Position numbers and translations under genes: made by a program. A stretch of DNA of 64,000 bases from Capsaspora owczarzaki ATCC 30864 (Eukaryota > Opisthokonta > Filasterea). Below, one piece after another: positions 1 to 64,000 of this stretch; position 1 is the first letter of the stretch; each line of letters starts with the position of its first letter. Where the stretch lies: positions 411,587 through 475,586 of the forward strand of contig NW_011887297.1 of NCBI RefSeq assembly GCF_000151315.2, in the 5' to 3' direction. The notes beneath the pieces are model-generated. The model was not told where the DNA came from, did not search any database, and was given only the letters and a program-made list of their open reading frames with translations.

Positions 1-2191
1 AGTCCTGCGAGCGCGGAAGCCTCCGTCAATCAGCAACGCGAGAACGCCCAAGAGCAACTCGAGCGTGATGTCGCGCGGCTTGGTTACATCGTTGGTGAGT
101 TGGCACAAAAACAAAAAACAGAGAGAAAGAGGGGTTTTTTTTGTGATTGGATTGTACTCACAGTGGCTTTCTTTTTGGTGGCGGCACTTTTGCCTTGCAA
201 CAGGACCGATGGTGCTCGAGGCGACGACAGATGGCAACAATCGGCAAAACTTTGAGGAAAAGATGCACGCCATCCGCTCTCTCCTCTGCCAGCAAAACCC
301 AACCCTCGCTTCGTTGGTTTCGTCCGCTGACCTGGACATTTTCTTGCGTCGAGTCATGCTCGAGAGCAGTGCTACAGTTTCAAACTATGCCGCCAAGACT
401 GCTGTGCAGCTCTTGTTTGGCAAAGCTCATTTGGTAATGAAATGCGAGTTGCTGCTGTTGCTTTTTTGCTGCTGTTGTTGCGAGAGAATGCTTACATGGC
501 TGCACCCTTGATAAAAACAGGTACTCGTCAAGCCGAGCAATGATTCCGAGGACATTCATCCTGTGTGCGTCGACGTTGCCGGCTCGACCCTCAAAATGCA
601 TTGCCCTTCCACTTGGTATGCGTCGCGGTCGCTCGGCACGTGGTGATTCGTTGATGGTGCAACACTTTCTCTGACCTGCATTGCCGATCTTGGTTGGTTT
701 TTGTGGAATTTTTGGTTTGTTTTGCGTCCTCAGGTACATTGTGGAAGACTTGCCATCACTCTCGCTCCTGTCGCGCAATTTCGACCCAGACGACGCACTT
801 GGCATTGTGGACGCAGTTTATATTGCAACGTGCGACGTGTTTGACTTTGTCGACAATGATTATTCGGCCACCAAAAGCTTCCCGCTGCCTCAAATCGTGG
901 TTTCGCGTCGCTCGTCGGGCGTCGACGCGACCCCGCCTCTGCAGCCGACGTCCGGGTCTGGCTCGACCTTGACGTCTCGGCCCTCGCTTTCACGCAAGGT
1001 GGACCGCATTCTGGCGAGTGCAAAAAAGCTGGGCCGGTCGACTGCCGCGCGCATCAACTCGAGCACGGGAAGCGGCTCTGCCTCTCCATCTGTAGCATCG
1101 CCTCATTCCTCTGCCTTCCTCACGTCCACGTCAGCCGCATCGGATGACGCGACCTCGGCAACCATGACTCCCACGACGACTGCGCCGGCAACACCAATGT
1201 CGGTGCCAGTGGTGGACTTGCTCGCTGGCGACAACCCACTGGTCGATGTCAGTCCCACCGCGGTGCCGCCGCTCCGGCCCCTGCCGCCCCGTGCCGAGGC
1301 ATTCTCTGCAAAACCATGGCTTCCTCCGCCAAAGCCCCCGCGCACGGCCGCCAAAGCCGAAGTGTCCAAGGTGGTTGATTTTTTATGTGATACGGACCAG
1401 TCGCTGCTCCAGCCCGCGCGACCCGTGAGAACGTCCGTAAAGTGAGTGGTTTTTGCTGATTGTTTCTTGGTGTCGGGTTTTCTTTGTGAGGCTGGCTGTA
1501 TCATTGATTGACGATGTTTGGGTTTTTTGTTGTTGTTGTTGTTAGCATGAGGCTATCGCAAGACAGCTCCCTGAGTGCAGAAGATTTGACATCGATTCTG
1601 GATGCCCCGATCGTAAGTCGGTTGTGGCAACAGCGTGCTTTGGCAGTTGATGCAGCATTTTAGTATTCACCTGTGTTTGTCTTCTGGTTTTGTTCCTCTC
1701 TTCCCCGCCCCCCCACCTCCGCTTAGCCTGAACTCGAACCTCCAGGGAGCGTCGGATCAAGTCGACGTGGAAGTTCGAAAAACCTGTGGGACGTACAGTG
1801 GGAAATTATGAATCGTGCCGATTTGCAAAACCGCACGTCCAATCCGGTGTCGCCACCCGCCTCTTCCCACTCGCGAGGCTCTCTCCCGTTCCGTACTTCT
1901 TTGCCAGCACAGCCAGCCGAGGCTGCTTTGCCAAGCTCGTTGCGAAAGCAGTCCGCGTCCATTGAGTCCTTTTCGAACGCCGCTCTGGTTGGATCTCCGC
2001 CTAAAGTTCCAGCGAGCGGCTTGCGTCACAGTGCAGACAGTCCTGCTCAAGTCAGCATCCCACCACCGGCAGTGCTTTTGCCAACCCCGGTCCCAGCCCC
2101 AGTATCAGCAGCAGCCCCAGCGCCTACCGCTCTTAGCGACGACGATGCTTGGGAGGCTGAATGGAACCGGCAGCAGACCCAATTGATGTAG
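1..2191 (+). CDS. Uncharacterised Ser/Pro/Thr-rich protein, 5' end missing
   Basis: Six exons can be joined in frame: 1-94, 204-433, 521-615, 734-1441, 1546-1612 and 1727-2191, about 552 residues. Every junction has a GT donor and AG acceptor. The first 200 or so visible residues look folded and mostly helical (the stretch after EEKMHAIRSLL, then SNYAAKTAVQLLFGKAHL and a beta-rich part around WYIVEDLPSLSLL). From about residue 230 the chain is low-complexity Ser/Thr/Pro with proline clusters (PPPKPPR). Two similar acidic tryptophan motifs sit in the last exon, LWDVQW and DAWEAEW; the second is near the C-terminus. I do not recognise the family. The spaced Trp motifs and a VVDLLAGD stretch recall adaptor-binding peptides of trafficking proteins, but this is only a resemblance. 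The start lies upstream of the window. Confidence 0.75.
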
Positions 2192-2490
2192 AGGCGTCGT
2201 CTTTTGGCTGATTAGCTTTTTGTGTTTTTAGTACATTTAGAACGAAAACAAGGGGTGTTTGTTTTTCCAACGTCGTCGTCGTTGTGCGATCCAACCTGGA
2301 GGAATGGAGCGAATCGTTCGAATTCAAACACAAATTTCTGTCCATTATCTACTTGTACTGTACATATCGAAAGGATGTGCCAATTCCCAGTTTGTCGCCC
2401 GGTACATAACTGTTTCATTGGACCTTGCTCAGAGTCAGTCTGAGATGCTTTGTGCCTGCCCCAAATCCAAATGCTGCTCACTCTTTCCGC

Positions 2491-3278
2491 ATGTCGTCCG
2501 GCCGGCGTCGCGCGGAAAAGTCGCTCGTCTGCCTGCTGCAGGCGCTCCACGGTCAACGCGTCTCGATTGAGCTGCATCGCGACATGCTCGCAACTGGCGA
2601 TGTCGACGAGGTCGACGTCCACATGAAGTAACGAGCGCTCTCTTCTGCTCGTGTCGGGGTTTCGCCATTGAGCGAGTTCTCACAACGCCATGTCGTACTG
2701 CTTTCATTTTTTAAAGTGTTTTGCTGTACAATGTCGTTCTAGAACGCCTGGGCCATGGCGCGGAGCAGGTAGTAAGCTCAGTTTCTTTGGTCTGGTCGCT
2801 TGCTGCTCATGCGCCAATCTCGCTCACAATGACCATCACAACCTGAAGACTCGGGCTTCACATTTCGATACGTTTTTTGTTCAGGCAAAGCACATCCGTT
2901 ATGTCCACTTGCCGGACGAGTTTGACGCCATTCAAGCACTCAACTATCGGGTGAGATTTTGGTTTTTGCATTATTGTTGGATTGAATCTTCAACGGCCAT
3001 GTCTGAGCAACATCAACCGTGCACTTTTTTGTCAATCGATGTAGCTTGCAGAAGTCGATCGGATACGGCAGAATGCGAGCCGAAAGAAGCGCACACAAGT
3101 CCAGTTGCCGCCAAAATTGGCGCCAATCATTGGAGGTCGGCCGCCACCAGAGCTGCTGCCAGAGTACGCAGCAGCTCCGACCGCAACATCTGCACCCGGA
3201 GCTGGATCCAAGCAGGCAGCTGGGTCTGGAGATATTTTGCTGGATGAATCAGCGTCGTTGTGGGATGATTTCCAATGA
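2491..3278 (+). CDS. LSM10: LSM10-like U7 snRNP Sm-like protein
   Basis: Four exons give 174 residues: 2491-2627, 2717-2768, 2849-2950 and 3045-3278. The Sm fold is clear. Sm1 runs from SLVCLLQALHGQRVSIEL through DEVDVHMNVLLYNVVL, and Sm2 has FFVQAKHIRYVHLPDEFD. The Sm2 part matches animal LSM10 (RYVHIPDD) better than SmD1 (RYFILPD). LSM10 replaces SmD1 in the U7 snRNP ring that cleaves the 3' ends of replication-dependent histone mRNAs in the nucleus (known for the family). The C-terminal third is a basic and Ala/Pro-rich tail ending in an acidic SLWDDFQ. The ATG at 2491 is chosen because the residues just after it enter the Sm fold. The exon 3 acceptor has a poor pyrimidine tract but is the only one that restores the Sm2 loop. 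A divergent SmD1 is the alternative. Confidence 0.82.
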
Positions 3279-3444
3279 GCGGAAAGAATCTGGCGTTTTT
3301 GCACCGATTGGTCGTGAATGTGGAGCAAGAGATCAGTTTTGTCCTCGCCAACTGAATTACTCCATCCGAAAGCGCGTTATTGTACACGAAACCAAGAAGA
3401 ATCACAAAAGTACTCGCGCATTGTTGACTTTATGTTTAATGGTG

Positions 3445-5018
3445 TTACATCAACGAATCCTGCACGGCTTCGTAGCACTGTGGTGACAAGTACTCGCGCA
3501 GCTCTGACTTTGTCAGCCACTTGAACTCGACGTACTTGTTGGGGTTGACCACCACGGGGCCATTGAGGAACTGACCGCGGAAGAAGAACACCTGCAAAAA
3601 GGGACCAACAAAACAGAGAAAAATGAGTCAACAACCAATCGTTAGGCAAACCACATGACGACAAAGAACACGGAGGGTTTTGAATGCGCAGACTCACCGA
3701 TGCCTTCAGACCAGCGTTGGCCTTGGCCTTGGCGACCTCGGCAGCGTCAAAGGCGGTGCCGGCAGCAGCAATTGCTGCTTCAACTTGCTGAGGAGTCGCC
3801 TTTGCCCGGCGAGCGGTCAAGCTGGCCTCATTCATGTGTTCTCGGCGGCTCATCTCGCGCTCGGCAAGCTCCGCTGGGGACGCGGGCCATGGCTCCTTGC
3901 GCAGCTTTGGCAAAAAGGCGGGCTTGTAGCTGCTCGGCAGCTTGTATTGAATCGCGGCGCATGGGCCAAATCCCCACCACTGGACCTCGGCATTGTTGCC
4001 AATGGCCTGACGCGAGACACGGTGCGTGCTCTGGATCAGGTACTCGTTCAAGAGCCGGTTGCCCTGCGGGAACTGCCAGGCGTGGTTTTTGCGGTCCTTG
4101 CGGACAATCAGGTAGAGGTGCTGGTCGAGCTTGCGCTTGAGCGAGGTTGTGTCGTTTGCAGCGTCGGCGGCGGTCGTGCGGCTTGCAGGCTCAAAGCCAG
4201 GAGGGTAGGTCTCTCGCGGCGGATCTGGGAGGCCGTCGGACTGGTTCCACTCGTACTCGGACAGGCCATTCTTCTCGGACTGCATCTTTTCATCAAACTC
4301 GACCATGGCGATCTCAATTGCATGCGGCGTCGGCACAATGACGGGGTACCGCTCGACAATCAGGCTGACCTTGATCACCTGGCCGTCCTCGCCCAGCTGG
4401 GCCTCTGTGAGATCGGGCAGCGTTATTTGTAGTGGCGGAGGGGGTGCTCTGTCCTTGGCTTTGACCTTCCAGTGGCGCTTGCGGGCCATGTCTAACGAAA
4501 AAGTCAACCAAAAGCAAGGTGAGTGAAGAGTTTGGCCCAGTCCAGCATGGTCCGCCCGTCGCAATCACAATCGTGGTTTCCGCAGAGTCCACTTTTTGGT
4601 CGTAGTTGAAATGGTCGCCGTGCACAGAGCAGCGGATCATTGAAACAACAGCGAGAGCATGAAGAGAAGCGCGTGGAGAGAGAGAGAATGCTCGACCAAA
4701 GCACTACTCACAGCGAACATGGCGGGGTGCAGCAAGACCGCCTCCGTACAGTGCAGATGCTGTGACTGCATTGGTGGTGGTGATGGGGGCGGTGGCTGAG
4801 GCGGCCGCGGCAGAGGTGAGCCGAGGGAGGACGGCAAGCTGCGAGAGAGATCTCGCCTTTGGCACAATCAGGAGACTCGGGCTCGATGGGCCTGCTGAGG
4901 CCGAGATGCAGGACGACGACGATGTGTGTGCGAGTGCCATGTGGGACATGGCCTGGGTCGCGGTGGCGGTGGTGGTGCACTGCCGAGTCGCGCTGACGAG
5001 CGTTCGCTGCAGCAGCAT
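3445..5018 (-). CDS. MRPL46: Mitochondrial ribosomal protein mL46 (MRPL46)
   Basis: Three exons on the minus strand: 5018-4712, 4491-3698 and 3591-3445, giving 415 residues. Exon 1 encodes an N-terminus rich in Arg, Ser, Ala and Thr and poor in acids (MLLQRTLVSATRQC...), a typical matrix-targeting peptide. Exons 2 and 3 hold the Nudix-like fold of mL46: HLYLIVRKDRKNHAWQFPQG, then RGQFLNGPVVVNPNKYVEF and WLTKSELREYLSP near the end. mL46 is a structural protein of the large mitochondrial ribosomal subunit and lacks the Nudix hydrolase box, as here. The phases of all junctions agree. An ATG at 4489 inside exon 2 would drop the transit peptide and is less likely. The gene is tail to tail with the LSM10 gene and shares a 600-base upstream region with the next gene. 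Confidence 0.92.
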
Positions 5019-5617
5019 TTGGATAGAAAAGACTGAATGCGATTTCCCTCTCGTTTGTGAGGATGGATCAGAGTTTGGCGACATGCAAATGTGGCGTAGA
5101 ACACTGAATAGAATTGAGCATCACAGCTGCATTGGAGGAGCAGGGATTCGTTGAACGTTGAATTTGGCTGAGCTCGGCGGTTTTGCTCCTGCCACCTGTG
5201 GGCGCGGTGAAAATGTACACAAAAGAAGCAATGTCGCTGCAAGTGGTTGAGAGACTCGCAGTAGCATCAGCAAGCCTCAGCGAGAATCAGGAGGAAAGCT
5301 AGACGAGAAACACCGCCAAACATCTCCGAACGCTTTTTGGCAACGATCAGTCCAACGAACCACAGAACAACGCGGTTCACAAGCACAAGCCAAAAGACTC
5401 ATTGTGTGCTTGTTCACTTTGCTGTTGTGGCGTGCAGTGATGACGCAGCTGACTATGCATTTTGCAGAGCAGCGCCTCGTGAAGCGTTTCAAAAGTTTGG
5501 CTTCTCAAAACGCCCAATGCGGATTTCGGCTCAGTTATTTCCAGTCCTTCTTTTTTTTTTTTTTTTTTTTGGTCCTTGTGTTTTACCAGTCTTTGAAGTT
5601 TTTAACAAACACACAGA
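5019..5617. promoter_or_regulatory. Divergent intergenic region, mL46 / 5618 gene
   Basis: This 600-base stretch lies between two divergent starts and probably holds both promoters. It contains a run of 20 T at 5551-5570, shortly before the ATG at 5618. No TATA box or other named element stands out, and no conserved coding sequence was seen. Confidence 0.5.
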
Positions 5618-6418
5618 ATGCCTGCCGATACCCTTCCCGAAGTTGCACCCTCCATCTCGCCAGCAGAGTCTGCGGCGACTGAAAAGCTGCCGGCATCAGC
5701 GGCTTCGGATGAAACGCCAGCCGAGCAATCTGGACGCGTCTTTGTCGAGCCTCCTGAGCCCTCGACGACGGATGGCATGAAAGCTGAGGATCTCGGCCGA
5801 GACGATCGCACTGGTGAGTGGAAGCTGCCAGTCAGTTGATGAGATGGGTGCAGCAGCACAGTTAAACTGTTGTTAGACTGTGCAACAACAAACCGAGAAG
5901 CGTTTTTGGGTTTTTTGTTTTCGTTTTGCAAAGATTTTTATTTCAACGCTCAACTCCGCCCCCTTATCCTCCAATACTGATCTGATTGTACATCTGTAAA
6001 CCGTCTACCTGTTGACAGTTTTGATTCTGTGCCGCCTCAAGGAAGGCAGTCTGGCGCAGCAGCTTCGTGAAGAGCATCTCGCAGCAGTGGCGCGCTCTCA
6101 GAACTCGAGTGACGGACGACTACCCGCTGGCGAGCGCCCCATCCTGCCAACCAAAGGAAACAAGATGAAGAATCTGCGCACGGTCGAGTGCGCTCTGAAT
6201 CAATGCTGGGGCTTTGCAGTGCTGCCAATCAAGCCGGACCCGAAAAGCAAGGACGTCCACAAGGCCGCCGCAGAAATCCTGGACTGTCATGTGGAAGAAG
6301 TCTACGTGCAGCACATTTCGCAGAATGTGTTTATTGTGTGCGACGCAGGTCTGATGCCGGCGTTGCTTCCGCTTGATCTGCATCACCAAATGCTGCAAAT
6401 TTCTCGGTCGAATCAACA

Positions 6419-6449
<31 letters not shown>

Positions 6450-6479
6450 TCGGCTCAGACCGCGCAAGAGTCCAACTAG
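5618..6479 (+). CDS. Uncharacterised protein with Gln-rich tail
   Basis: Two exons, 5618-5813 and 6019-6479, join in phase 1 and give 218 residues. Residues 1-65 are acidic and disordered (Glu, Ala, Pro, Ser). Exon 2 starts with a helical, charged segment (CRLKEGSLAQQLREEHLAAVARS), followed by what looks like a compact alpha/beta domain of about 90 residues (NLRTVECALNQCWGFAVLPIK, AAAEILDCHVEEVYVQHISQ, VFIVCDAGLMPALLPL). The end is a run of about 12 Gln followed by a short polar tail. I do not recognise the family and see no catalytic motif. A (TG)n run follows the stop and AATAAA lies at 6542-6547. Confidence 0.7.
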
Positions 6480-6481
6480 AA

Positions 6482-6500
6482 TGTGTGTGTGTGTGTGTGT
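6482..6500. repeat. (TG)n microsatellite in a 3' UTR
   Basis: About nine TG units follow directly after the stop codon of the gene ending at 6479, so they lie in its 3' untranslated region. Confidence 0.9.
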
Positions 6501-6541
6501 TGATGCGTTCATATGACGCGGTCATGGTTGTGCATGTGTGG

Positions 6542-6547
6542 AATAAA
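6542..6547 (+). promoter_or_regulatory. AATAAA poly(A) signal
   Basis: A canonical AATAAA hexamer sits 63 bases after the stop at 6479 and 72 bases before the next ATG. It fits the polyadenylation signal of the upstream gene. Confidence 0.6.
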
Positions 6548-6618
6548 TGTTTATGGATTTGCCCAAACTAAGCGAACGGTAGTCGTTTATTTGTTGAAAC
6601 CAACACACTGCTCAGATA

Positions 6619-7170
6619 ATGCCGCCGGTGAGCTTCCGGGCGCCACTCCGCCGACCAGCGAACAATCCAAGTCAAAGTGAGCCATGGTGGTTTGTGGTGT
6701 TGCCGACAGAATCAAGTGCGTCGCTTCCGCGGAGAGGACGAACCACCGTAACAGGCACCATCAACGGGCGGGCCCCGTTCCAAGCGACCCTGGAGCCCGA
6801 CGGCCAGCTGAGCCACTGGCTGAAGCTGAACGACGAGCTGCGCCGGGCAGCTGGTGCAGAGGAAGGCGACACGGTGGCTGTCGAGCTTCGTCCGGTTGAG
6901 ACTGAGCCAGAACCTCAGATTCCCGACGACCTCGCAGCGGCACTCGCGGCAGCCCCACAAGCAGCCCGCGATGCCTGGAACCAGACAACAACGATTGCGC
7001 GTGTCGACTGGATTCACTGGATGACGTCCGCGAAGCAGCCCCGGACGCGAACAAAGCGCGTTGCCGATGCGTGCGACAAGCTTGCCAGCGGCAAGAAGCG
7101 GGTGTGCTGCTTTGATCCGTCGGGCCATTACAGCAAGGCATTCTGTGCGCCCGAGGCAGCCGACGAGTGA
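6619..7170 (+). CDS. DUF1905 / YdeI-OmpD-associated (OmdA) family protein
   Basis: This single-exon gene of 183 residues starts at an ATG 70 bases after the preceding poly(A) signal. Residues 25-95 match the DUF1905 small beta-barrel: WWFVVLP, then VTGTINGRAPFQATL, then GDTVAVEL. Residues 105-165 match the helical OmdA/YdeI-like domain: PDDLAAALAAAPQAARDAWNQ, then IHWMTSAKQPRTRTKRV. The pair is a common bacterial arrangement, often annotated as bacteriocin-protection or YdeI/OmpD-associated; its biochemical role is not settled. A short tail with two cysteines (VCCFDPSGHYSK) follows. The lack of introns among intron-bearing neighbours and the bacterial domain order suggest acquisition from a bacterium. 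That is inference. AATAAA lies at 7304-7309. The gene is tail to tail with the phosphatase gene. Confidence 0.85.
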   Translation: MPPVSFRAPLRRPANNPSQSEPWWFVVLPTESSASLPRRGRTTVTGTINGRAPFQATLEPDGQLSHWLKLNDELRRAAGAEEGDTVAVELRPVETEPEPQIPDDLAAALAAAPQAARDAWNQTTTIARVDWIHWMTSAKQPRTRTKRVADACDKLASGKKRVCCFDPSGHYSKAFCAPEAADE

Positions 7171-7303
7171 AGGGGCGAGCGAGGGAGGGATGATTTTGTT
7201 CGTGGACAGGCAATGATCGGAGATGCAGAGATTCTCCACAAGCTAAGCAAATCAAAGTCTGAGAACAACAACAGCAACAACATGTGTGTAAAAGTTGTTT
7301 GTA

Positions 7304-7309
7304 AATAAA
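7304..7309 (+). promoter_or_regulatory. AATAAA poly(A) signal
   Basis: AATAAA lies 134 bases after the stop at 7170 and just before the 3' end of the convergent phosphatase gene. It is likely the signal that lets the OmdA-type gene be expressed as a eukaryotic mRNA. Confidence 0.5.
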
Positions 7310-7361
7310 CATGTATTTAACTGGTGCTACAGACACTTCACGACGTTTGAATCTGCGAATG

Positions 7362-8917
7362 TCATTCGCGTTGGTAAGAATCCAACCCACCAGCCGTCGG
7401 TGGTGGCGCAGAGCTTGTTGCTGCACCGCTGTCGCCAGCAGCTGGAGGGGCGTGACGGCGCCGGGGACGAGTACGCAGCTTGCTGGCCAGGTAATACTTG
7501 AAATCAGGCAGTCGCTTGTTGAGACTGACGTACTCACAGTTGTGGAAGTTATCGAGTGCCTCAAATTGCTGGACAGACAGGCGAAAGTAACGCATCAGGA
7601 ACAGCCGGATGGCAAGGCCGTGCGAAATAATGACGACATGCTGGGCCTTGCCATTCTCAAACTCGCGGAACAGCGACTCGAGGAAATTGCTCACCCGATC
7701 AAACACGTCCGCGCCACTCTCGCCGTTCAAAAAGCGGAAAAAGAAGGCGCCGACAAGTTCGCGCTGGGCTTGGATTGTCTTGTACCCATCAAGGGCCTGG
7801 AGATTGCCCCACTCTTGCTCGCGGATGCGCGGATCCTCGCGCATCGACACTTGGCCGGGATCAAAGTGGCGCACAATTTCGGCATAGGTCTCGCGCGTGC
7901 GTGCAAACGGCGACACGTAAAACAGCACCTTGTCGTCGCCAACCATGGCTTTGATTTCGCGACCAGCATGCGCGGCTTGCCGCTTGCCGTTTTCCGTCAG
8001 GCTGATCTGGCTGTCTGGCACCGTGGCATACACGGAGGCGTCGACATTTGCCTGCGACTCGCCGTGCCGAACCAGCACGATGCGTTTCGGACTCTTTTCG
8101 CGGTACAAGCGACGATGGTGCATGTCGACTTGCCGTGCGACATATCGCCAAAAGAGGTCGGTCCACGCCGTCGGCGGCGGAGGCTGCTGTGGGAGCGTGT
8201 CAAGCAGATAGGACACGGGAGGGTAGTATGGCAACGTCATGGGTATGCACAGCGGGTCGTTGGGATGGACCACCGGTGCCAGAGCGAGTAATGTGGCTGA
8301 ATCCGGGGTGAGCGCAGAGTGGCTGAGGCTTGGAGCCGCGCCCGCAGAAGTGGGGTGCTCGTGTGATTGTGATTGTGACTGTGATTGTGACTGTGATTGT
8401 GATTGTAATTGTGACTTTGGCGGTGCTAATGACGCAGCATTGGTCGCTGCAGGACTGCTGGTAGTGACAGCAACGTTCGGGTTGGAATGGGCTTTTGCCG
8501 CTGCAGTCGCCGCGACGAGCGGATCGTCCAAGGCGGAAGGCTGGCTGAATTCGCCAAACGTTGGGGAGCCGGCGCGGGAAGGGGCCTGCGACCCTGCACG
8601 CGAATTCGACCGCGACACGAATGCAAACAGCGACGAAAGGGTCGCCGGGAGCCCTCCGAGCCGGGACCGCGGGCGGTCGTCGTTGTTGCAGGGCGGAGCA
8701 GTGACAATGACCATGGTCGTTGAGCTCCCCGCTCTGTCACAAGCACCAGAATCAGCAGTCCGACCGATGGACGATGCGCCTTGTTGCACTGTGGCCCTGT
8801 GCAGGTCGCAAAGCACTTCCAAATCCATGTCCGACGGCTGGTGCTCAGCGTCCAAGCAGAGGACGCACACGGGCGGAGTGGCACAGCGGCCATCGCCAGA
8901 AGACGAGCTTGAACCAG

Positions 8918-8954
<37 letters not shown>

Positions 8955-9149
8955 TGACGAGGCAGAGTCGCGGGTGGGGCGGACAGCAACGGGGCGAGAC
9001 AGCTGGCTGGCCGTGGCTGCGGTTGCGGTTAGAGCGCGCACGTTCGCAGCCACGGTCGCGGCGCCAGCAATGCATGCGAATGCCACAGCAGTCATCTCGA
9101 TGGGCGAGAGCGCAGACAGGGACGCCGGTGCCTGAGGCGGATGACTCAT
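7362..9149 (-). CDS. DET1-like histidine phosphatase (phosphoglycerate mutase family)
   Basis: This intronless gene encodes 595 residues from the ATG at 9149. The catalytic half (last 240 residues) begins with RIVLVRHGESQAN, where the RHG histidine is the phospho-acceptor. It continues with SPFARTRETY, an acidic EQEWGN and the second catalytic histidine in VVIISHGLAIRLFLMRY. The spacing and the phrases SLTENGKRQA, DPRIREQEWGN and FRLSVQQFEALDNFHNCEY match the yeast DET1-type acid phosphatase branch, not glycolytic phosphoglycerate mutase. The N-terminal 350 residues are low-complexity. They contain a possible hydrophobic segment (TAVAFACIAGAATVAA), an 11-Ala run, a Ser run, and an alternating Ser-Gln repeat. 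Reading further upstream to 9227 adds only a Ser-Leu repeat, so 9149 is preferred. It is head to head with HAUS3, 169 bases apart. Confidence 0.88.
8364..8414 (-). repeat. Ser-Gln coding minisatellite
   Basis: A 12-base unit (GATTGTGACTGT and variants) repeats in tandem about four times. On the minus strand it encodes alternating Ser-Gln in the disordered N-terminal half of the phosphatase. Confidence 0.9.
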
Positions 9150-9318
9150 GGACAACAAGCAGCGACCGGAATGAAAAGAGAGACTGAGACTGAGACGGAG
9201 ACTGAGACTGAGACTGAGAAAGGGCAATCATCACCCAATAATTCTTCAATCCCTTCTCAACCTATACTTCTCAGAAATCCAACGCAAAGCACAATCACTC
9301 CACCTTTTCGTTTTTGAG

Positions 9319-12300
9319 ATGGCCGTTTCGACGAGCAGCGCTGCTCAGCTGGCAGATTGGCTCCAGAACACTGTGCACTACCAGCCACCCGCCGCCGCCG
9401 CACATCCTCGGAGCACCCACGGTACAGCCAGTAGTGCCAGTGCACGCCCTGCCCCGCTGCAGCCGGACGCAGTCGAGTGGCTCTTTGGGACGAGCTCGCA
9501 AACCGACGCCTTCCTCAAGTGGCTCGTCCAAACCGTGCGCCCTGCGTCCGTCCTCTCGCCAGAAGACGCACTCGTGTATGTGTTTGTACTTGAGACTGCA
9601 GCCGCGCGATTCGCGTGTGACTGGCTCCCGTGTGCGTGGACACGAGACGGAGCTCAACGTTTCAGTTCCAACAGGCACTGTTTCAAACATTTCCCGCGCT
9701 TTTTTTTTTTTTTTTTGTTTCATTTCGTTTGGTTTTGTTTGACATGCAACAAAAGTGTTTCAGATCGAAGACGACGACGAAACACTTTTTGTTTCCAATA
9801 CCAAAGTCAAAGTCGCTCCACAACGACAACATTCGGATTTTTTTTTCAAATTTCGATCGAATTGAAATTTTGCCCAAATGTACTGACTGTCTCGCATTTT
9901 TGCCTGTTGGTTGGACAGATCGCGGCAGCTCTTGGCGAACGGATCGAGATTTCTAACTGTGGGTTCCTTTTGTGGTGGATTTTGTTTGGGTAATGCTTGA
10001 ATTAACCGGAATTGTTGCTTTTTTTTTGTTGTTGTTGTTGTTGTTGTTGTTGTTTTTGGCGGCTCCACAGGGGCAAGCGCTGGAACAAGCACTTGCAGCG
10101 TTGCAAAACGATGAAGACTGCGAGGACTCGGTCGAAAAGCTCGAGTATGTCGTCGTTGTTGATGTGCGTCTCAATCGTGCGGAAGCAATCTGCAACAATC
10201 TCACTTTGGCTACGACAGGAGCGATATTGCCGCGCTGACTGTCGAACTTGCGCAATGTAAACAGCAAGTTAGCATTGCATCTACGCAACGAGACAAACTC
10301 AGGTACGTGGGCTGAGCACTTGTTGCATTCGAAGAGCACACTTCAAGGTTTCTCACCCCCTCTCAGTCAACTGAGCAACCAGCTCTCAAGTCGCGCCTCG
10401 CACCTTCGGCAACTGGAAGTAGCGGAAGCAGCAGTGCTTACCGCCGACATGAAGAACTGCGAAAAGCTGAATGCCAATGTGAGGCCAACAGACAACTTGT
10501 TTTTTTCGCAAAGAAGAGACGCTCATTTTTGGCGATCGTAACGATGCAGATGAATGCCGTCTTCAATGACGTCTCCCAGGCCATTCATAAGGCGGTTGAG
10601 GCAACGAGTTCCAGCAGCAGTGAGATTGGTGAGTCCAGCACACGCTTTGCGGGCTGTTGACTGTTGTTGTTGGAGTTGTTAATGACTTGCCGTTTGTGCA
10701 ATCCGAGTAGGGACAACCCTGTCGTCAATGGATTGCACCGAGTATAACGACTTTGAGCTCAAGTATTCATCTGCCATCAAGCAATATCATAGCCAGCGTT
10801 TCTTCAATGTAACTCGCATCGAGCCTTGCAGCATTTTTCCTCGCTTTGAGCAACGCTCAGTTTGATTTGGTGGGGCTATAGGGGGTTACGGAACACTTGT
10901 GCGCGACTCCTGCCTCACGGCACGAACTCTTGGACCGAATGCCGCCGGAAGCATTGCTCTTGAGTCGTAAGTTTCACTCGACACGACCCGGCTCCTGTCA
11001 TGCCCTCATTTCGAGTCTTTCTGTTGTTTGTTCTACATTATAGCGGACAAACCCGAAATGAGCCATCACCAACAATCCGAGACCGAGCGGTTGGAGCATG
11101 CGTAAGACAGCACTGCTTTGTTGGATTTTTAATCTCGCCCCAACTCCTTCTCAAGATCCAACTCGATTGTCTCGATTCGACAGAATTCAAGAAGCAATTG
11201 TGGCCCATATTCAAGAGCTCAGCAATTTAGACGCCAGTGCTGCAAACGCCCAACAACTCCAGCGAGCTCTGCATGCTCTCAGTAGTCAGGCGTCGTTGTC
11301 AGCGGACGCAACCAATGCCAGGTAACGTCCAATTTCGTCGGTTGTGCACGTTCTCTCCAAACCGTATCCTGATATATTGCATTCGCTTCAGACAACAACT
11401 TGAGGACAAGCGGCATCGTGCTGAACAGGCTGATGTGCTCGCGCGAACTTTGCTCAACGAAGCGCAAGCCATGGCCGCGCCTCTCGCGCAAAAGCATACA
11501 CTCCCTCTTCTGCTGACAGATTGTCGATTCAAGCTCTCGCGCCAGCATTATCTCGCAACGAATCTCGACACGGTAACAAGCTAGTTTTGTTTTTTGGTTC
11601 CGTTTTTTTTGTTTGTTTTTTTTCATTGAATCTATCTCTCGATGATGGCATCATATCCTGGCCATATGCTCACTATTTATGGCTGCTTGCTAGATTTCCA
11701 AACTACTCCTGGCGCAACAAGCTCGGCGCGAATTCTTACGCCTGAGTCTTGAGCTGGATGAAGGAACTCGCATTCACGAGCAAGGTCTCGTGCGTTCCCT
11801 TGTCGCATCGACCGAACTTGCGTCTTCTCAATTCCGGCAGCGCATGGTACAGAGCCTTGTGCAGAGCTTGAGATACTGTGCATTGCGTGTACTCACCATT
11901 GGGGGATTGCTTCCTTTTTGTGCCAGACTTTGCTGAGCGATCCACTCCTGTCCAACATTGCAGCCAACAAAAAGACAATCGATGAAAGCGACCCGACGCT
12001 CCTGCGCCTTCACGGCGTGTTGAGTCGAGGTATTGATGGGCCATTGTTTGTGTTTCCTTCTTTTTGTTTCAGCCCATGCATCATTCTCACTTTTTGGCAC
12101 GCTGGTTGTCGCTCGTAGCCACGGCTGGATGGCGGTATGCATCCCTTGACAGCACTCAGGCTGATGTTGCCTCTTACGCCCAGCTGGTGCAATACGGTCG
12201 CCATTTGCAAGAGAGCACGCAATCCACCCTTCGTCGACTGGATGCCAGACATGCGCAGCGACAGCAGCATGTTGATGCCGTGTAAGTGTTGTGGGATTGC

Positions 12301-12817
12301 CAAGGCGTTTTGATGGTCTTCAGCATTACTTAACCTTCTCGGACTTTGTCGTTTCTAGAACAACGCAAATCGGCCAGCTCGAAAAGGTGCTTTACCAAGA
12401 TGCCGCGACGCACGAAATCCGCCTTACCTCAAAAGTAATTTAGTGCAGGTGCTAGGGATAAGGTTTGCACACGGTTCTGAATGCTAACGCCTTACATTTT
12501 CTCCACCACGCACAGGACTTGCAGTCAACCATCGAAGAGTTGCTGCATTCGCTCGACCAGTTGGCCAAGGGCATGGACGAAGTCATTCAGCGACGCGAAA
12601 AATACCGACAGGTAATGCATTCATCTGCCTTACAAATCCCCCCTTTTGTGCTCAATCTCGCTTGCTCACCTTGACCTCGCGACAGGCACTCCTGGACGAC
12701 CCTCTGCTGGACGCCCAACGATCCCTGTTTGTCCACTTTTTGCTCGAACCCGAGCAACTGTTGGCCAACATTAATCAACTGCAACAACGGTTGGCCAGCT
12801 ATCAAGCTCGAAGCTAG
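9319..12817 (+). CDS. HAUS3: HAUS augmin-like complex subunit 3
   Basis: Seventeen short exons: 9319-9575, 9919-9958, 10071-10144, 10219-10302, 10367-10478, 10550-10628, 10711-10808, 10882-10966, 11044-11101, 11184-11321, 11392-11572, 11694-11846, 11927-12016 (end uncertain), 12073-12281, 12359-12434, 12516-12611 and 12686-12817. They give about 650 residues. The N-terminus matches HAUS3 in spacing: EWLFGTSSQTDAFLKWLVQT, then a segment ending GQALEQALAAL. Long coiled coil follows. Later parts also fit the family: FELKYSSAIKQYHSQRFF, LPLLLTDCRFKLSRQHYLAT and the ending DEVIQRREKYRQ..LFVHFLLEPEQLLANI. Augmin binds existing spindle microtubules and recruits gamma-tubulin rings through NEDD1 to nucleate branches. 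For exon 13 the consensus donor at 12030 breaks the frame; GTGTTG at 12017 keeps it. Confidence 0.88.
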
Positions 12818-12947
12818 CTGTGTTTGGTTTAAACTCATATAATTCAAACATTTCGGTGGTCATCCTTCCTCGTCTGTTGCCGAGTCTGCTAGTTGAAGAA
12901 ACCATAATTAATGACTATAATACAAGCGAAACAAAAGAGCATTGCAA

Positions 12948-15900
12948 CTATGCAAACCAAGCGTGTCGCATGGCGACGCGGGCAGTCGGCCGTTGACGAG
13001 GATCAATCATCAGCAGGGTGGATAAAAAGTCGACAAAGAGCGAGAAATCGTCCTGATCGTTTGGATGCACACCAGATTCCTGTAGAATGTCCCCAAGACG
13101 TCTGCTGACGGCGCGCACCAGGTAGGCTGGAGCGGTGGGGGAGTGGGGTGAGGAGGGCGACAAGAGCCCTCCGCCGCCTGCTGCCGCGGCCGTGGTCGTT
13201 GTCATACCACCCGAGCCGCCAGCTGCAACCGCGGTAGCGGTGGCGGCGGAACTCGCCTGCAGCAGCTTTGAAGGCGACGCTGGGACGGATTGTTTTTCGC
13301 GGCGGCGATCAAAGAGGAATGGAACGCCGTCGCGCACCACAAAGTAGGATGATACGGCGCTTCCAAACTGCAGCATGTCCGACGGGATGTTTCCGCGGCA
13401 GGCAATTATGCGTGCCAGCAGCGTGGCAATAGAGTCGCTGCGAAAGAGCACCCGGCCCATGAAGAGCTCGGCCAACACGCATCCCAGCGACCAGACGTCA
13501 ATGCGGCCATCGAACGGCAAACCGAGAATAACTTCTGGAGCGCGGTACGGACGCGACTGAATGTAGTGCTGCTTGTTCAAGTTGACGTCCGTGACGCCCG
13601 GGAAGAGGTTGGCCGAACCGCTTGGCTTGTTGGGGTCGTCACTTGCGCTCGCATACGGGGAGAACAGGCTGCTGCCAAAGTCAATCAGTTTGACTTGTGC
13701 TTGGGAGCGGCTACGAAGCAAGATATTCTCCGGCTTGAGATCCGCATGAATAACCCCGCGGGCATGCGCAAAGGCGAGAGCCGTGAGCATTTGTTTGGCG
13801 ATTTGCTTGAGACGGGCCAGCGTAAAGTACGGATCGGCTGCGTTCCGCGTGAGTTTCATCTGTTGGTAGAGATTGTGTCGCAGGAGCTCGCAAACGACCA
13901 GCAGATGCCCTCGGTACACAAAGTAGTCTGACAGCTTGACAATATGCACCGCGTCGACATCGACCCCGGCATTCAGGTACTTGAGCAAGCGGACCTCCTC
14001 GACGCCTTGGCTGAAGGCGTCGCTGGACTTTTTCAACACCTTGACGCACACTGGTGTGCCGCTGGTCAAATCGACGCAATGATACGCGCGCGAGAAGACG
14101 GCCGAGTCAAGAAGCTCGACCACTTGGTAGCGACCAGCCAGCACGTCTTGTGGCCTGATTTCCATTTCGCCGGCGCCGCCATCTGCCGGAACGAACGGAG
14201 CAGAATACGAGCCTGGAGGAAACGCGATCGCCCCTCCAAGACCCCCCGCGTTGCTCGCTGACGCACCCGCTGTAGAATCACTGGAATCCAGCCCGAGCGG
14301 CGCCTCAGTCACCCAAGCAGGGAAGACGCGATCAAAGATAAACCGGAGCGGAACAGCTTCAAAGCGCTCGAGATCCGAGCCGGTCGACGAGTAGCGGTCG
14401 CTGTTGTACTGCGAGGCACTGGCACCGGAGGAGTATGCGCTGAACGATGAGCTGCTGCTCGAGGCAAGTGGCAACTGGGAGCAGGACGAGTTTGGCGAGA
14501 GGTGCGACGACAGCGAGTCAAAGCTGTGACTGTCACGGCGGAGCGAGCTGGTCGGCACGGGCCAGCCTTCTCGGATGGTGCGCCGCGCAACGTAAGGCGA
14601 CGATGGAGCTGGGTAGACTGGTGTGGATGAGCCTCCCAGCAGCGAGGTTGCACCGACAAGCGGCGAGGTTGCTTGCACCGTGGTCAGATCGTTCGCAGAG
14701 CTGTTCAGATTGTTCAACGAGCGCATCATCAGGCTGTCGGAGCTGGACGATCGCGAAGACGAACCGAGAAAGCTTGGGAACGAGGGACTGGGCGAGATGA
14801 CGAGCGAGTCAAAGCTTTGGTGCATCTGGAGAGCTTGGAGGGTCTCGCGAGGCGTTGGGACGATGGACATGGACTGGGATCGCATCGATTTCGCAGAGAC
14901 GAGTGGAGTCAGTACCTCCTCGAGCTCTTCGTCGTCATCTTCGCCCGATTGCTCAGCAAGCGATGACGTGCGGACGTGGGTGCGGTGCATCGGTGCAGAA
15001 GGCGTCAGCGTGTCGCCAAAGTCATCATTCTCTTCTTCTGCCGCTTCTGCTGCCTCCCTGTCTAGCGCGATGGAAGCAGCGACGGCCATGGCAACAGCAG
15101 CGTTGTTGGAAACTGGAGGGAGAAGCGCCGTCATTGTCGGAGCACTCAGAGTACGTGTGGGTGGCACGGCAGCAGCTTGACGAACTGCCGCAAAGGCTGG
15201 GGCGTCAAGGGCAACATCGACCGCGTTCACAGATGCTGACTTGCTTGCACTTGACGTCACCTCCGAGGGAATGGAAGCGGTCGGAAGAGAAGAAGAGGTC
15301 GAGGTCGGGCCAGCGATTGGCGCGGGCGAAGAGGCAGTGGCAGTGGCAGTCGGTGTGATGGCACTGGACGACAATGGAGAAGGCGTGTACGGAATGGAGC
15401 TTCCGGAACTGTGCGACCTCTGTCGCACATTGTTGCGTTTGACGAGCGAAGCGACAGCAAGTGACGGTGCGACGCCTCCTGCTGTGACTGCCGGACGGCC
15501 TCCAGCAGCCGAAGGGACAGGCGACTGCGACGGTTGTGCTGGTAAGGACTGCGAGGACTGTGCTGGAAGGGACTGCTGCGAGGCCTGGGCCACTGCAATC
15601 GAGGGCACCACCGTTGGAGCGGCAGGTGGCGAATTGGTCGTCAATAGAGGCGGTGATTGCTGCACAGCGGACTCAGACGAAACGGGAATCGAGCTTGAGG
15701 AGGACGCTGATGACAAGTTGGAAGGAGGAAGGAATGGTTGGGCAGCCGGAGAGAGAAACGGGAGCGAAGGTCGACGCTCGAGCATTCGCGCGCTCGCCAA
15801 AGGATGGCCAGAAGCAGGTCCAGTGGCCAGAGCCGTGCCGAGCGGGGAGAGAACACTTTGGGTGCCAAACGACCGCGACCGTGAATTGATGCTGCGTGGT

Positions 15901-17090
15901 TTGGAGAACATCTCGGAAGTGGCGGGCCACGAGGCAAAGGCGGATGGAGACAGCGGCGATGCTTCAGAGCCAGCGGCAGTCACAGCAACGGAGGAGCCCA
16001 AGTGCTGCTTGGATGCATTCGCCATGGCTGCTTGCCACACCAAATTGGGAACGCTAGGACGTCGACCGACTTGTCGAAGGAGCGCCGTCAGCTCTGCTTC
16101 GTCGATGGGCTCAAAGTTCAGATCGTCATCCACGAGCAACGACGAGTACGACCGCTGCTTGAAAATCGCGGCATTTGAGAGTTGCGAGACACGAAGCGAC
16201 GTTGGCGTGGACGAAGAGCTCGACAAGGATGCCAGGGATGGTAATGAAGGGCTCTGGGTCGCTGAAATCAAGCGACCAGTCACAGTGCCCGAGCTGAACC
16301 CCGACGATGCTGCGGTGGTCGTGAGTGATGACGTGCTGGCTCGGTTGCCAGGCGGACCTCCTCCCGCTAGAGATCCGAGGAACGAGCCTGGTTGACCCGC
16401 GTCCTTGCCGTCGTTCAATACAGAGAACGACGTGCTTTTGAGCGATGACTGGCTGCGAGTGTCAATGTTTGCCAGCGACGAAGGAGGCATAGCAATGCTC
16501 TGTTCAACCCGGTCGGCGCCTTGGCTGAGCGCGCGGCGACGGATGAGTCGCTTTTGGAAAATGGTCGTGGGTGCAGCCAGCGCCTCCAACGAGCCACTTG
16601 CCTTTGTCGCACCCCCGACCTCGACTTGTAGTGTCGGTAAGGGGTATAACTGCAGCTGTGTCAGAAACGCTGCCCGCTTTGATGCGACCGTCGGACGAGT
16701 TTCGACTTGGAGACGTGTCCGGGGACAGTCTGCTTCATGGNNNNNNNNNNNNNNNNNNNNNNNNNNNNNNNNNNNNNNNNNNNNNNNNNNNNNNNNNNNN
16801 NNNNNNNNNNNNNNNNNNNNNNNNNNNNNNNNNNNNNNNNGCCGGCGAGTGTTTTGCAGCTCGTCGACGGTGTCGAACGACGGGATCCAAATCCTCCTGA
16901 TGGCTGAGGGAGCAGCTTGGTCGACGCCTTCATCGCAAACCGACTGCCGCCTCAGGTGATGCCGTTTTTGACGAAGGGATGATTGTGGTGAGGTTGACAA
17001 CTGCAGCTCACGCTGTCGAGACCGTTGCTGGCCGAGTGACTTGTCTAGTTCGTCCTCGCTGGTGATGGTGGACCTGTCGGCGTCGTTCTC

Positions 17091-17133
<43 letters not shown>

Positions 17134-17903
17134 TTCCTGGCGCTAGTACTACCGTCTGCGTCCTCGTCGTCGTCCTCGTCGTCGTCGCAGTGGTCGCCCA
17201 AATCTCTCAGACTGGATACAGAGGAGGATGTCGACGAAACGTCAGAGGTTGGCACCACGACGTTTGCGTCAATCGAGACAGAGCGCTGTCGCTTGGTCAC
17301 TGGCCCCGCCGTCGATGCAGATAATGATGTTTGGTCGTCGGAATCGGCGGTCAGGGTCGTTGACGAGTTGCTGGCTGAGACCGTGGACACGGCGGATGAC
17401 GACCCAGTTCCAGTTCCGGGGCGGTCGCTCGGGGCACGAAAAGCAGTGGCATCAATTCCGATGATGGAACTTGACTCGGTCTTGCTCTCAACCAGAAGCT
17501 GGGCGGCGGCGGTCGTGCTGCTGGTCGGATTGTCCAACGCGCGTCGCAGCAGCTCAACCATGTCAGGCAGCAGCCGTCCGAGTGCAGGTGCGACTTGGAG
17601 TGCTTCAGATGGCTGTGATGACTCTGATGATGACTCTGGTGCTTGACTTGAGTGATGCTCTGGCTCGCTGCTGCTGACGGACGATTGTTGCAGGTACGCT
17701 TGGACGGCCTGGCTGCAGAGCGCCATCAGCTGGTCTTGCAGCAGGCCACCAGAGCGAGCACCACCAATGCCATTACTGCTACTTGCACCACTCCATTGAC
17801 GAGTCCCGCTGCTGCTGCTGCTGCTGCTGCTGAGACTGAAACTGGATGATGGTGGTGCATCGTCAGGCTCGCCTCGCTCTGCTTCGATTCGCGGCATTTC
17901 CAT
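12948..17903 (-). CDS. DYRK-family protein kinase, plant DYRKP-like
   Basis: One very long exon on the minus strand, about 1,650 residues counting the gap. The N-terminal 1,300 residues are disordered: Ser, Ala and Pro runs and an acidic block with a long Asp run. The kinase domain lies in the last 380 residues, about 14160-12950. Visible motifs are VCVKVLKK (catalytic Lys), HADLKPENILL (Asp of a changed HRD), DFGSS, and an activation loop YIQSRPYRAPEVILGLPFDG. The loop tyrosine is the DYRK autophosphorylation site. The phrases AGRYQVVELLDSAVFSRAYHCVDL and RIDVWSLGCVLAELFMGRVLF match plant DYRKP kinases closely. An Ala/Gly/Ser insert of about 70 residues splits the C-lobe. A 100-N gap at 16741-16840 lies in the disordered part; the same frame is open on both sides. 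The ATG at 17903 is preferred over upstream alternatives because it lies farther from the divergent gene. Confidence 0.87.
16741..16840. other. Assembly gap (100 N)
   Basis: Exactly 100 unknown bases lie inside the DYRK-like gene, just downstream of its Asp-rich block. The round number suggests a placeholder, so the true length is unknown. Any frame or length statement across it is provisional. Confidence 0.99.
17091..17123 (-). repeat. Asp-coding trinucleotide run (GTC)n
   Basis: About eleven GTC units on the plus strand encode a run of Asp on the minus strand in the DYRK-like protein. A second, shorter acidic run lies near 17160-17190. Confidence 0.9.
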
Positions 17904-18172
17904 TGCACTGGAAGGCCCCTCCACTTGCACTTGGGTGCCCGTGCGTGTGTGTATGCCAACGCCAACGCAATCACTAGAACAGCAGACAGCAAAAATGTGT
18001 GAAGAACAGTGACGAGAACAAACCCCAAAAACAACAACAACAAGAACAAGAACAAAACTGAGCTGCTCAGAGATCAAATAACAAACAAAAATAAAGGTGG
18101 ATTTAGATCAACTTTGACCTTCACTCCTTCCTTTTGGCTCCTGTTCATCGAGTTCTCTCCAACATCGCGGCG

Positions 18173-19324
18173 ATGAGCAATCCCAAGCCAACCACCTCAC
18201 TGAGCACAAGCACGACCGGCGCAAGATTGCTCAAGCACGTCCTCGCAGCCGAGTCGCGCATTCGCAAGCACATTCGCACCACGCCGTTAGAAGCGTGTCC
18301 GTGGCTGTCCAAGCTGGCAGGACCGTCCACGCGCGTCTTCCTCAAGTGCGAGTCGGAGCAGGCAACGGGATCGTTCAAGCTCCGCGGCGCGTTCGCCAAG
18401 CTCACAGCATTGATCGAGGCAGCTGAGCACCAAGCGACGCTGCCGCGTCAGGCGGATTCTGGTTCGAGCTCGGAATCATCTGGCTCTCATCATGACGCTG
18501 GATCGAGCAAATCCGCAGATCAAAATGTACTAGTGCTGCCTCGGATTGTGACTGCGTCGACTGGCAACCATGCGCTCGCGTGCTGCGCTGCCATGCAGTC
18601 GTTGGGCATCTCGGGAACGATTTGCGTGCCATCGAGCATTACGCGAGCCAAGCGGGAGCGACTCGAGCTCATGCGGGCAAAGCTGATTGTTGGAGGCCGG
18701 GAGTGCCTCGACGCCGAGAACGCAGCCCAGGAGCTCGCCCAGCGCAGTGGAGCCGTGTACGTGTCGCCATACAACGACTGGGATGTTGCAGGTGGCAATG
18801 GCACGGTTGCGGTGGATCTGGTCGTGCACCAAGGCCTGCACAACGTCGACGCCGTGTTTGTTGCTGTTGGAGGCGGCGGACTCATTGGCGGCATGGCAGC
18901 CTTCCTCAAAGCCCTCGTGCCCAATGTTCGCATTGTCGGGTGCAGTCCGATGCAGTCATGCGTGATGGTGCGGTCGGTCGAGGCCGGCCGCATTGTGGAC
19001 GAAGCCGAAGATTCAGAAACGCTCTCCGACGGCACGGCTGGCGGCATCGAACCGGGTAGCTTGACGTTCGATGTGTGTCGAGACCTTGTCGACGAGTGGG
19101 TCACAGTGTCGGAGGTGGAGATTGCTCGTGCGATGCGCTTTATGCTCGAGTACCACCATCGCGTCGTCGAAGGTGCAGCTGGGGTTGCTATTGCTGCCTT
19201 CCGGAAACACGCACAACGGTTTGCTGGCCAGACGGTGGCGATTGTGCTTTGTGGGTCGAATGTCTCGATGAATCATGTTGCGCAAGTTTCCTCTGACGTT
19301 GACCTTGACCTTGACATGAATTAA
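18173..19324 (+). CDS. PLP fold-type II enzyme, serine racemase / threonine dehydratase-like
   Basis: Intronless, 383 residues from the ATG at 18173. The family motifs of serine racemase and threonine/serine dehydratases are present: TTPLEACPWLSK, then ATGSFKLRGAFAKL (the Lys should form the Schiff base with pyridoxal phosphate), TASTGNHALACCAAMQ, the phosphate-binding GGGGLIGGMAAF, and VLCGSNVS near the end. The expected reactions are racemisation of serine or deamination of serine or threonine; sequence alone does not decide which. A Ser-rich insert of about 35 residues (SGSSSESSGSHHDAGSS) lies between the Lys motif and the TGNH motif, probably as a surface loop. No regulatory ACT domain is seen, unlike biosynthetic threonine deaminase. 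There is no clear targeting peptide. The gene is head to head with the DYRK-like gene. Confidence 0.88.
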   Translation: MSNPKPTTSLSTSTTGARLLKHVLAAESRIRKHIRTTPLEACPWLSKLAGPSTRVFLKCESEQATGSFKLRGAFAKLTALIEAAEHQATLPRQADSGSSSESSGSHHDAGSSKSADQNVLVLPRIVTASTGNHALACCAAMQSLGISGTICVPSSITRAKRERLELMRAKLIVGGRECLDAENAAQELAQRSGAVYVSPYNDWDVAGGNGTVAVDLVVHQGLHNVDAVFVAVGGGGLIGGMAAFLKALVPNVRIVGCSPMQSCVMVRSVEAGRIVDEAEDSETLSDGTAGGIEPGSLTFDVCRDLVDEWVTVSEVEIARAMRFMLEYHHRVVEGAAGVAIAAFRKHAQRFAGQTVAIVLCGSNVSMNHVAQVSSDVDLDLDMN

Positions 19325-19549
19325 AAAAAGAAATACAGTGGTTGAATGGTGTGAAACTCGAAATGTAACATTGATACAAAAACAGTCAACTGGGGAGATC
19401 GGGTGGAGAGAGGAAGAGGGAAGGGGAGAGCGCGAGAGAGACACAAACACAACAACACAACAATGAATTAACCAGAAAAAGTTTTACGAGGCGGAAAGTT
19501 TGCCGCGAATGCAAGACGCAGGCGTGGCAGATCACTTGTAGACGGAAGC

Positions 19550-21812
19550 TCACCGCTTCTCCAAAGCATCCACGTCCATTTCGAGCATCTTAATAATCAA
19601 CGCATCAATGTACTCTTTCATTGCGGCGTTGGTGTCCATGATTTCTGCGAGTTGACATTGAGCGAAAATGAGTGACTGACTGCCGAGATGAAACCCGTTC
19701 CATTCAAAAGAAAGAAAGAAAGAAAAAAAAAGGGGGGGGGGTCACAACATACTTATGTTCTCCTCCTTGAGCTTTTGGATTTCAGCAATCAGGCGGGGAC
19801 GGGACATGGCATCATAGTTTTCGTCTGTCACAGAGAAACGTACGCGAGTTGATTTTTGTGAGCGAATGTCAACTTCAAGCACGCAAATGCTCCAAAATGC
19901 ACAACGCCAATCCAAGCCTTGACGGCTTGTCAAATCCATTACCTGCAGTTGTTGCTGGATACGATGGGGTTTCAAAGCCTCCGCCCGCAGCAGCGGCTGC
20001 GCTTAGAGAACTGCTCTCTTTCGCATGGCCATTGCTGACCGAATGATCGGCGTTCGGATCCTCGCGGTAGGTGAAATTGGAGCCACCACCATTCTGTCAA
20101 CCAACAAGAAAAAAAAAACTCGGCGTCAGTCAAACTTCAATTAAAAAAAAACAAAAAAAAAAAAACACCATCAGGGTCAAAATAAAGCGCGCTGCCGTCA
20201 ACGTACTCGCCCGTCTCGAAGAATAATGGTCACAGGCACCTTGCCGGCCTTGTTTCGTGGAGGCGTGACGACGGCAACCTTGCTGCTGGAAATCCACTCG
20301 ACCGAAAGCGCGTCGTTGTCGCCAAAGCGGACGGTGGCAATGTCATCCGTGTTGGTGCCGAGCTTGGACCCTTTGACAATCACACGGACGCCGCCGGCAA
20401 CCGTGCACTCCTTGGGGCTGACGCCGCTGATTTCTGGCGCCGGACCTGACTGTGCGGAGGCTGCGGCGGAAGCGGCCTCGCCCACGACCGAGACGCGCTT
20501 GGACGAGTCCTTTTTAGTACTTGGGGGCGGCGTCTCGATATTGACTTGGCTGCTCCTTCGCGAGCTCGCGTCAAGAGGCGCGGCAATCGGCGTTGCGGCA
20601 ACCGTGGCCACGCTCGTACTGCTGTTGCTTCGCTGCAGGTTGCTGCCGTCTGGTGGATGCAGCGAGTTGCTCGACGTGGACAGCGACTTGTCGACCTTGT
20701 CGCTTCCGCCCTTCACTTTGAAACTTGGCCACTTGCGGTGGTGCTCTGCGTGTAGTGCTGCATCGGCCGTTTTGCTGATGAACATTTCGACGCAAATCTC
20801 TCCCAGCGCCGAGGGGGCAATGTTATTGATGGTTTTGACCTTTTTGGGGTGCAGCGGAATCCATCTAAACGAGTAACGGGTTTCGGTAAGCTCCTGGAAC
20901 ATGCAGGTACCAACGAAATGGCGAAACATAACGTTTGGCTTACTTGCGACCCATGGGCGATGTGGGCAACTCGGCGACGTGCCATCGCACCAAGCCGACA
21001 ATGTCGCCCGTTCCCTTGTCGTTCAACTGGACCTTGATGGCGCCGCGCGGATCCTTGACCTTGCTGCGATGTGGGGTGAACGCCGGCGCACAAGCCCAAA
21101 AACCAAAAACCAAAAACCAAAAACCAAGCAAGAAATGCAGCGGGGTGAGATCGTGATCACGCCACAAAGTTAGATCATGATAAGACGCAACATCTCGTGT
21201 CGAGGCTGTCTCGGCATGGGCGACGATGACAGGTTGCAGCGACACATGTTCGTCATCATCGATCCAATCGGGTCAAGTTTGGCGTTGGGCTTCCCCCAAA
21301 CCCCAACCCTCCTCGCCTCGCCCCGACCCACCCCCACCCCCTTGAACTACCGATCCCACAGCCAACCCATCACACTTTGCAACTGCCCCGCAAGCCAAAG
21401 CGGAGGGGGGGGGAAGCAAACCGGCTGTTCAACTCACAGCACACATTCCTCGTTCCAATCAGGCCTGGCCTTCTTCTCCGAGGTGCCCGTCTTGAACTTG
21501 TCGCGGCCGAGCTTGATGCTGACGTAGCCCGTCACTGTATCGTCGCCATTCATCACACATCGCAGGATGCGTTCGGTGAAAAGCAAGTGAGTCGACCTGA
21601 AGAACCCAATTCTTTTTTTTTTCTTTTTTTCTTCGACGACAAGTACCTTCTTTCTGGAGATTCCGCGCCGTGTACACTGGCCAAATAGAGGGTCGGCAAC
21701 AAATCGCAGAGTGAGTGAGACAGCGAGACAGCGACACGACAGGAAGCAAACCGAGGCAAAAAAAAAAAGCGAGATTGCCAGAGCGAATCGAAGTGTTGCA
21801 ATGGAAAAAAAG

Positions 21813-21843
<31 letters not shown>

Positions 21844-22086
21844 ACGTGAAACCGGTTTGCGATGGACCGAATCTCGACGCAATCCGCGCGTCTCGGTGAG
21901 CTCGCACTTGCATCGCAGAGTGAGCCAAGGCGAATGAGATGATGGAATGGGGGAAGAGAGAGAGACCGAGAGAGAGCGAGAGAGAGCGAGAGAGAGCATG
22001 GGGAGAAGCAAATGACAGGCGAAGGGAAGGATCTACTTACCCCTCACGGTGACCTCGGTCGGGATGCGCGGGGCTGCATCTGTCAT
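19550..22086 (-). CDS. C2-TIG protein with Rab11-FIP-type C-terminus
   Basis: Minus-strand exons: 22086-22041, about 21690-21661, an exon ending at 21438, 21063-20944, 20864-20207, 20093-19943, 19824-19753 and 19644-19550. The N-terminus is a C2 domain: PTEVTVRVYTARNLQKE, then GYVSIKLGRDKFKTGTSEKK, NEECVLKVKDP, and VRWHVAELPTSPMGRKWIPLHPKK. After a Ser-rich linker comes an IPT/TIG fold (PEISGVSPKECTVAGGVRVIVKG...VAVVTPPRNKAGKVPVTI). The last two exons form a helix whose KEYIDALIIKMLEMD matches the Rab11-binding YIDxLLxRIME motif of Rab11-FIPs. Class I FIPs pair a C2 domain with this C-terminus, so a role in recycling-endosome transport with a Rab11 GTPase is inferred. TIG is not part of animal FIPs. 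Exons 2 and 3 do not join in frame with any GT-AG pair I found. Confidence 0.75.
21096..21127. repeat. (CCAAAAA)n intronic repeat
   Basis: Four tandem seven-base units lie inside an intron of the C2-TIG gene. No function is apparent. Confidence 0.85.
21805..21841. repeat. Poly(A) run in an intron
   Basis: A run of about 36 A with one G interruption lies in the first intron of the C2-TIG gene (poly-T on the coding strand). It fits the general T-richness of introns here and is a likely site of sequencing error. Confidence 0.9.
21956..21998. repeat. GA-rich simple repeat in an intron
   Basis: A purine stretch made of GAGAGAGC-like units lies in the first intron of the C2-TIG gene. On the coding strand it reads as a CT-rich tract. 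Confidence 0.85.
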
Positions 22087-22502
22087 TGTGTGTGACTGCT
22101 GAGGAAAACAAGAAAAAGAAGAAGAAAAAAAAGGAATGAATGAAGTAAGAGGGGATGAGGGGTCCATGAATACTGTCGGCTTCAATCTTTGATTATGACA
22201 AGAGAGCTCAAATCTTGAATATGGGCGCTCAATCTTGACAATCTCCAGAATGTCAAATCAATGACGCTAAAACTCTCAACAGGGATCGTTGCGACCTGGT
22301 TCATTGGTGGGCATATTGACCGGAGTGCTTGAACATGGACCTTGTCCAGTTTTGGCATCGACAAAGCTCCGATTGGCTGGCTCGCTGATGTTCGCCTCGC
22401 ATCGCAGGCATAAATCATCCATCAATCAGCGTATTTGGATCCAGTACATACTATCTAGAATTCTACAGGGTGCAGGTGCCAGTCCACTCTTTGCAAATCT
22501 CA
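22087..22502. promoter_or_regulatory. Divergent intergenic region, C2-TIG / LIM genes
   Basis: These 416 bases lie between two divergent ATGs and probably hold both promoters. An A-rich stretch sits near 22110-22135. No recognisable motif or coding sequence was seen. Confidence 0.45.
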
Positions 22503-25281
22503 ATGTCTGACTACGCCGACATTTCCGAACTTCAGGTGTGTTCGTCCTTTTGCGCTACCGATCATCATTCAAACACACACACTCTCTCCACTGTGTGTGT
22601 GTTTTGCTTACATTTGGGGTTTGCTAGCGAGTGTCAGTGGGGTCGAACTGTGCTCCCCATCGAGCTGATAGCTGATCAGCTCGACGTTGTGTTTTGTTTG
22701 GGAACTCGCGTCACGCATGGCGAGAAATACGAGTCAGGTCCGCCGCCACCTCGACGCGCATCTGCTTGTCGGTTGCACACACAATTGAGGGCTGCGTTTA
22801 TGACGCGGGAGGGGGATGGGAGGGACACCAGGCGAAACAGACGTGGGTTGTGACGTGGTTGTGTTGGTGTTCCGCACAAGGCCACTGCGCAGTCAAACGT
22901 GCAGTCATTGCGCAAAGTGCATTGCCACGAGGCGACTGCAACCGCTGCGCATTTCGACGAACGATGATGCGACACGAAACGAACGCCCAAAAAAACCAGC
23001 GGAAAATTACAAAAAAAAAAAAAAGATTTGAAAAAATAAATAAAAAATAAAAAAAAATCAATCGCTTTCCAAAAACAAAGAAACAACAAAACCGCACACA
23101 CACACACACTGGTTTGGTTGTGGTTTTATGAGGAGGGGTGTTTGTTCGTTGTTCTTTGTTGTAAGGCAGAAGGACGTTGTGTGCGAATGCGCTTTTTGAG
23201 ACGGCTGCTCTGTTCGAAAGGCGGCAAAAAGAGCGAGAGAGCGCGAGCAAAACAACAGGTCGAAGCCAAAGACTGATGACTTGATCTCACGCACTCAACG
23301 TTCTCTCCCACCACACTTGCCTATTCCGCTCACTCGCCTTTACATCTTGTTGACAACTTCCGACTATGTGCCACCGGGGGTGAGACGCGAGATTGATCGA
23401 TTGGATGCACATGTTGCTGACTCTGTATCCGTTTGCCACTGGAAAGCCAAAGCTCGCCTCGCTGGTCATCGCGCCAGTCCCCTCGAGCGACACGCTGGGC
23501 ACGTCGTACCTGCAGGCCCCGGGCCACTTCAACCCGCCGACACTGCCCCCGCGTGGACGAGCGGCGACGCTGGCCACACCGACGACGTCCGACCCGTTGT
23601 ACGCCGTTGTCGACAAGAAGCTCAAGACGGCCGTGCTGGGAAATGCCGCCCCGCGCCCGCACGATCGCTTCACGGAAGCCGAGCTCGACTCTGTCTTTGA
23701 CGATCTCGACATCATGGCCTCGGCCATCCTCAGCGCGGGCAAGGGTGCAGGCATGAACACGGTCGCCTTCCGCGACGCTGCTCCCTCGCCGCTCGTGGCC
23801 CCGCGCCCCGCAAGCCTGTTCTTCCCCGATGGCGAGAAGCCACCACTGCCGGCAAACCATCCTGCTGAGCGCACAAAGTCGGACGTGTACGATGTGCCCG
23901 CAGACACCATTCTGAGCGCTGCCGCCGCTCGCTCGCTCACCTCGGCCCAGTCGTTCGTCTCGAGCCCCGAATACGAGTCCTTCTCCGACCTCAAGAAGGC
24001 ACCGGCAACGCTTCCGCGCTCTGCCCAGCTCAACTATGCCAGTCTAGCTCACGCCTCGGGCGCCGAAGCCGCCCAGGCCCTTGCGCCCGAACCCGCCAAG
24101 AAGGAGGAGCCGGCCGCCGAGCCCGTCCCTCAGCACGACGCTGCCGGTGTGCCCTTGTGCGCTACGTGCCGCAACCCTGTGACGTCGACACAGCCCGCGC
24201 TGGAAGCGCTTGGTCGAGTAAGTGCTTTTTGTTGTTTTGTGGTTTGGTTTTTTTGTTTGTTTTTTTTTTGGATGCGTTTGTTTTGGGGCTTTTTCTCTTT
24301 GCGACAGGAGCGAGTCAGTCACCGCGATAACACCCCTCCCCCTATAAAACTCACCCATTTGCCTTTTGTTTCGTGACATTCATTTGTTTCTGTGCTGCAG
24401 ACATGGCACCACGACCACTTTGTTTGCCACGCGTGCAAGCTGCCCATTACCGGCAACTTTTTCCACCATAACGACATGCCGTACTGCCACCGCGATTACC
24501 TCAACGCAATTGCACCAAAGTGCGCGCTTTGCAACCTGCCGGTGGTGGAACGTGGCTTGCACGCCATGAACAAGGACTGGCACGCAGCATGCTTTGCCTG
24601 CGCCAAGTGCGGCAGCCCTCTCAAGGAGTACATGCTGGTCAATGGCAAGCCTTACTGCCAGGAAGGCACCTGCAAGGTCTCTCTCAGCTCTGCGGATGTC
24701 AAGCAGGGCGACCACTGCCGTGGATGCCAAGCGCTCATTACTGACGAGTTTCTCGTCGCGCTTGGTGCTCATTGGCACAAGCCTTGCTTTTGCTGCAAGG
24801 TAATGGTATCTGTCTGTGTGTTTTGCTTCGCGGATGCAGCATTGTGGGGATCTGGCTGCTTCAAACATTGGCGCTCTATTATTGATTGATGGAGCTGATT
24901 TTCCCACCCACACCCACATCCCATTCCGCTGGACACTCACTGGATTGAGACAAAACCCCTTCATTGTCAACACAGACTTGCGGAAGCCAGTTGCAAGACG
25001 GCGGCTTCTTTGTGCACGAAGGCCACCCTTACTGCATTCTGGACTACCAAGCGGTTACGGGCGTGATTTGTGTTACTTGCAGCAAACCCATTGTCGGTGA
25101 GGTTCTCACCTTCAATTCGTCGTACTATCACAAGACCTGCTTCACATGCGAACGCCCAGGCTGCCCTGAAGTGCTCGGAGGGCAGTTTTACAACTTTAAC
25201 AACAAGAGATTCTGTGTCGCACATGGCACGGAAATGCTGCAGAACTTGACCGCAAAGTACATTTACACTGGTAGTAAATAA
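22503..25281 (+). CDS. Paxillin-like adaptor with four LIM domains
   Basis: Exons: a possible first exon 22503-22535 (MSDYADISELQ), then about 23440-24217, 24401-24799 and 24976-25281, roughly 510 residues. The C-terminal half holds four LIM zinc-binding domains in a row, each with the Cys/His pattern (CATC...HACK, CALC...CAKC, CRGC...CKTC, CVTC...CERPGC). The N-terminal half is disordered and carries adaptor motifs: an LD-like helix LDSVFDDLD (23685-23711), a YDVP site for Crk-type SH2 binding (23888-23899), and a proline ligand PPTLPPRGR for SH3 domains. Four LIMs after LD motifs is the paxillin plan; paxillin links integrins to actin at adhesions. The first exon and its 900-base intron are tentative, because the acceptor tract is weak; otherwise the start would be the ATG at 23405. 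Another zyxin- or FHL-like LIM protein is less likely. Confidence 0.85.
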
Positions 25282-26221
25282 GTCTGCCCCCATGCGATCG
25301 GATGGCGGTCAATCCCCAATTTTGGTGTTTTTTTTTTTTTCTTTTTGTTCTGCTTTTGTCTTGTTTCGCCTAGCCATGTGCTAGCTGTGCTTTTTGTTCG
25401 GTTTGGTCTTATTTTTTTGCTCGTTTTTCTGTCTGCATTTTTTGACGGTATTGTGCAGCACCATGGATGTGATGATTGTTGTTACTGTTTGTCACGACGT
25501 AAACCATTACTCTTATATTTTCCAAAACCCCATGTTTGTTGATCGATATTGGTATCGCTCGAGTGCGTTCCACCCGCCGCTGCTTTTTCATTACGGTGAA
25601 AATATGTTTGACAACGATGTCAAGGTGCGTGAACTTGGCTAGGGTGGTATCCCGTGTGTCAAATCAGCGATCAGGCGATCGCGTTTTTGAACGACGGCTG
25701 CACGCCGCGTATTCGTTCTTTTTGTCCCTTTCTTTCATTAGGTTTGGTATATTCACTCAAAATTTATGCGTTTTGAGCTGCTTTTGAGAGCATAGTGGTT
25801 GGTTTTGATTTGCAGCCCGTACATGAACCAAGCAAAGGTATTCTCTGCACAATGTGTCAGAAGGACCAACTTGACCTCCAATTTGCATAAAACTCGTTTG
25901 ATTGCCCCGTCGCTTGGCCTAACAATTGACCAAAATTGTGACATTCATCTGTGCAAGTTTCACTAGTAATGGACAAACACTCTGGCTGCTGTGCTTCACG
26001 AGAGCTTTTCTCATTTTATTTTTCAATATTTTTTATTATTATGTATTTCGAGTTTAGTCCTTTTTGCATTGACTCTGCCTTTTTATTTTTATTTTTTTTT
26101 TGGTTTTTTTTTTATTGTTTTAACCTTCTTTTCGTCTTCTTTTCCCCGTCCAATTGGCCAATCGTGCTGCAGACCGCGCGGGCGCACATACACACACATA
26201 CCTCCCCATACCGCACGAAAC
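25282..26221. other. Intergenic, T-rich, no gene seen
   Basis: These 940 bases separate the LIM gene stop from the WNK start. Both strands have only short open frames without domain signals. A strongly T-rich tract at 26020-26140 lies just before the WNK ATG and may be a leader intron or promoter element. Nothing else is recognisable. Confidence 0.5.
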
Positions 26222-27953
26222 ATGGACGGCCACGGCAACGGCGACGCCAGCAGCAGCAGTCAGTCGGCCGAGCTGCAGCATGCAAGTCTTGCGTCTGCTC
26301 AAACAGCCAATGCCGAAGCAGGCTCTGCATCTCCGCTTCTGTCGCCGTCCCTGGGCGCAGCCGCAGCGGCAGCCACAGCACTGGCGACAGCAGCGGGGAC
26401 GGGAGTTGGCGACACGAGCGCGTCGCACGTACCACCGACGAGCCACGTTCGCGGCTCGACACTCGTGTCGCCCGTGCCCGTCGCCTCCCTGAACTCTGCC
26501 GCAGCCCCAATCACGCATGCCGCAGCCTCTGCCGCCGCAGCCGCCGACGATGACGACGACTCGAGCGAGGAGGGCGACATGGACGATCCAGAGCTGGACG
26601 AGCAGGTCATCGACCAGTCTCCAGGCGGCCGCTACATTTGTGTGAGTCGCTTTCGCTTTTGCCACCTTCATTCGATGGGTTGGCGATTGGTGTCTCGTCC
26701 TTGAACTGCCCTATCGTCATGTGTTTTGTGGACCCCTCTTTCTTTCGCTCGTTGTGTTGAGCTTGAAAGTTTTTTTTTTTAGTTTTTTTTTTTTGGTTGA
26801 AGACTCATTGAACGTGATTTTATTGTTTGTGATTTTCTCACCGTCTGTTTTGTCAATTGCTGGATGCACAGTACGATGAAGTCCTTGGCACGGGTGCATT
26901 CAAGACTGTCTTCAAGGGCCTGGATACCGAGGAGGCGCGCGAGGTCGCCTGGAACGAGCTCAAGGTAACGCCTTAGCAGCAGCACCAAAAAAAAAAAAAA
27001 AAAAAAAAAAAACAGCCAGTGTGTCTTTTGATTTGTTTGCTGTGTCGCTGAGTGTTTGAGATGAGTGTTTGAGAGAGAGAGGATCCTGGTAGTTTGGGCG
27101 GGCCGTTTCGTTCCCATTGGCGAGAACTTTGCGAAAGCTGAGGCGATCGTTTCGAGTCGTCTCTCACCTTTTTTGTCTGATCATTTTTTTTTGTTTGTTT
27201 TTGCAACCACACCTGTGTAGACATCATCGCTCAGCAAGAAAGACCGGCAAAAGTTCCTCGAGGAGGTCAATATTTTGAAGCAGCTGCGCCACCCAAACAT
27301 TCTCGTGTTTTACGACTCGTGGTTTAAGCCAAACCGGAAAAAGCAGCTCGTCTTCATCACCGAACTGATGACCTCGGGGACGCTCAAGCAGTATCTGCAG
27401 CGCGTCAAGATGGTGAAGCCTCGCGTCTTGAAGAACTGGTGTCGTCAGATTCTGCAGGGCTTGAACTATCTGCACACGCGCGAGATGCCCATCATCCACC
27501 GCGATCTCAAGTGCGACAACATTTTCATCAACGGCAGCAACGGCGATGTCAAGATTGGTGACATGGGTCTCGCCACCCTCAAGAATGACTCGCACGCCGC
27601 CTCTGTGATTGGCACGCCCGAGTTTATGGCCCCGGAAATGTACGAGGAAAACTACACCGAGAAGGTGGACATTTACGCGTTCGGCATGTGCGTCCTCGAG
27701 ATGGTCACGCTCGAGTATCCATACAGCGAGTGCAGCAACGCTGCGCAGGTCTTCCGAAAAGTGACACAGGGTATCAAGCCGCAGTCGCTCGAAAAGGTCA
27801 CAGATCCCGCGACTCGCGAGTTTATCGACTCTTGTCTTCAGCCCGACGCGAGTCGGTTGTCTGTGGCCGAGCTTCTCCAGCATCCCTTCCTTCACGACGA
27901 AGCAGAAGACGAGGATCTTCCTTCACGACGAAGCAGAAGAGGAGGATCAGCAG

Positions 27954-28003
<50 letters not shown>

Positions 28004-31000
28004 ACAGCCAGAATCACAATCTTCAGGCCTGAGCGTCTCTCTCAACTCGTTGTCGTCGCAGCTGGACTTGGCTCTCAACTCGTTGTCGTCGCAGCTGGAC
28101 TTGGCGGCCTCTTCCAGCGGACACTCGTTGCAAGTTTCTGAGAGCATGTTCCTTGACGATTCGTCCCCGAACGTTAGTGTGTCAGACCCAGATCTGCTTC
28201 CGTCGCGAGACATGGATCGGACGTACTCGGACGCTTCGCTGTCCAGCGTCAACGCTCGCTCCAGTGTTCAGTACAGCGACAGCGAATCGCTGCTTGCCGG
28301 CGTGCCGGGTGGCGACTTTGAGCCCTCCCTGAGCGACGCGGGCTCTGTGTTGGCGAGCAATGCTTTGCATGAGAGTGGGAGCGCACCCGACCCGGCTCTG
28401 GTCGACGAAGCGGTGGATGCGTCCCTGAGCAACGACGCGTCGGAGTCGGCCGCATCCGGGGCTAATGTCGAACTCGAGAGGCAGTCTAGCGGCGAGTTCG
28501 ATGCTCAGCAAGTCCGCGAAGGTCTGGACGCCGACGTCGAGCTGGTCTCTGTCGAGGACGACAGCGTGCGGTTGCGCTTCCTCGTGTTTGTTCGCGAGGG
28601 CGACGAGTTGAAAAAGAAGCGCATCGAGTTCAATTTTGCGCTGTACGACGATTCGCCCGAAGAGGTTGCCACGGAGATGGTTCAGTCCAACTTGTTGGCT
28701 GCCAGCGATTGCCAGCGTGTGATTGAAGGTATTACGCGTATCGTCGAGCAGCAGTTCCAGATGCGCGGCGACTATGACGGCATGCTCGATCCCAACACCG
28801 ATCCGCTCGACTCGAGCGGTACCTATGCTGCGCGGCCAGAAGTGAATGGCGAATTTAACAGCATGTCCGAGTTTGTGCGCTTGAATCTCGCAGCGGCGAC
28901 TGCTGGCGGCGCAGATGGCGATGGATCGGGCCCCACTTCTTCGTCGGACACCCAGCAGGCGCATTTGCAAAGCGGCGAGGGGAATGATGACACGGTGCTT
29001 TCCGAAGACCTGGCCCGCACCCCGCCCAGCACCCAGCACGCCAGTTTCGTCCAGCCGCTCGGTCAGGATGCTTCTGCCACGTCCACGGGATCGTCCATCA
29101 ATTCAATCGCCTCCGCGTCGAGCGCTTCTCGCAACCTTCGCAGTCGGTCTCCTCGCGCGGGCTTGTCGACGTCTCCTCACTCGATGCACGTGCGTCGAGC
29201 TTCTGGCTCGCGCGCCACTTTCACCGCTGGCGCCAACAACATGACGATTGTGACGACAGACGCGACAAATGCTGCACATCGGAAGTTGACTCGAACAATC
29301 ACCGCCACCACCACGGCCACAACGCCCTTGCCCCGCAAGTCGCTCTCGAACGGCGCTCTGATCAATTCCGACTCGGCTGGTCTTCGAACCGAGCTCATTC
29401 ACTCTCCAGTTTCCTCCACCGATGGTGTCGCCCCGTCCCCAGCTCCCAGCTTGCCCTCTGCCACCAGCCCTTACAATCGCAACGTGGCTGGCTTGGGCGC
29501 GATTCCCGGCTCTCCCAGCACGACGTCAGCTCCCCCAGTCGATTTCACGCGGCGTGACAGTGATACGCGGCTCACCACCAATTCCGAACCGGACGTCGGT
29601 ACTGCAGGAACGAACTTTGGGTCTCCAGTTGCATCTCAGCAGCAGTCGCCGCAGCATCCGGGCGCTCTTGGGCAAGCTGCTTTTACCCAGAGTGCCGCCG
29701 GCCAGCAGCAGCAGCAGCAGCACCAAACGCATCAACTGCCGCAACAGCAGCAAGTGCCGCAACAGCACCAACCACAACACCAACTTCAACAACAGCAACA
29801 TCACCATCCGCAACAGCAACATCCGCAGCAGCACCAGCAGCAGCAACCTCCCACGCAACAACCGCCATTCCAGCACCAAGGGCAGCCGGTCTTTCAACCA
29901 CAGCAGCAGCAGCAGCAGCAGCAACAACAACAACAACAACACCCGCCCTTGCCCTTGGCATCCCAATACCCGACCGCCACACCCGCGTCTCCACCAGTCA
30001 CTGGGTTGCCGCACGCTGTTTTGCAAAACGTTGCGTTCACTCAGCTGGACACCCGACGCCCTTCCGTTCCTTCTGGGGCGCCCTCTGTCGACGATTTCCC
30101 GTTGGGTGCGTCTGCTTCCATGGACGGCGTCAACGCGTCGCTAACACAACAGCTTCAGGCTGAGCATTTGCACCAATCGTCCCAGCCGGCACAGATGCAG
30201 CCATTGACTGCACAGCTTTCTCAGCGGACTTACCAACCGCACGGCGCTGTCTACGCGCCGAATCCGACGATTCTCGGTTTGCAGCACCAATTCCCCATCA
30301 ACTCGGGCGTGCCAGTGATGACGCAGCCGGCGGTCTCGTCCGTCTCTGGCACCCTCCCCCGTCGCCGGAACCTGATCACGCTTCCAGGTGTTGAAGCGCA
30401 AAGCGCAACGTTGCACCACCAGCAACAAATGCTTGGCATCCAAATTTCCCAGCTCATGCAGCTGCAGGCGACGTTGAGCGAAAATCAAAGCGCCGCCGCC
30501 CAGGACGAGTGGGACGAGACGGTTCGCCGTCATTTTGTTGATTTCGAGACAATGTGCCAGCGTCATCTGGCTGAAATGCGTGAGGCGCTCGATGCCCACC
30601 GCGAGGAACGCAACGCGCTTCTGTTGCGCATTCAAGCCAGCGCGCAACTGGCCGAGCAACAACAACTGGCCGAGCAGCAGCAACTGCTCGCTCAGCAGCA
30701 GCTGTTGTCGCAATCGTCCAGCTTCAGCAGCTCTGTTGGCATGTCGCTTGCGAGCATGCACCCGCCGTCCGCTCAACAACAGCATCCGCAAATGCAACAG
30801 CAGCCCATTCAACAACAACAGTTGCAACAACAACAACAACAACAACAGCCCCAACCGATTCAGGCTCCACAACAACAACAACAGCAGCAGCAACAACAAC
30901 AGTCTCAGCTGCCGCAACCAATGCCCCAGCAACAAGCCCAACCATTGCCTCAGCAGCAACTGCATGCGCCTCAATCGGCACCGCCCTCGACGCAACAACC

Positions 31001-31318
31001 ACAAGCGCAGCCCATTCACCATCCGCAAACGATGTTGTCGCCTCAGGCCACCCCGGCTCAGCCTCAACAACCGGTCAACCAAGTCCACACGATGCTGCCG
31101 ACTCTTCAGCAAGCGGCTTTCACCTCTCCCCCTTCAGCGGCATCCCAGTCTCCTGTTTTTGCCACAAGCACCCAGCAGCAGCAGCAGCAGCAGTTACCGC
31201 AGGCACAGCAACAACAGCAGCCGCAGCAGCAGTTTGTGGCCAACCAGGTTTCGCTCCCATCTCAAGCACAGCAGCCACCGCAGCCTCAACAACCACTGCC
31301 TCAGCCGTCGTATCAGTC

Positions 31319-31350
<32 letters not shown>

Positions 31351-31841
31351 CGCCCTTGGCAACGCCATTGCTGCAGCAGACATCTTTGATGCCAAACCCA
31401 CAACAGCAGCAACCTCCGCTTCAACCTCCGCTTCAGCAGCAGCAACCTCCGCTTCAGCAGCAGCAACCTCCACTGCCGCAGCAGGTTCAGCAACATCACA
31501 CACAGCCTGCGCAATCAATGCCAGCTCCGCAGAAAGCCATTCCCGCTCAGCCAACTTCCAATCCAAACGCTTCGACCAATTCTGCCGTGTTCGGCTCGGG
31601 GCAATGGCCGAGCAATCCTGTGACCCCTCAGACGTCTTCTGGACAGCTCTTCCCGCAGCAGAATGGTGTTGATGTTTCTGATCCCAATGACCCCAATTCC
31701 AGCTTTGGCGAGTTTTCTGCTTATGTTTCCGCGACTCCTGCGCACGAAACGACGACGAGCTCAGCCAGTGCGGGTAGCCATGCAAGCCAGCCTTCCTTTG
31801 GCTACGCGCAAGCCGTTGCTGGCACTCACCAGCCTCAACCT

Positions 31842-31925
<84 letters not shown>

Positions 31926-32939
31926 CAACAACAACAGCAACAACAGCTGCAGCAGCATTTCCCATCCGACGGCTCGGTACCTCAGTCAGCTCCTCCACAT
32001 GCACACATGTACTCGGTTCCGCTTGGCTCGAACAACCTTGTCCCCACGACCTCGGCTCCTTCGACGAGTGTCAGCAACGTGCCGCCGCCGTCAGATGATG
32101 CGCACCAACGAACCAAAGTAGAGACACAGCGACGCATTACCGAACTGGAGCTTCGAGCACAGCAAGGATTTGAGTTGGACCTGACACGCAAGGCGGCTTC
32201 ATCAGTCACGTCGTCGTCGACGGGTGCGGCCTCCACAGGCTCTGCCCATGCAACGAATTTGGGCCACTTGCAGCAGCAGCAACAACAACCATCATCGCAG
32301 CACCCGCCGCTGACAATGATGAGTCGCAACTCGTCGGTGAGCTCAAATCTGTCGTCTGCTTCGAGCTTGGCTTCCTTCCCGAATTTCACCACTGAAGCCC
32401 TTTCTTCCTCGTTCCCGAACTTTGGTGCCGATGTGCATACCTCCTTTCCAAATTTCGGGAATGACGCTGTTCCAATGTCGCAGCCGATGAGTTTCCCCTT
32501 GCACCAACAGCCGCCTCAGCCGTCGCAGCACTCGCTCCAGCAGCAAGTGCTGCAACACCAGCATTTGGCTCAGCTGCAGCACCAACAGCAGCAGCAGCAC
32601 TTGCAGCAACAACACCAGCAACACCAGCAACACCAGCACCAACAACAACAACACCATGCTGCGTTCATGCTGGGTTCGAATGGTAGTATGGACTCTTTCA
32701 ATGTCGCGCCGGCCGCGGCAGGTATGCACTCGAGCTTCACCCAGTCCTCCTACATGCCCTCCTTGCTGAACCAGCAGGTGCACGGTGTTTCAGCTGCTTT
32801 CGATTCAACCGCGGTCCCTCACCCGTATGTCTCGGTTCCTCTTGGCGAAACAAGCCTGTCCTCGTCCGCGAGCATGGGTCCTGGAAACTTTGCGGCGATG
32901 GTCGGCTCGTGGTCCTCCTCAGGGTCTCTGCAACACTAG
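26222..32939 (+). CDS. WNK-family protein kinase with very long Gln-rich tail; frame broken by a 31-bp duplication
   Basis: Exons 26222-26641, 26872-26964 and 27221-32939. The kinase has WNK hallmarks: [13 protein letters not shown], with the catalytic Lys in the glycine-rich loop; VAWNEL, where the usual VAIK Lys is Asn; [19 protein letters not shown] in place of DFG; and [15 protein letters not shown]. Ser phosphorylation in that loop activates WNKs, which control ion transport through SPAK/OSR1 (known for animals). Downstream, RLRFLVF...[27 protein letters not shown] (about 28555-28760) is the OSR-type C-terminal domain found after WNK kinases. The remaining 1,400 residues are Gln-rich and disordered. 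A tandem duplication at 27886-27947 shifts the frame, so as sequenced the kinase frame runs into a stop at 28141 while the tail reads in another frame. No GT-AG intron removes it. Either the assembly is wrong or the allele is truncated. Confidence 0.85.
26987..27013. repeat. Poly(A) run in WNK intron 2
   Basis: Twenty-seven A in a row lie just after the donor of the second WNK intron. The sense-strand A run is unusual here, since most introns are T-rich on the coding strand. Confidence 0.9.
27886..27947 (+). repeat. 31-bp frameshifting tandem duplication in WNK
   Basis: Two direct copies of 31 bases (27886-27916 and 27917-27947) differ at one base (GACGAG against GAGGAG). Each encodes FLHDEAE in one frame. 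Because 31 is not a multiple of three, the second copy moves the reading frame by one, directly before the first Gln run. Confidence 0.95.
27948..28007 (+). repeat. CAG/CAA Gln run after the WNK kinase
   Basis: Twenty CAG/CAA codons encode Gln in the frame of the WNK tail. In the kinase frame the same bases read as Ala/Thr. Confidence 0.9.
28039..28104 (+). repeat. 33-bp in-frame tandem duplication in WNK
   Basis: A 33-base unit encoding [11 protein letters not shown] occurs twice without a difference. It keeps frame, unlike the 31-bp duplication 100 bases upstream. Confidence 0.92.
31842..31956 (+). repeat. Longest Gln run (35 codons) in WNK tail
   Basis: Thirty-five consecutive Gln codons, mainly pure CAG then mixed CAA/CAG, end at a Leu codon at 31947 and continue with QQ. 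Shorter Gln runs are scattered from 29700 to 32660. Confidence 0.95.
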
Positions 32940-33182
32940 CTTTGTTGAGTTTGTGTGTCTGTTATGAGTTTTGATTGCCCCCGAGTGTTTCATTTTGTTT
33001 TCATTTACCATTTTTTTTGGCTGCACAGAGCATGTGCAGCTTCTCCTCCCAAACATTGAGCATACATCCACACTATTCCATGTTGTGCAGCACAAAACGG
33101 TTTGTATTTTTGTTCTGAATGTTTGTCATATACGTTCAGTTCGTGCGCAAAAGTTCTGATCGTTCCACGATCTGGAAGGGCA

Positions 33183-33976
33183 CTAATTATTCTTGACCTT
33201 CTTGTCCTGGGCCTTCACCGGGAAGTTGGAGCACGAGCACAGGAAGACGAGGGAGAGGGGAAGGAAAAAGTACGGCGCGTAGATAGCAAGGAACCAGGGG
33301 AGCTGGGCCTGGGTGAGCTTGCCGGACATGACCGCCTCGTAGACAATGGCGGTGACAGTGGTCACGACGTGGGCACCGTAGATCAGCAGCGGCGAGCGAA
33401 TCCACGCCTTGCCTGGTGACGAGAAGAACGGGAAAAATCCAGTTGAAAACGCAAAGAGTTAGCGCGCGTTCAATAGAAAACACAACGAAACGTCCAAACC
33501 GAAACAGAATCAAAACAAAAAAAGGGTATCGACATCCAACAAGCACAACTTGTTCGTTCGTTCGTTCTCCTTCCTTACGGGTCAAGATGCCGTAGAAGGC
33601 GACAAAGAAGAAGGGCAGTTGGAAGATGAGCTCAATCCAGATGAAGCTCTTGTACCACTGCGGCGGGTTTGCGAGGAGGTAGTCGCCGAACGCCTCCGTG
33701 TACCAGGCGGTGGCATCCAGTGCGACTGTCGTGTGTGTGAGTGAGTTGTTCACCAGAGCAAGTGCGCAACGGTGAGCATTCGATCGATAGAAGTTGTAAA
33801 AAAAAAAATATCATCTTGAATTTTTTTTTTTTAAAAAACCCGCGCTTTTTGTGGCTCTAAAAGCACAACGACTCACACTTCGGGAACCAGTCGCGGGGAA
33901 GGATGGCCTGGAAGTCGATCAGGATGCTGATCGGGATGTGCGACAGGAAGTACAGCAGCAGTGCAATGCGAAGCAT
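33183..33976 (-). CDS. TMEM97: TMEM97 / sigma-2 receptor (EXPERA domain)
   Basis: Three exons, 33976-33877, 33725-33579 and 33412-33183, give 158 residues. The match to human TMEM97 is strong over the whole length: LLLYFLSHIPISILIDFQAILPRDWFP, then PPQWYKSFIWIELIFQLPFFFVAFY, then WIRSPLLIYGAHVVTT and LAIYAPYFFLPLSLVFL. Four hydrophobic segments fit the four-helix EXPERA fold of the endoplasmic reticulum membrane. TMEM97 binds sterols and affects NPC1 and cholesterol handling (known in animals). The acidic residues conserved in the ligand pocket (D in ILIDFQ, E in WIELIF) are present. The C-terminus is Lys-rich (AQDKKVKNN), consistent with ER retention. All junction phases agree. Confidence 0.94.
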
Positions 33977-34582
33977 TTTCTTGTTTCCGGCGGAAGAGCA
34001 AAAAAAGACTGATTTTTTGGTATTTGTTTTTTCTTTTTTGGTTAATGGTGGTGTGATGTTTTTGTTTGGTTTCGTATTTGCGTTCCAGCTGCTATCATTG
34101 CTATGGGTGATCAAGTGGGGGTGAGATTTGCGGGTGGGATTTGCAGGTGAAACGGGAACAGGGTGGAGGATGGCAGGAGAAAATGGCGATCAGTGGATTC
34201 CATCCGTTGCAACGAGTTGTGGTGCTGCAGCTCGCCATCACAGAGTCACGGCGTTGCAGACCCTCCCTACACTCAAACATACACGTACACCCATAACCAG
34301 AACAATGCTGTGCAGCGCGAGTTGACTTTGCGCGCGGGTTTGTTTTTGTTTTCCGACCAGTTTCAGCGTTTTCCTATCGAGATCTACGCCGTCTCAGCTC
34401 CTCGTCCTGCAACTGCGTAAAACCGCCTTGTTACTCTTGCGAGCAAAGATTTGTCAAAGAAACTCGTATCGTTGTGCTCCAGGCATTGAAACAAGCAAAC
34501 AACAGCATTTTTTTGTTTCGCAAAATCTCCAAAAAGCGCAAAGCTGCTGGCCTTGGAGGAGCGCCTGTTGCTGGCTGGGAGT
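33977..34582. promoter_or_regulatory. Intergenic region upstream of TMEM97
   Basis: This 600-base stretch between the TMEM97 start and the TMA7 stop should hold the TMEM97 promoter and the TMA7 3' UTR. I see no coding signal and no named motif. Confidence 0.45.
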
Positions 34583-35334
<752 letters not shown>

Positions 35335-35636
35335 TGTGTAATGCTGAGAAAGTTGAGAGAGTGAGCTTTTTTCCGACTGCAGCAAAAAATTGGCATGGTC
35401 ATCGGGTGTATCCATGTGTAATGAGTATTTGCGTAGAGCGGAGGAGAGCGAAGGGAGGGAGGGAAGGGAGGTAGGGGAGGTCTGTTTTTCCATTGGATTC
35501 TCATTGACCTTCTTCTCTAACTCTCAGCGCTTGTTCACTCCGCTTGTGACGTTTCACTTTTATTCCATCTTCCTGTTGTATTTTGTTTTTGTGACATCGA
35601 TCTTTGAGCTCATTCTTCGTCTTCACTTCTGAAACC
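35335..35636. promoter_or_regulatory. Divergent intergenic region, TMA7 / ATP synthase gamma
   Basis: About 300 bases separate the two divergent ATGs and likely hold both promoters. A GGGAGG-rich purine stretch at 35440-35480 is the only visible compositional feature. Confidence 0.45.
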
Positions 35637-35910
35637 ATGATGTTGAGCCGACTTGGGTAAGAAAGTCAATAAAATCGAAAAAAAAAAAGAAAAAAAGAAA
35701 AAAAAAAGCGACCAAAACGCACGAGTATTGCATTGCATTGAATCAGGCGCTTCTGCTTGCTTCGTCCGACCGACTGCAGCTTGTTCTTGGGGGAGGAAAG
35801 GCAGTGGAGGAGCTGCTTCTATTCAATTCTTGATGCTCAACGAACGTTTGGGGGGGGGGACGAGGGGAGGCGACAAGGAGCAAACGAGTAGAGGATTGCT
35901 TTTTGAGATC

Positions 35911-35943
<33 letters not shown>

Positions 35944-36307
35944 CCCGTCTTTTTGCTGCTGAGCGACACTGCGATGGATGAAGGGCTCGCTCTCTTCGCT
36001 GTCACACACCATCAACTGCATCGAATCGGCCACTTGTAGGCCCTCCTTGCGATCCAGGTGCTCACCGTTCCCCAAACAGCTACAGCAGCAAAAAGGCTCG
36101 TTGAAGAGTTGGGGAAATAAAAAAGAAAATAAAAAAAAGTCCTCATGTTCCTGCTCTTTCTCTCTCGTCTCGTTTGGCGATCGTCGTCCTGTGGCTGCCA
36201 TCGGTCGAGGTGCGCCGTACTCTGTGCACTCACTGCAAGGTCGCGTCCAGAAGCAGCGCAGCAAATGCTGCTTGGAAGGCAACACCAAGCATCTCGAAAA
36301 CTCTGCC

Positions 36308-36343
<36 letters not shown>

Positions 36344-37530
36344 GCGATCGCTTTTCTTGCTTCACCCCGTTTCCCCCTCTTTCCTCTGACTTGGATTCAC
36401 GCATCCACCCCTCAAAACCAAATCCTCTGCCCTTGATCTGCTTCGTTGTTCTCGGAGTCATTCCCTGGGATGTGCTGGGGGGCGGGCAGACTGGAAGGGT
36501 CGTGATGGATCGATCACTGCTGGCGGTTTTCCCTCGTTCCCTCCCCATCGCATCACATCACATCGCCTGGTTTTGCTCACTCACCCATGGCACCGTCTGC
36601 TCTCATCTTCTTGCTTGGTAATAACTCAGTGGCGTTTCTCGCCTCGCGGGCATCCTCCCTTCCGCCGTCGCTACCGCCGCACCCGCGACCGCCGCCGTGA
36701 CCCCGGCTCGTGGCATGGCCACTCTCAAGGAGATTCGCAACCGCCTCAAGTCGGTCCGCAACATTGAGAAGATCACAAAGTCCATGAAGATGGTCTCCGC
36801 AGCCAAGTTCGCCCGTGCCGAGAAGAACCTCCGCACTGCCCGCGTTCTCGGCAGCGCCGTCCAGTCGCTCTTTGAGAAGACCGACTTGGCCAAGCGCCCC
36901 GCCGGCAACAACCAGCTCTTTGTCGTCATCTCGTCGGATCGTGGTCTCTGCGGCGCCATCCACTCGTCCATCTCCAAGAAGGTCAAGCAAGAGGTCGGCC
37001 AGAGCACCCCCGACAACCTCAAGTTTGTCATTGCCGGTGACAAGGCACGCACCATCCTCGCCCGCACCCACGGCAAGCACATTCTCATGCAATTCGCAGA
37101 GCTTGGCAAGCGTCCCCCAACTTTCGACGAGGCCACCCTGATTGCCCAGCAGATTCTTGCTTCCGGCTACAAGTTTGACTCTGGCAAGATCTTGTACAAC
37201 CACTTTAGGACTGTCATCTCGTACGAGCAGCGTGCCCTCCCTCTGCTCAGCTTTGACGCCCTCGCCGAGGCCCCCGAGATTGTCTCGTACGAGCTCGACG
37301 ACGACGTCCTGCAAAACTACCAAGAGTTTACCCTCGCCAACACCATCTACTACGCCATGCTCGAGTCGTCGGCATCAGAACTCTCTGCCCGCATGTCTGC
37401 CATGGAGAACGCCTCCAAGAACGCCGGCGAGATGATTGGCAAGCTCACCCTTACCTTCAACCGCACTCGTCAGGCCGTCATCACTGGCGAGCTCATTGAA
37501 ATCATCTCGGGTGCCTCCGCCCTCAACTAA
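35637..37530 (+). CDS. ATP5F1C: Mitochondrial F1 ATP synthase gamma subunit
   Basis: Two exons, 35637-35656 and 36630-37530, give 306 residues. The short first exon (MMLSRLG) and the start of exon 2 form a mitochondrial presequence rich in Ala, Arg and Thr, ending near TPARGMATLKE. The mature part is a complete gamma subunit: the N-terminal coiled-coil helix (IRNRLKSVRNIEKITKSMKMVSAAKF), the Rossmann-like middle (VISSDRGLCGAIHSSISK) and the C-terminal helix (RMSAMENASKNAGEMIGKLTLTFNRTRQAVITGELIEIISGA). Gamma is the rotating shaft of the F1 motor in the mitochondrial matrix. The 973-base intron is long for this region and carries a 29-T run and a 32-A run. Codon use in exon 2 is strongly C-ending, as expected for a highly expressed gene. 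Confidence 0.95.
35915..35943. repeat. Poly(T) run, 29 bases
   Basis: A pure T run lies in the ATP synthase gamma intron, far from either splice site. Confidence 0.95.
36309..36340. repeat. Poly(A) run, 32 bases
   Basis: A pure A run lies about 370 bases downstream of the poly(T) run in the same intron. Together they could form an A-T stem in the RNA. Confidence 0.95.
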
Positions 37531-37930
37531 GCCCAAAAAAACAACAATTTCAAGCATCAACATACTCTGGCGCATCACACACACATGTGTGCGTGGGGCG
37601 TTCGTCTGCGAGTGTGTTTATTGGTTGTTTGATTTCTTTTTGTCTGTTGTTTTGCGAGCATGTTTGCCTCCTCCCTTTCGTCCTCCTTATTCCCCCCTCA
37701 TCTCCCCCGTGATCCATTCACCGTTCCCTCATTTTTCCAAAACAGTCGAGTCACTGTTTGGATGTTGTTTCTGCTCCTGGCTGTGTAATTTTTTTTCTTT
37801 GTGTGTCTGTGACTAGTGCCAAATACAATTTTTGGAATCTTGCACCGCCTGGGCGCACTTTGGTAAATACTGTATGTGCAAGTTGATAAAGTCTGTGTAT
37901 TCGCCTGGCGCATATTTTTTTTAATTTTTT
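37531..37930. other. Intergenic between convergent ATP gamma and NUBP2
   Basis: These 400 bases are the 3' flanks of two convergent genes. They are T/C-rich on the plus strand and contain no coding signal. No clear AATAAA was found for the gamma gene. Confidence 0.5.
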
Positions 37931-39446
37931 TTAGAAGCGAGGTGGGAGTGCGAGCAGCGGCTTGACAATGGCGTCAATTGCCGTCCGTGTTGCCGATTCA
38001 GGGTAGAGCGCCACAAAGCTTTGTCCGCTTTCGAGAGACTGTGTGAGCAGAGGGTCAAGTGGTACTCGACCTTGAGCGAGACGCAGATGCGGGTGTGAAG
38101 GAAAAAGGCAAACCGGAATAGAAAGTCAGCATTTCGATCGATGGTCTATCCACTCAAACTCGCAACACGCTCTCCAAAAAGAACAATACCGAGAAACGGA
38201 ACCTTGAATTCGGCAGCCAACAACTCGCCGCCCTTTGATGAAAAGACATTGGAGCATTCCTGTCGAAAACAGAGAAGTCAACAAATTAGAACCCGGAGCG
38301 TCACTCGAAGGCGTGCAATCCTAGCCAGTGGTCCGTACCGCGCAATGGGGACACACAAACCCGCTCATGTTTTCGACAATGCCTAGAATGGGCAGGTGTG
38401 CCTTGATGCAAAAGTTGAGCTCTTTTTTGACATCGTTTGTCGAGACGGCCTGCGGCGTTGTGACAAGCACGGCACCATCCGGCGACACCTTTCGCAAGTT
38501 TTCGACCATCGAGATGTGTTCGTCCGACGTGCCTGTGGGCAGAAAGGGTTGAGAGTGAGCAGTCAGAGCGATGTCAAACCAAACGAAAAACAAAATCAAG
38601 CATCATGGCAGAGCGTTGGTACCTGGCGGAGTGTCAACAATAAGATAGTCCAGCTCGCCCCAGTAGACATCCGCCAAGAATTGCTTGATCATAGCTGCGC
38701 GAGTGGAGGAAGGATGGGATGAAATGTGAATGTTCGTTCGTTTGTTAGTTTCGCAACGCGCTGCCGGGCCGTGATGGCAACTCCGCGAGCTCCCCGCTTC
38801 TTGAATGACGCGAGTACAAGAGAGCTCAGAGAGCACACTGCACACACAGACAAGGAACGGTTGCGCGAACAAGCGGAGCTCTGCTGCTTACCGGTCTTCT
38901 TTGGTCCACGCCAAACAACAGGATCGTCCTGCCTGTCCAGCAAGAATGCGATGGACATGACGCTTAGCCGCTGCTCCTGATCTGCAAAGACGGGCACCCA
39001 CCTGTGTGTCGGAGGGTCACGGAGAAATAACGCGCTCGATGTTCAGCAAAATCTTGGGCTTCACTTCTACACAGCTCCACCAAACGCCCAGTCAGAGCAA
39101 CAGCGGCGCATTACCCTTGTGGACACTGGTGGACCTTGTGGTTTTGCAGATGCAGCATGGTCGGGATGCTCGGTCCGCACAAATCGACATCCAGCAAGCC
39201 AACCTGATTCACACACAAGCACGGTGGTTTTTTACATGTGAGCCCGTTCGCCAAGCCATGCGAGAGCCACACGGCTGATACAGCTGAACATTTTACCTTG
39301 TGGCCAGCAGCGACCAGTGACAGCGCAATCTGCACCGAAACAGTGGACTTGCCGACGCCGCCCTTGCCGGACAGCACGAGGACGACGTGCTTGACGTTCT
39401 TGAGCGTCGAGGACACTGCGTCGGGTTCTGCAGCGACGCTCGCCAT
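37931..39446 (-). CDS. NUBP2: Cytosolic Fe-S assembly ATPase NUBP2 (Cfd1)
   Basis: Seven exons: 39446-39297, 39203-39115, 39001-38892, 38694-38623, 38532-38339, 38259-38190 and 38070-37931, giving 274 residues, close to human NUBP2 (271). Motifs of the Mrp/NBP35 P-loop ATPases are in order: [17 protein letters not shown] (deviant Walker A), [45 protein letters not shown], and [12 protein letters not shown] followed by ECSNVF. The CPHC cysteines bind the bridging Fe-S cluster in the complex with NUBP1. The N-terminus is short and lacks the extra four-Cys cluster of NUBP1, which separates the two. It acts as a scaffold for cytosolic and nuclear Fe-S proteins. The start is 156 bases from the divergent lipase start. 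Confidence 0.95.
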
Positions 39447-39602
39447 TTTGTTTGTGACTTGTGTATGGACGACTGACCTCGCATTTATTCATTGAGAAAC
39501 CTCTCGGAATGCCTCTGAACAATGATACTGTACTACCGATGATGAAGATTTCTCTGAGCCAATCTCAGTCTTTGATTGTAGCATTTTCCCAATTTGCATT
39601 GA

Positions 39603-40930
39603 ATGGCTTCGACTTCAGCTGCTGTGCCACCGTGCGCCGAGCCGTCCGCCGTCCCCACGGAGAAGGACTTTTTTACCAGCGAGGCGTCTGGCAAGCGCAT
39701 CTTCACCAAGCGATGGCCCATCGCAGCCGGCGCCAAGCCAAAGTCAGTTCGTTTACAGTACCTCGGTTGTAATGATTGAAAAATGTCCATCCTGATCTCA
39801 AAAAGCTCACCGACTGCTTCGACTTGTGCAACTCACACGACTGACCGCGAACAACCCTGGCAAACGCAGGGCGCTCATGTTCATCTCGCACGGCGTCGGC
39901 GAGCATTGCCAGCGGTACAACCTGCTCGGCCGCGCGCTCGCCGAACTCGGCATCCTCGCCTTCTCCCACGACCACTACGGCCACGGCCACTCGGGCGGCC
40001 ACAAGGTCGACGTCGAGGACTTTTCGCTCTACGTCAAGGACATTTTCCAGCACTGCGATGCCGTGACCCAGGAGTTCCCGCGCACCAAGGTCTTCTTGTT
40101 CGGGTGAGCACGAAAGCAAAAAGTCAAAATGGCTGGAAAACCAAAAAAAAAAAAAAATCCGCTCAGAAAATTTTGGGTTTTCACTTGGTTAACAATGATG
40201 ACTTTGCTTTTGCTCAATCTCGCATGGATCTTGCATCTCACCCCAATTTTATTTTGTCTTCCTCCTTTTTTTGGTTCTTGTAGTCACTCGATGGGCGGCG
40301 CGATCGCCATCTCTGCTGGCATCACTCGCTCGCACTACTTTGACGCGGTTGTGCTCAGTGCACCTGCCATCGTCCCGGATCCGGCCACAGCCACGCCGGT
40401 CAAGGTTGCGGCTGCAAAGTTCTTTGCGTGGCTTGCCCCGCAGCTGCAGGTCGGAGCCGTTCCTCCGACGTTTATCAGCCGCGACCCGGCTGTCGTCGCC
40501 GCCTATGCCGTCGATCCGCTCAACTGGCACGGCGGCTTGAAGGCCCGCTGGGCGAGCGTTCTCCTCAAGCAGCTCGACGTCATCCAGGCCGCCATCCCTG
40601 GCATCGAGTGGCCCTTCATTGTTCTGCAAGGCACCGAAGACAAGCTGGTCAACTTTGCTGGCGCGGAGACCCTGTACAATGGAGCTGCCTCAAAGGACAA
40701 GACGTACAAAAAGTACGAGGGCTACTACCACGAGCTGCTCAACGAGCCCAAGGAGTATTCTGATGTAAGGCGACAGGCGATTTGTGTTTTTATGCTTTAG
40801 CACACTTTCGTTTCGCGTTTTGTTGTTGCTTTGTTTTTGCTTTGGCACAGCTCACGACGCTGTCATTTTGCACTGATGCCTGCAGATTGTCCTGAAGGAT
40901 ATTATTGACTGGCTCACGCCTCGCATCTGA
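39603..40930 (+). CDS. MGLL: Monoglyceride lipase, alpha/beta hydrolase
   Basis: Four exons, 39603-39742, 39870-40103, 40284-40764 and 40886-40930, give 299 residues, the usual family length (human 303). The catalytic triad is visible: Ser in GHSMGGAIA, Asp in LQGTEDKLVN, and His in YEGYYHELLNEP. The oxyanion region ISHGVGEHCQRYN and the HDHYGHGHSGG motif are also typical of monoacylglycerol lipase. The enzyme releases free fatty acid and glycerol from monoacylglycerols, in cytosol or on membranes. The last exon encodes only 14 residues plus stop (IVLKDIIDWLTPRI). No signal peptide is seen. Confidence 0.94.
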
Positions 40931-41208
40931 GCGGCAAACTTGCTGCTATTGTTGCTCGCGTTGTGTTTTCGATTTGTTTGCTCCGTTGGTTTTTTGCAAT
41001 CAACGTTACGTCGCTTCCGTTACAGCTTTTGTTCTCCAATACCGTACATTCGCGTTTAATGATCCTCCATGTCGTAGCACAAACGACGCTCGGAAAGCGC
41101 ATTAAATATTCAAACTCATTGAGCTCACCTGAATTGGTTCATTCCTGCTTCCTCACATTTTTTTTTGTGATTGTGTTCATTCGTTCCCCTGAATACAATT
41201 ATTTTAAA

Positions 41209-44200
41209 ATGGCAGCGGCTGCCGTGGACGTCTACACGGCGCTCGAACTGCCACGCGAAGCCTACCATGGCCTGCGAGCGAGCGATCCTGCACTCGACGC
41301 GGTGCTGCACGCCGCAGAGTCCTTTGTACTCAAGGCGCACGCCTGGCGCGACGCCCTCGAGGCGACCAAGGCCGAGCGCGACATTGCTGCGATCAATGCT
41401 GGTGAGCAGCGTTTTGGGGTGAAGCGGGGCGCGAGACTGAGGGGAAAGAGGCGACAAAGAGTGGGGGGAGCGACAAGCGTTCCTCCACCGCTCCACCGGA
41501 TTCGTGATCATCATCAGCATCATCATCATCATTGTCATCAGCGTTATTGTTTGACAAAGGGGGCAGGGGGCAGGGGGAAGCAGCAGCGCGGTGTTCAGCG
41601 TAATGTTTGAGATCGCTGAACCGTTTCTCTCTCTCTCTCTTCGCTTCTTCCATGAGATTGACAAAAGCTTCCGAACATGACGACACTTGTATCGTGCATC
41701 GCCATCTCACTGTGTCATGTCATGTGTGTGTGTCTGGCAGAGCAACAATTCCATGCGCTGGAACGAAAGCTCGTCGAAACGCAGAGCGAGCTGCGCGCAA
41801 TGGCAGACCAGCAAGACCGGCTCAAGCAGACCATTGCCGAGCGTGGTAAGCCGAACACTCCTGTGTGATGGCAGAGCGCGAATGCGGAGGGGGGGGGTGA
41901 TTGGGGATCTTGCCTTCATTTTGGCCAAGAACGCGCGCGCTGAACCGCTCCTTTCTCTTTCGTCACAACCGTAGACGCCAGCATCGCAAAGGCTTCCGCA
42001 GACCTGCAACGCGCTCATGCAGCTCTGGAGGAGGCACAGACAGTATCACGCCGACTGACCACCGCCAACGAGGCGCTCGGGCTCGAAAAGATGGAGCTGG
42101 CCGACTTGGTCACACGTCGTGTCGCCGACATTGACCAGTTGAATGGTAGGACATGAGCTCGTTGCGGTCACGAGCCCGCTTGCTTGTCGGCCAGATCGTT
42201 GTTGTTGCGCAGATGCTCACCAAGGAGCGCCCCGAAAATTCCATTCCACAGAGTCAGCAGTCACTGCCAACCGTCGTATTGCCGAGTTTACAACGTCGCA
42301 AACCGAACTGCGTGTCAAGAACGAGCAACTTCAAAACGAAGCCGTGACCAGCAAGGTAATAGCTCGTCTGGATTTGGTTTTCACGTTTTTTGTTGCTTTC
42401 CTCCATTGCCTGAACACGAAATCCACCTCACTTTTACCACCTCGCTTTTTTACCTTCTCCCACAACTAGTTCCGCGAAAGCCGCCTGGAGCAAGAGCGAG
42501 ACATGTTGCAGCAGCAAATCAACTGGCTCAACGAGGAGCTCGCAGCGAATGCGCGCGAGCTTGCCTCGACGCGCGAGTCGCTGACGGAAAAGTTTTCGAC
42601 AGTGTCGAGCGAGTGGACACAGTGCAAGCTCGATTTGCGCACGGCCACGTCCACCAACGAGATTCTCACCAAGCGCCTCGCTGACGTGGAGCGCACGTCT
42701 GACGGCTACGCGCAGCAGCTGGCCCAGGCACAGCAAACGCTGCAAGTCGAAACCGATCAGTTCCGCCAGGAGGTTATCGGCAAGACGCGGTTGGTTGACC
42801 TGTACAAGAGCAAGCTCGATGAGATGGAGACCAAGTCGGCCCAGCTGGCTTCGACCGTGGACGAGCTGTATCGTCACGTCAACGAGCTGAAGGTCGAGCA
42901 CTCGGCCACCCTCGAACGCATGCAGCATGAGGCGTCCGACTCTCTCAGCCTGCAGGCATCCAAGGTGGCTGAGCTCGAAAAGGAGCTTCGCCACGCCAAC
43001 GAGCTGCTCCACGGCGGCCAAAGTGGCGGAGCAGGAGACTCTGACTCGGCGTCCGACGCTCGCCTGCCTCTGAATGTCTCTGACGCGCTCAGCGTGCTTT
43101 CGCCCACAGCGTCGATTGCCAGCCAGCTTTTGAAGAAGGGCAAGTCCATCACTGAAATGTACTCAATGTACGTGCAGACTGCCGAGCAGCTGCACGAGGC
43201 GCAGGACGAAAACACGCGCCTGAACGCTTACCTACAGGATATTCTGCAAGAAATGGAAAAGAAAGCGCCCATTCTGCAGCAGCAACGCACCGAGTACGAG
43301 CACGCCGTCCAATCTTGCGCGCGTCTCACTGAGCGACTCGACCGCGCCATGCACCAAACTTCCAGTCTGGACGACGAAGCCCGCACCCTGCGCTCGCAAG
43401 CAGCGCACGCTTCACGCGAGCGCGTGCGCTACGAGACCCTTGTCCAGGATTTGGCGCGTCAGGTGCAGGCGCTCATCCGGGCCAACACTGAGCTGCAAGG
43501 CCGCACCGTCGTCGAGTCTGGCGACCAGCAGATGGACGAGTCACTCGCCAGCGCCGACGATGTCATTTCGGCGCGTGTCGTCGAGTTCCGCTCGATCGAA
43601 CAGCTACAGCAGCGCAACCAAGAGCTGCTCACGCTCGTTCGTCAGCTCGGCCAGCAGCGCGAAGCTTCCGAGCAGGAGGCTGTCAACGACCGCATCACCC
43701 ATCTCAGCGAAGAGAACGAGCGCTTGCAAGCTGAGCTGGACCAGCTGCAGATTGCACGCGACCACGAGCGCCAAACGCTGGACAATGTTGCCCGACACCG
43801 CGATACCTGGCGCGTGCTCTACGAGCGAGCGCACAACGCAAGCGCTGCACCTGGATCCTCCGATCAGTCTGCATTGCTCAACATTTCGATTGACGAAGGC
43901 GTGCGACCCACGTCCCAGATGTTGGCGCTTACCGGTTCTCAGCCATCGGCGCAATCCCAGCAGCAGCAGCAGCAGCATCATCATCAACCACCGCAGCAAC
44001 AACCGCAGCACCAGCAACAGTCATTGCAGGCTGGATCCTCTTCCTCGGACTCCTTCCAAGCCGAATTGTCCCAGCGCCAACACCAGCAACTGCAAGCCCA
44101 ATTCAACGAAAATGTGCGGTTGCTGCAGGAGCTGCAGCAAGAGTTTGACATTTACCGAAAGGAAAAGTCGGTCAACGACGGCATGTTTAACGATGAGATT

Positions 44201-47138
44201 GCGCGACTGCGCAAGGAGGCCGATGACGCGCGCGCGCAGTGCCAGCGTGCCGAGCTGCAGGCGCAGTTCTTGAACGAGCGCATCACCCGTCACGAATCCG
44301 CGCTCGAGGTGGCTCGCAACGAGGCAGAGACATCCCGTCGCCGAATTGCCGAGTCGTCTGCTTCGGTAGTTGAGCACCAGCGCACGCTGGACAAGGCCAT
44401 GACCGAAACGCAAGCGCTCCGCCAAGAGCTGAAGCACGCCGAGGTTCAGCTCGCCAACGCCCGTGCCGAGCGCCAGCTCTTCCAAGACTCTGAGCAGCGC
44501 GCCATCAAGGACAATGCCGAACTTCGCCAGGAGAAGGCGCGCCAGAACGAGCTCATCACAAGCTTGCAGTCCCTGCACGAGAGCTTGGAGCTGCGCGAGG
44601 CCGATGCTCGTCGCAAAGCGAACGTCCACATCGAGTCGCTCGAGAAGGAGATTGCGCTTGCACGTCGTCGACTCGAGCAGGAAGGCCAAAACGCCTCGCT
44701 CGCTCGGGCAGCCCACGACTCTCAGTGCAAGGAGCTCCGCGACTCTTTGGAGGCGGCTGGCCGTGCCCACCAACACACCAAGGAGGAGCTGGCGGCGGCG
44801 AATGCATCGGTGCAGGGCTTGCACGCGCAAATTGCACAATTCAAGCTGCAGTTGGAGGCCAGCGAAGGCCGTCTGAGCATGATTCTGAGCCGCACGCCAC
44901 GTCTCGGGGCCGCCCTCGCTTCGACCACTGCCGGTGTTGCAGCAGCTGCAGCAGCAACTGGTGGCTCGCTTGTCGCTGGCGGAGACGGCATCGCTACGGA
45001 TGTCGCTATGGCTGAGGCACAGGAGCTGCACAACCGAATCAGCACGCTTGACGCCGAGAACAAGGCCCTGTCTGAGCGTGTCGCTGAAAGCCGCACCCAC
45101 GTCGAGCAGTACAAGGCCATCGCTGCGGCCAACGAGGAGGCATTGCGCGATCTCAACCAGCTGCATGAGACGTACAAGCAGTCGTCGGAGGCTGCGCTGG
45201 CCGCCTCCCAAAAGCAGATTGAGAGCTACACTGCTCAAATTGCCGACCTCGAGCGCACACAGCTCGAAAGCGCCAGCGAGGCCGTCGCCTTGCACGAGAG
45301 CGCGGACCGAGCCTTGAAGGAAGCGCAAAAGGAGCTGGACACGGTGCGTGCCAAGCTTGACGTTGCCATGCTCAGCGTCCAAGACAACGAATCCCGCGAG
45401 GCCGCTCTTCGCGCGGACATTAAAACCCAAGAAAAGCGCACCCTGGAGGCGTTGTCAAACTACGAGCGCGAGGTGGTGCTGCACGCCAGCAGCGTCAATG
45501 CGCTGTCCGGCGCGAAGGCTAGGATTGCCGACCTCGAGGCAGTTCTCAGCACAGCCGAATCGAACGCAGTGACGGCACAAGAAACGCTCCGCGTGAGCAT
45601 GGTCTCTTGGGAGGAGCAAAAGCAACGGCTGCTGGCCGACCAAGAGGCGCTCAAGGAGCGTCGCGACGAACTCGCCAACCAGAACGCGCTCTTGCACTCT
45701 CAGCTTGATGTGGTCACTGCCCAAGCTCTGCGCGCACAGCAGGCTGGTCCCATCCAGTCGTCCACTCTGTTCTCCATGCCCGAGCGCCAGCAAGGCGAAG
45801 AGCCTTCCGCTGCTGCGTCCGCCGAGCTTGCCTCCTCGCCTGCACGCGACGCCGAGCGAAGCGTGGAAGAGCTGCGCGAGATTGTTCGCTTCTTGCGCCG
45901 CGAAAAGGACATTTCGACGTGCCAGCACGAGCTTGCGCAGCAGGAGGCGACACGCAACCGGCAGCAGTACATGCATGCTCAGCGCACGCTTGACGAATGC
46001 CGCGCCCAGCTGACCGAAGAGCGGCGCCGCGCTCAAGAGCACGCCGAAAGCGCCGTTCAACGCGCCGAGCTGCTCGAAAAGATCAACCACAACAATCTGC
46101 TTCGCGAGAGCAACGTCAAGTTGCGCGAAGACGCAGAGCGTGAGACGAGACGCGCCAGCGAGTTGGAGGTTCGCGTTCGCACCCTGGAGTCTCAGGTTGG
46201 CCCGCTGCAAGAACAGGAGCGGCAACTCAAGGCCGACATTGAACGTCTCGAAGCGGAGAAGATTGCCCTTGAGAACGACATTACGCGCTGGAAGACCCGC
46301 GTCCAAGGCCTCATTGACAAGTATTCGCGCATCGACCCCGATGAGCACTTGCGTCTCGAGCAGGAGGTGGTTGCTGCTCGAAGCGAAGTCGAGCAGCTGC
46401 GCACCGCCGCGGCTGCTCAGCTCGAAGAGGTTACCACGACCCAGCAACAGCTCGCCACGGTCAGCGCCGAGTTGGCACAGCTCCAAGCCAAGCACGCTCA
46501 AGACGCTGAAGCTGCAGCTGCCCAATCTGCCGAGCTGGACAAGGTCAAGGAGAATCTCGAGCGGGTACGCAATTTTTTGGCTGTTTTGGAACTTGATCTT
46601 GTTTGGAGAAGGGAAGGCTAGTTTGCGCTGAAGGATCTTGCCTTCTCAATGATTGAAAATTGGTTGGACCATGGGTTTTTCTTTTGTGTTTGTGTGTGTG
46701 TGTGTGTGGTGCAGACACGCAAGAATGGACTTGCCTTCAAGAATGCGCTCGAGAAACTCAAAGCTGAGAACGCAGCGCGCGCTGCGACGGACGCGGTTCC
46801 TGGCCTGACCCAGCAAGTTACTGAGCTGACTGAAAAGGTCACCGCTCTGACAGAGCAGCTCGCAGCTGTGACTGCCGAGCGCGACGGCCTCAGCAAACAA
46901 ATGCAACAAGGCACGTTGATGCTCAAGCAGTATCGCGAAAAGCTTCAGCGCACGTCCCAAGAGCTAGAGGCAGCCAAGGCCGCGCAGGCACAGGTGTCCG
47001 AGGCGGATGCCGAGCTTCAAAAGTCAAAGGCCGAGCTGGAAGAGGTGAAGCGTCAGAACACGCTCAAGATTTCGCTATTGCAGTCCAAGAATGAGCAACT
47101 CAAAGCGACTGTGGCCGAGCTCACTGCCCAGCGAGCTG

Positions 47139-47180
<42 letters not shown>

Positions 47181-48857
47181 CGCAACAGCAAGCGCCTGCA
47201 GCAGCCGTTGTTGCTGCTGCACCGGTTCCCGCAGCAGCTCGTCCTGTTGTGCCCGCAACGAGCGCTGCCCCTGTCGCTCCCGCGCCTGTGGAGCCCGAGA
47301 CTCGAGCAAAGCGTGCTCGCGAAGAGGATGTCGAGGTTGCTGCTGCACCATCGAGCGAAATTCAGCAGCCCGCCGCTCTTGAGGTTGTCGAGGCTCCTGC
47401 CAACCCCCCGGAGGAATCGCACACCGTGAAGCGAGCGCGTGTGGACGAACCGACCACGGAGGCAGCACCAGAAGAAGAGGCCGAAGATGTTTCGGCGGCC
47501 ACTCCCATGGATGCGCCTGCCGTCAATGTCGAGTCCGCCCAGCCACCGATCGACGACTCTGCCGTCGCGATGGAAGGCGAGGAGCAGCCTTACACCGAGG
47601 AATCCGAGCAACTGGCGCAGGACGAGCAGGCTGGCGAAATGGTCGGCGAGGAGCAAGCTGCAGAGGCAGGCGCGGAAGCTGAAGAACAAGGCGATGCCGC
47701 CGAGGGGGCGGAGTACATGGACACTGAGGCCGGCGCGGATGAAGCCGAGGGCGAGGCCGAAATGCACGAGGATGACGGCACTGGTGCTCCTCAAGAGACT
47801 GAGGAGCAGCCAATCGCCGAGGACTCTGAGGTTCCACCTCAAGAAGACGAGGAAGCCGTGGAAGCACCAGCAGAGGAAGGGTGAGTGTGTTGAACGATGA
47901 TTTTGCGATTGTATCGCAAGAACGCTGCGTGGCTCATTGTTGGTGTTCCTTGGCCTCATTTCGCAGACTTGCTGCGGCGGAAGCCGAACCAAGCGAGCCA
48001 GCCTCAACGACAGAGAATGTCGCACTCGACTACGACGACCCGATGGCCACGTTCGACTCGTACGGTAGCCCGGCCATCGGCAATCTTCACGACCTCGGCG
48101 AAGCCGAGTCGATCGAAGCTTCGAGGTGAGTCAACAACTGGTTTGCTGTGGTTGTGCAGTTCAATCGGATTCTCATGGTTTGTTGTGTGTGATACAGTGT
48201 GGATGCTGCTGCTGCTGCTGCTGCTGAACCGACGGAGGATGCTGCTGTTGAGACTGGCGCCGGCGAAGCGGCTGCCGAGCAGGCGACTCCAACCCCAGCT
48301 GTTGTCCCAGCAGCACAGGCAGCTCCCGCAGCTGTTCCCGCCGGAGCTGCTCCAGTCCGTCCGCTAACAGGTGTTCAAGGTACTTTTTTCTTGTTCTTTG
48401 TTTTGTGGACTTGGCGTTTTCTTGCTTTTTTTTCGAATTATTTCTAACGCTTTTCTCCAATCGTGTGTGTCTTGTAGCCACTGGCGCACCTGGTGCAGCT
48501 CGCCGTATCATCTCGTTGTCGGGTGTGACAACTCCAGTTGCTGCTGCTCCTGTCGGTGCTGCTGCTGCGGCTCCCGCGCGACCGGCCGCTGCCGCGATTT
48601 TCCACGGCTTCGGCCCAGCTAGCAGCACTCCGTTGATGGACGTTCTCATGGGCCAAGGCGGTTGTAAGTCGTTGCGAGACTGTTTGTATTGCTTTGAGGG
48701 CTTTGTCCTCACTTGTCTGTGCATTTGTTAACTAGCTACCGTCCGACACGGAGGTCCGATGCGAGGAGGCGTCGCCGCTCGCGGTGGCCAAGGTCTTTTG
48801 AGCGCGCAACGCGGTCGCGGTGGTGCTCGTGGCGGCCGAGGCGGTGCCACGCAATAA
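41209..48857 (+). CDS. TPR: Nucleoporin TPR / Mlp1-type coiled-coil protein
   Basis: Ten exons: 41209-41401, 41741-41845, 41975-42145, 42252-42355, 42470-46564, 46715-47880, 47967-48125, 48198-48379, 48478-48663 and 48736-48857, about 2,160 residues (human TPR 2,363). Most of the protein, from residue 60 to about 1,670, is heptad coiled coil. The segment INWLNEELAANARELASTR...YKSKLDEMETKSAQL fits the conserved TPR/MLP1 N-terminal domain. The last 500 residues are acidic and Ala-rich, with possible basic nuclear signals (RAKRAREEDVE, VKRARVDEP), and end in an RGG tail (RGRGGARGGRGGATQ). TPR forms the nuclear basket and tethers export and checkpoint factors. A Gln/His insert at about 43954-44030 interrupts the coiled coil. 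The intron before exon 6 has a (TG)n run ending at the acceptor. Confidence 0.9.
46690..46709 (+). repeat. (TG)n run beside a TPR splice acceptor
   Basis: About ten TG units take the place of the usual pyrimidine tract and end five bases before the AG at 46713-46714. Confidence 0.9.
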
Positions 48858-48989
48858 CCCGATCCCACTCAGATAATCCTCGAAAAAGCAGATAATGCAA
48901 CAACTCGTACAAATGGAATGTGAATGTGCAAGTAAACGATTTTTTGTTGTGAGCAAAAAAAGGCCAAAAAAGTAACTTTGGAGGAAGCG

Positions 48990-48995
48990 TTTATT
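48990..48995 (-). promoter_or_regulatory. AATAAA poly(A) signal for CWC25
   Basis: TTTATT on the plus strand reads AATAAA on the minus strand, 15 bases after the CWC25 stop. Confidence 0.5.
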
Positions 48996-49009
48996 GCAAT
49001 TTCTCGCAA

Positions 49010-50976
49010 TCAGTGGTCTAGCAGACCACTAGACAATGAGGAACTGGTGCGTTGAACGTTGTACCGATTTCGCCGAATCTGATCCTCCAACGAGCCCGCT
49101 GTAGCTGCCGAAAAGGCCGTCTTTTGAACATCTCTACAATGGTGCGCCCCAAAAGATCAAAAGATTAGTCAGATACAACAGCAGGCCACCACATGAATTC
49201 ATACACCAAACTCATCGTCACTCACGTCAAGAAGGAAGCATCGCCTGTGGACGCGGCGCCTTCAGATTGTTCGGCTGCTTGCACTCGCTGCAATCGTGCT
49301 CCACGCTCTGCCTGGACTTCCTCTGCAGCTTGCTTCATCTCAGCAAGACGGCGCTGTAGTTCTTCGTTTTTGGAGCGTGGCGGCGCCACATCCATTGGAA
49401 CTGCTGCAGAGGATGCCGAAGCGGATGTTGCAGCGAGAGGGGCGCCACTGGATTGATCGTCGCGTGGTCCCCAGCGAGACTGGCGATTGGAGCTCGATTC
49501 GGAGGGTGCGTGTGACTGTTGTGCGTGGCGCGAATCCCCGGCATCATTTCTACGGCGCGAGGGCGATGGCGACCGTTGCGGTTGCGAGCGGCGACGGTCT
49601 GGTGAAGGGGATCGCCGATGATCACGATTGGAGGATTGGTAGCGCGACACGGGCGAACGGGAGCGCCGGCGGGGTGGCGTGCGAGAGCGGGAATGCTGAC
49701 GCCGAGGCGGAGAGCGAGACCGCGACCGCGATCGAGAATTCGAACGTCTCCGGGACGAACGATCATGCCGTGAGGGTGATCGACCACGGGGCCGGTGATG
49801 CTCTGGCGATGAATTGCGGGTTGGGGATCGAGAGCGCGACGAACGACGATCACGCGAATGCCGGCGCGGAGGAGGAGGAGGCGAGCGTGAGTGGCGGCGG
49901 CCGCGATCCGAGTCCATGCTGCGACGGTTGCGATCAGAGCGATCGGGCGAATGTCGGCGGTCATCATTGCGATACCGAGATGAACGATCAGCATCATGGC
50001 TGGGTTCTTGGGGCTCGTCCGAGTCGCTTCCACTCGAAGAAGGATGCCTGTTGTCCTTTCTCTTGTCATGCTTGTCCTTCTTGTCCTTCTTTTCCTTCTT
50101 GTCCTTCTTGTCCTTCTTTTCCTTCTTTTCCTTCTTTTCCTTGCTGCTCTTCTTGTCTGCAGTGAGGGCCTGGAGCTGCTGCTGCTTGAGGACTTGCAAG
50201 CGCTGCAGTTGGACCGGGTTGCTGAGCAGCGCCTGCAGGCTCTCCTGCTCCTTCTTCTTGATCAGATACATCGGGTCCTCACGGATCTTGTTTGCCATAT
50301 CCAGCGCGCTTGGTGCGACTTGGGTGATGGCCGCGAGCGAGCCTTGCACCGCGCCCGACTGAGCCGGCAATCCGGACTTGCCGGCCCCGCCAGCACTCCC
50401 GCCAGCACCAGCACCAGCACCAGCACCAGCACCGACGAACAGTGATCCTGCGACGCCCGACGCCTGCGACAGGGACGAGGCCGGAGCGCCCGCCGACGTC
50501 GTGTCCGAGACGCGCTTGCCAAGCAGATACTCTTCCTGCTGCCTCGACGCCGCGACCGCCTGGCCAGTGTACATCCACTCGAGTCGCTGTGCGCCAGCCC
50601 TGCGCAGTTCAATAAAGAAGAAAGGGAGGTGGGGGTGGGGAAGACAGAGTCAGTTGTCCAACTCATGCACGAAAACGGAACGACGTTACGTCGACAACCT
50701 CGCTCAGACCAATCTCAGAATATTCGGCTCAGAATAATTGGTATCAGTAACAAAATTGTGCGTTTTGGGTGGGGGTTTCACTTACGAGATTATTCCCGCT
50801 TCGACAGCTTCACGGTGCAGCTCTTCTTGCCGCCGCTCCTCTTCCTTCTCCTTCTGCAGGACGGCAATCTTCTTGTCTTCGGCCTCGCGCTGCTGCTTGG
50901 CCTTCCACAGACGCTCCTGGTTGGCGTAGGTCTGCGGGTGCCACGACTTTTTCAAATTGAGATCGCCGCCGCCCAT
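49010..50976 (-). CDS. CWC25: Pre-mRNA splicing factor CWC25
   Basis: Three exons, 50976-50786, 50599-49226 and 49133-49010, give 562 residues. The start MGGGDLNLKKSWHPQTYANQ is nearly identical to human CWC25. It is followed by QRLEWMYTG, EEYLLGKRV, and MANKIREDPMYLIKKKEQE, all in the expected order. The middle is a Lys-Glu-Asp repeat and then an Arg-Ser-rich region typical of splicing proteins. The last exon restores the conserved end LEDQIRRNRYNVQRTSS. CWC25 enters the activated spliceosome late and promotes the first transesterification step near the branch site. The RS domain here is longer than in human. The gene is convergent with TPR. Confidence 0.95.
50071..50143 (-). repeat. Lys-Asp/Lys-Glu coding tandem repeat
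   Basis: Units of 9 and 15 bases built on TCCTTCTTG (plus strand) encode an alternating KEKKDKKDK tract in CWC25. Confidence 0.85.
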
Positions 50977-51303
50977 GTTGAAAAAATTTGAGTTGCGCTT
51001 AGAAAAATAGACTGAGACAAAACAAAAAAAGAACTGAAAATGTACGCGATTGCGACAATCCGTGCAAACAACGACCACGCAAGAATACGACTGCATGCCC
51101 CTTTGGTTGACGAAGCGCTCTAAGATGCTGATTTTTTGTATTGTAACAAAACGGATGGTAGCAAAAACGAGTCAACTTGGCACAGACTACAAGCACACAG
51201 TGTGCACGTAATACAATAGTACCCTTGCTCCTCTTTTGGGCCGTCGTTCATAACCATCAACGACCACAAAGTGTCAGAACGAACAAAACAACTGTTTGGT
51301 TGT
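50977..51303. other. Intergenic between LSM1 stop and CWC25 start
   Basis: Both flanking genes run on the minus strand, so this 327-base stretch holds the CWC25 promoter and the LSM1 3' UTR. No coding signal or motif was identified. Confidence 0.45.
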
Positions 51304-52351
51304 TCAGCTGTATGTGTCCTCGTAGAGAGCGTCTGTAACCGGCTGGAGGCCACGATCAAGCATGACCTTGTACTGTATTTTCTGCTGTGCCTCAATTCGC
51401 TCTTGCTCTTCGCGCTGCAACACGAGAATCTCCTCTACTGGTAATTGCCGCAGGGTGGTTTGTGCGTCTTTTTGCAAGTCCTGCTCAAAAAAACATCCAA
51501 GCAGATATCCCCCCCAAATACACGCACCAAAATGGTTAGTTCCACAACATGCGTCCACAAGCAACTCTCAGCCTTTGTGTCGAGTTGGCTTACAATCTCG
51601 CCGAGCAAGACGACGTTCTCGCCTCGAATGAGGAAGATGCCTCGTGGAATGTCTCCGTACGCATCACCGACATAGATGCGCTCGATTGTGTCTTGCAGCA
51701 CCAAGTTTGCTAAAGCCCAAAGTTTTGACAGTGCCGATTGTGAGCTATTGGGTTCGACCTTGCATTTGCTCATAGACGTTTAGACGACTTTGGAACAAAG
51801 TGATGGGTTACCAAATTGATCGAACGAGCGCAGGAATCCAATGAGCTTGCGTCCGTCTCGCAGGACAACCATGAGCTTCTCTGTCATCAGAATACAACAT
51901 GGGCAGAAGTGAGTCGGGGGTGGCGGCGGTGCGCGATGTATGGGTTGACGAGTGTGAAGCAACTTTGGCTGCAAGGTGCCCTTCCCCCTCCCTTTCCCCA
52001 CGCCACACAGCCACACAGCCCAAACTCCAAGCCAGGAATGACCATTTCATTTGGCAATGCTTCAGTCATCGCTGGGTCGCTTTCGTAGGGCAATGGTCAA
52101 CACAGCAGGCAGTCGTTCAAGCGAGATCTCCGCTTTTGGTCCGCGTTTCCCTTGTTCCCCATTCATTTCTGGCTGTGCTGCCGACTCATCGGAAGGACAG
52201 GTGAACGATGCATGCTCTGAAGATGCTGCTGGCGTTGGGGGGGGGGGGCTTGGGTTGGGGTGGGGAGGGTTGCGCAATGCAAAAAAACAATAAACGCACT
52301 GTCGAGCTCTTCCAGCAGCGAAGCACTGCCTGGGAAGTATTGGTGAGGCAT
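51304..52351 (-). CDS. LSM1: LSM1, mRNA decay Sm-like protein
   Basis: Four exons, 52351-52300, 51880-51812, 51709-51594 and 51480-51304, give 137 residues (human 133). The match to LSM1 is close: MPHQYFPGSASLLEELDKK, then [26 protein letters not shown] (Sm1), then GDIPRGIFLIRGENVVLLGEI (Sm2). The C-terminal helix (LQREEQERIEAQQKIQYKVMLDRG) is the LSM1-specific extension. LSM1 heads the cytoplasmic Lsm1-7 ring that binds deadenylated mRNA ends and promotes decapping. The first exon is 52 bases and separated by a 419-base intron, but its phase and sequence fit exactly. Confidence 0.96.
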
Positions 52352-52584
52352 GATGAAAGAAAACAGGGAATGAACATAACAAAACGGAAGGAGAGCAACG
52401 AAATCACGAAATATAGAAAAGAGCAGGGTTTGTGGTGCACTCATTGGAAAACTTTGCAACATTGACATGCAGTCGAGTTCAACCCTGAAGAATTGCAGTA
52501 TTTTAACAAACAAGAGACATGGCATGCCCGTGATGTGATGCCACATGGAATGGGGAAAAAGCTGTCGCCGAGAGCTTCAGAGCG

Positions 52585-55500
52585 TCACAGTTGAGCTTGG
52601 CGCAATCGCTCGTTCTCGCGTTTGAGCCGATCAATCTCGCGAAGCAGTGACTCATTGACCGAGTTTGTTTGAATCAGCGTTTCAAGTTCGTTCTGGGGCA
52701 AGAAGAAAACGCACACACAGAGTCCAGGGGACGCGGGAAAGCAAAGGTGAGTGGACAAAACGTTCCGAAACAAAAGACAAAACGCTCTCGCGAGCCGACG
52801 ACTCACTCGCTGAATCTGGAACTGACGAAGCAGCTCCAAATGCATGTTCTGGATTTCTCGATGCATCGTGAGACGAAGCCCATCCATTGCTTCTTCGACC
52901 GTCGAGCGAATGAGCTGTGCTTGAATCTCCATCGTCAACAGAGTTTCGATGGGTTGCTGTGACTGCGCAGCTGGCAGCGCTGCTACTGCAGGCAGCGTGA
53001 GTGGCACGGATGGTAGCCTTTCAGGGTTGCTGATCGACCGCTGTTGTGGTTGCGCAACAGCGCCGCCAGCCGGGATTCCAGCAGCTGTCGTGGCCTCGCG
53101 CGTCGGTTGCTGTGCTGCCTTTGTAACTGCGGCCGGAGCTAGCGTCGCTCCTCGTGCAAGGCCAGCGGCGCCGACCGGATCTGGCGTGGTGAAAGTCACG
53201 TTATTGCGCATGTCAGCGGGGGTGTGCTGAACGCGGCCCGTGTGCGCAAGATGGCTGGTATTAACGGTGCTCGAGGCAGACGGCGGAACTGAGCGCTGGA
53301 GGTGATGCAGGTCGCGAGTCGTCGGAAAATGTCGCGAGTCGGGAGCGGCGGACGCCAGCGGGGAGAAGACCGCTGATGGATGAGAGGCACTGCGAACGAC
53401 GGGATCGACAGTGCCATGACTTTCTGGGCGCACCGAAGAAGATCGCGCGGTGCTTGGGACGGCTGATGTCACCCGCGACGCGGCCGAGCTGCTGGCCGCG
53501 GCCGCTGCTGGCGGAGCCAACGGAGAAAAGATGATGGACTGAGGGGCAGCGCTAGACGTCTGTGGCGCAACAGGCGAGTGAGCGGCCATTCGAGTGTCAC
53601 CTTGAGGTCCTGTAAGAGTCAACAAATAAACAAAAAAACGAGCCTGGAGTTTAGAAGAAAGCGCCAAAGTGCGAGAATCAAGCAACAACAGAACGCGGCC
53701 ATCCTGACCTCGCAATGGAGAGAAAACAGTGCTGGCGACCTCCCGAGAACCCCTTGGGTCGAGCGTAGACTTGAGGAGAGAGGACGATGTCTGTGTGGGT
53801 GCGGGCTTGGAGTTGGATGCAGGCTAAAGGAGCGAAGGAGGTTGTGAATATAAAAAAATCGTCGTTGTTTCAACCTTCCACGAACGCAGAACGGACATGT
53901 GCATTTTATACCTGCTGCGAACGAACGGTTGAAGATGACGACGACGCATCTTGGCTCGCCGCGCGCGCGAAGGCAACAGAGGTGACTGAGGCCGGTGCGT
54001 GCACAGAAACCAACGGAAGCAAGTTGCCTCGGTCGTCGGACGCGCGTCTCAAGTCGACAAGATGAACAGCGCCTGCCACAGTACAGGATGAAATGAGATG
54101 AAGGTTAGTGTCTGCAGTTGATGTGCTGCTCTCCTTAGTTTTGTTTTGTTTTTTTGCTTTTCGAGTCTTTCTCGCCCACATACCGGATTGTGTTCCAATG
54201 GCGACCAGCGGTTTGTCTGGGTGAAATGTGATGCCAGTAAGAGGCTCTTCCGCGTGTAATTGAAGCGTTGCACTAAACCAAGAAAGAAATGGTGCGAAAC
54301 GTTGAGCAAAGCAAATCGAACGGAGCCTTTCGCGCCCAAAAACAAAGTGACATACCGCTTCTCGTTCACATTAAACAAGGACAATCGCTTATCCAAACCA
54401 ACGGATGCTAGGATGTGCGCGGCGGTTGGCGAGAACGCAACACCAATGGCCGGGGCAATGTGCGAGGCGAAGCTCGCGCTCGTCGCATTCTGGATAACAT
54501 CGAACAAAGTCACAGCTCCATCATCGCCCGCACATGCCAATAGCCCGCGCCTCGAGAGCGAGAAGTCGAGGGAACGCACAGCCTGAGCGAATGAAACAGG
54601 TGAATGGTTAGGAGGGATCATCCTCGCAGAAACAAACACAAGACACACGCGCAGCTCGCACCATGGGTCTGGTAAAGCTGGATGTCAGCTGAGAGGTGAC
54701 GGCCGAGTGAACGAGAATGTCGCCGCTGGCCGAGGCGCTCGCAATAAGGCCATCGACAGGGGCAAACCGTACGGCCAGAATTGACGAGTTGTGGCCCTTG
54801 GTGAACGCAATGAGCAAAAGTTGCCAGAATGAGGTCCGATACCACTTTACACTCGGGGGGATGTGCCCTAGCTGAGCTGCTCTGGTCAATGAATCAATCC
54901 TACCTGCAGTTGTTTGCTGACACGCTGCGTTTTGACATCCCACAGTGTGACGACCCGCGAAGCACCTGCTTCCGCAATAAGTTTTGAATTCGGCGAGAAG
55001 TCCATGGTACTCAGTTTCTGTCCAGACGGCGTTGCATGGAGATGTCAGAGATGTGTGTCAGACGGAACGAGACGAAGTTGGCTGTTGGCGGGGAGTTTAC
55101 CTGCGCCGTGCTCAGCGTGCCAAGATCGGCACTGGATGCCAACGATAGGTGGATGTCTCCAGACTCGGTGGCGACTGCGAGGACTTGACCTGTGTCGAGC
55201 AAGAATCGAGCAGATGAGTGAGATTGAATTTTGCGCGGGAAAACGCTCGACTCGAAAACGAAACAGTGAGAGAGGCAGTCGCGAAGACTCGGTCGGAACA
55301 AACGACAGACTGATGTGGTTGTCGTCGCTCCAGTCCCAAACGCAAAACAGAGATCAGAGGTGGGGACAGAGCCGAGATCGAGCGGAGACGGACAAAGGCG
55401 AGGGACGAAAGTGAGAAAGGGGGAAAACCACGGCACTCACTGGAGGGCGACCAGCGCACAGCCGCAACGGGTGTCTTTGTATTGATCGAGTGGGTCATGG

Positions 55501-55806
55501 TCGGCGGCGGGAGGGCTGCGGCGGCAGTGTCAGAGCCAGCAGGCGCAGGATGATCGCTCGCTGCGTTCGAGTACCAGACGGCGACGCTCGACGCTGCAGC
55601 AATCGCCAGCATTTGGAGCAGTCTACAAGCAGGAAACTCAAATCACAGAAGGTACAGGATCAAAAGTAAAATCAAAAACACGAGTGAACTGACTGACTGA
55701 CTGTGAGTTGCAGAACTCGAAAGCAAAAATACTGTTTTCCCTTTGGATTTCTTCCAATCCACTCTGTTCTTTCCCCCCCCCCTTCTTACCTCGTTGAATG
55801 AAGCAT
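52585..55806 (-). CDS. NEDD1: NEDD1, WD40 gamma-tubulin recruiting protein
   Basis: Eleven exons: 55806-55790, 55622-55441, 55189-55101, 55017-54904, 54796-54662, 54582-54356, 54272-54184, 54072-53912, 53823-53709, 53609-52807 and 52692-52585. They give 679 residues (human NEDD1 660), and all phases agree. The N-terminal half is a WD40 propeller: AAVRWSPSS, KLSTMDFSPNSKLIAEAG, HNSSILAVRFAP, AVRSLDFSLSRRGLLACAGDDG and PLTGITFHPDKPLVAIG. The disordered middle carries many S/TP sites, as expected for a mitotic phosphoprotein. The C-terminal helix (IRSTVEEAMDGLRLTMHREI..LLRQF, then NESLLREIDRLKRENERLR) is the conserved region that binds the gamma-tubulin ring complex. NEDD1 bridges the ring complex to augmin, whose subunit HAUS3 is also in this window. 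Confidence 0.93.
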
Positions 55807-56664
55807 GCTCTCATAGTTGTGATGATGATGATGATGTGAATGATGATGAGAAGGACAACCTCAGTCCTTGTTTTTTTCCATTTGGTTCAAAGTGCGTTCA
55901 ATCTCTTTTCTCTGCAATCCAACCGATACCCCTCTCCCCACCTCTCCAGCCCGCTTCCTCCCCTCCCAAGCTGCATTCACACCATCCATCCCCTTTCCCC
56001 CTCTGCTCCGCTTTCCCGTCCCCTTTGCTGGAGTGTTCGGATCACCGCGACTCAATCGAGGTCATTCTCCTTCAGTTTCAGTGCAAGCGATCCCCCCTCT
56101 TTGTCGCGTTTCGTTCTTCTGCTCCCCCTTTTTTCGTTCATTGGCTGTCCTTCCTCCTTCACTCTTTCACTGCATCGCTCAACTCGTCGCTTTCAATGCA
56201 TTCTCACTCTCGGTTCAGTTGTTGCAGTTTGGAAAAGGCAACTTTTTTTTATTTTATTTTTTTATTTTTTATTTTTTATCTAATTTTTTATCCGTGTGAC
56301 TTCAATGGAAACTCATACAAAAAAATCGGCAAAAAAAATCAAAATAATAAAAAAAAAAACCCAGATCTCTTTTGAAATTGTGGCACAGAGAACGAATGGA
56401 ATGGAAGGATGATGGATGATGAAGCGATTGCATGATGCATGAAGCGATGCAATGAGGACGACGGGAGAGCGAGTTGAGCGAGCGAGAGAGAGAGAGAGAG
56501 AGTGAGCGTGATCGGTTGAATCTTTCTACAAACTCAAACTCAACGACTCTCATTCAACCACCGACACTACTACTACGACTACAACTGTGCTCAAACATCG
56601 GACATGACTCATTTGCTCTGTTGCGTTTGCAGATCCATCCACATTTACAAAACAAAACCCGACA
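55807..56664. promoter_or_regulatory. Divergent intergenic region, NEDD1 / twinfilin
   Basis: An 858-base stretch between divergent starts, likely with both promoters. It holds a GATGAT repeat (55818-55853), a long C/T-rich tract on the plus strand (about 55920-56230), a T-rich stretch near 56245-56290 and a GA run near 56481-56503. No conserved coding sequence is seen, although the C/T tract leaves frames open. Confidence 0.5.
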
Positions 56665-58422
56665 ATGTCGCACCAATCTGGCATCACTGGTAAGTGGCCA
56701 CTGCCAACCGCAAGCAAGCTGATGCTTGAACGCGAAAGACATAGTTGCGTGATCCTCATGTCCTGATCATTTTGATGAATCGGTTACATCCAGCGTCCCG
56801 CGAGCTCTCGGCGTACTTTTCCGAAATCCATCAGGCCGACAACGTCCGTGCCATCAAGGTCAACATCTCTGGCGGTGAGTGAGCTACTGGATTTGTCTTT
56901 AGCGTGGATGCTTTTGCTGTTTTGCTGTTTTGCTGTTTTGGCGTTGCTTTTCAGAAATCATCAGCGCTCATCGGTACTTGTTTTTGCTTGTCGTTTGTTT
57001 TGGGGGTTTCACTGGGCAAAGAATCCCTCGTCAAGGCAACCTCGCAACCCGTGCGCGGCACCTGGGAGAGCGATTATGACAGCTGCGTGACTCCTCTGCT
57101 CGACGAAAAGGCCCCCTCTTACATTCTGTACCGCTTGGACTCGTCGAACGCCCACGGTTATGAGTGGATTCTGATTTGCTACGTTCCCGACTTTGCCATG
57201 GTGCGATTTGCGTTTTTCTGCCTTTGATGCCGCTTCTTGGCAAACCATCTCAGTCGCACCTCCTTTTACTCACCTCGTCTTGTCGTCGTCGTCTGGGCAG
57301 GTCCGCGACAAGATGCTTTACGCATCCACCCGCGCCACCCTCAAGAAGGAGTTTGGCGATTACCGCGTTGTCGACGAAGTCTTTGGCACTGCTCCTGTGA
57401 GTCACGCGACGGAAGTCTACTTTTCAATGAGATGAACATTTTTTCCCTTGTTGTTTCGTTCTTTGTTGTTTGCTGACATTGAACTTTGTGACGCTAGAGC
57501 GACGTCAGCCGCGACGGTTTTGCCAAGCACGTTGAGGCCAACAACGCACCCCCGCCGCTCTCCCGAGAGGAGATTGAAAAGTCTGAAATCAAGGCTCGCG
57601 AGGTCGGTGTCGACATTGGCGCCAGCACCAAGCGCGCGCACATGGGTGCTGTTCACTTCCCCGTCTCTGACGCTGGTCTTGCCAAGCTCCGCGCCCTCCA
57701 GGACGGCTCTGTTTCCTACGTTCAGCTGGTACGTGAATTTTGGTTGTTGCGTTTGTCTTTGCCGACCCGCCGTCGGTCTGTCGTTGTCTGACTGTGTGCT
57801 TCACTTGCACCGTGTGTGTTTGGTTTTTTCCTTCAGTCCATTGATATTTCTCGCGAGACTATCGAGCTCGCCTCTGCCGAGAACATCCAAGCAAGCCAAA
57901 TTGCCAGCCGCATCCCCGGCGACCAGCCTCGTTACCACTTCTTCCGCTTTACCCACCAGCACGAAGGCCAGCGTCTTGAGCCCATCGGTAAGCTTGGCTT
58001 TTGGCACTTTTTTGCGTTGTAGATGCGTCGATCCGTAAATACTCACGTTTGAATTCATTCACCTTGCAGTTTTCATCTATTCGTGCCCCGGCTACGCCTG
58101 CAAAATCAAGGAGCGCATGCTCTATTCTTCTGGCAAGAACCCGATTCTCAGCGTTGTCGAGGACGATCTTGGTATTACCGTTGACAAGAAGGTATTGTAT
58201 GCTTCGCAAACGAGCGTGTTCATCATGTTTTCAGTCGTCACAGTACTCATTCAGTTTTGGAAACCATCACAGCTCGAAGTCTCCGATGCTGCAGAGGTCA
58301 CTGAGCAATTCATCTTTGAAGAGTTCCACCCTAAGGCTGTGGAGGCCAAGAAGGCTTTCGCAAAACCCTCGGCACCCGGCAAGGGCGGTCGCCGACTTCT
58401 CCGCACCACCGAGGATGCCTAA
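56665..58422 (+). CDS. TWF1: Twinfilin, two ADF-homology domains
   Basis: Eight exons: 56665-56689, 56794-56874, 57022-57200, 57301-57396, 57498-57728, 57837-57987, 58070-58191 and 58273-58422. They give 344 residues (human twinfilin-1 350), with consistent phases. The start [10 protein letters not shown] matches human MSHQTGIQAS. ADF-H domain 1 contains [20 protein letters not shown] and [12 protein letters not shown], then [15 protein letters not shown]. Domain 2 contains [30 protein letters not shown] and [21 protein letters not shown]. The C-terminal tail ([22 protein letters not shown]) is the capping-protein-binding, PIP2-responsive tail. Twinfilin sequesters actin monomers and removes subunits and capping protein from barbed ends. 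Confidence 0.96.
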
Positions 58423-58686
58423 AAGAATGCCGCAAAACGACGAAGAAAAAAAAAGCGCGCACTTCTTGTTTTGATTGCGTGTTGACTTTGACGTTTTGAT
58501 ACGTGCCTGTGAATTGAATTGAGCCATTTTTTTTTTAACAGTCCGAACAATTTCCGAAGAAGTTGCAGTTCGCCCTGTTTGGGCACTCGTGGTCCACTCC
58601 ACTCCGTGCCTGCACGATGTACTGTGTAATTGTGTATTACTGTCGTTTGCAAGACCATACAAACTCCCATGACGCAAAGAAGGAAC

Positions 58687-61600
58687 TTAGATCGGCGAAT
58701 AGCCAGAAGCGCGGCGACGGAAGTACACGTAAGTGGCAACGCCAGCCATCGCAGCGCCGGCAAGGAGCGAGCCAATCGAAGCGCCGGCAACCGTACCGCT
58801 GGAATAGCCGCTGCTGCTGGACTGCTTGGGCACGGACTCGCTGCAAGTGAAGCCACCAAAGCCCTCAAGGCAAGAGTACGCGCAAGTGGCGCTGGTTTGC
58901 CTGGTGCCAGTGTACACTGCATGAGCTGGGGCATTGGTGCATTGCTGCATATTTGTGTGTGGGAGATGGAATCGAGGACAAACGAACAAGAGGTGTGAGA
59001 ACAAACAAAAGCTTTGTGTCGCGTCTCACATGCTTCAAAAGTACTCACCTGGCAGGCAGTCTGAGTGCCGTCTTGCCAGAATCCGGCAGGGCAGGCGATG
59101 CACGCGTCTTGAACCTCGCCAAAGCCGGCGTTGCAGGAGGCAGCGGAGCAGGTGGTCGAGTACACGCCGTTCACGCACGTGTGGACGCCCGAGCCGGAAG
59201 CAAGGGTGCATGGCTTGGTCTGCCAGGCTGCGCAGGTGGCAAACTGCTTGGCAACGGCGCGGTAGATGGGTCCGACAAGCGGATCGCCGGCCACAAAGCC
59301 GCTGCTGCCGTACGGGAGCTGGAAGTCGACGGGGTCAAACACAAATTCGAGGGGGACGGCCTGGGAGGCGCTGTTGAACGGGTAGATTTCGCGAATCGCA
59401 TAACGGAAGATGGTGTTGCCGGGAAGGGCCGCGGGAACAAGGCTGGGATCCGTGACGCCATACTTGGCGGCCATCGAGATGGCGAACGGCAAGTCCTCGA
59501 CCTCGCCGCCTGAAGGAGGCAAGACGATTCAAAACGCAGAACAAAAGCGCCGTCGATGTCAGACAATGCCGGATGAGCATGCATTTTGGTTGGGGTGGGG
59601 TGGGGGCGTAGCGAGGGATTCTGATCTTTCACAGCTATCTCTTTATGTTTTTCCTTTCTTTTTTACCTGGGAACGAGGCAATGCCAGACTTGACACCTTG
59701 CAGACCACCGACGGTCAGAGTCTTGACCTTGCGAGCTTGTTGCATGTGGCTGGAAGATGGTAAATGGCGTGAGTTGAAACTGCAAAAGCAAAACAACAAA
59801 AACAGCAACACAACGAATCGTGCGTACCGAGAGAAGACGGCACAAGAGCTGCCGCACAGACTGTCCGAGAAGGCAATGATGTTATCTGCGGTCAGGCTCT
59901 TGAGAGGGTTGGCCGGGATCCACATGTCGTAGGCCGTCTGAATAAGCCAAGCTCTAAATGTAAGAATTTGTCAAGCACAAAACCCAAACACAACAACGGG
60001 GGCCTTTTATTTTACCTGGCAGCCTTCGTGGATGAGCGACGAGTAAGCCGAGTTGGCCACGCCACCGCGAGGGTACGTTTCGCCAGGGTTGAACCACGAG
60101 TCGTCCGAGAAGGGCAGGAATTCCACACCAACGCCGCCAGGAGCCGACCACGCGCAGGGAGTAAAGTATCCGACAACCTCGGGATCTGGAGAATTCGCAT
60201 GTCGCATGTTGCAAAACAAAGCCACCCCAAATTGCACACACACCACAAGCATAGCATGGTGAGCAAAAAACAAGATCAAACAGGGGCGGAAACAAATTCT
60301 TGCACCACATTCCGGGTACAACGGTTACCAATACCGCATGGGATGGAGCCAGGGGCCGAAGTTTGCATCTGCTGGGCGCCGGCTTCGGCAAGGGCATTCC
60401 ACAGAGGAGAGTGCTTCATGTCGTAGCGGCCAATGGTGGGTGTGACGTCCGGGAAGAGGAAGCGAAGCGCGCCATAGGCAAGGCAAATGTCGCCACCACC
60501 GTTCAGGCGAAGATCGATAATGAGGTTTTGCATGTTGGCGTCAGTCAAAGCGCGGACACCCGTCATGACGCTGGAGATGAACTGCGAGTTGTTGGCCGGG
60601 GCCCAGGTGGCAATCTTGAGCACGCCAGTCACGCCGTCGACCAGCTGCACTGTGACGCCGCTGGCAGCGTCCTGAACAAAGGTCTGAACGCCAGGTTCGT
60701 CGCCGACAGTGGCAGCAATCTTGGCCGTCGAAGCCGACTTGGGAAGCAGGGTGTGGAAGGACGAGAGCGGCGCAGAGTTCTCGGCAAGAGTCAGCTGCTC
60801 CTCCTGGATGATGGCCTGCGGCATGCGTGGCGAGGCGCGAGCTGCAAGGGCAGCGGAGGTTGCCGGAGGAATGTAGCGACCGAGGAAGGAAATCGTGTCG
60901 GTGAAGGTCTCGTTGGTGGCAGGGTTTTGGAGCACCCACAGCATGGTCGGGGCGGGAATGGCTTGGAGGTTTTGCTGACGGAAGGTGAACATGCCATAAA
61001 AGGTGCCGCCATAGCCATCAACAGCCAAGTTGAAGCGAGCGCCGACGTCCTTGCTGTAGCCAATCTTTTCCTTGGCGAAGGTGGAGACGGTTGTGAGAGC
61101 ATCCTGCAACACCAAAACAAAAACGAAAAACGAAAAAAAAAAAAAAAAAAAAAACACGCACACATCAAAATCAGTTTGCCGTCGCATCATTTTTTGGTCT
61201 GTTTCCGTCAATCCTGAAGAGCGATGGTACCAACCTTGCCGTCAATGGAGATTGCGCGGAAGCCGTCAACATTCACACCGTTGAATGGAGCCGCGCCGTA
61301 GACGGCAGTGTAGTTGCCCATCCAGTCGGGTTGGACGTGGACTGTGATGCCCTGGTTGTTGGCATCATCGACCTCGGACGACAAGATGAATGGCAGAATG
61401 AAGACACTGTTTGTGTACGGCGATGGCTTGGCGTATCTGTGATGGACATGCAGAAATTTCAGAAAGTGATTTTTGTCAGTTTACAGTCATTCCACTGTGC
61501 ACTGCGATCGCCATGATGTTGTGAATCCATGTTTTTGGTCTGCCCGTCTTTCGCTCGGAAGATTCTTTTTTTTTGCATCTGCTCAGAACCCACTCGGATT

Positions 61601-62193
61601 GTCTCAGATCACGGATGAATCGGAGATTTTTACAACCCAAAAACTCCCCCCGCTCCAAACTCGACCGGATGCTTCAGAGATGGCGCCATCTCAAGCGAAC
61701 ATCGACCCCTCCAAAGCAACAATCGATCTGTGCGGGACTAGATCGAGCGTTGGGGGATTGCCCCCTCCCCTCCCAACGGAGCGAGCGAGCCGAACAATAC
61801 GACGCACCGCGTGTGAGCATCGTGGAGCTCGCCAAAGAGATCCGCAAGGTCTTGCTGGAAATCGGCGTCGACTGCGTATCCGCCGGCAGCGGCGGTCTGC
61901 TTGATGGTCTGGAGACGGGCAATGAGATCCGTGTTCATCGGGATGTTGACTGGGTCGGGCGACGCCTTGGACGTGTCCACAAAGACATACGACGGGACCA
62001 TCTTGAGCAGCGAATCCAAAATGTTCGCGGCCTGGGTCGCGTCGAACGCCACCGAGCGCAGGCAGCCAGCGACCTGGGTGTGGTTGAAGTAAGGCCCGTT
62101 GGTTGCAATGGCGTCGCACTCGGGCGTGGCCGTTGCGACGGAGGGAGCCAGCGCGGCGAGCGACAGCAGCAGCAGGAGCGAGAATTGGCGCAT
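58687..62193 (-). CDS. Membrane-anchored S41 peptidase-like protein with Cys-rich stalk
   Basis: Eight exons: 62193-61808, 61436-61235, 61103-60335, 60185-60016, 59937-59828, 59749-59667, 59509-59049 and 58944-58687, about 812 residues. A signal peptide (MRQFSLLLLLSLAALAPSVATA) starts the protein. The middle has S41 (tail-specific protease) features: NLIIDLRLNGGGDICLAYGALRF and, 110 residues later, IAFSDSLCGSSCAVFSR, where a Ser of GSSC would be the nucleophile. Near the end lies a Cys-rich growth-factor-receptor-like stalk (CNAGFGEVQDACIACPAGFW, then CAYSCLEGFGGFTCSE), one membrane helix (IGSLLAGAAMAGVATYVYF) and a short basic tail. So it is predicted as a type I surface protein with the enzyme outside. 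Fungal secreted S41 proteins share the core. The general base Lys was not identified, and activity is uncertain. Confidence 0.82.
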
Positions 62194-62395
62194 TGAGAAT
62201 AGAATTGAAAAAAAAAAAAAAGAAAAAAAAGATGGAATGATTTTGGGTTTTTTGTTTTAGAGATGTCTGAGAAACGAAGAAAATGCATGAATGCATGTAC
62301 TGAAAAAGCGGGAAGCATCAACACCACCAAACAAAAAAAGCGAATCGCTCGAGCCACAAAACAACAACAACAACCAAAACCAAACGCTTCGAGAT

Positions 62396-64000
62396 CTAGG
62401 CCAAATCGTCCGCAGAGCGCATGCGAAGCGAGCACCCAAACTTGGCGAGCGAGGATCGGACAGTGTCAATGTCCTTGTCACCACGACCGCTCAAGCACAC
62501 GACAATGTTCTTGCCAGGACCCATCTCTTCAGCAAGCTTGATGGCACGGAAGATGGCGTGCGACGATTCCAGCGCTGGGATGATGCCTAATCACACAGGG
62601 AAAGAGTCAGTCAATACTTTGAACGCAAGCGCAGACACCATTTCCAACCGTATCAACTGACCTTCGAGCTGGGTCAACTTCTTGAAGCCCAGCAGCGCCT
62701 CTCGGTCGGTGACGGCCACGTACTCGGCGCGACCAGTGTCCTTCAACCAAGCGTGCTCAGGACCGACACCGGGATAGTCCAAACCCTGAAGGCAAAGAAA
62801 AACGCTCCGAGTGAGCCTTCTAGTAGGCAGGTTGGGCAAGAGTCGCATCTCCAATGCATACCGCGCTGATCGAGTGCGTCTCTTGGATTTGACCGGCAGC
62901 GTCCTGGAGCAGATACGTGCGAGTTCCGTGCAGAACGCCGGGCGTTCCGGCGACCAAAGTGGCAGAGTGGTGAGGGGTGTCGACACCTAAGATCAACAAG
63001 AACAAGTTGACAAGTATTTCAGTCATCCGATAACTTTTTGGCCGAGAACAAGCTTGCCTTCAAGTCACAACAAACAAGAAAAGCTTAAGAAGCGTGTACC
63101 TTCACCGCCAGCTTCGCAACCAACAAGTCGAACAGACGGGTCGTTGATGAAGGGGTAGAATGTACCAATGGCATTGCTGCCTCCGCCAACGCAGGCCACA
63201 CAGGCGTCGGGCAAGCGGCCAGTGTACTTGAGCATCTGGAATTTGGGCGAATTGAATTGCGCGAAAAAATGAGCATGAGACCCTCGTGCGGACCCTGTGC
63301 GGCTTCACACACCGGAATCATACCTGCTCCTTAATCTCGCGACCAATGACGGACTGGAAATCGCGCACAATTGTTGGGAAGGGATGAGGGCCGATCGCCG
63401 AGCCAACCAGGTAATGCGTGTTGCGAATGTTGGTCACCCAGTCTCGCATTGCCTCGTTGATTGCGTCCTTCAGCGTGCGCGATCCGGCTGTGACGGCAAC
63501 GACCTAAAGCACAAAACAGGCACGCACGCACGCACAAACGAAATGAGTTCGAGTCACCAGGCTCTGTTTCTCGCAATCAGAGTAACACGCTCCTTTTTTA
63601 CCTTGGCACCAAGCATTTCCATGCGGAACACATTCAAGGACTGGCGCTTGACATCATCGGCGCCCATGTACACAACCAGCTCGAGACCGAGCTTGGCGCA
63701 CACGGTGGCACTGGCAACACCGTGTTGTCCTGCGCCCGTCTCGGCAATGATTCGTGTCTTGCCAAGCCGTTTCGCAAGCAGAGCCTGGCCGATCGCGTTG
63801 TTGATCTTGTGCGAGCCAGTGTGGTTGAGGTCTTCGCGCTTGAGCCAGATCTTGGCAGCCTTGGTGGAGTCCACCAAGCGGTCGGTCGCGTGCAAGGAGC
63901 TGGGGCGGCCCACGTAGTCGCAAAAGGAGGCAATCTCGGCGAGGAAGGACGGATCGTCCTTGACCTTGTTGTACTCGCGCTCGAGCTCGTCCAGCGCGTG
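62396..64000 (-). CDS. TRPB: Tryptophan synthase beta chain, 5' end missing
   Basis: Visible exons, 5' to 3': beyond 64000 to 63602, 63503-63324, 63235-63100, 62986-62862, 62785-62662 and 62586-62396. The beta-chain signature is complete: [36 protein letters not shown] (the Lys of HKINN holds pyridoxal phosphate), [50 protein letters not shown] and LSGRGDKD. It joins indole and serine to make tryptophan. The exon phases agree throughout. The window edge cuts within the first part of the beta domain, so it cannot be seen whether an alpha chain is fused in front, as in fungi. Tryptophan synthesis is absent in animals but common in protists and fungi. Confidence 0.95.

Follow-up and report, generated by a model that had tools for sequence, protein, structure and literature searches.

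The only WNK-type kinase gene found in the genome of Capsaspora owczarzaki ATCC 30864 is broken in the assembly by a 31-bp head-to-tail tandem duplication at the end of its kinase domain, behind which the remainder of the protein is encoded in another reading frame. We consider this to be, with a probability of about 0.48, a recent and unprogrammed duplication that is a real allele of a diploid organism; its reality, its heterozygosity and its origin are what we infer from the assembled DNA. A real allele is slightly ahead here, and an error of the consensus is nearly as likely. The cause is an ordinary one, with no pointer to a new mechanism of gene control.

The gene lies on the + strand of the window (the whole 64-kb stretch of DNA that was analysed) and has three exons, the last of which is long and starts at 27221 (Table 1). 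An in-frame stop is found upstream at 25967, 5' of exon 1, and exon 1 is closed by a GTGAGT donor at 26642. Translation of the kinase frame across exons 1-3 gives 477 aa; past copy 1 of the duplication, this frame reads Leu-Pro-Ser-Arg-Arg and then an Ala-rich stretch up to its stop codon. The second frame overlaps with the kinase frame at 27765-28138, and its tail from 27948 on contains 337 Gln in 1,663 codons (20%). Pfam neighbours of the gene in the window include an EXPERA/EBP-type protein (33187-33753, - strand), a TPR/MLP1-like protein (42503-46621, + strand) and a CWC25 splicing factor (49222-50574, - strand), and a scaffold gap of 100 N (16741-16840) is found about 9.5 kb upstream of the gene.

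Table 1. Features of the WNK gene and of its tandem duplications (positions in the window).
Feature	Position	Strand	Remarks
WNK exon 1	26222..26641	+	from first ATG (predicted start); translation stays open into exons 2 and 3
WNK exon 2	26872..26964	+	glycine loop, GAFKTV, VAWNEL; flanks CACAG and GTAACG
WNK exon 3, kinase frame	27221..28141	+	open 27221-28138, stop 28139-28141
Second open frame, remainder of WNK protein	27765..32936	+	stop 32937-32939
Tandem copy 1, 31 bp	27886..27916	+	coding in kinase frame
Tandem copy 2, 31 bp	27917..27947	+	coding in second frame
RNA hairpin over duplication junction, 10 bp	27914-27923 with 27939-27948	+	fold of 27880-28010, z -2.83
CAG/CAA run	27948..28007	+	20 Gln codons in second frame; Ala-rich in kinase frame
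Second tandem duplication, 2 x 33 bp	28039-28071/28072-28104	+	exact, frame-keeping; 91 bp downstream of the 31-bp duplication
CCTL2_WNK domain, second frame	28605..28751	+	PF24889, E 1.9e-9
OSR1_C match inside CCTL2_WNK region, second frame	28620-28745	+	PF12202, E 3.9e-8

According to Pfam, the kinase frame contains a Pkinase domain (PF00069) at 27236-27892 with an E-value of 3.4e-51. Compared with PDB, the kinase piece has WNK3 and WNK1 as its top 15 matches (E 1.1e-96 to 2.8e-91), followed by PAK2 (E 1.4e-31), all among the best 60 of 2,617 matches; by sequence, it is nearest to WNK among the solved kinases in these best 60. WNK kinases are distinguished by a catalytic Lys that is placed in beta2, with none in beta3, and this placement is seen in the translation (glycine loop; VAWNEL) when judged by eye. 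The CCTL2 region gives weaker PDB matches to WNK1, WNK3 and WNK2 chains (E 1e-4 to 3e-3). The gene is like animal WNK1 and WNK3 in its kinase domain (which aligns to WNK3 with E 1e-96), in having CCTL2/OSR1_C behind the kinase domain and in its long Gln-rich tail; unlike in those genes, all parts 3' of the kinase domain are, as sequenced, out of frame with it.

The genome (27,456,641 bases in 29 contigs) agrees with published Capsaspora oligos: both GAPDH qPCR primers (PMC9170242) have exact matches, 532 bases apart end to end, and a 100-nt coWts targeting arm (PMC10959527) is 100% identical. A 90-nt coYki arm and a coYki primer (one mismatch allowed) gave no match, and the contigs may not include the coYki locus. 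No second WNK was found in this genome by a search with the kinase piece, which gave 129 matches, or by a search for OSR1_C. The runner-up of the 129 matches, C12:351050-351598 (49% over residues 48-221), was tried as a backup WNK and rejected, because its HRD motif is changed to HGN and it presumably resembles the WNK-related pseudokinase NRBP. OSR1_C is found at three places in the genome, i.e., the WNK gene, this NRBP-like gene (at C12:350556-350666) and C14:494026, the last being a putative OSR1/SPAK substrate kinase.

The two copies of the 31-bp unit are identical at 30 of 31 positions (TRF: period 31, 2.0 copies, score 119), with C27910/G27941 as the sole difference, and FLHDEAE is read in both, one copy in each frame. 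The repeat tract (27886-27948) extends 1 nt past two units, i.e., the junction homology is 1 nt; two direct adjacent copies of less than 100 bp with 1 nt of microhomology have the build of a small tandem duplication made by end joining. These observations agree with the sequence-only reading, which had reported two 31-bp direct copies with one mismatch at the end of the kinase domain, FLHDEAE in both with a shift of phase, an Ala-rich tail of the kinase frame that ends at 28141, and an OSR-type domain with a long remainder in the next frame.

Codon usage places the frame switch at the duplication. Using a score trained on 25 other ORFs of at least 500 codons (21,002 codons), every 62-base slice of 27225-27906 favours the kinase frame, and the slices of 27907-28650 favour the second frame, with the exception of one in the Gln run for which the third frame is 0.01 higher. 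With one frame change, 27224-28570 scores 177 bits and the change point falls at 27917-27920, the start of copy 2, as compared to -12 bits for a model that keeps the kinase frame throughout and -40 bits for one that keeps the second frame (the training set for the change point left out L031, a locus described below). The frame break coincides with the duplication, and if there were just one copy, the kinase frame would continue into the Gln codons. This switch of the coding signal from the kinase frame to the second frame at copy 2 supports a recent allele.

The age of the break is limited by the downstream second frame, which has 0 stops in 1,663 codons. Unconstrained sequence is expected to acquire 197-236 new stops per unit divergence with a transition weight of 1 or 2 (259 with a weight of 3), and the unconstrained divergence since the break is unlikely to exceed about 0.013-0.015 changes per site (5% level). 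Because these 1,663 codons are open, either the duplication is young, or it is missing from the gene that is expressed or from the cell altogether. The same frame bears on a fixed loss, in which the WNK of this lineage would now be kinase-only and the remainder a relic. The sequence as given does read kinase-only; however, the downstream codons are open with normal codon usage (as scored to 28650), and no more than about 1.5% unconstrained divergence is possible since such a loss at the 5% level, and we hold a fixed loss to be very improbable. One count goes against a real allele: if the two copies have drifted apart since the duplication, by 1/62 each, a stop-free downstream frame has a probability of only 2-4%, a figure based on one event and with a wide range. 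C27910/G27941 may have originated as a new mutation, a repair error, a heterozygous site or a read error. The mismatch had been brought forward as a sign that the copies are real, and it carries little weight as such, since the same difference would be seen with a heterozygous site or an error in a read.

Programmed +1 ribosomal frameshifting in or just behind copy 2 would produce a short and a long kinase from one mRNA. The shift needed is indeed +1, the two frames overlap, and the kinase frame of copy 2 contains AGA AGA, a codon that is absent from exon 3 apart from the copies (0 of 60 Arg) and is rare in the 25 other ORFs (42 of 1,268 Arg). A hairpin also spans the junction (Table 1), and 0 of 200 shuffles were as stable. 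However, rare codons are expected from out-of-frame reading, and the hairpin depends on the duplication junction and is probably incidental. There is no kinase-frame stop at the shift site, and the kinase frame continues for 191 nt past copy 2. Among +1 frameshift signals, we found no in-frame stop until 28139 and no recognised slippery site, just the junction hairpin; the kinase-frame codons at the shift region are GAT CTT CCT TCA CGA CGA AGC AGA AGA GGA GGA TCA, in which we know of no established slippery site. Since a single copy needs no shift, a frameshift mechanism would have to be younger still than a very young duplication. As the AGA pair and the hairpin can be explained by the out-of-frame copy 2 and by the junction, we regard programmed frameshifting as very unlikely. 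Of the three explanations offered by the sequence-only reading, an error and a recent allele thus survive, and programmed shifting is left almost without support. It is extremely unlikely that the duplication is on both alleles and that a +1 shift at the tandem AGA or at the Gln/Ala run makes two WNK forms; if this were true, a short kinase blind to crowding would exist beside a long one with a condensate-forming Gln-rich tail, and the volume response would be set by the efficiency of the shift.

The frames could also be joined by splicing, through an intron of length 1 modulo 3. Counting GT..AG pairs only (with GC-AG and AT-AC outside the count), 371 mechanical pairs of about 40-400 nt, with donors at 27221-28138, would restore the frame. 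Yet just 71 of the 371 have a GTRA, GTAG or GTAT donor; these use seven donors at 27391-27771, all within the kinase domain, so that part of the kinase domain would be removed. The gene's own two introns have the donors GTGAGT and GTAACG. None of the 13 GTs in 27840-28138 has the form GTRA, GTAG or GTAT, and no GT starts between 27864 and 28034, which agrees with an earlier statement that no GT-AG intron spans the copies. We see a splicing bypass as highly improbable.

In the case of a consensus or assembly error, the cell would contain one copy, and two slightly different versions of these 31 bp, from haplotypes or from reads, would have been written consecutively, with C27910/G27941 being a heterozygous site or a read error. 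We give this explanation somewhat less than even odds. It is favoured by the intact downstream frame together with the lack of a second WNK in the genome searches, and the assembly has gaps (the 100 N in the window at 16741-16840, and 104 N in L026). Haplotype chimerism is also recorded in another assembly of Capsaspora: passages of PMC12221973 describe chimeric haplotypes that were phased manually and 430 insertion/deletion sites (7,937 nt) edited by hand. The likeness lies in haplotype chimeras and consensus errors in the same species; those edits concern that paper's own new assembly, however, and the passages name no WNK site. On the other side, the two copies are not separated by N, and the surveys of tandem duplications and of Gln runs given below also speak against an error.

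With a near-exact survey of 38 loci (319,039 bases including the window; unit of at least 25 bp), we were able to identify five duplications with units of 36, 30, 62, 31 and 33 bp, including two frame-breaking ones (31 and 62 bp); the 30-bp unit consists of two units of a 15-bp array. In the window, only the 31-bp and 33-bp duplications pass the filter (unit of at least 25 bp, 95% identity, low-complexity filter). The 33-bp unit is a multiple of 3 and an 11-residue peptide is encoded twice; its junction homology is 1 nt. The 36-bp duplication (L006) has open frames over it on both strands and is a candidate coding duplication. The 62-bp duplication is from a 200-kb sample (twenty 10-kb stretches evenly spaced on contig 1) and is located at 6459-6582 of L031 (C1:2850001-2860000). 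It is exact (62/62 identical), has 0 nt of junction homology and is not a multiple of 3 in length; the open frame and codon usage change frame there, in a modest switch that is weaker than in the WNK case, and neither of the two pieces has a Pfam match above the curated cut-off. L031 is a probable second frame-breaking case of the same kind, and its presence in a 200-kb sample means that such a break is not a device of one locus.

Frame-breaking duplications thus seem to recur in the assembly, which argues against a special function in WNK and fits heterozygous alleles or consensus errors. A further probable frame-breaking exact duplication in 200 kb would imply many broken genes, unless such duplications are artefacts or heterozygous, and this adds to the case for an error. 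The units of the two frame-breaking duplications (31 and 62 bp) are both divisible by 31, a possible sign of a software artefact. We considered a common artefact period and dropped it: the five units are 36, 30, 62, 31 and 33 bp, and divisibility by 31 in two of them is no more than a hint.

A looser survey (at least 15 bp, 90% identity; 264,000 bases, i.e., the sampled stretches and the window) yielded 18 duplications, and in 14 of these the period is divisible by 3 (binomial P 1.4e-4 versus one third); among the exact ones, the fraction is 7/10 (P 0.02). Exact shorter duplications of 16 and 17 bp, not multiples of 3, were seen as well. Since artefacts would not favour multiples of 3, this excess indicates that the duplications are mostly real and kept by selection for the coding frame, which counts against an error for duplications of such build. 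Codon-patterned sequence may add to the excess, and the excess speaks for duplications in general, not for the 31-bp case.

The sequence-only reading had placed a possible error beside a Gln run, and we therefore looked at 43 Gln-run places (11 runs, and 32 pieces around places from a 67-row list). Among the first 11 runs, two have a duplication within 150 bp (the WNK run, on both sides, and L006, with the 36-bp duplication), and none of the 32 further pieces has one. The longest Gln run in the window, with 35 codons (31842-31946), likewise lacks a duplication. A duplication of frame-breaking length is found at 1/43 places, which is the 31-bp case of WNK, leaving 42 other places without one. 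These counts support neither a hot spot nor a general stutter beside Gln runs; Gln runs as duplication hot spots were dropped given 0/32 in the further pieces, and an error beside a Gln run is no general effect.

Under the preferred reading, a recent unprogrammed duplication on one allele, the 31-bp segment where the kinase domain ends would have been duplicated head to tail. Replication slippage would want more junction homology, and slippage in the strict sense, as suggested earlier for a recent allele, is unlikely with just 1 nt at the junction. Judging from the product, the most likely route would be a staggered break, fill-in and end joining. Passages of PMC8355091 report, for mouse and human cells, that staggered breaks which are filled in and then end-joined give rise to duplications of less than 100 bp with little homology. 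The WNK duplication has the same head-to-tail arrangement, two copies, a unit of tens of bases and little homology (1 nt here), whereas the breaks in that work were induced ones, in cells of these two mammals, and the route proposed here is deduced from the product alone.

Capsaspora is diploid in culture, as stated in passages of PMC9170242 and PMC10959527, and the manual phasing of chimeric haplotypes in PMC12221973 counts in favour of this reading as well. The duplication would then sit on one of the two haplotypes of the cell line, the one that the assembly displays. As 31 is not a multiple of 3, the mRNA of the duplicated allele would give a truncated kinase of 477 residues without the CCTL2 domain and without the Gln-rich tail, and the other allele would supply a working gene. 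The human WNK1 1-494 fragment mentioned in passages of PMC10024530 is likewise a kinase without the C-terminal domain; it is a laboratory construct, in contrast to the 477-aa Capsaspora product, which is predicted from sequence only.

In the assembly, the duplication breaks the sole WNK gene found in a diploid protist, a salt- and volume-sensing kinase gene. WNK gene models built on this assembly may be cut short or contain a spurious intron, in which case comparisons of the early WNK-OSR1 pathway that include this close relative of animals could overlook the WNK tail. A real, heterozygous allele would amount to a naturally occurring kinase-only WNK in a species for which disruption of both alleles of a gene has been described (passages of PMC9170242 and PMC10959527). 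We found no literature on WNK1 phase separation in Capsaspora. WNK tails form condensates according to a published view (passages of the commentary PMC10024530), and the 20% Gln of the C-terminal region (27948-32936) fits the condensate-forming tails described there.
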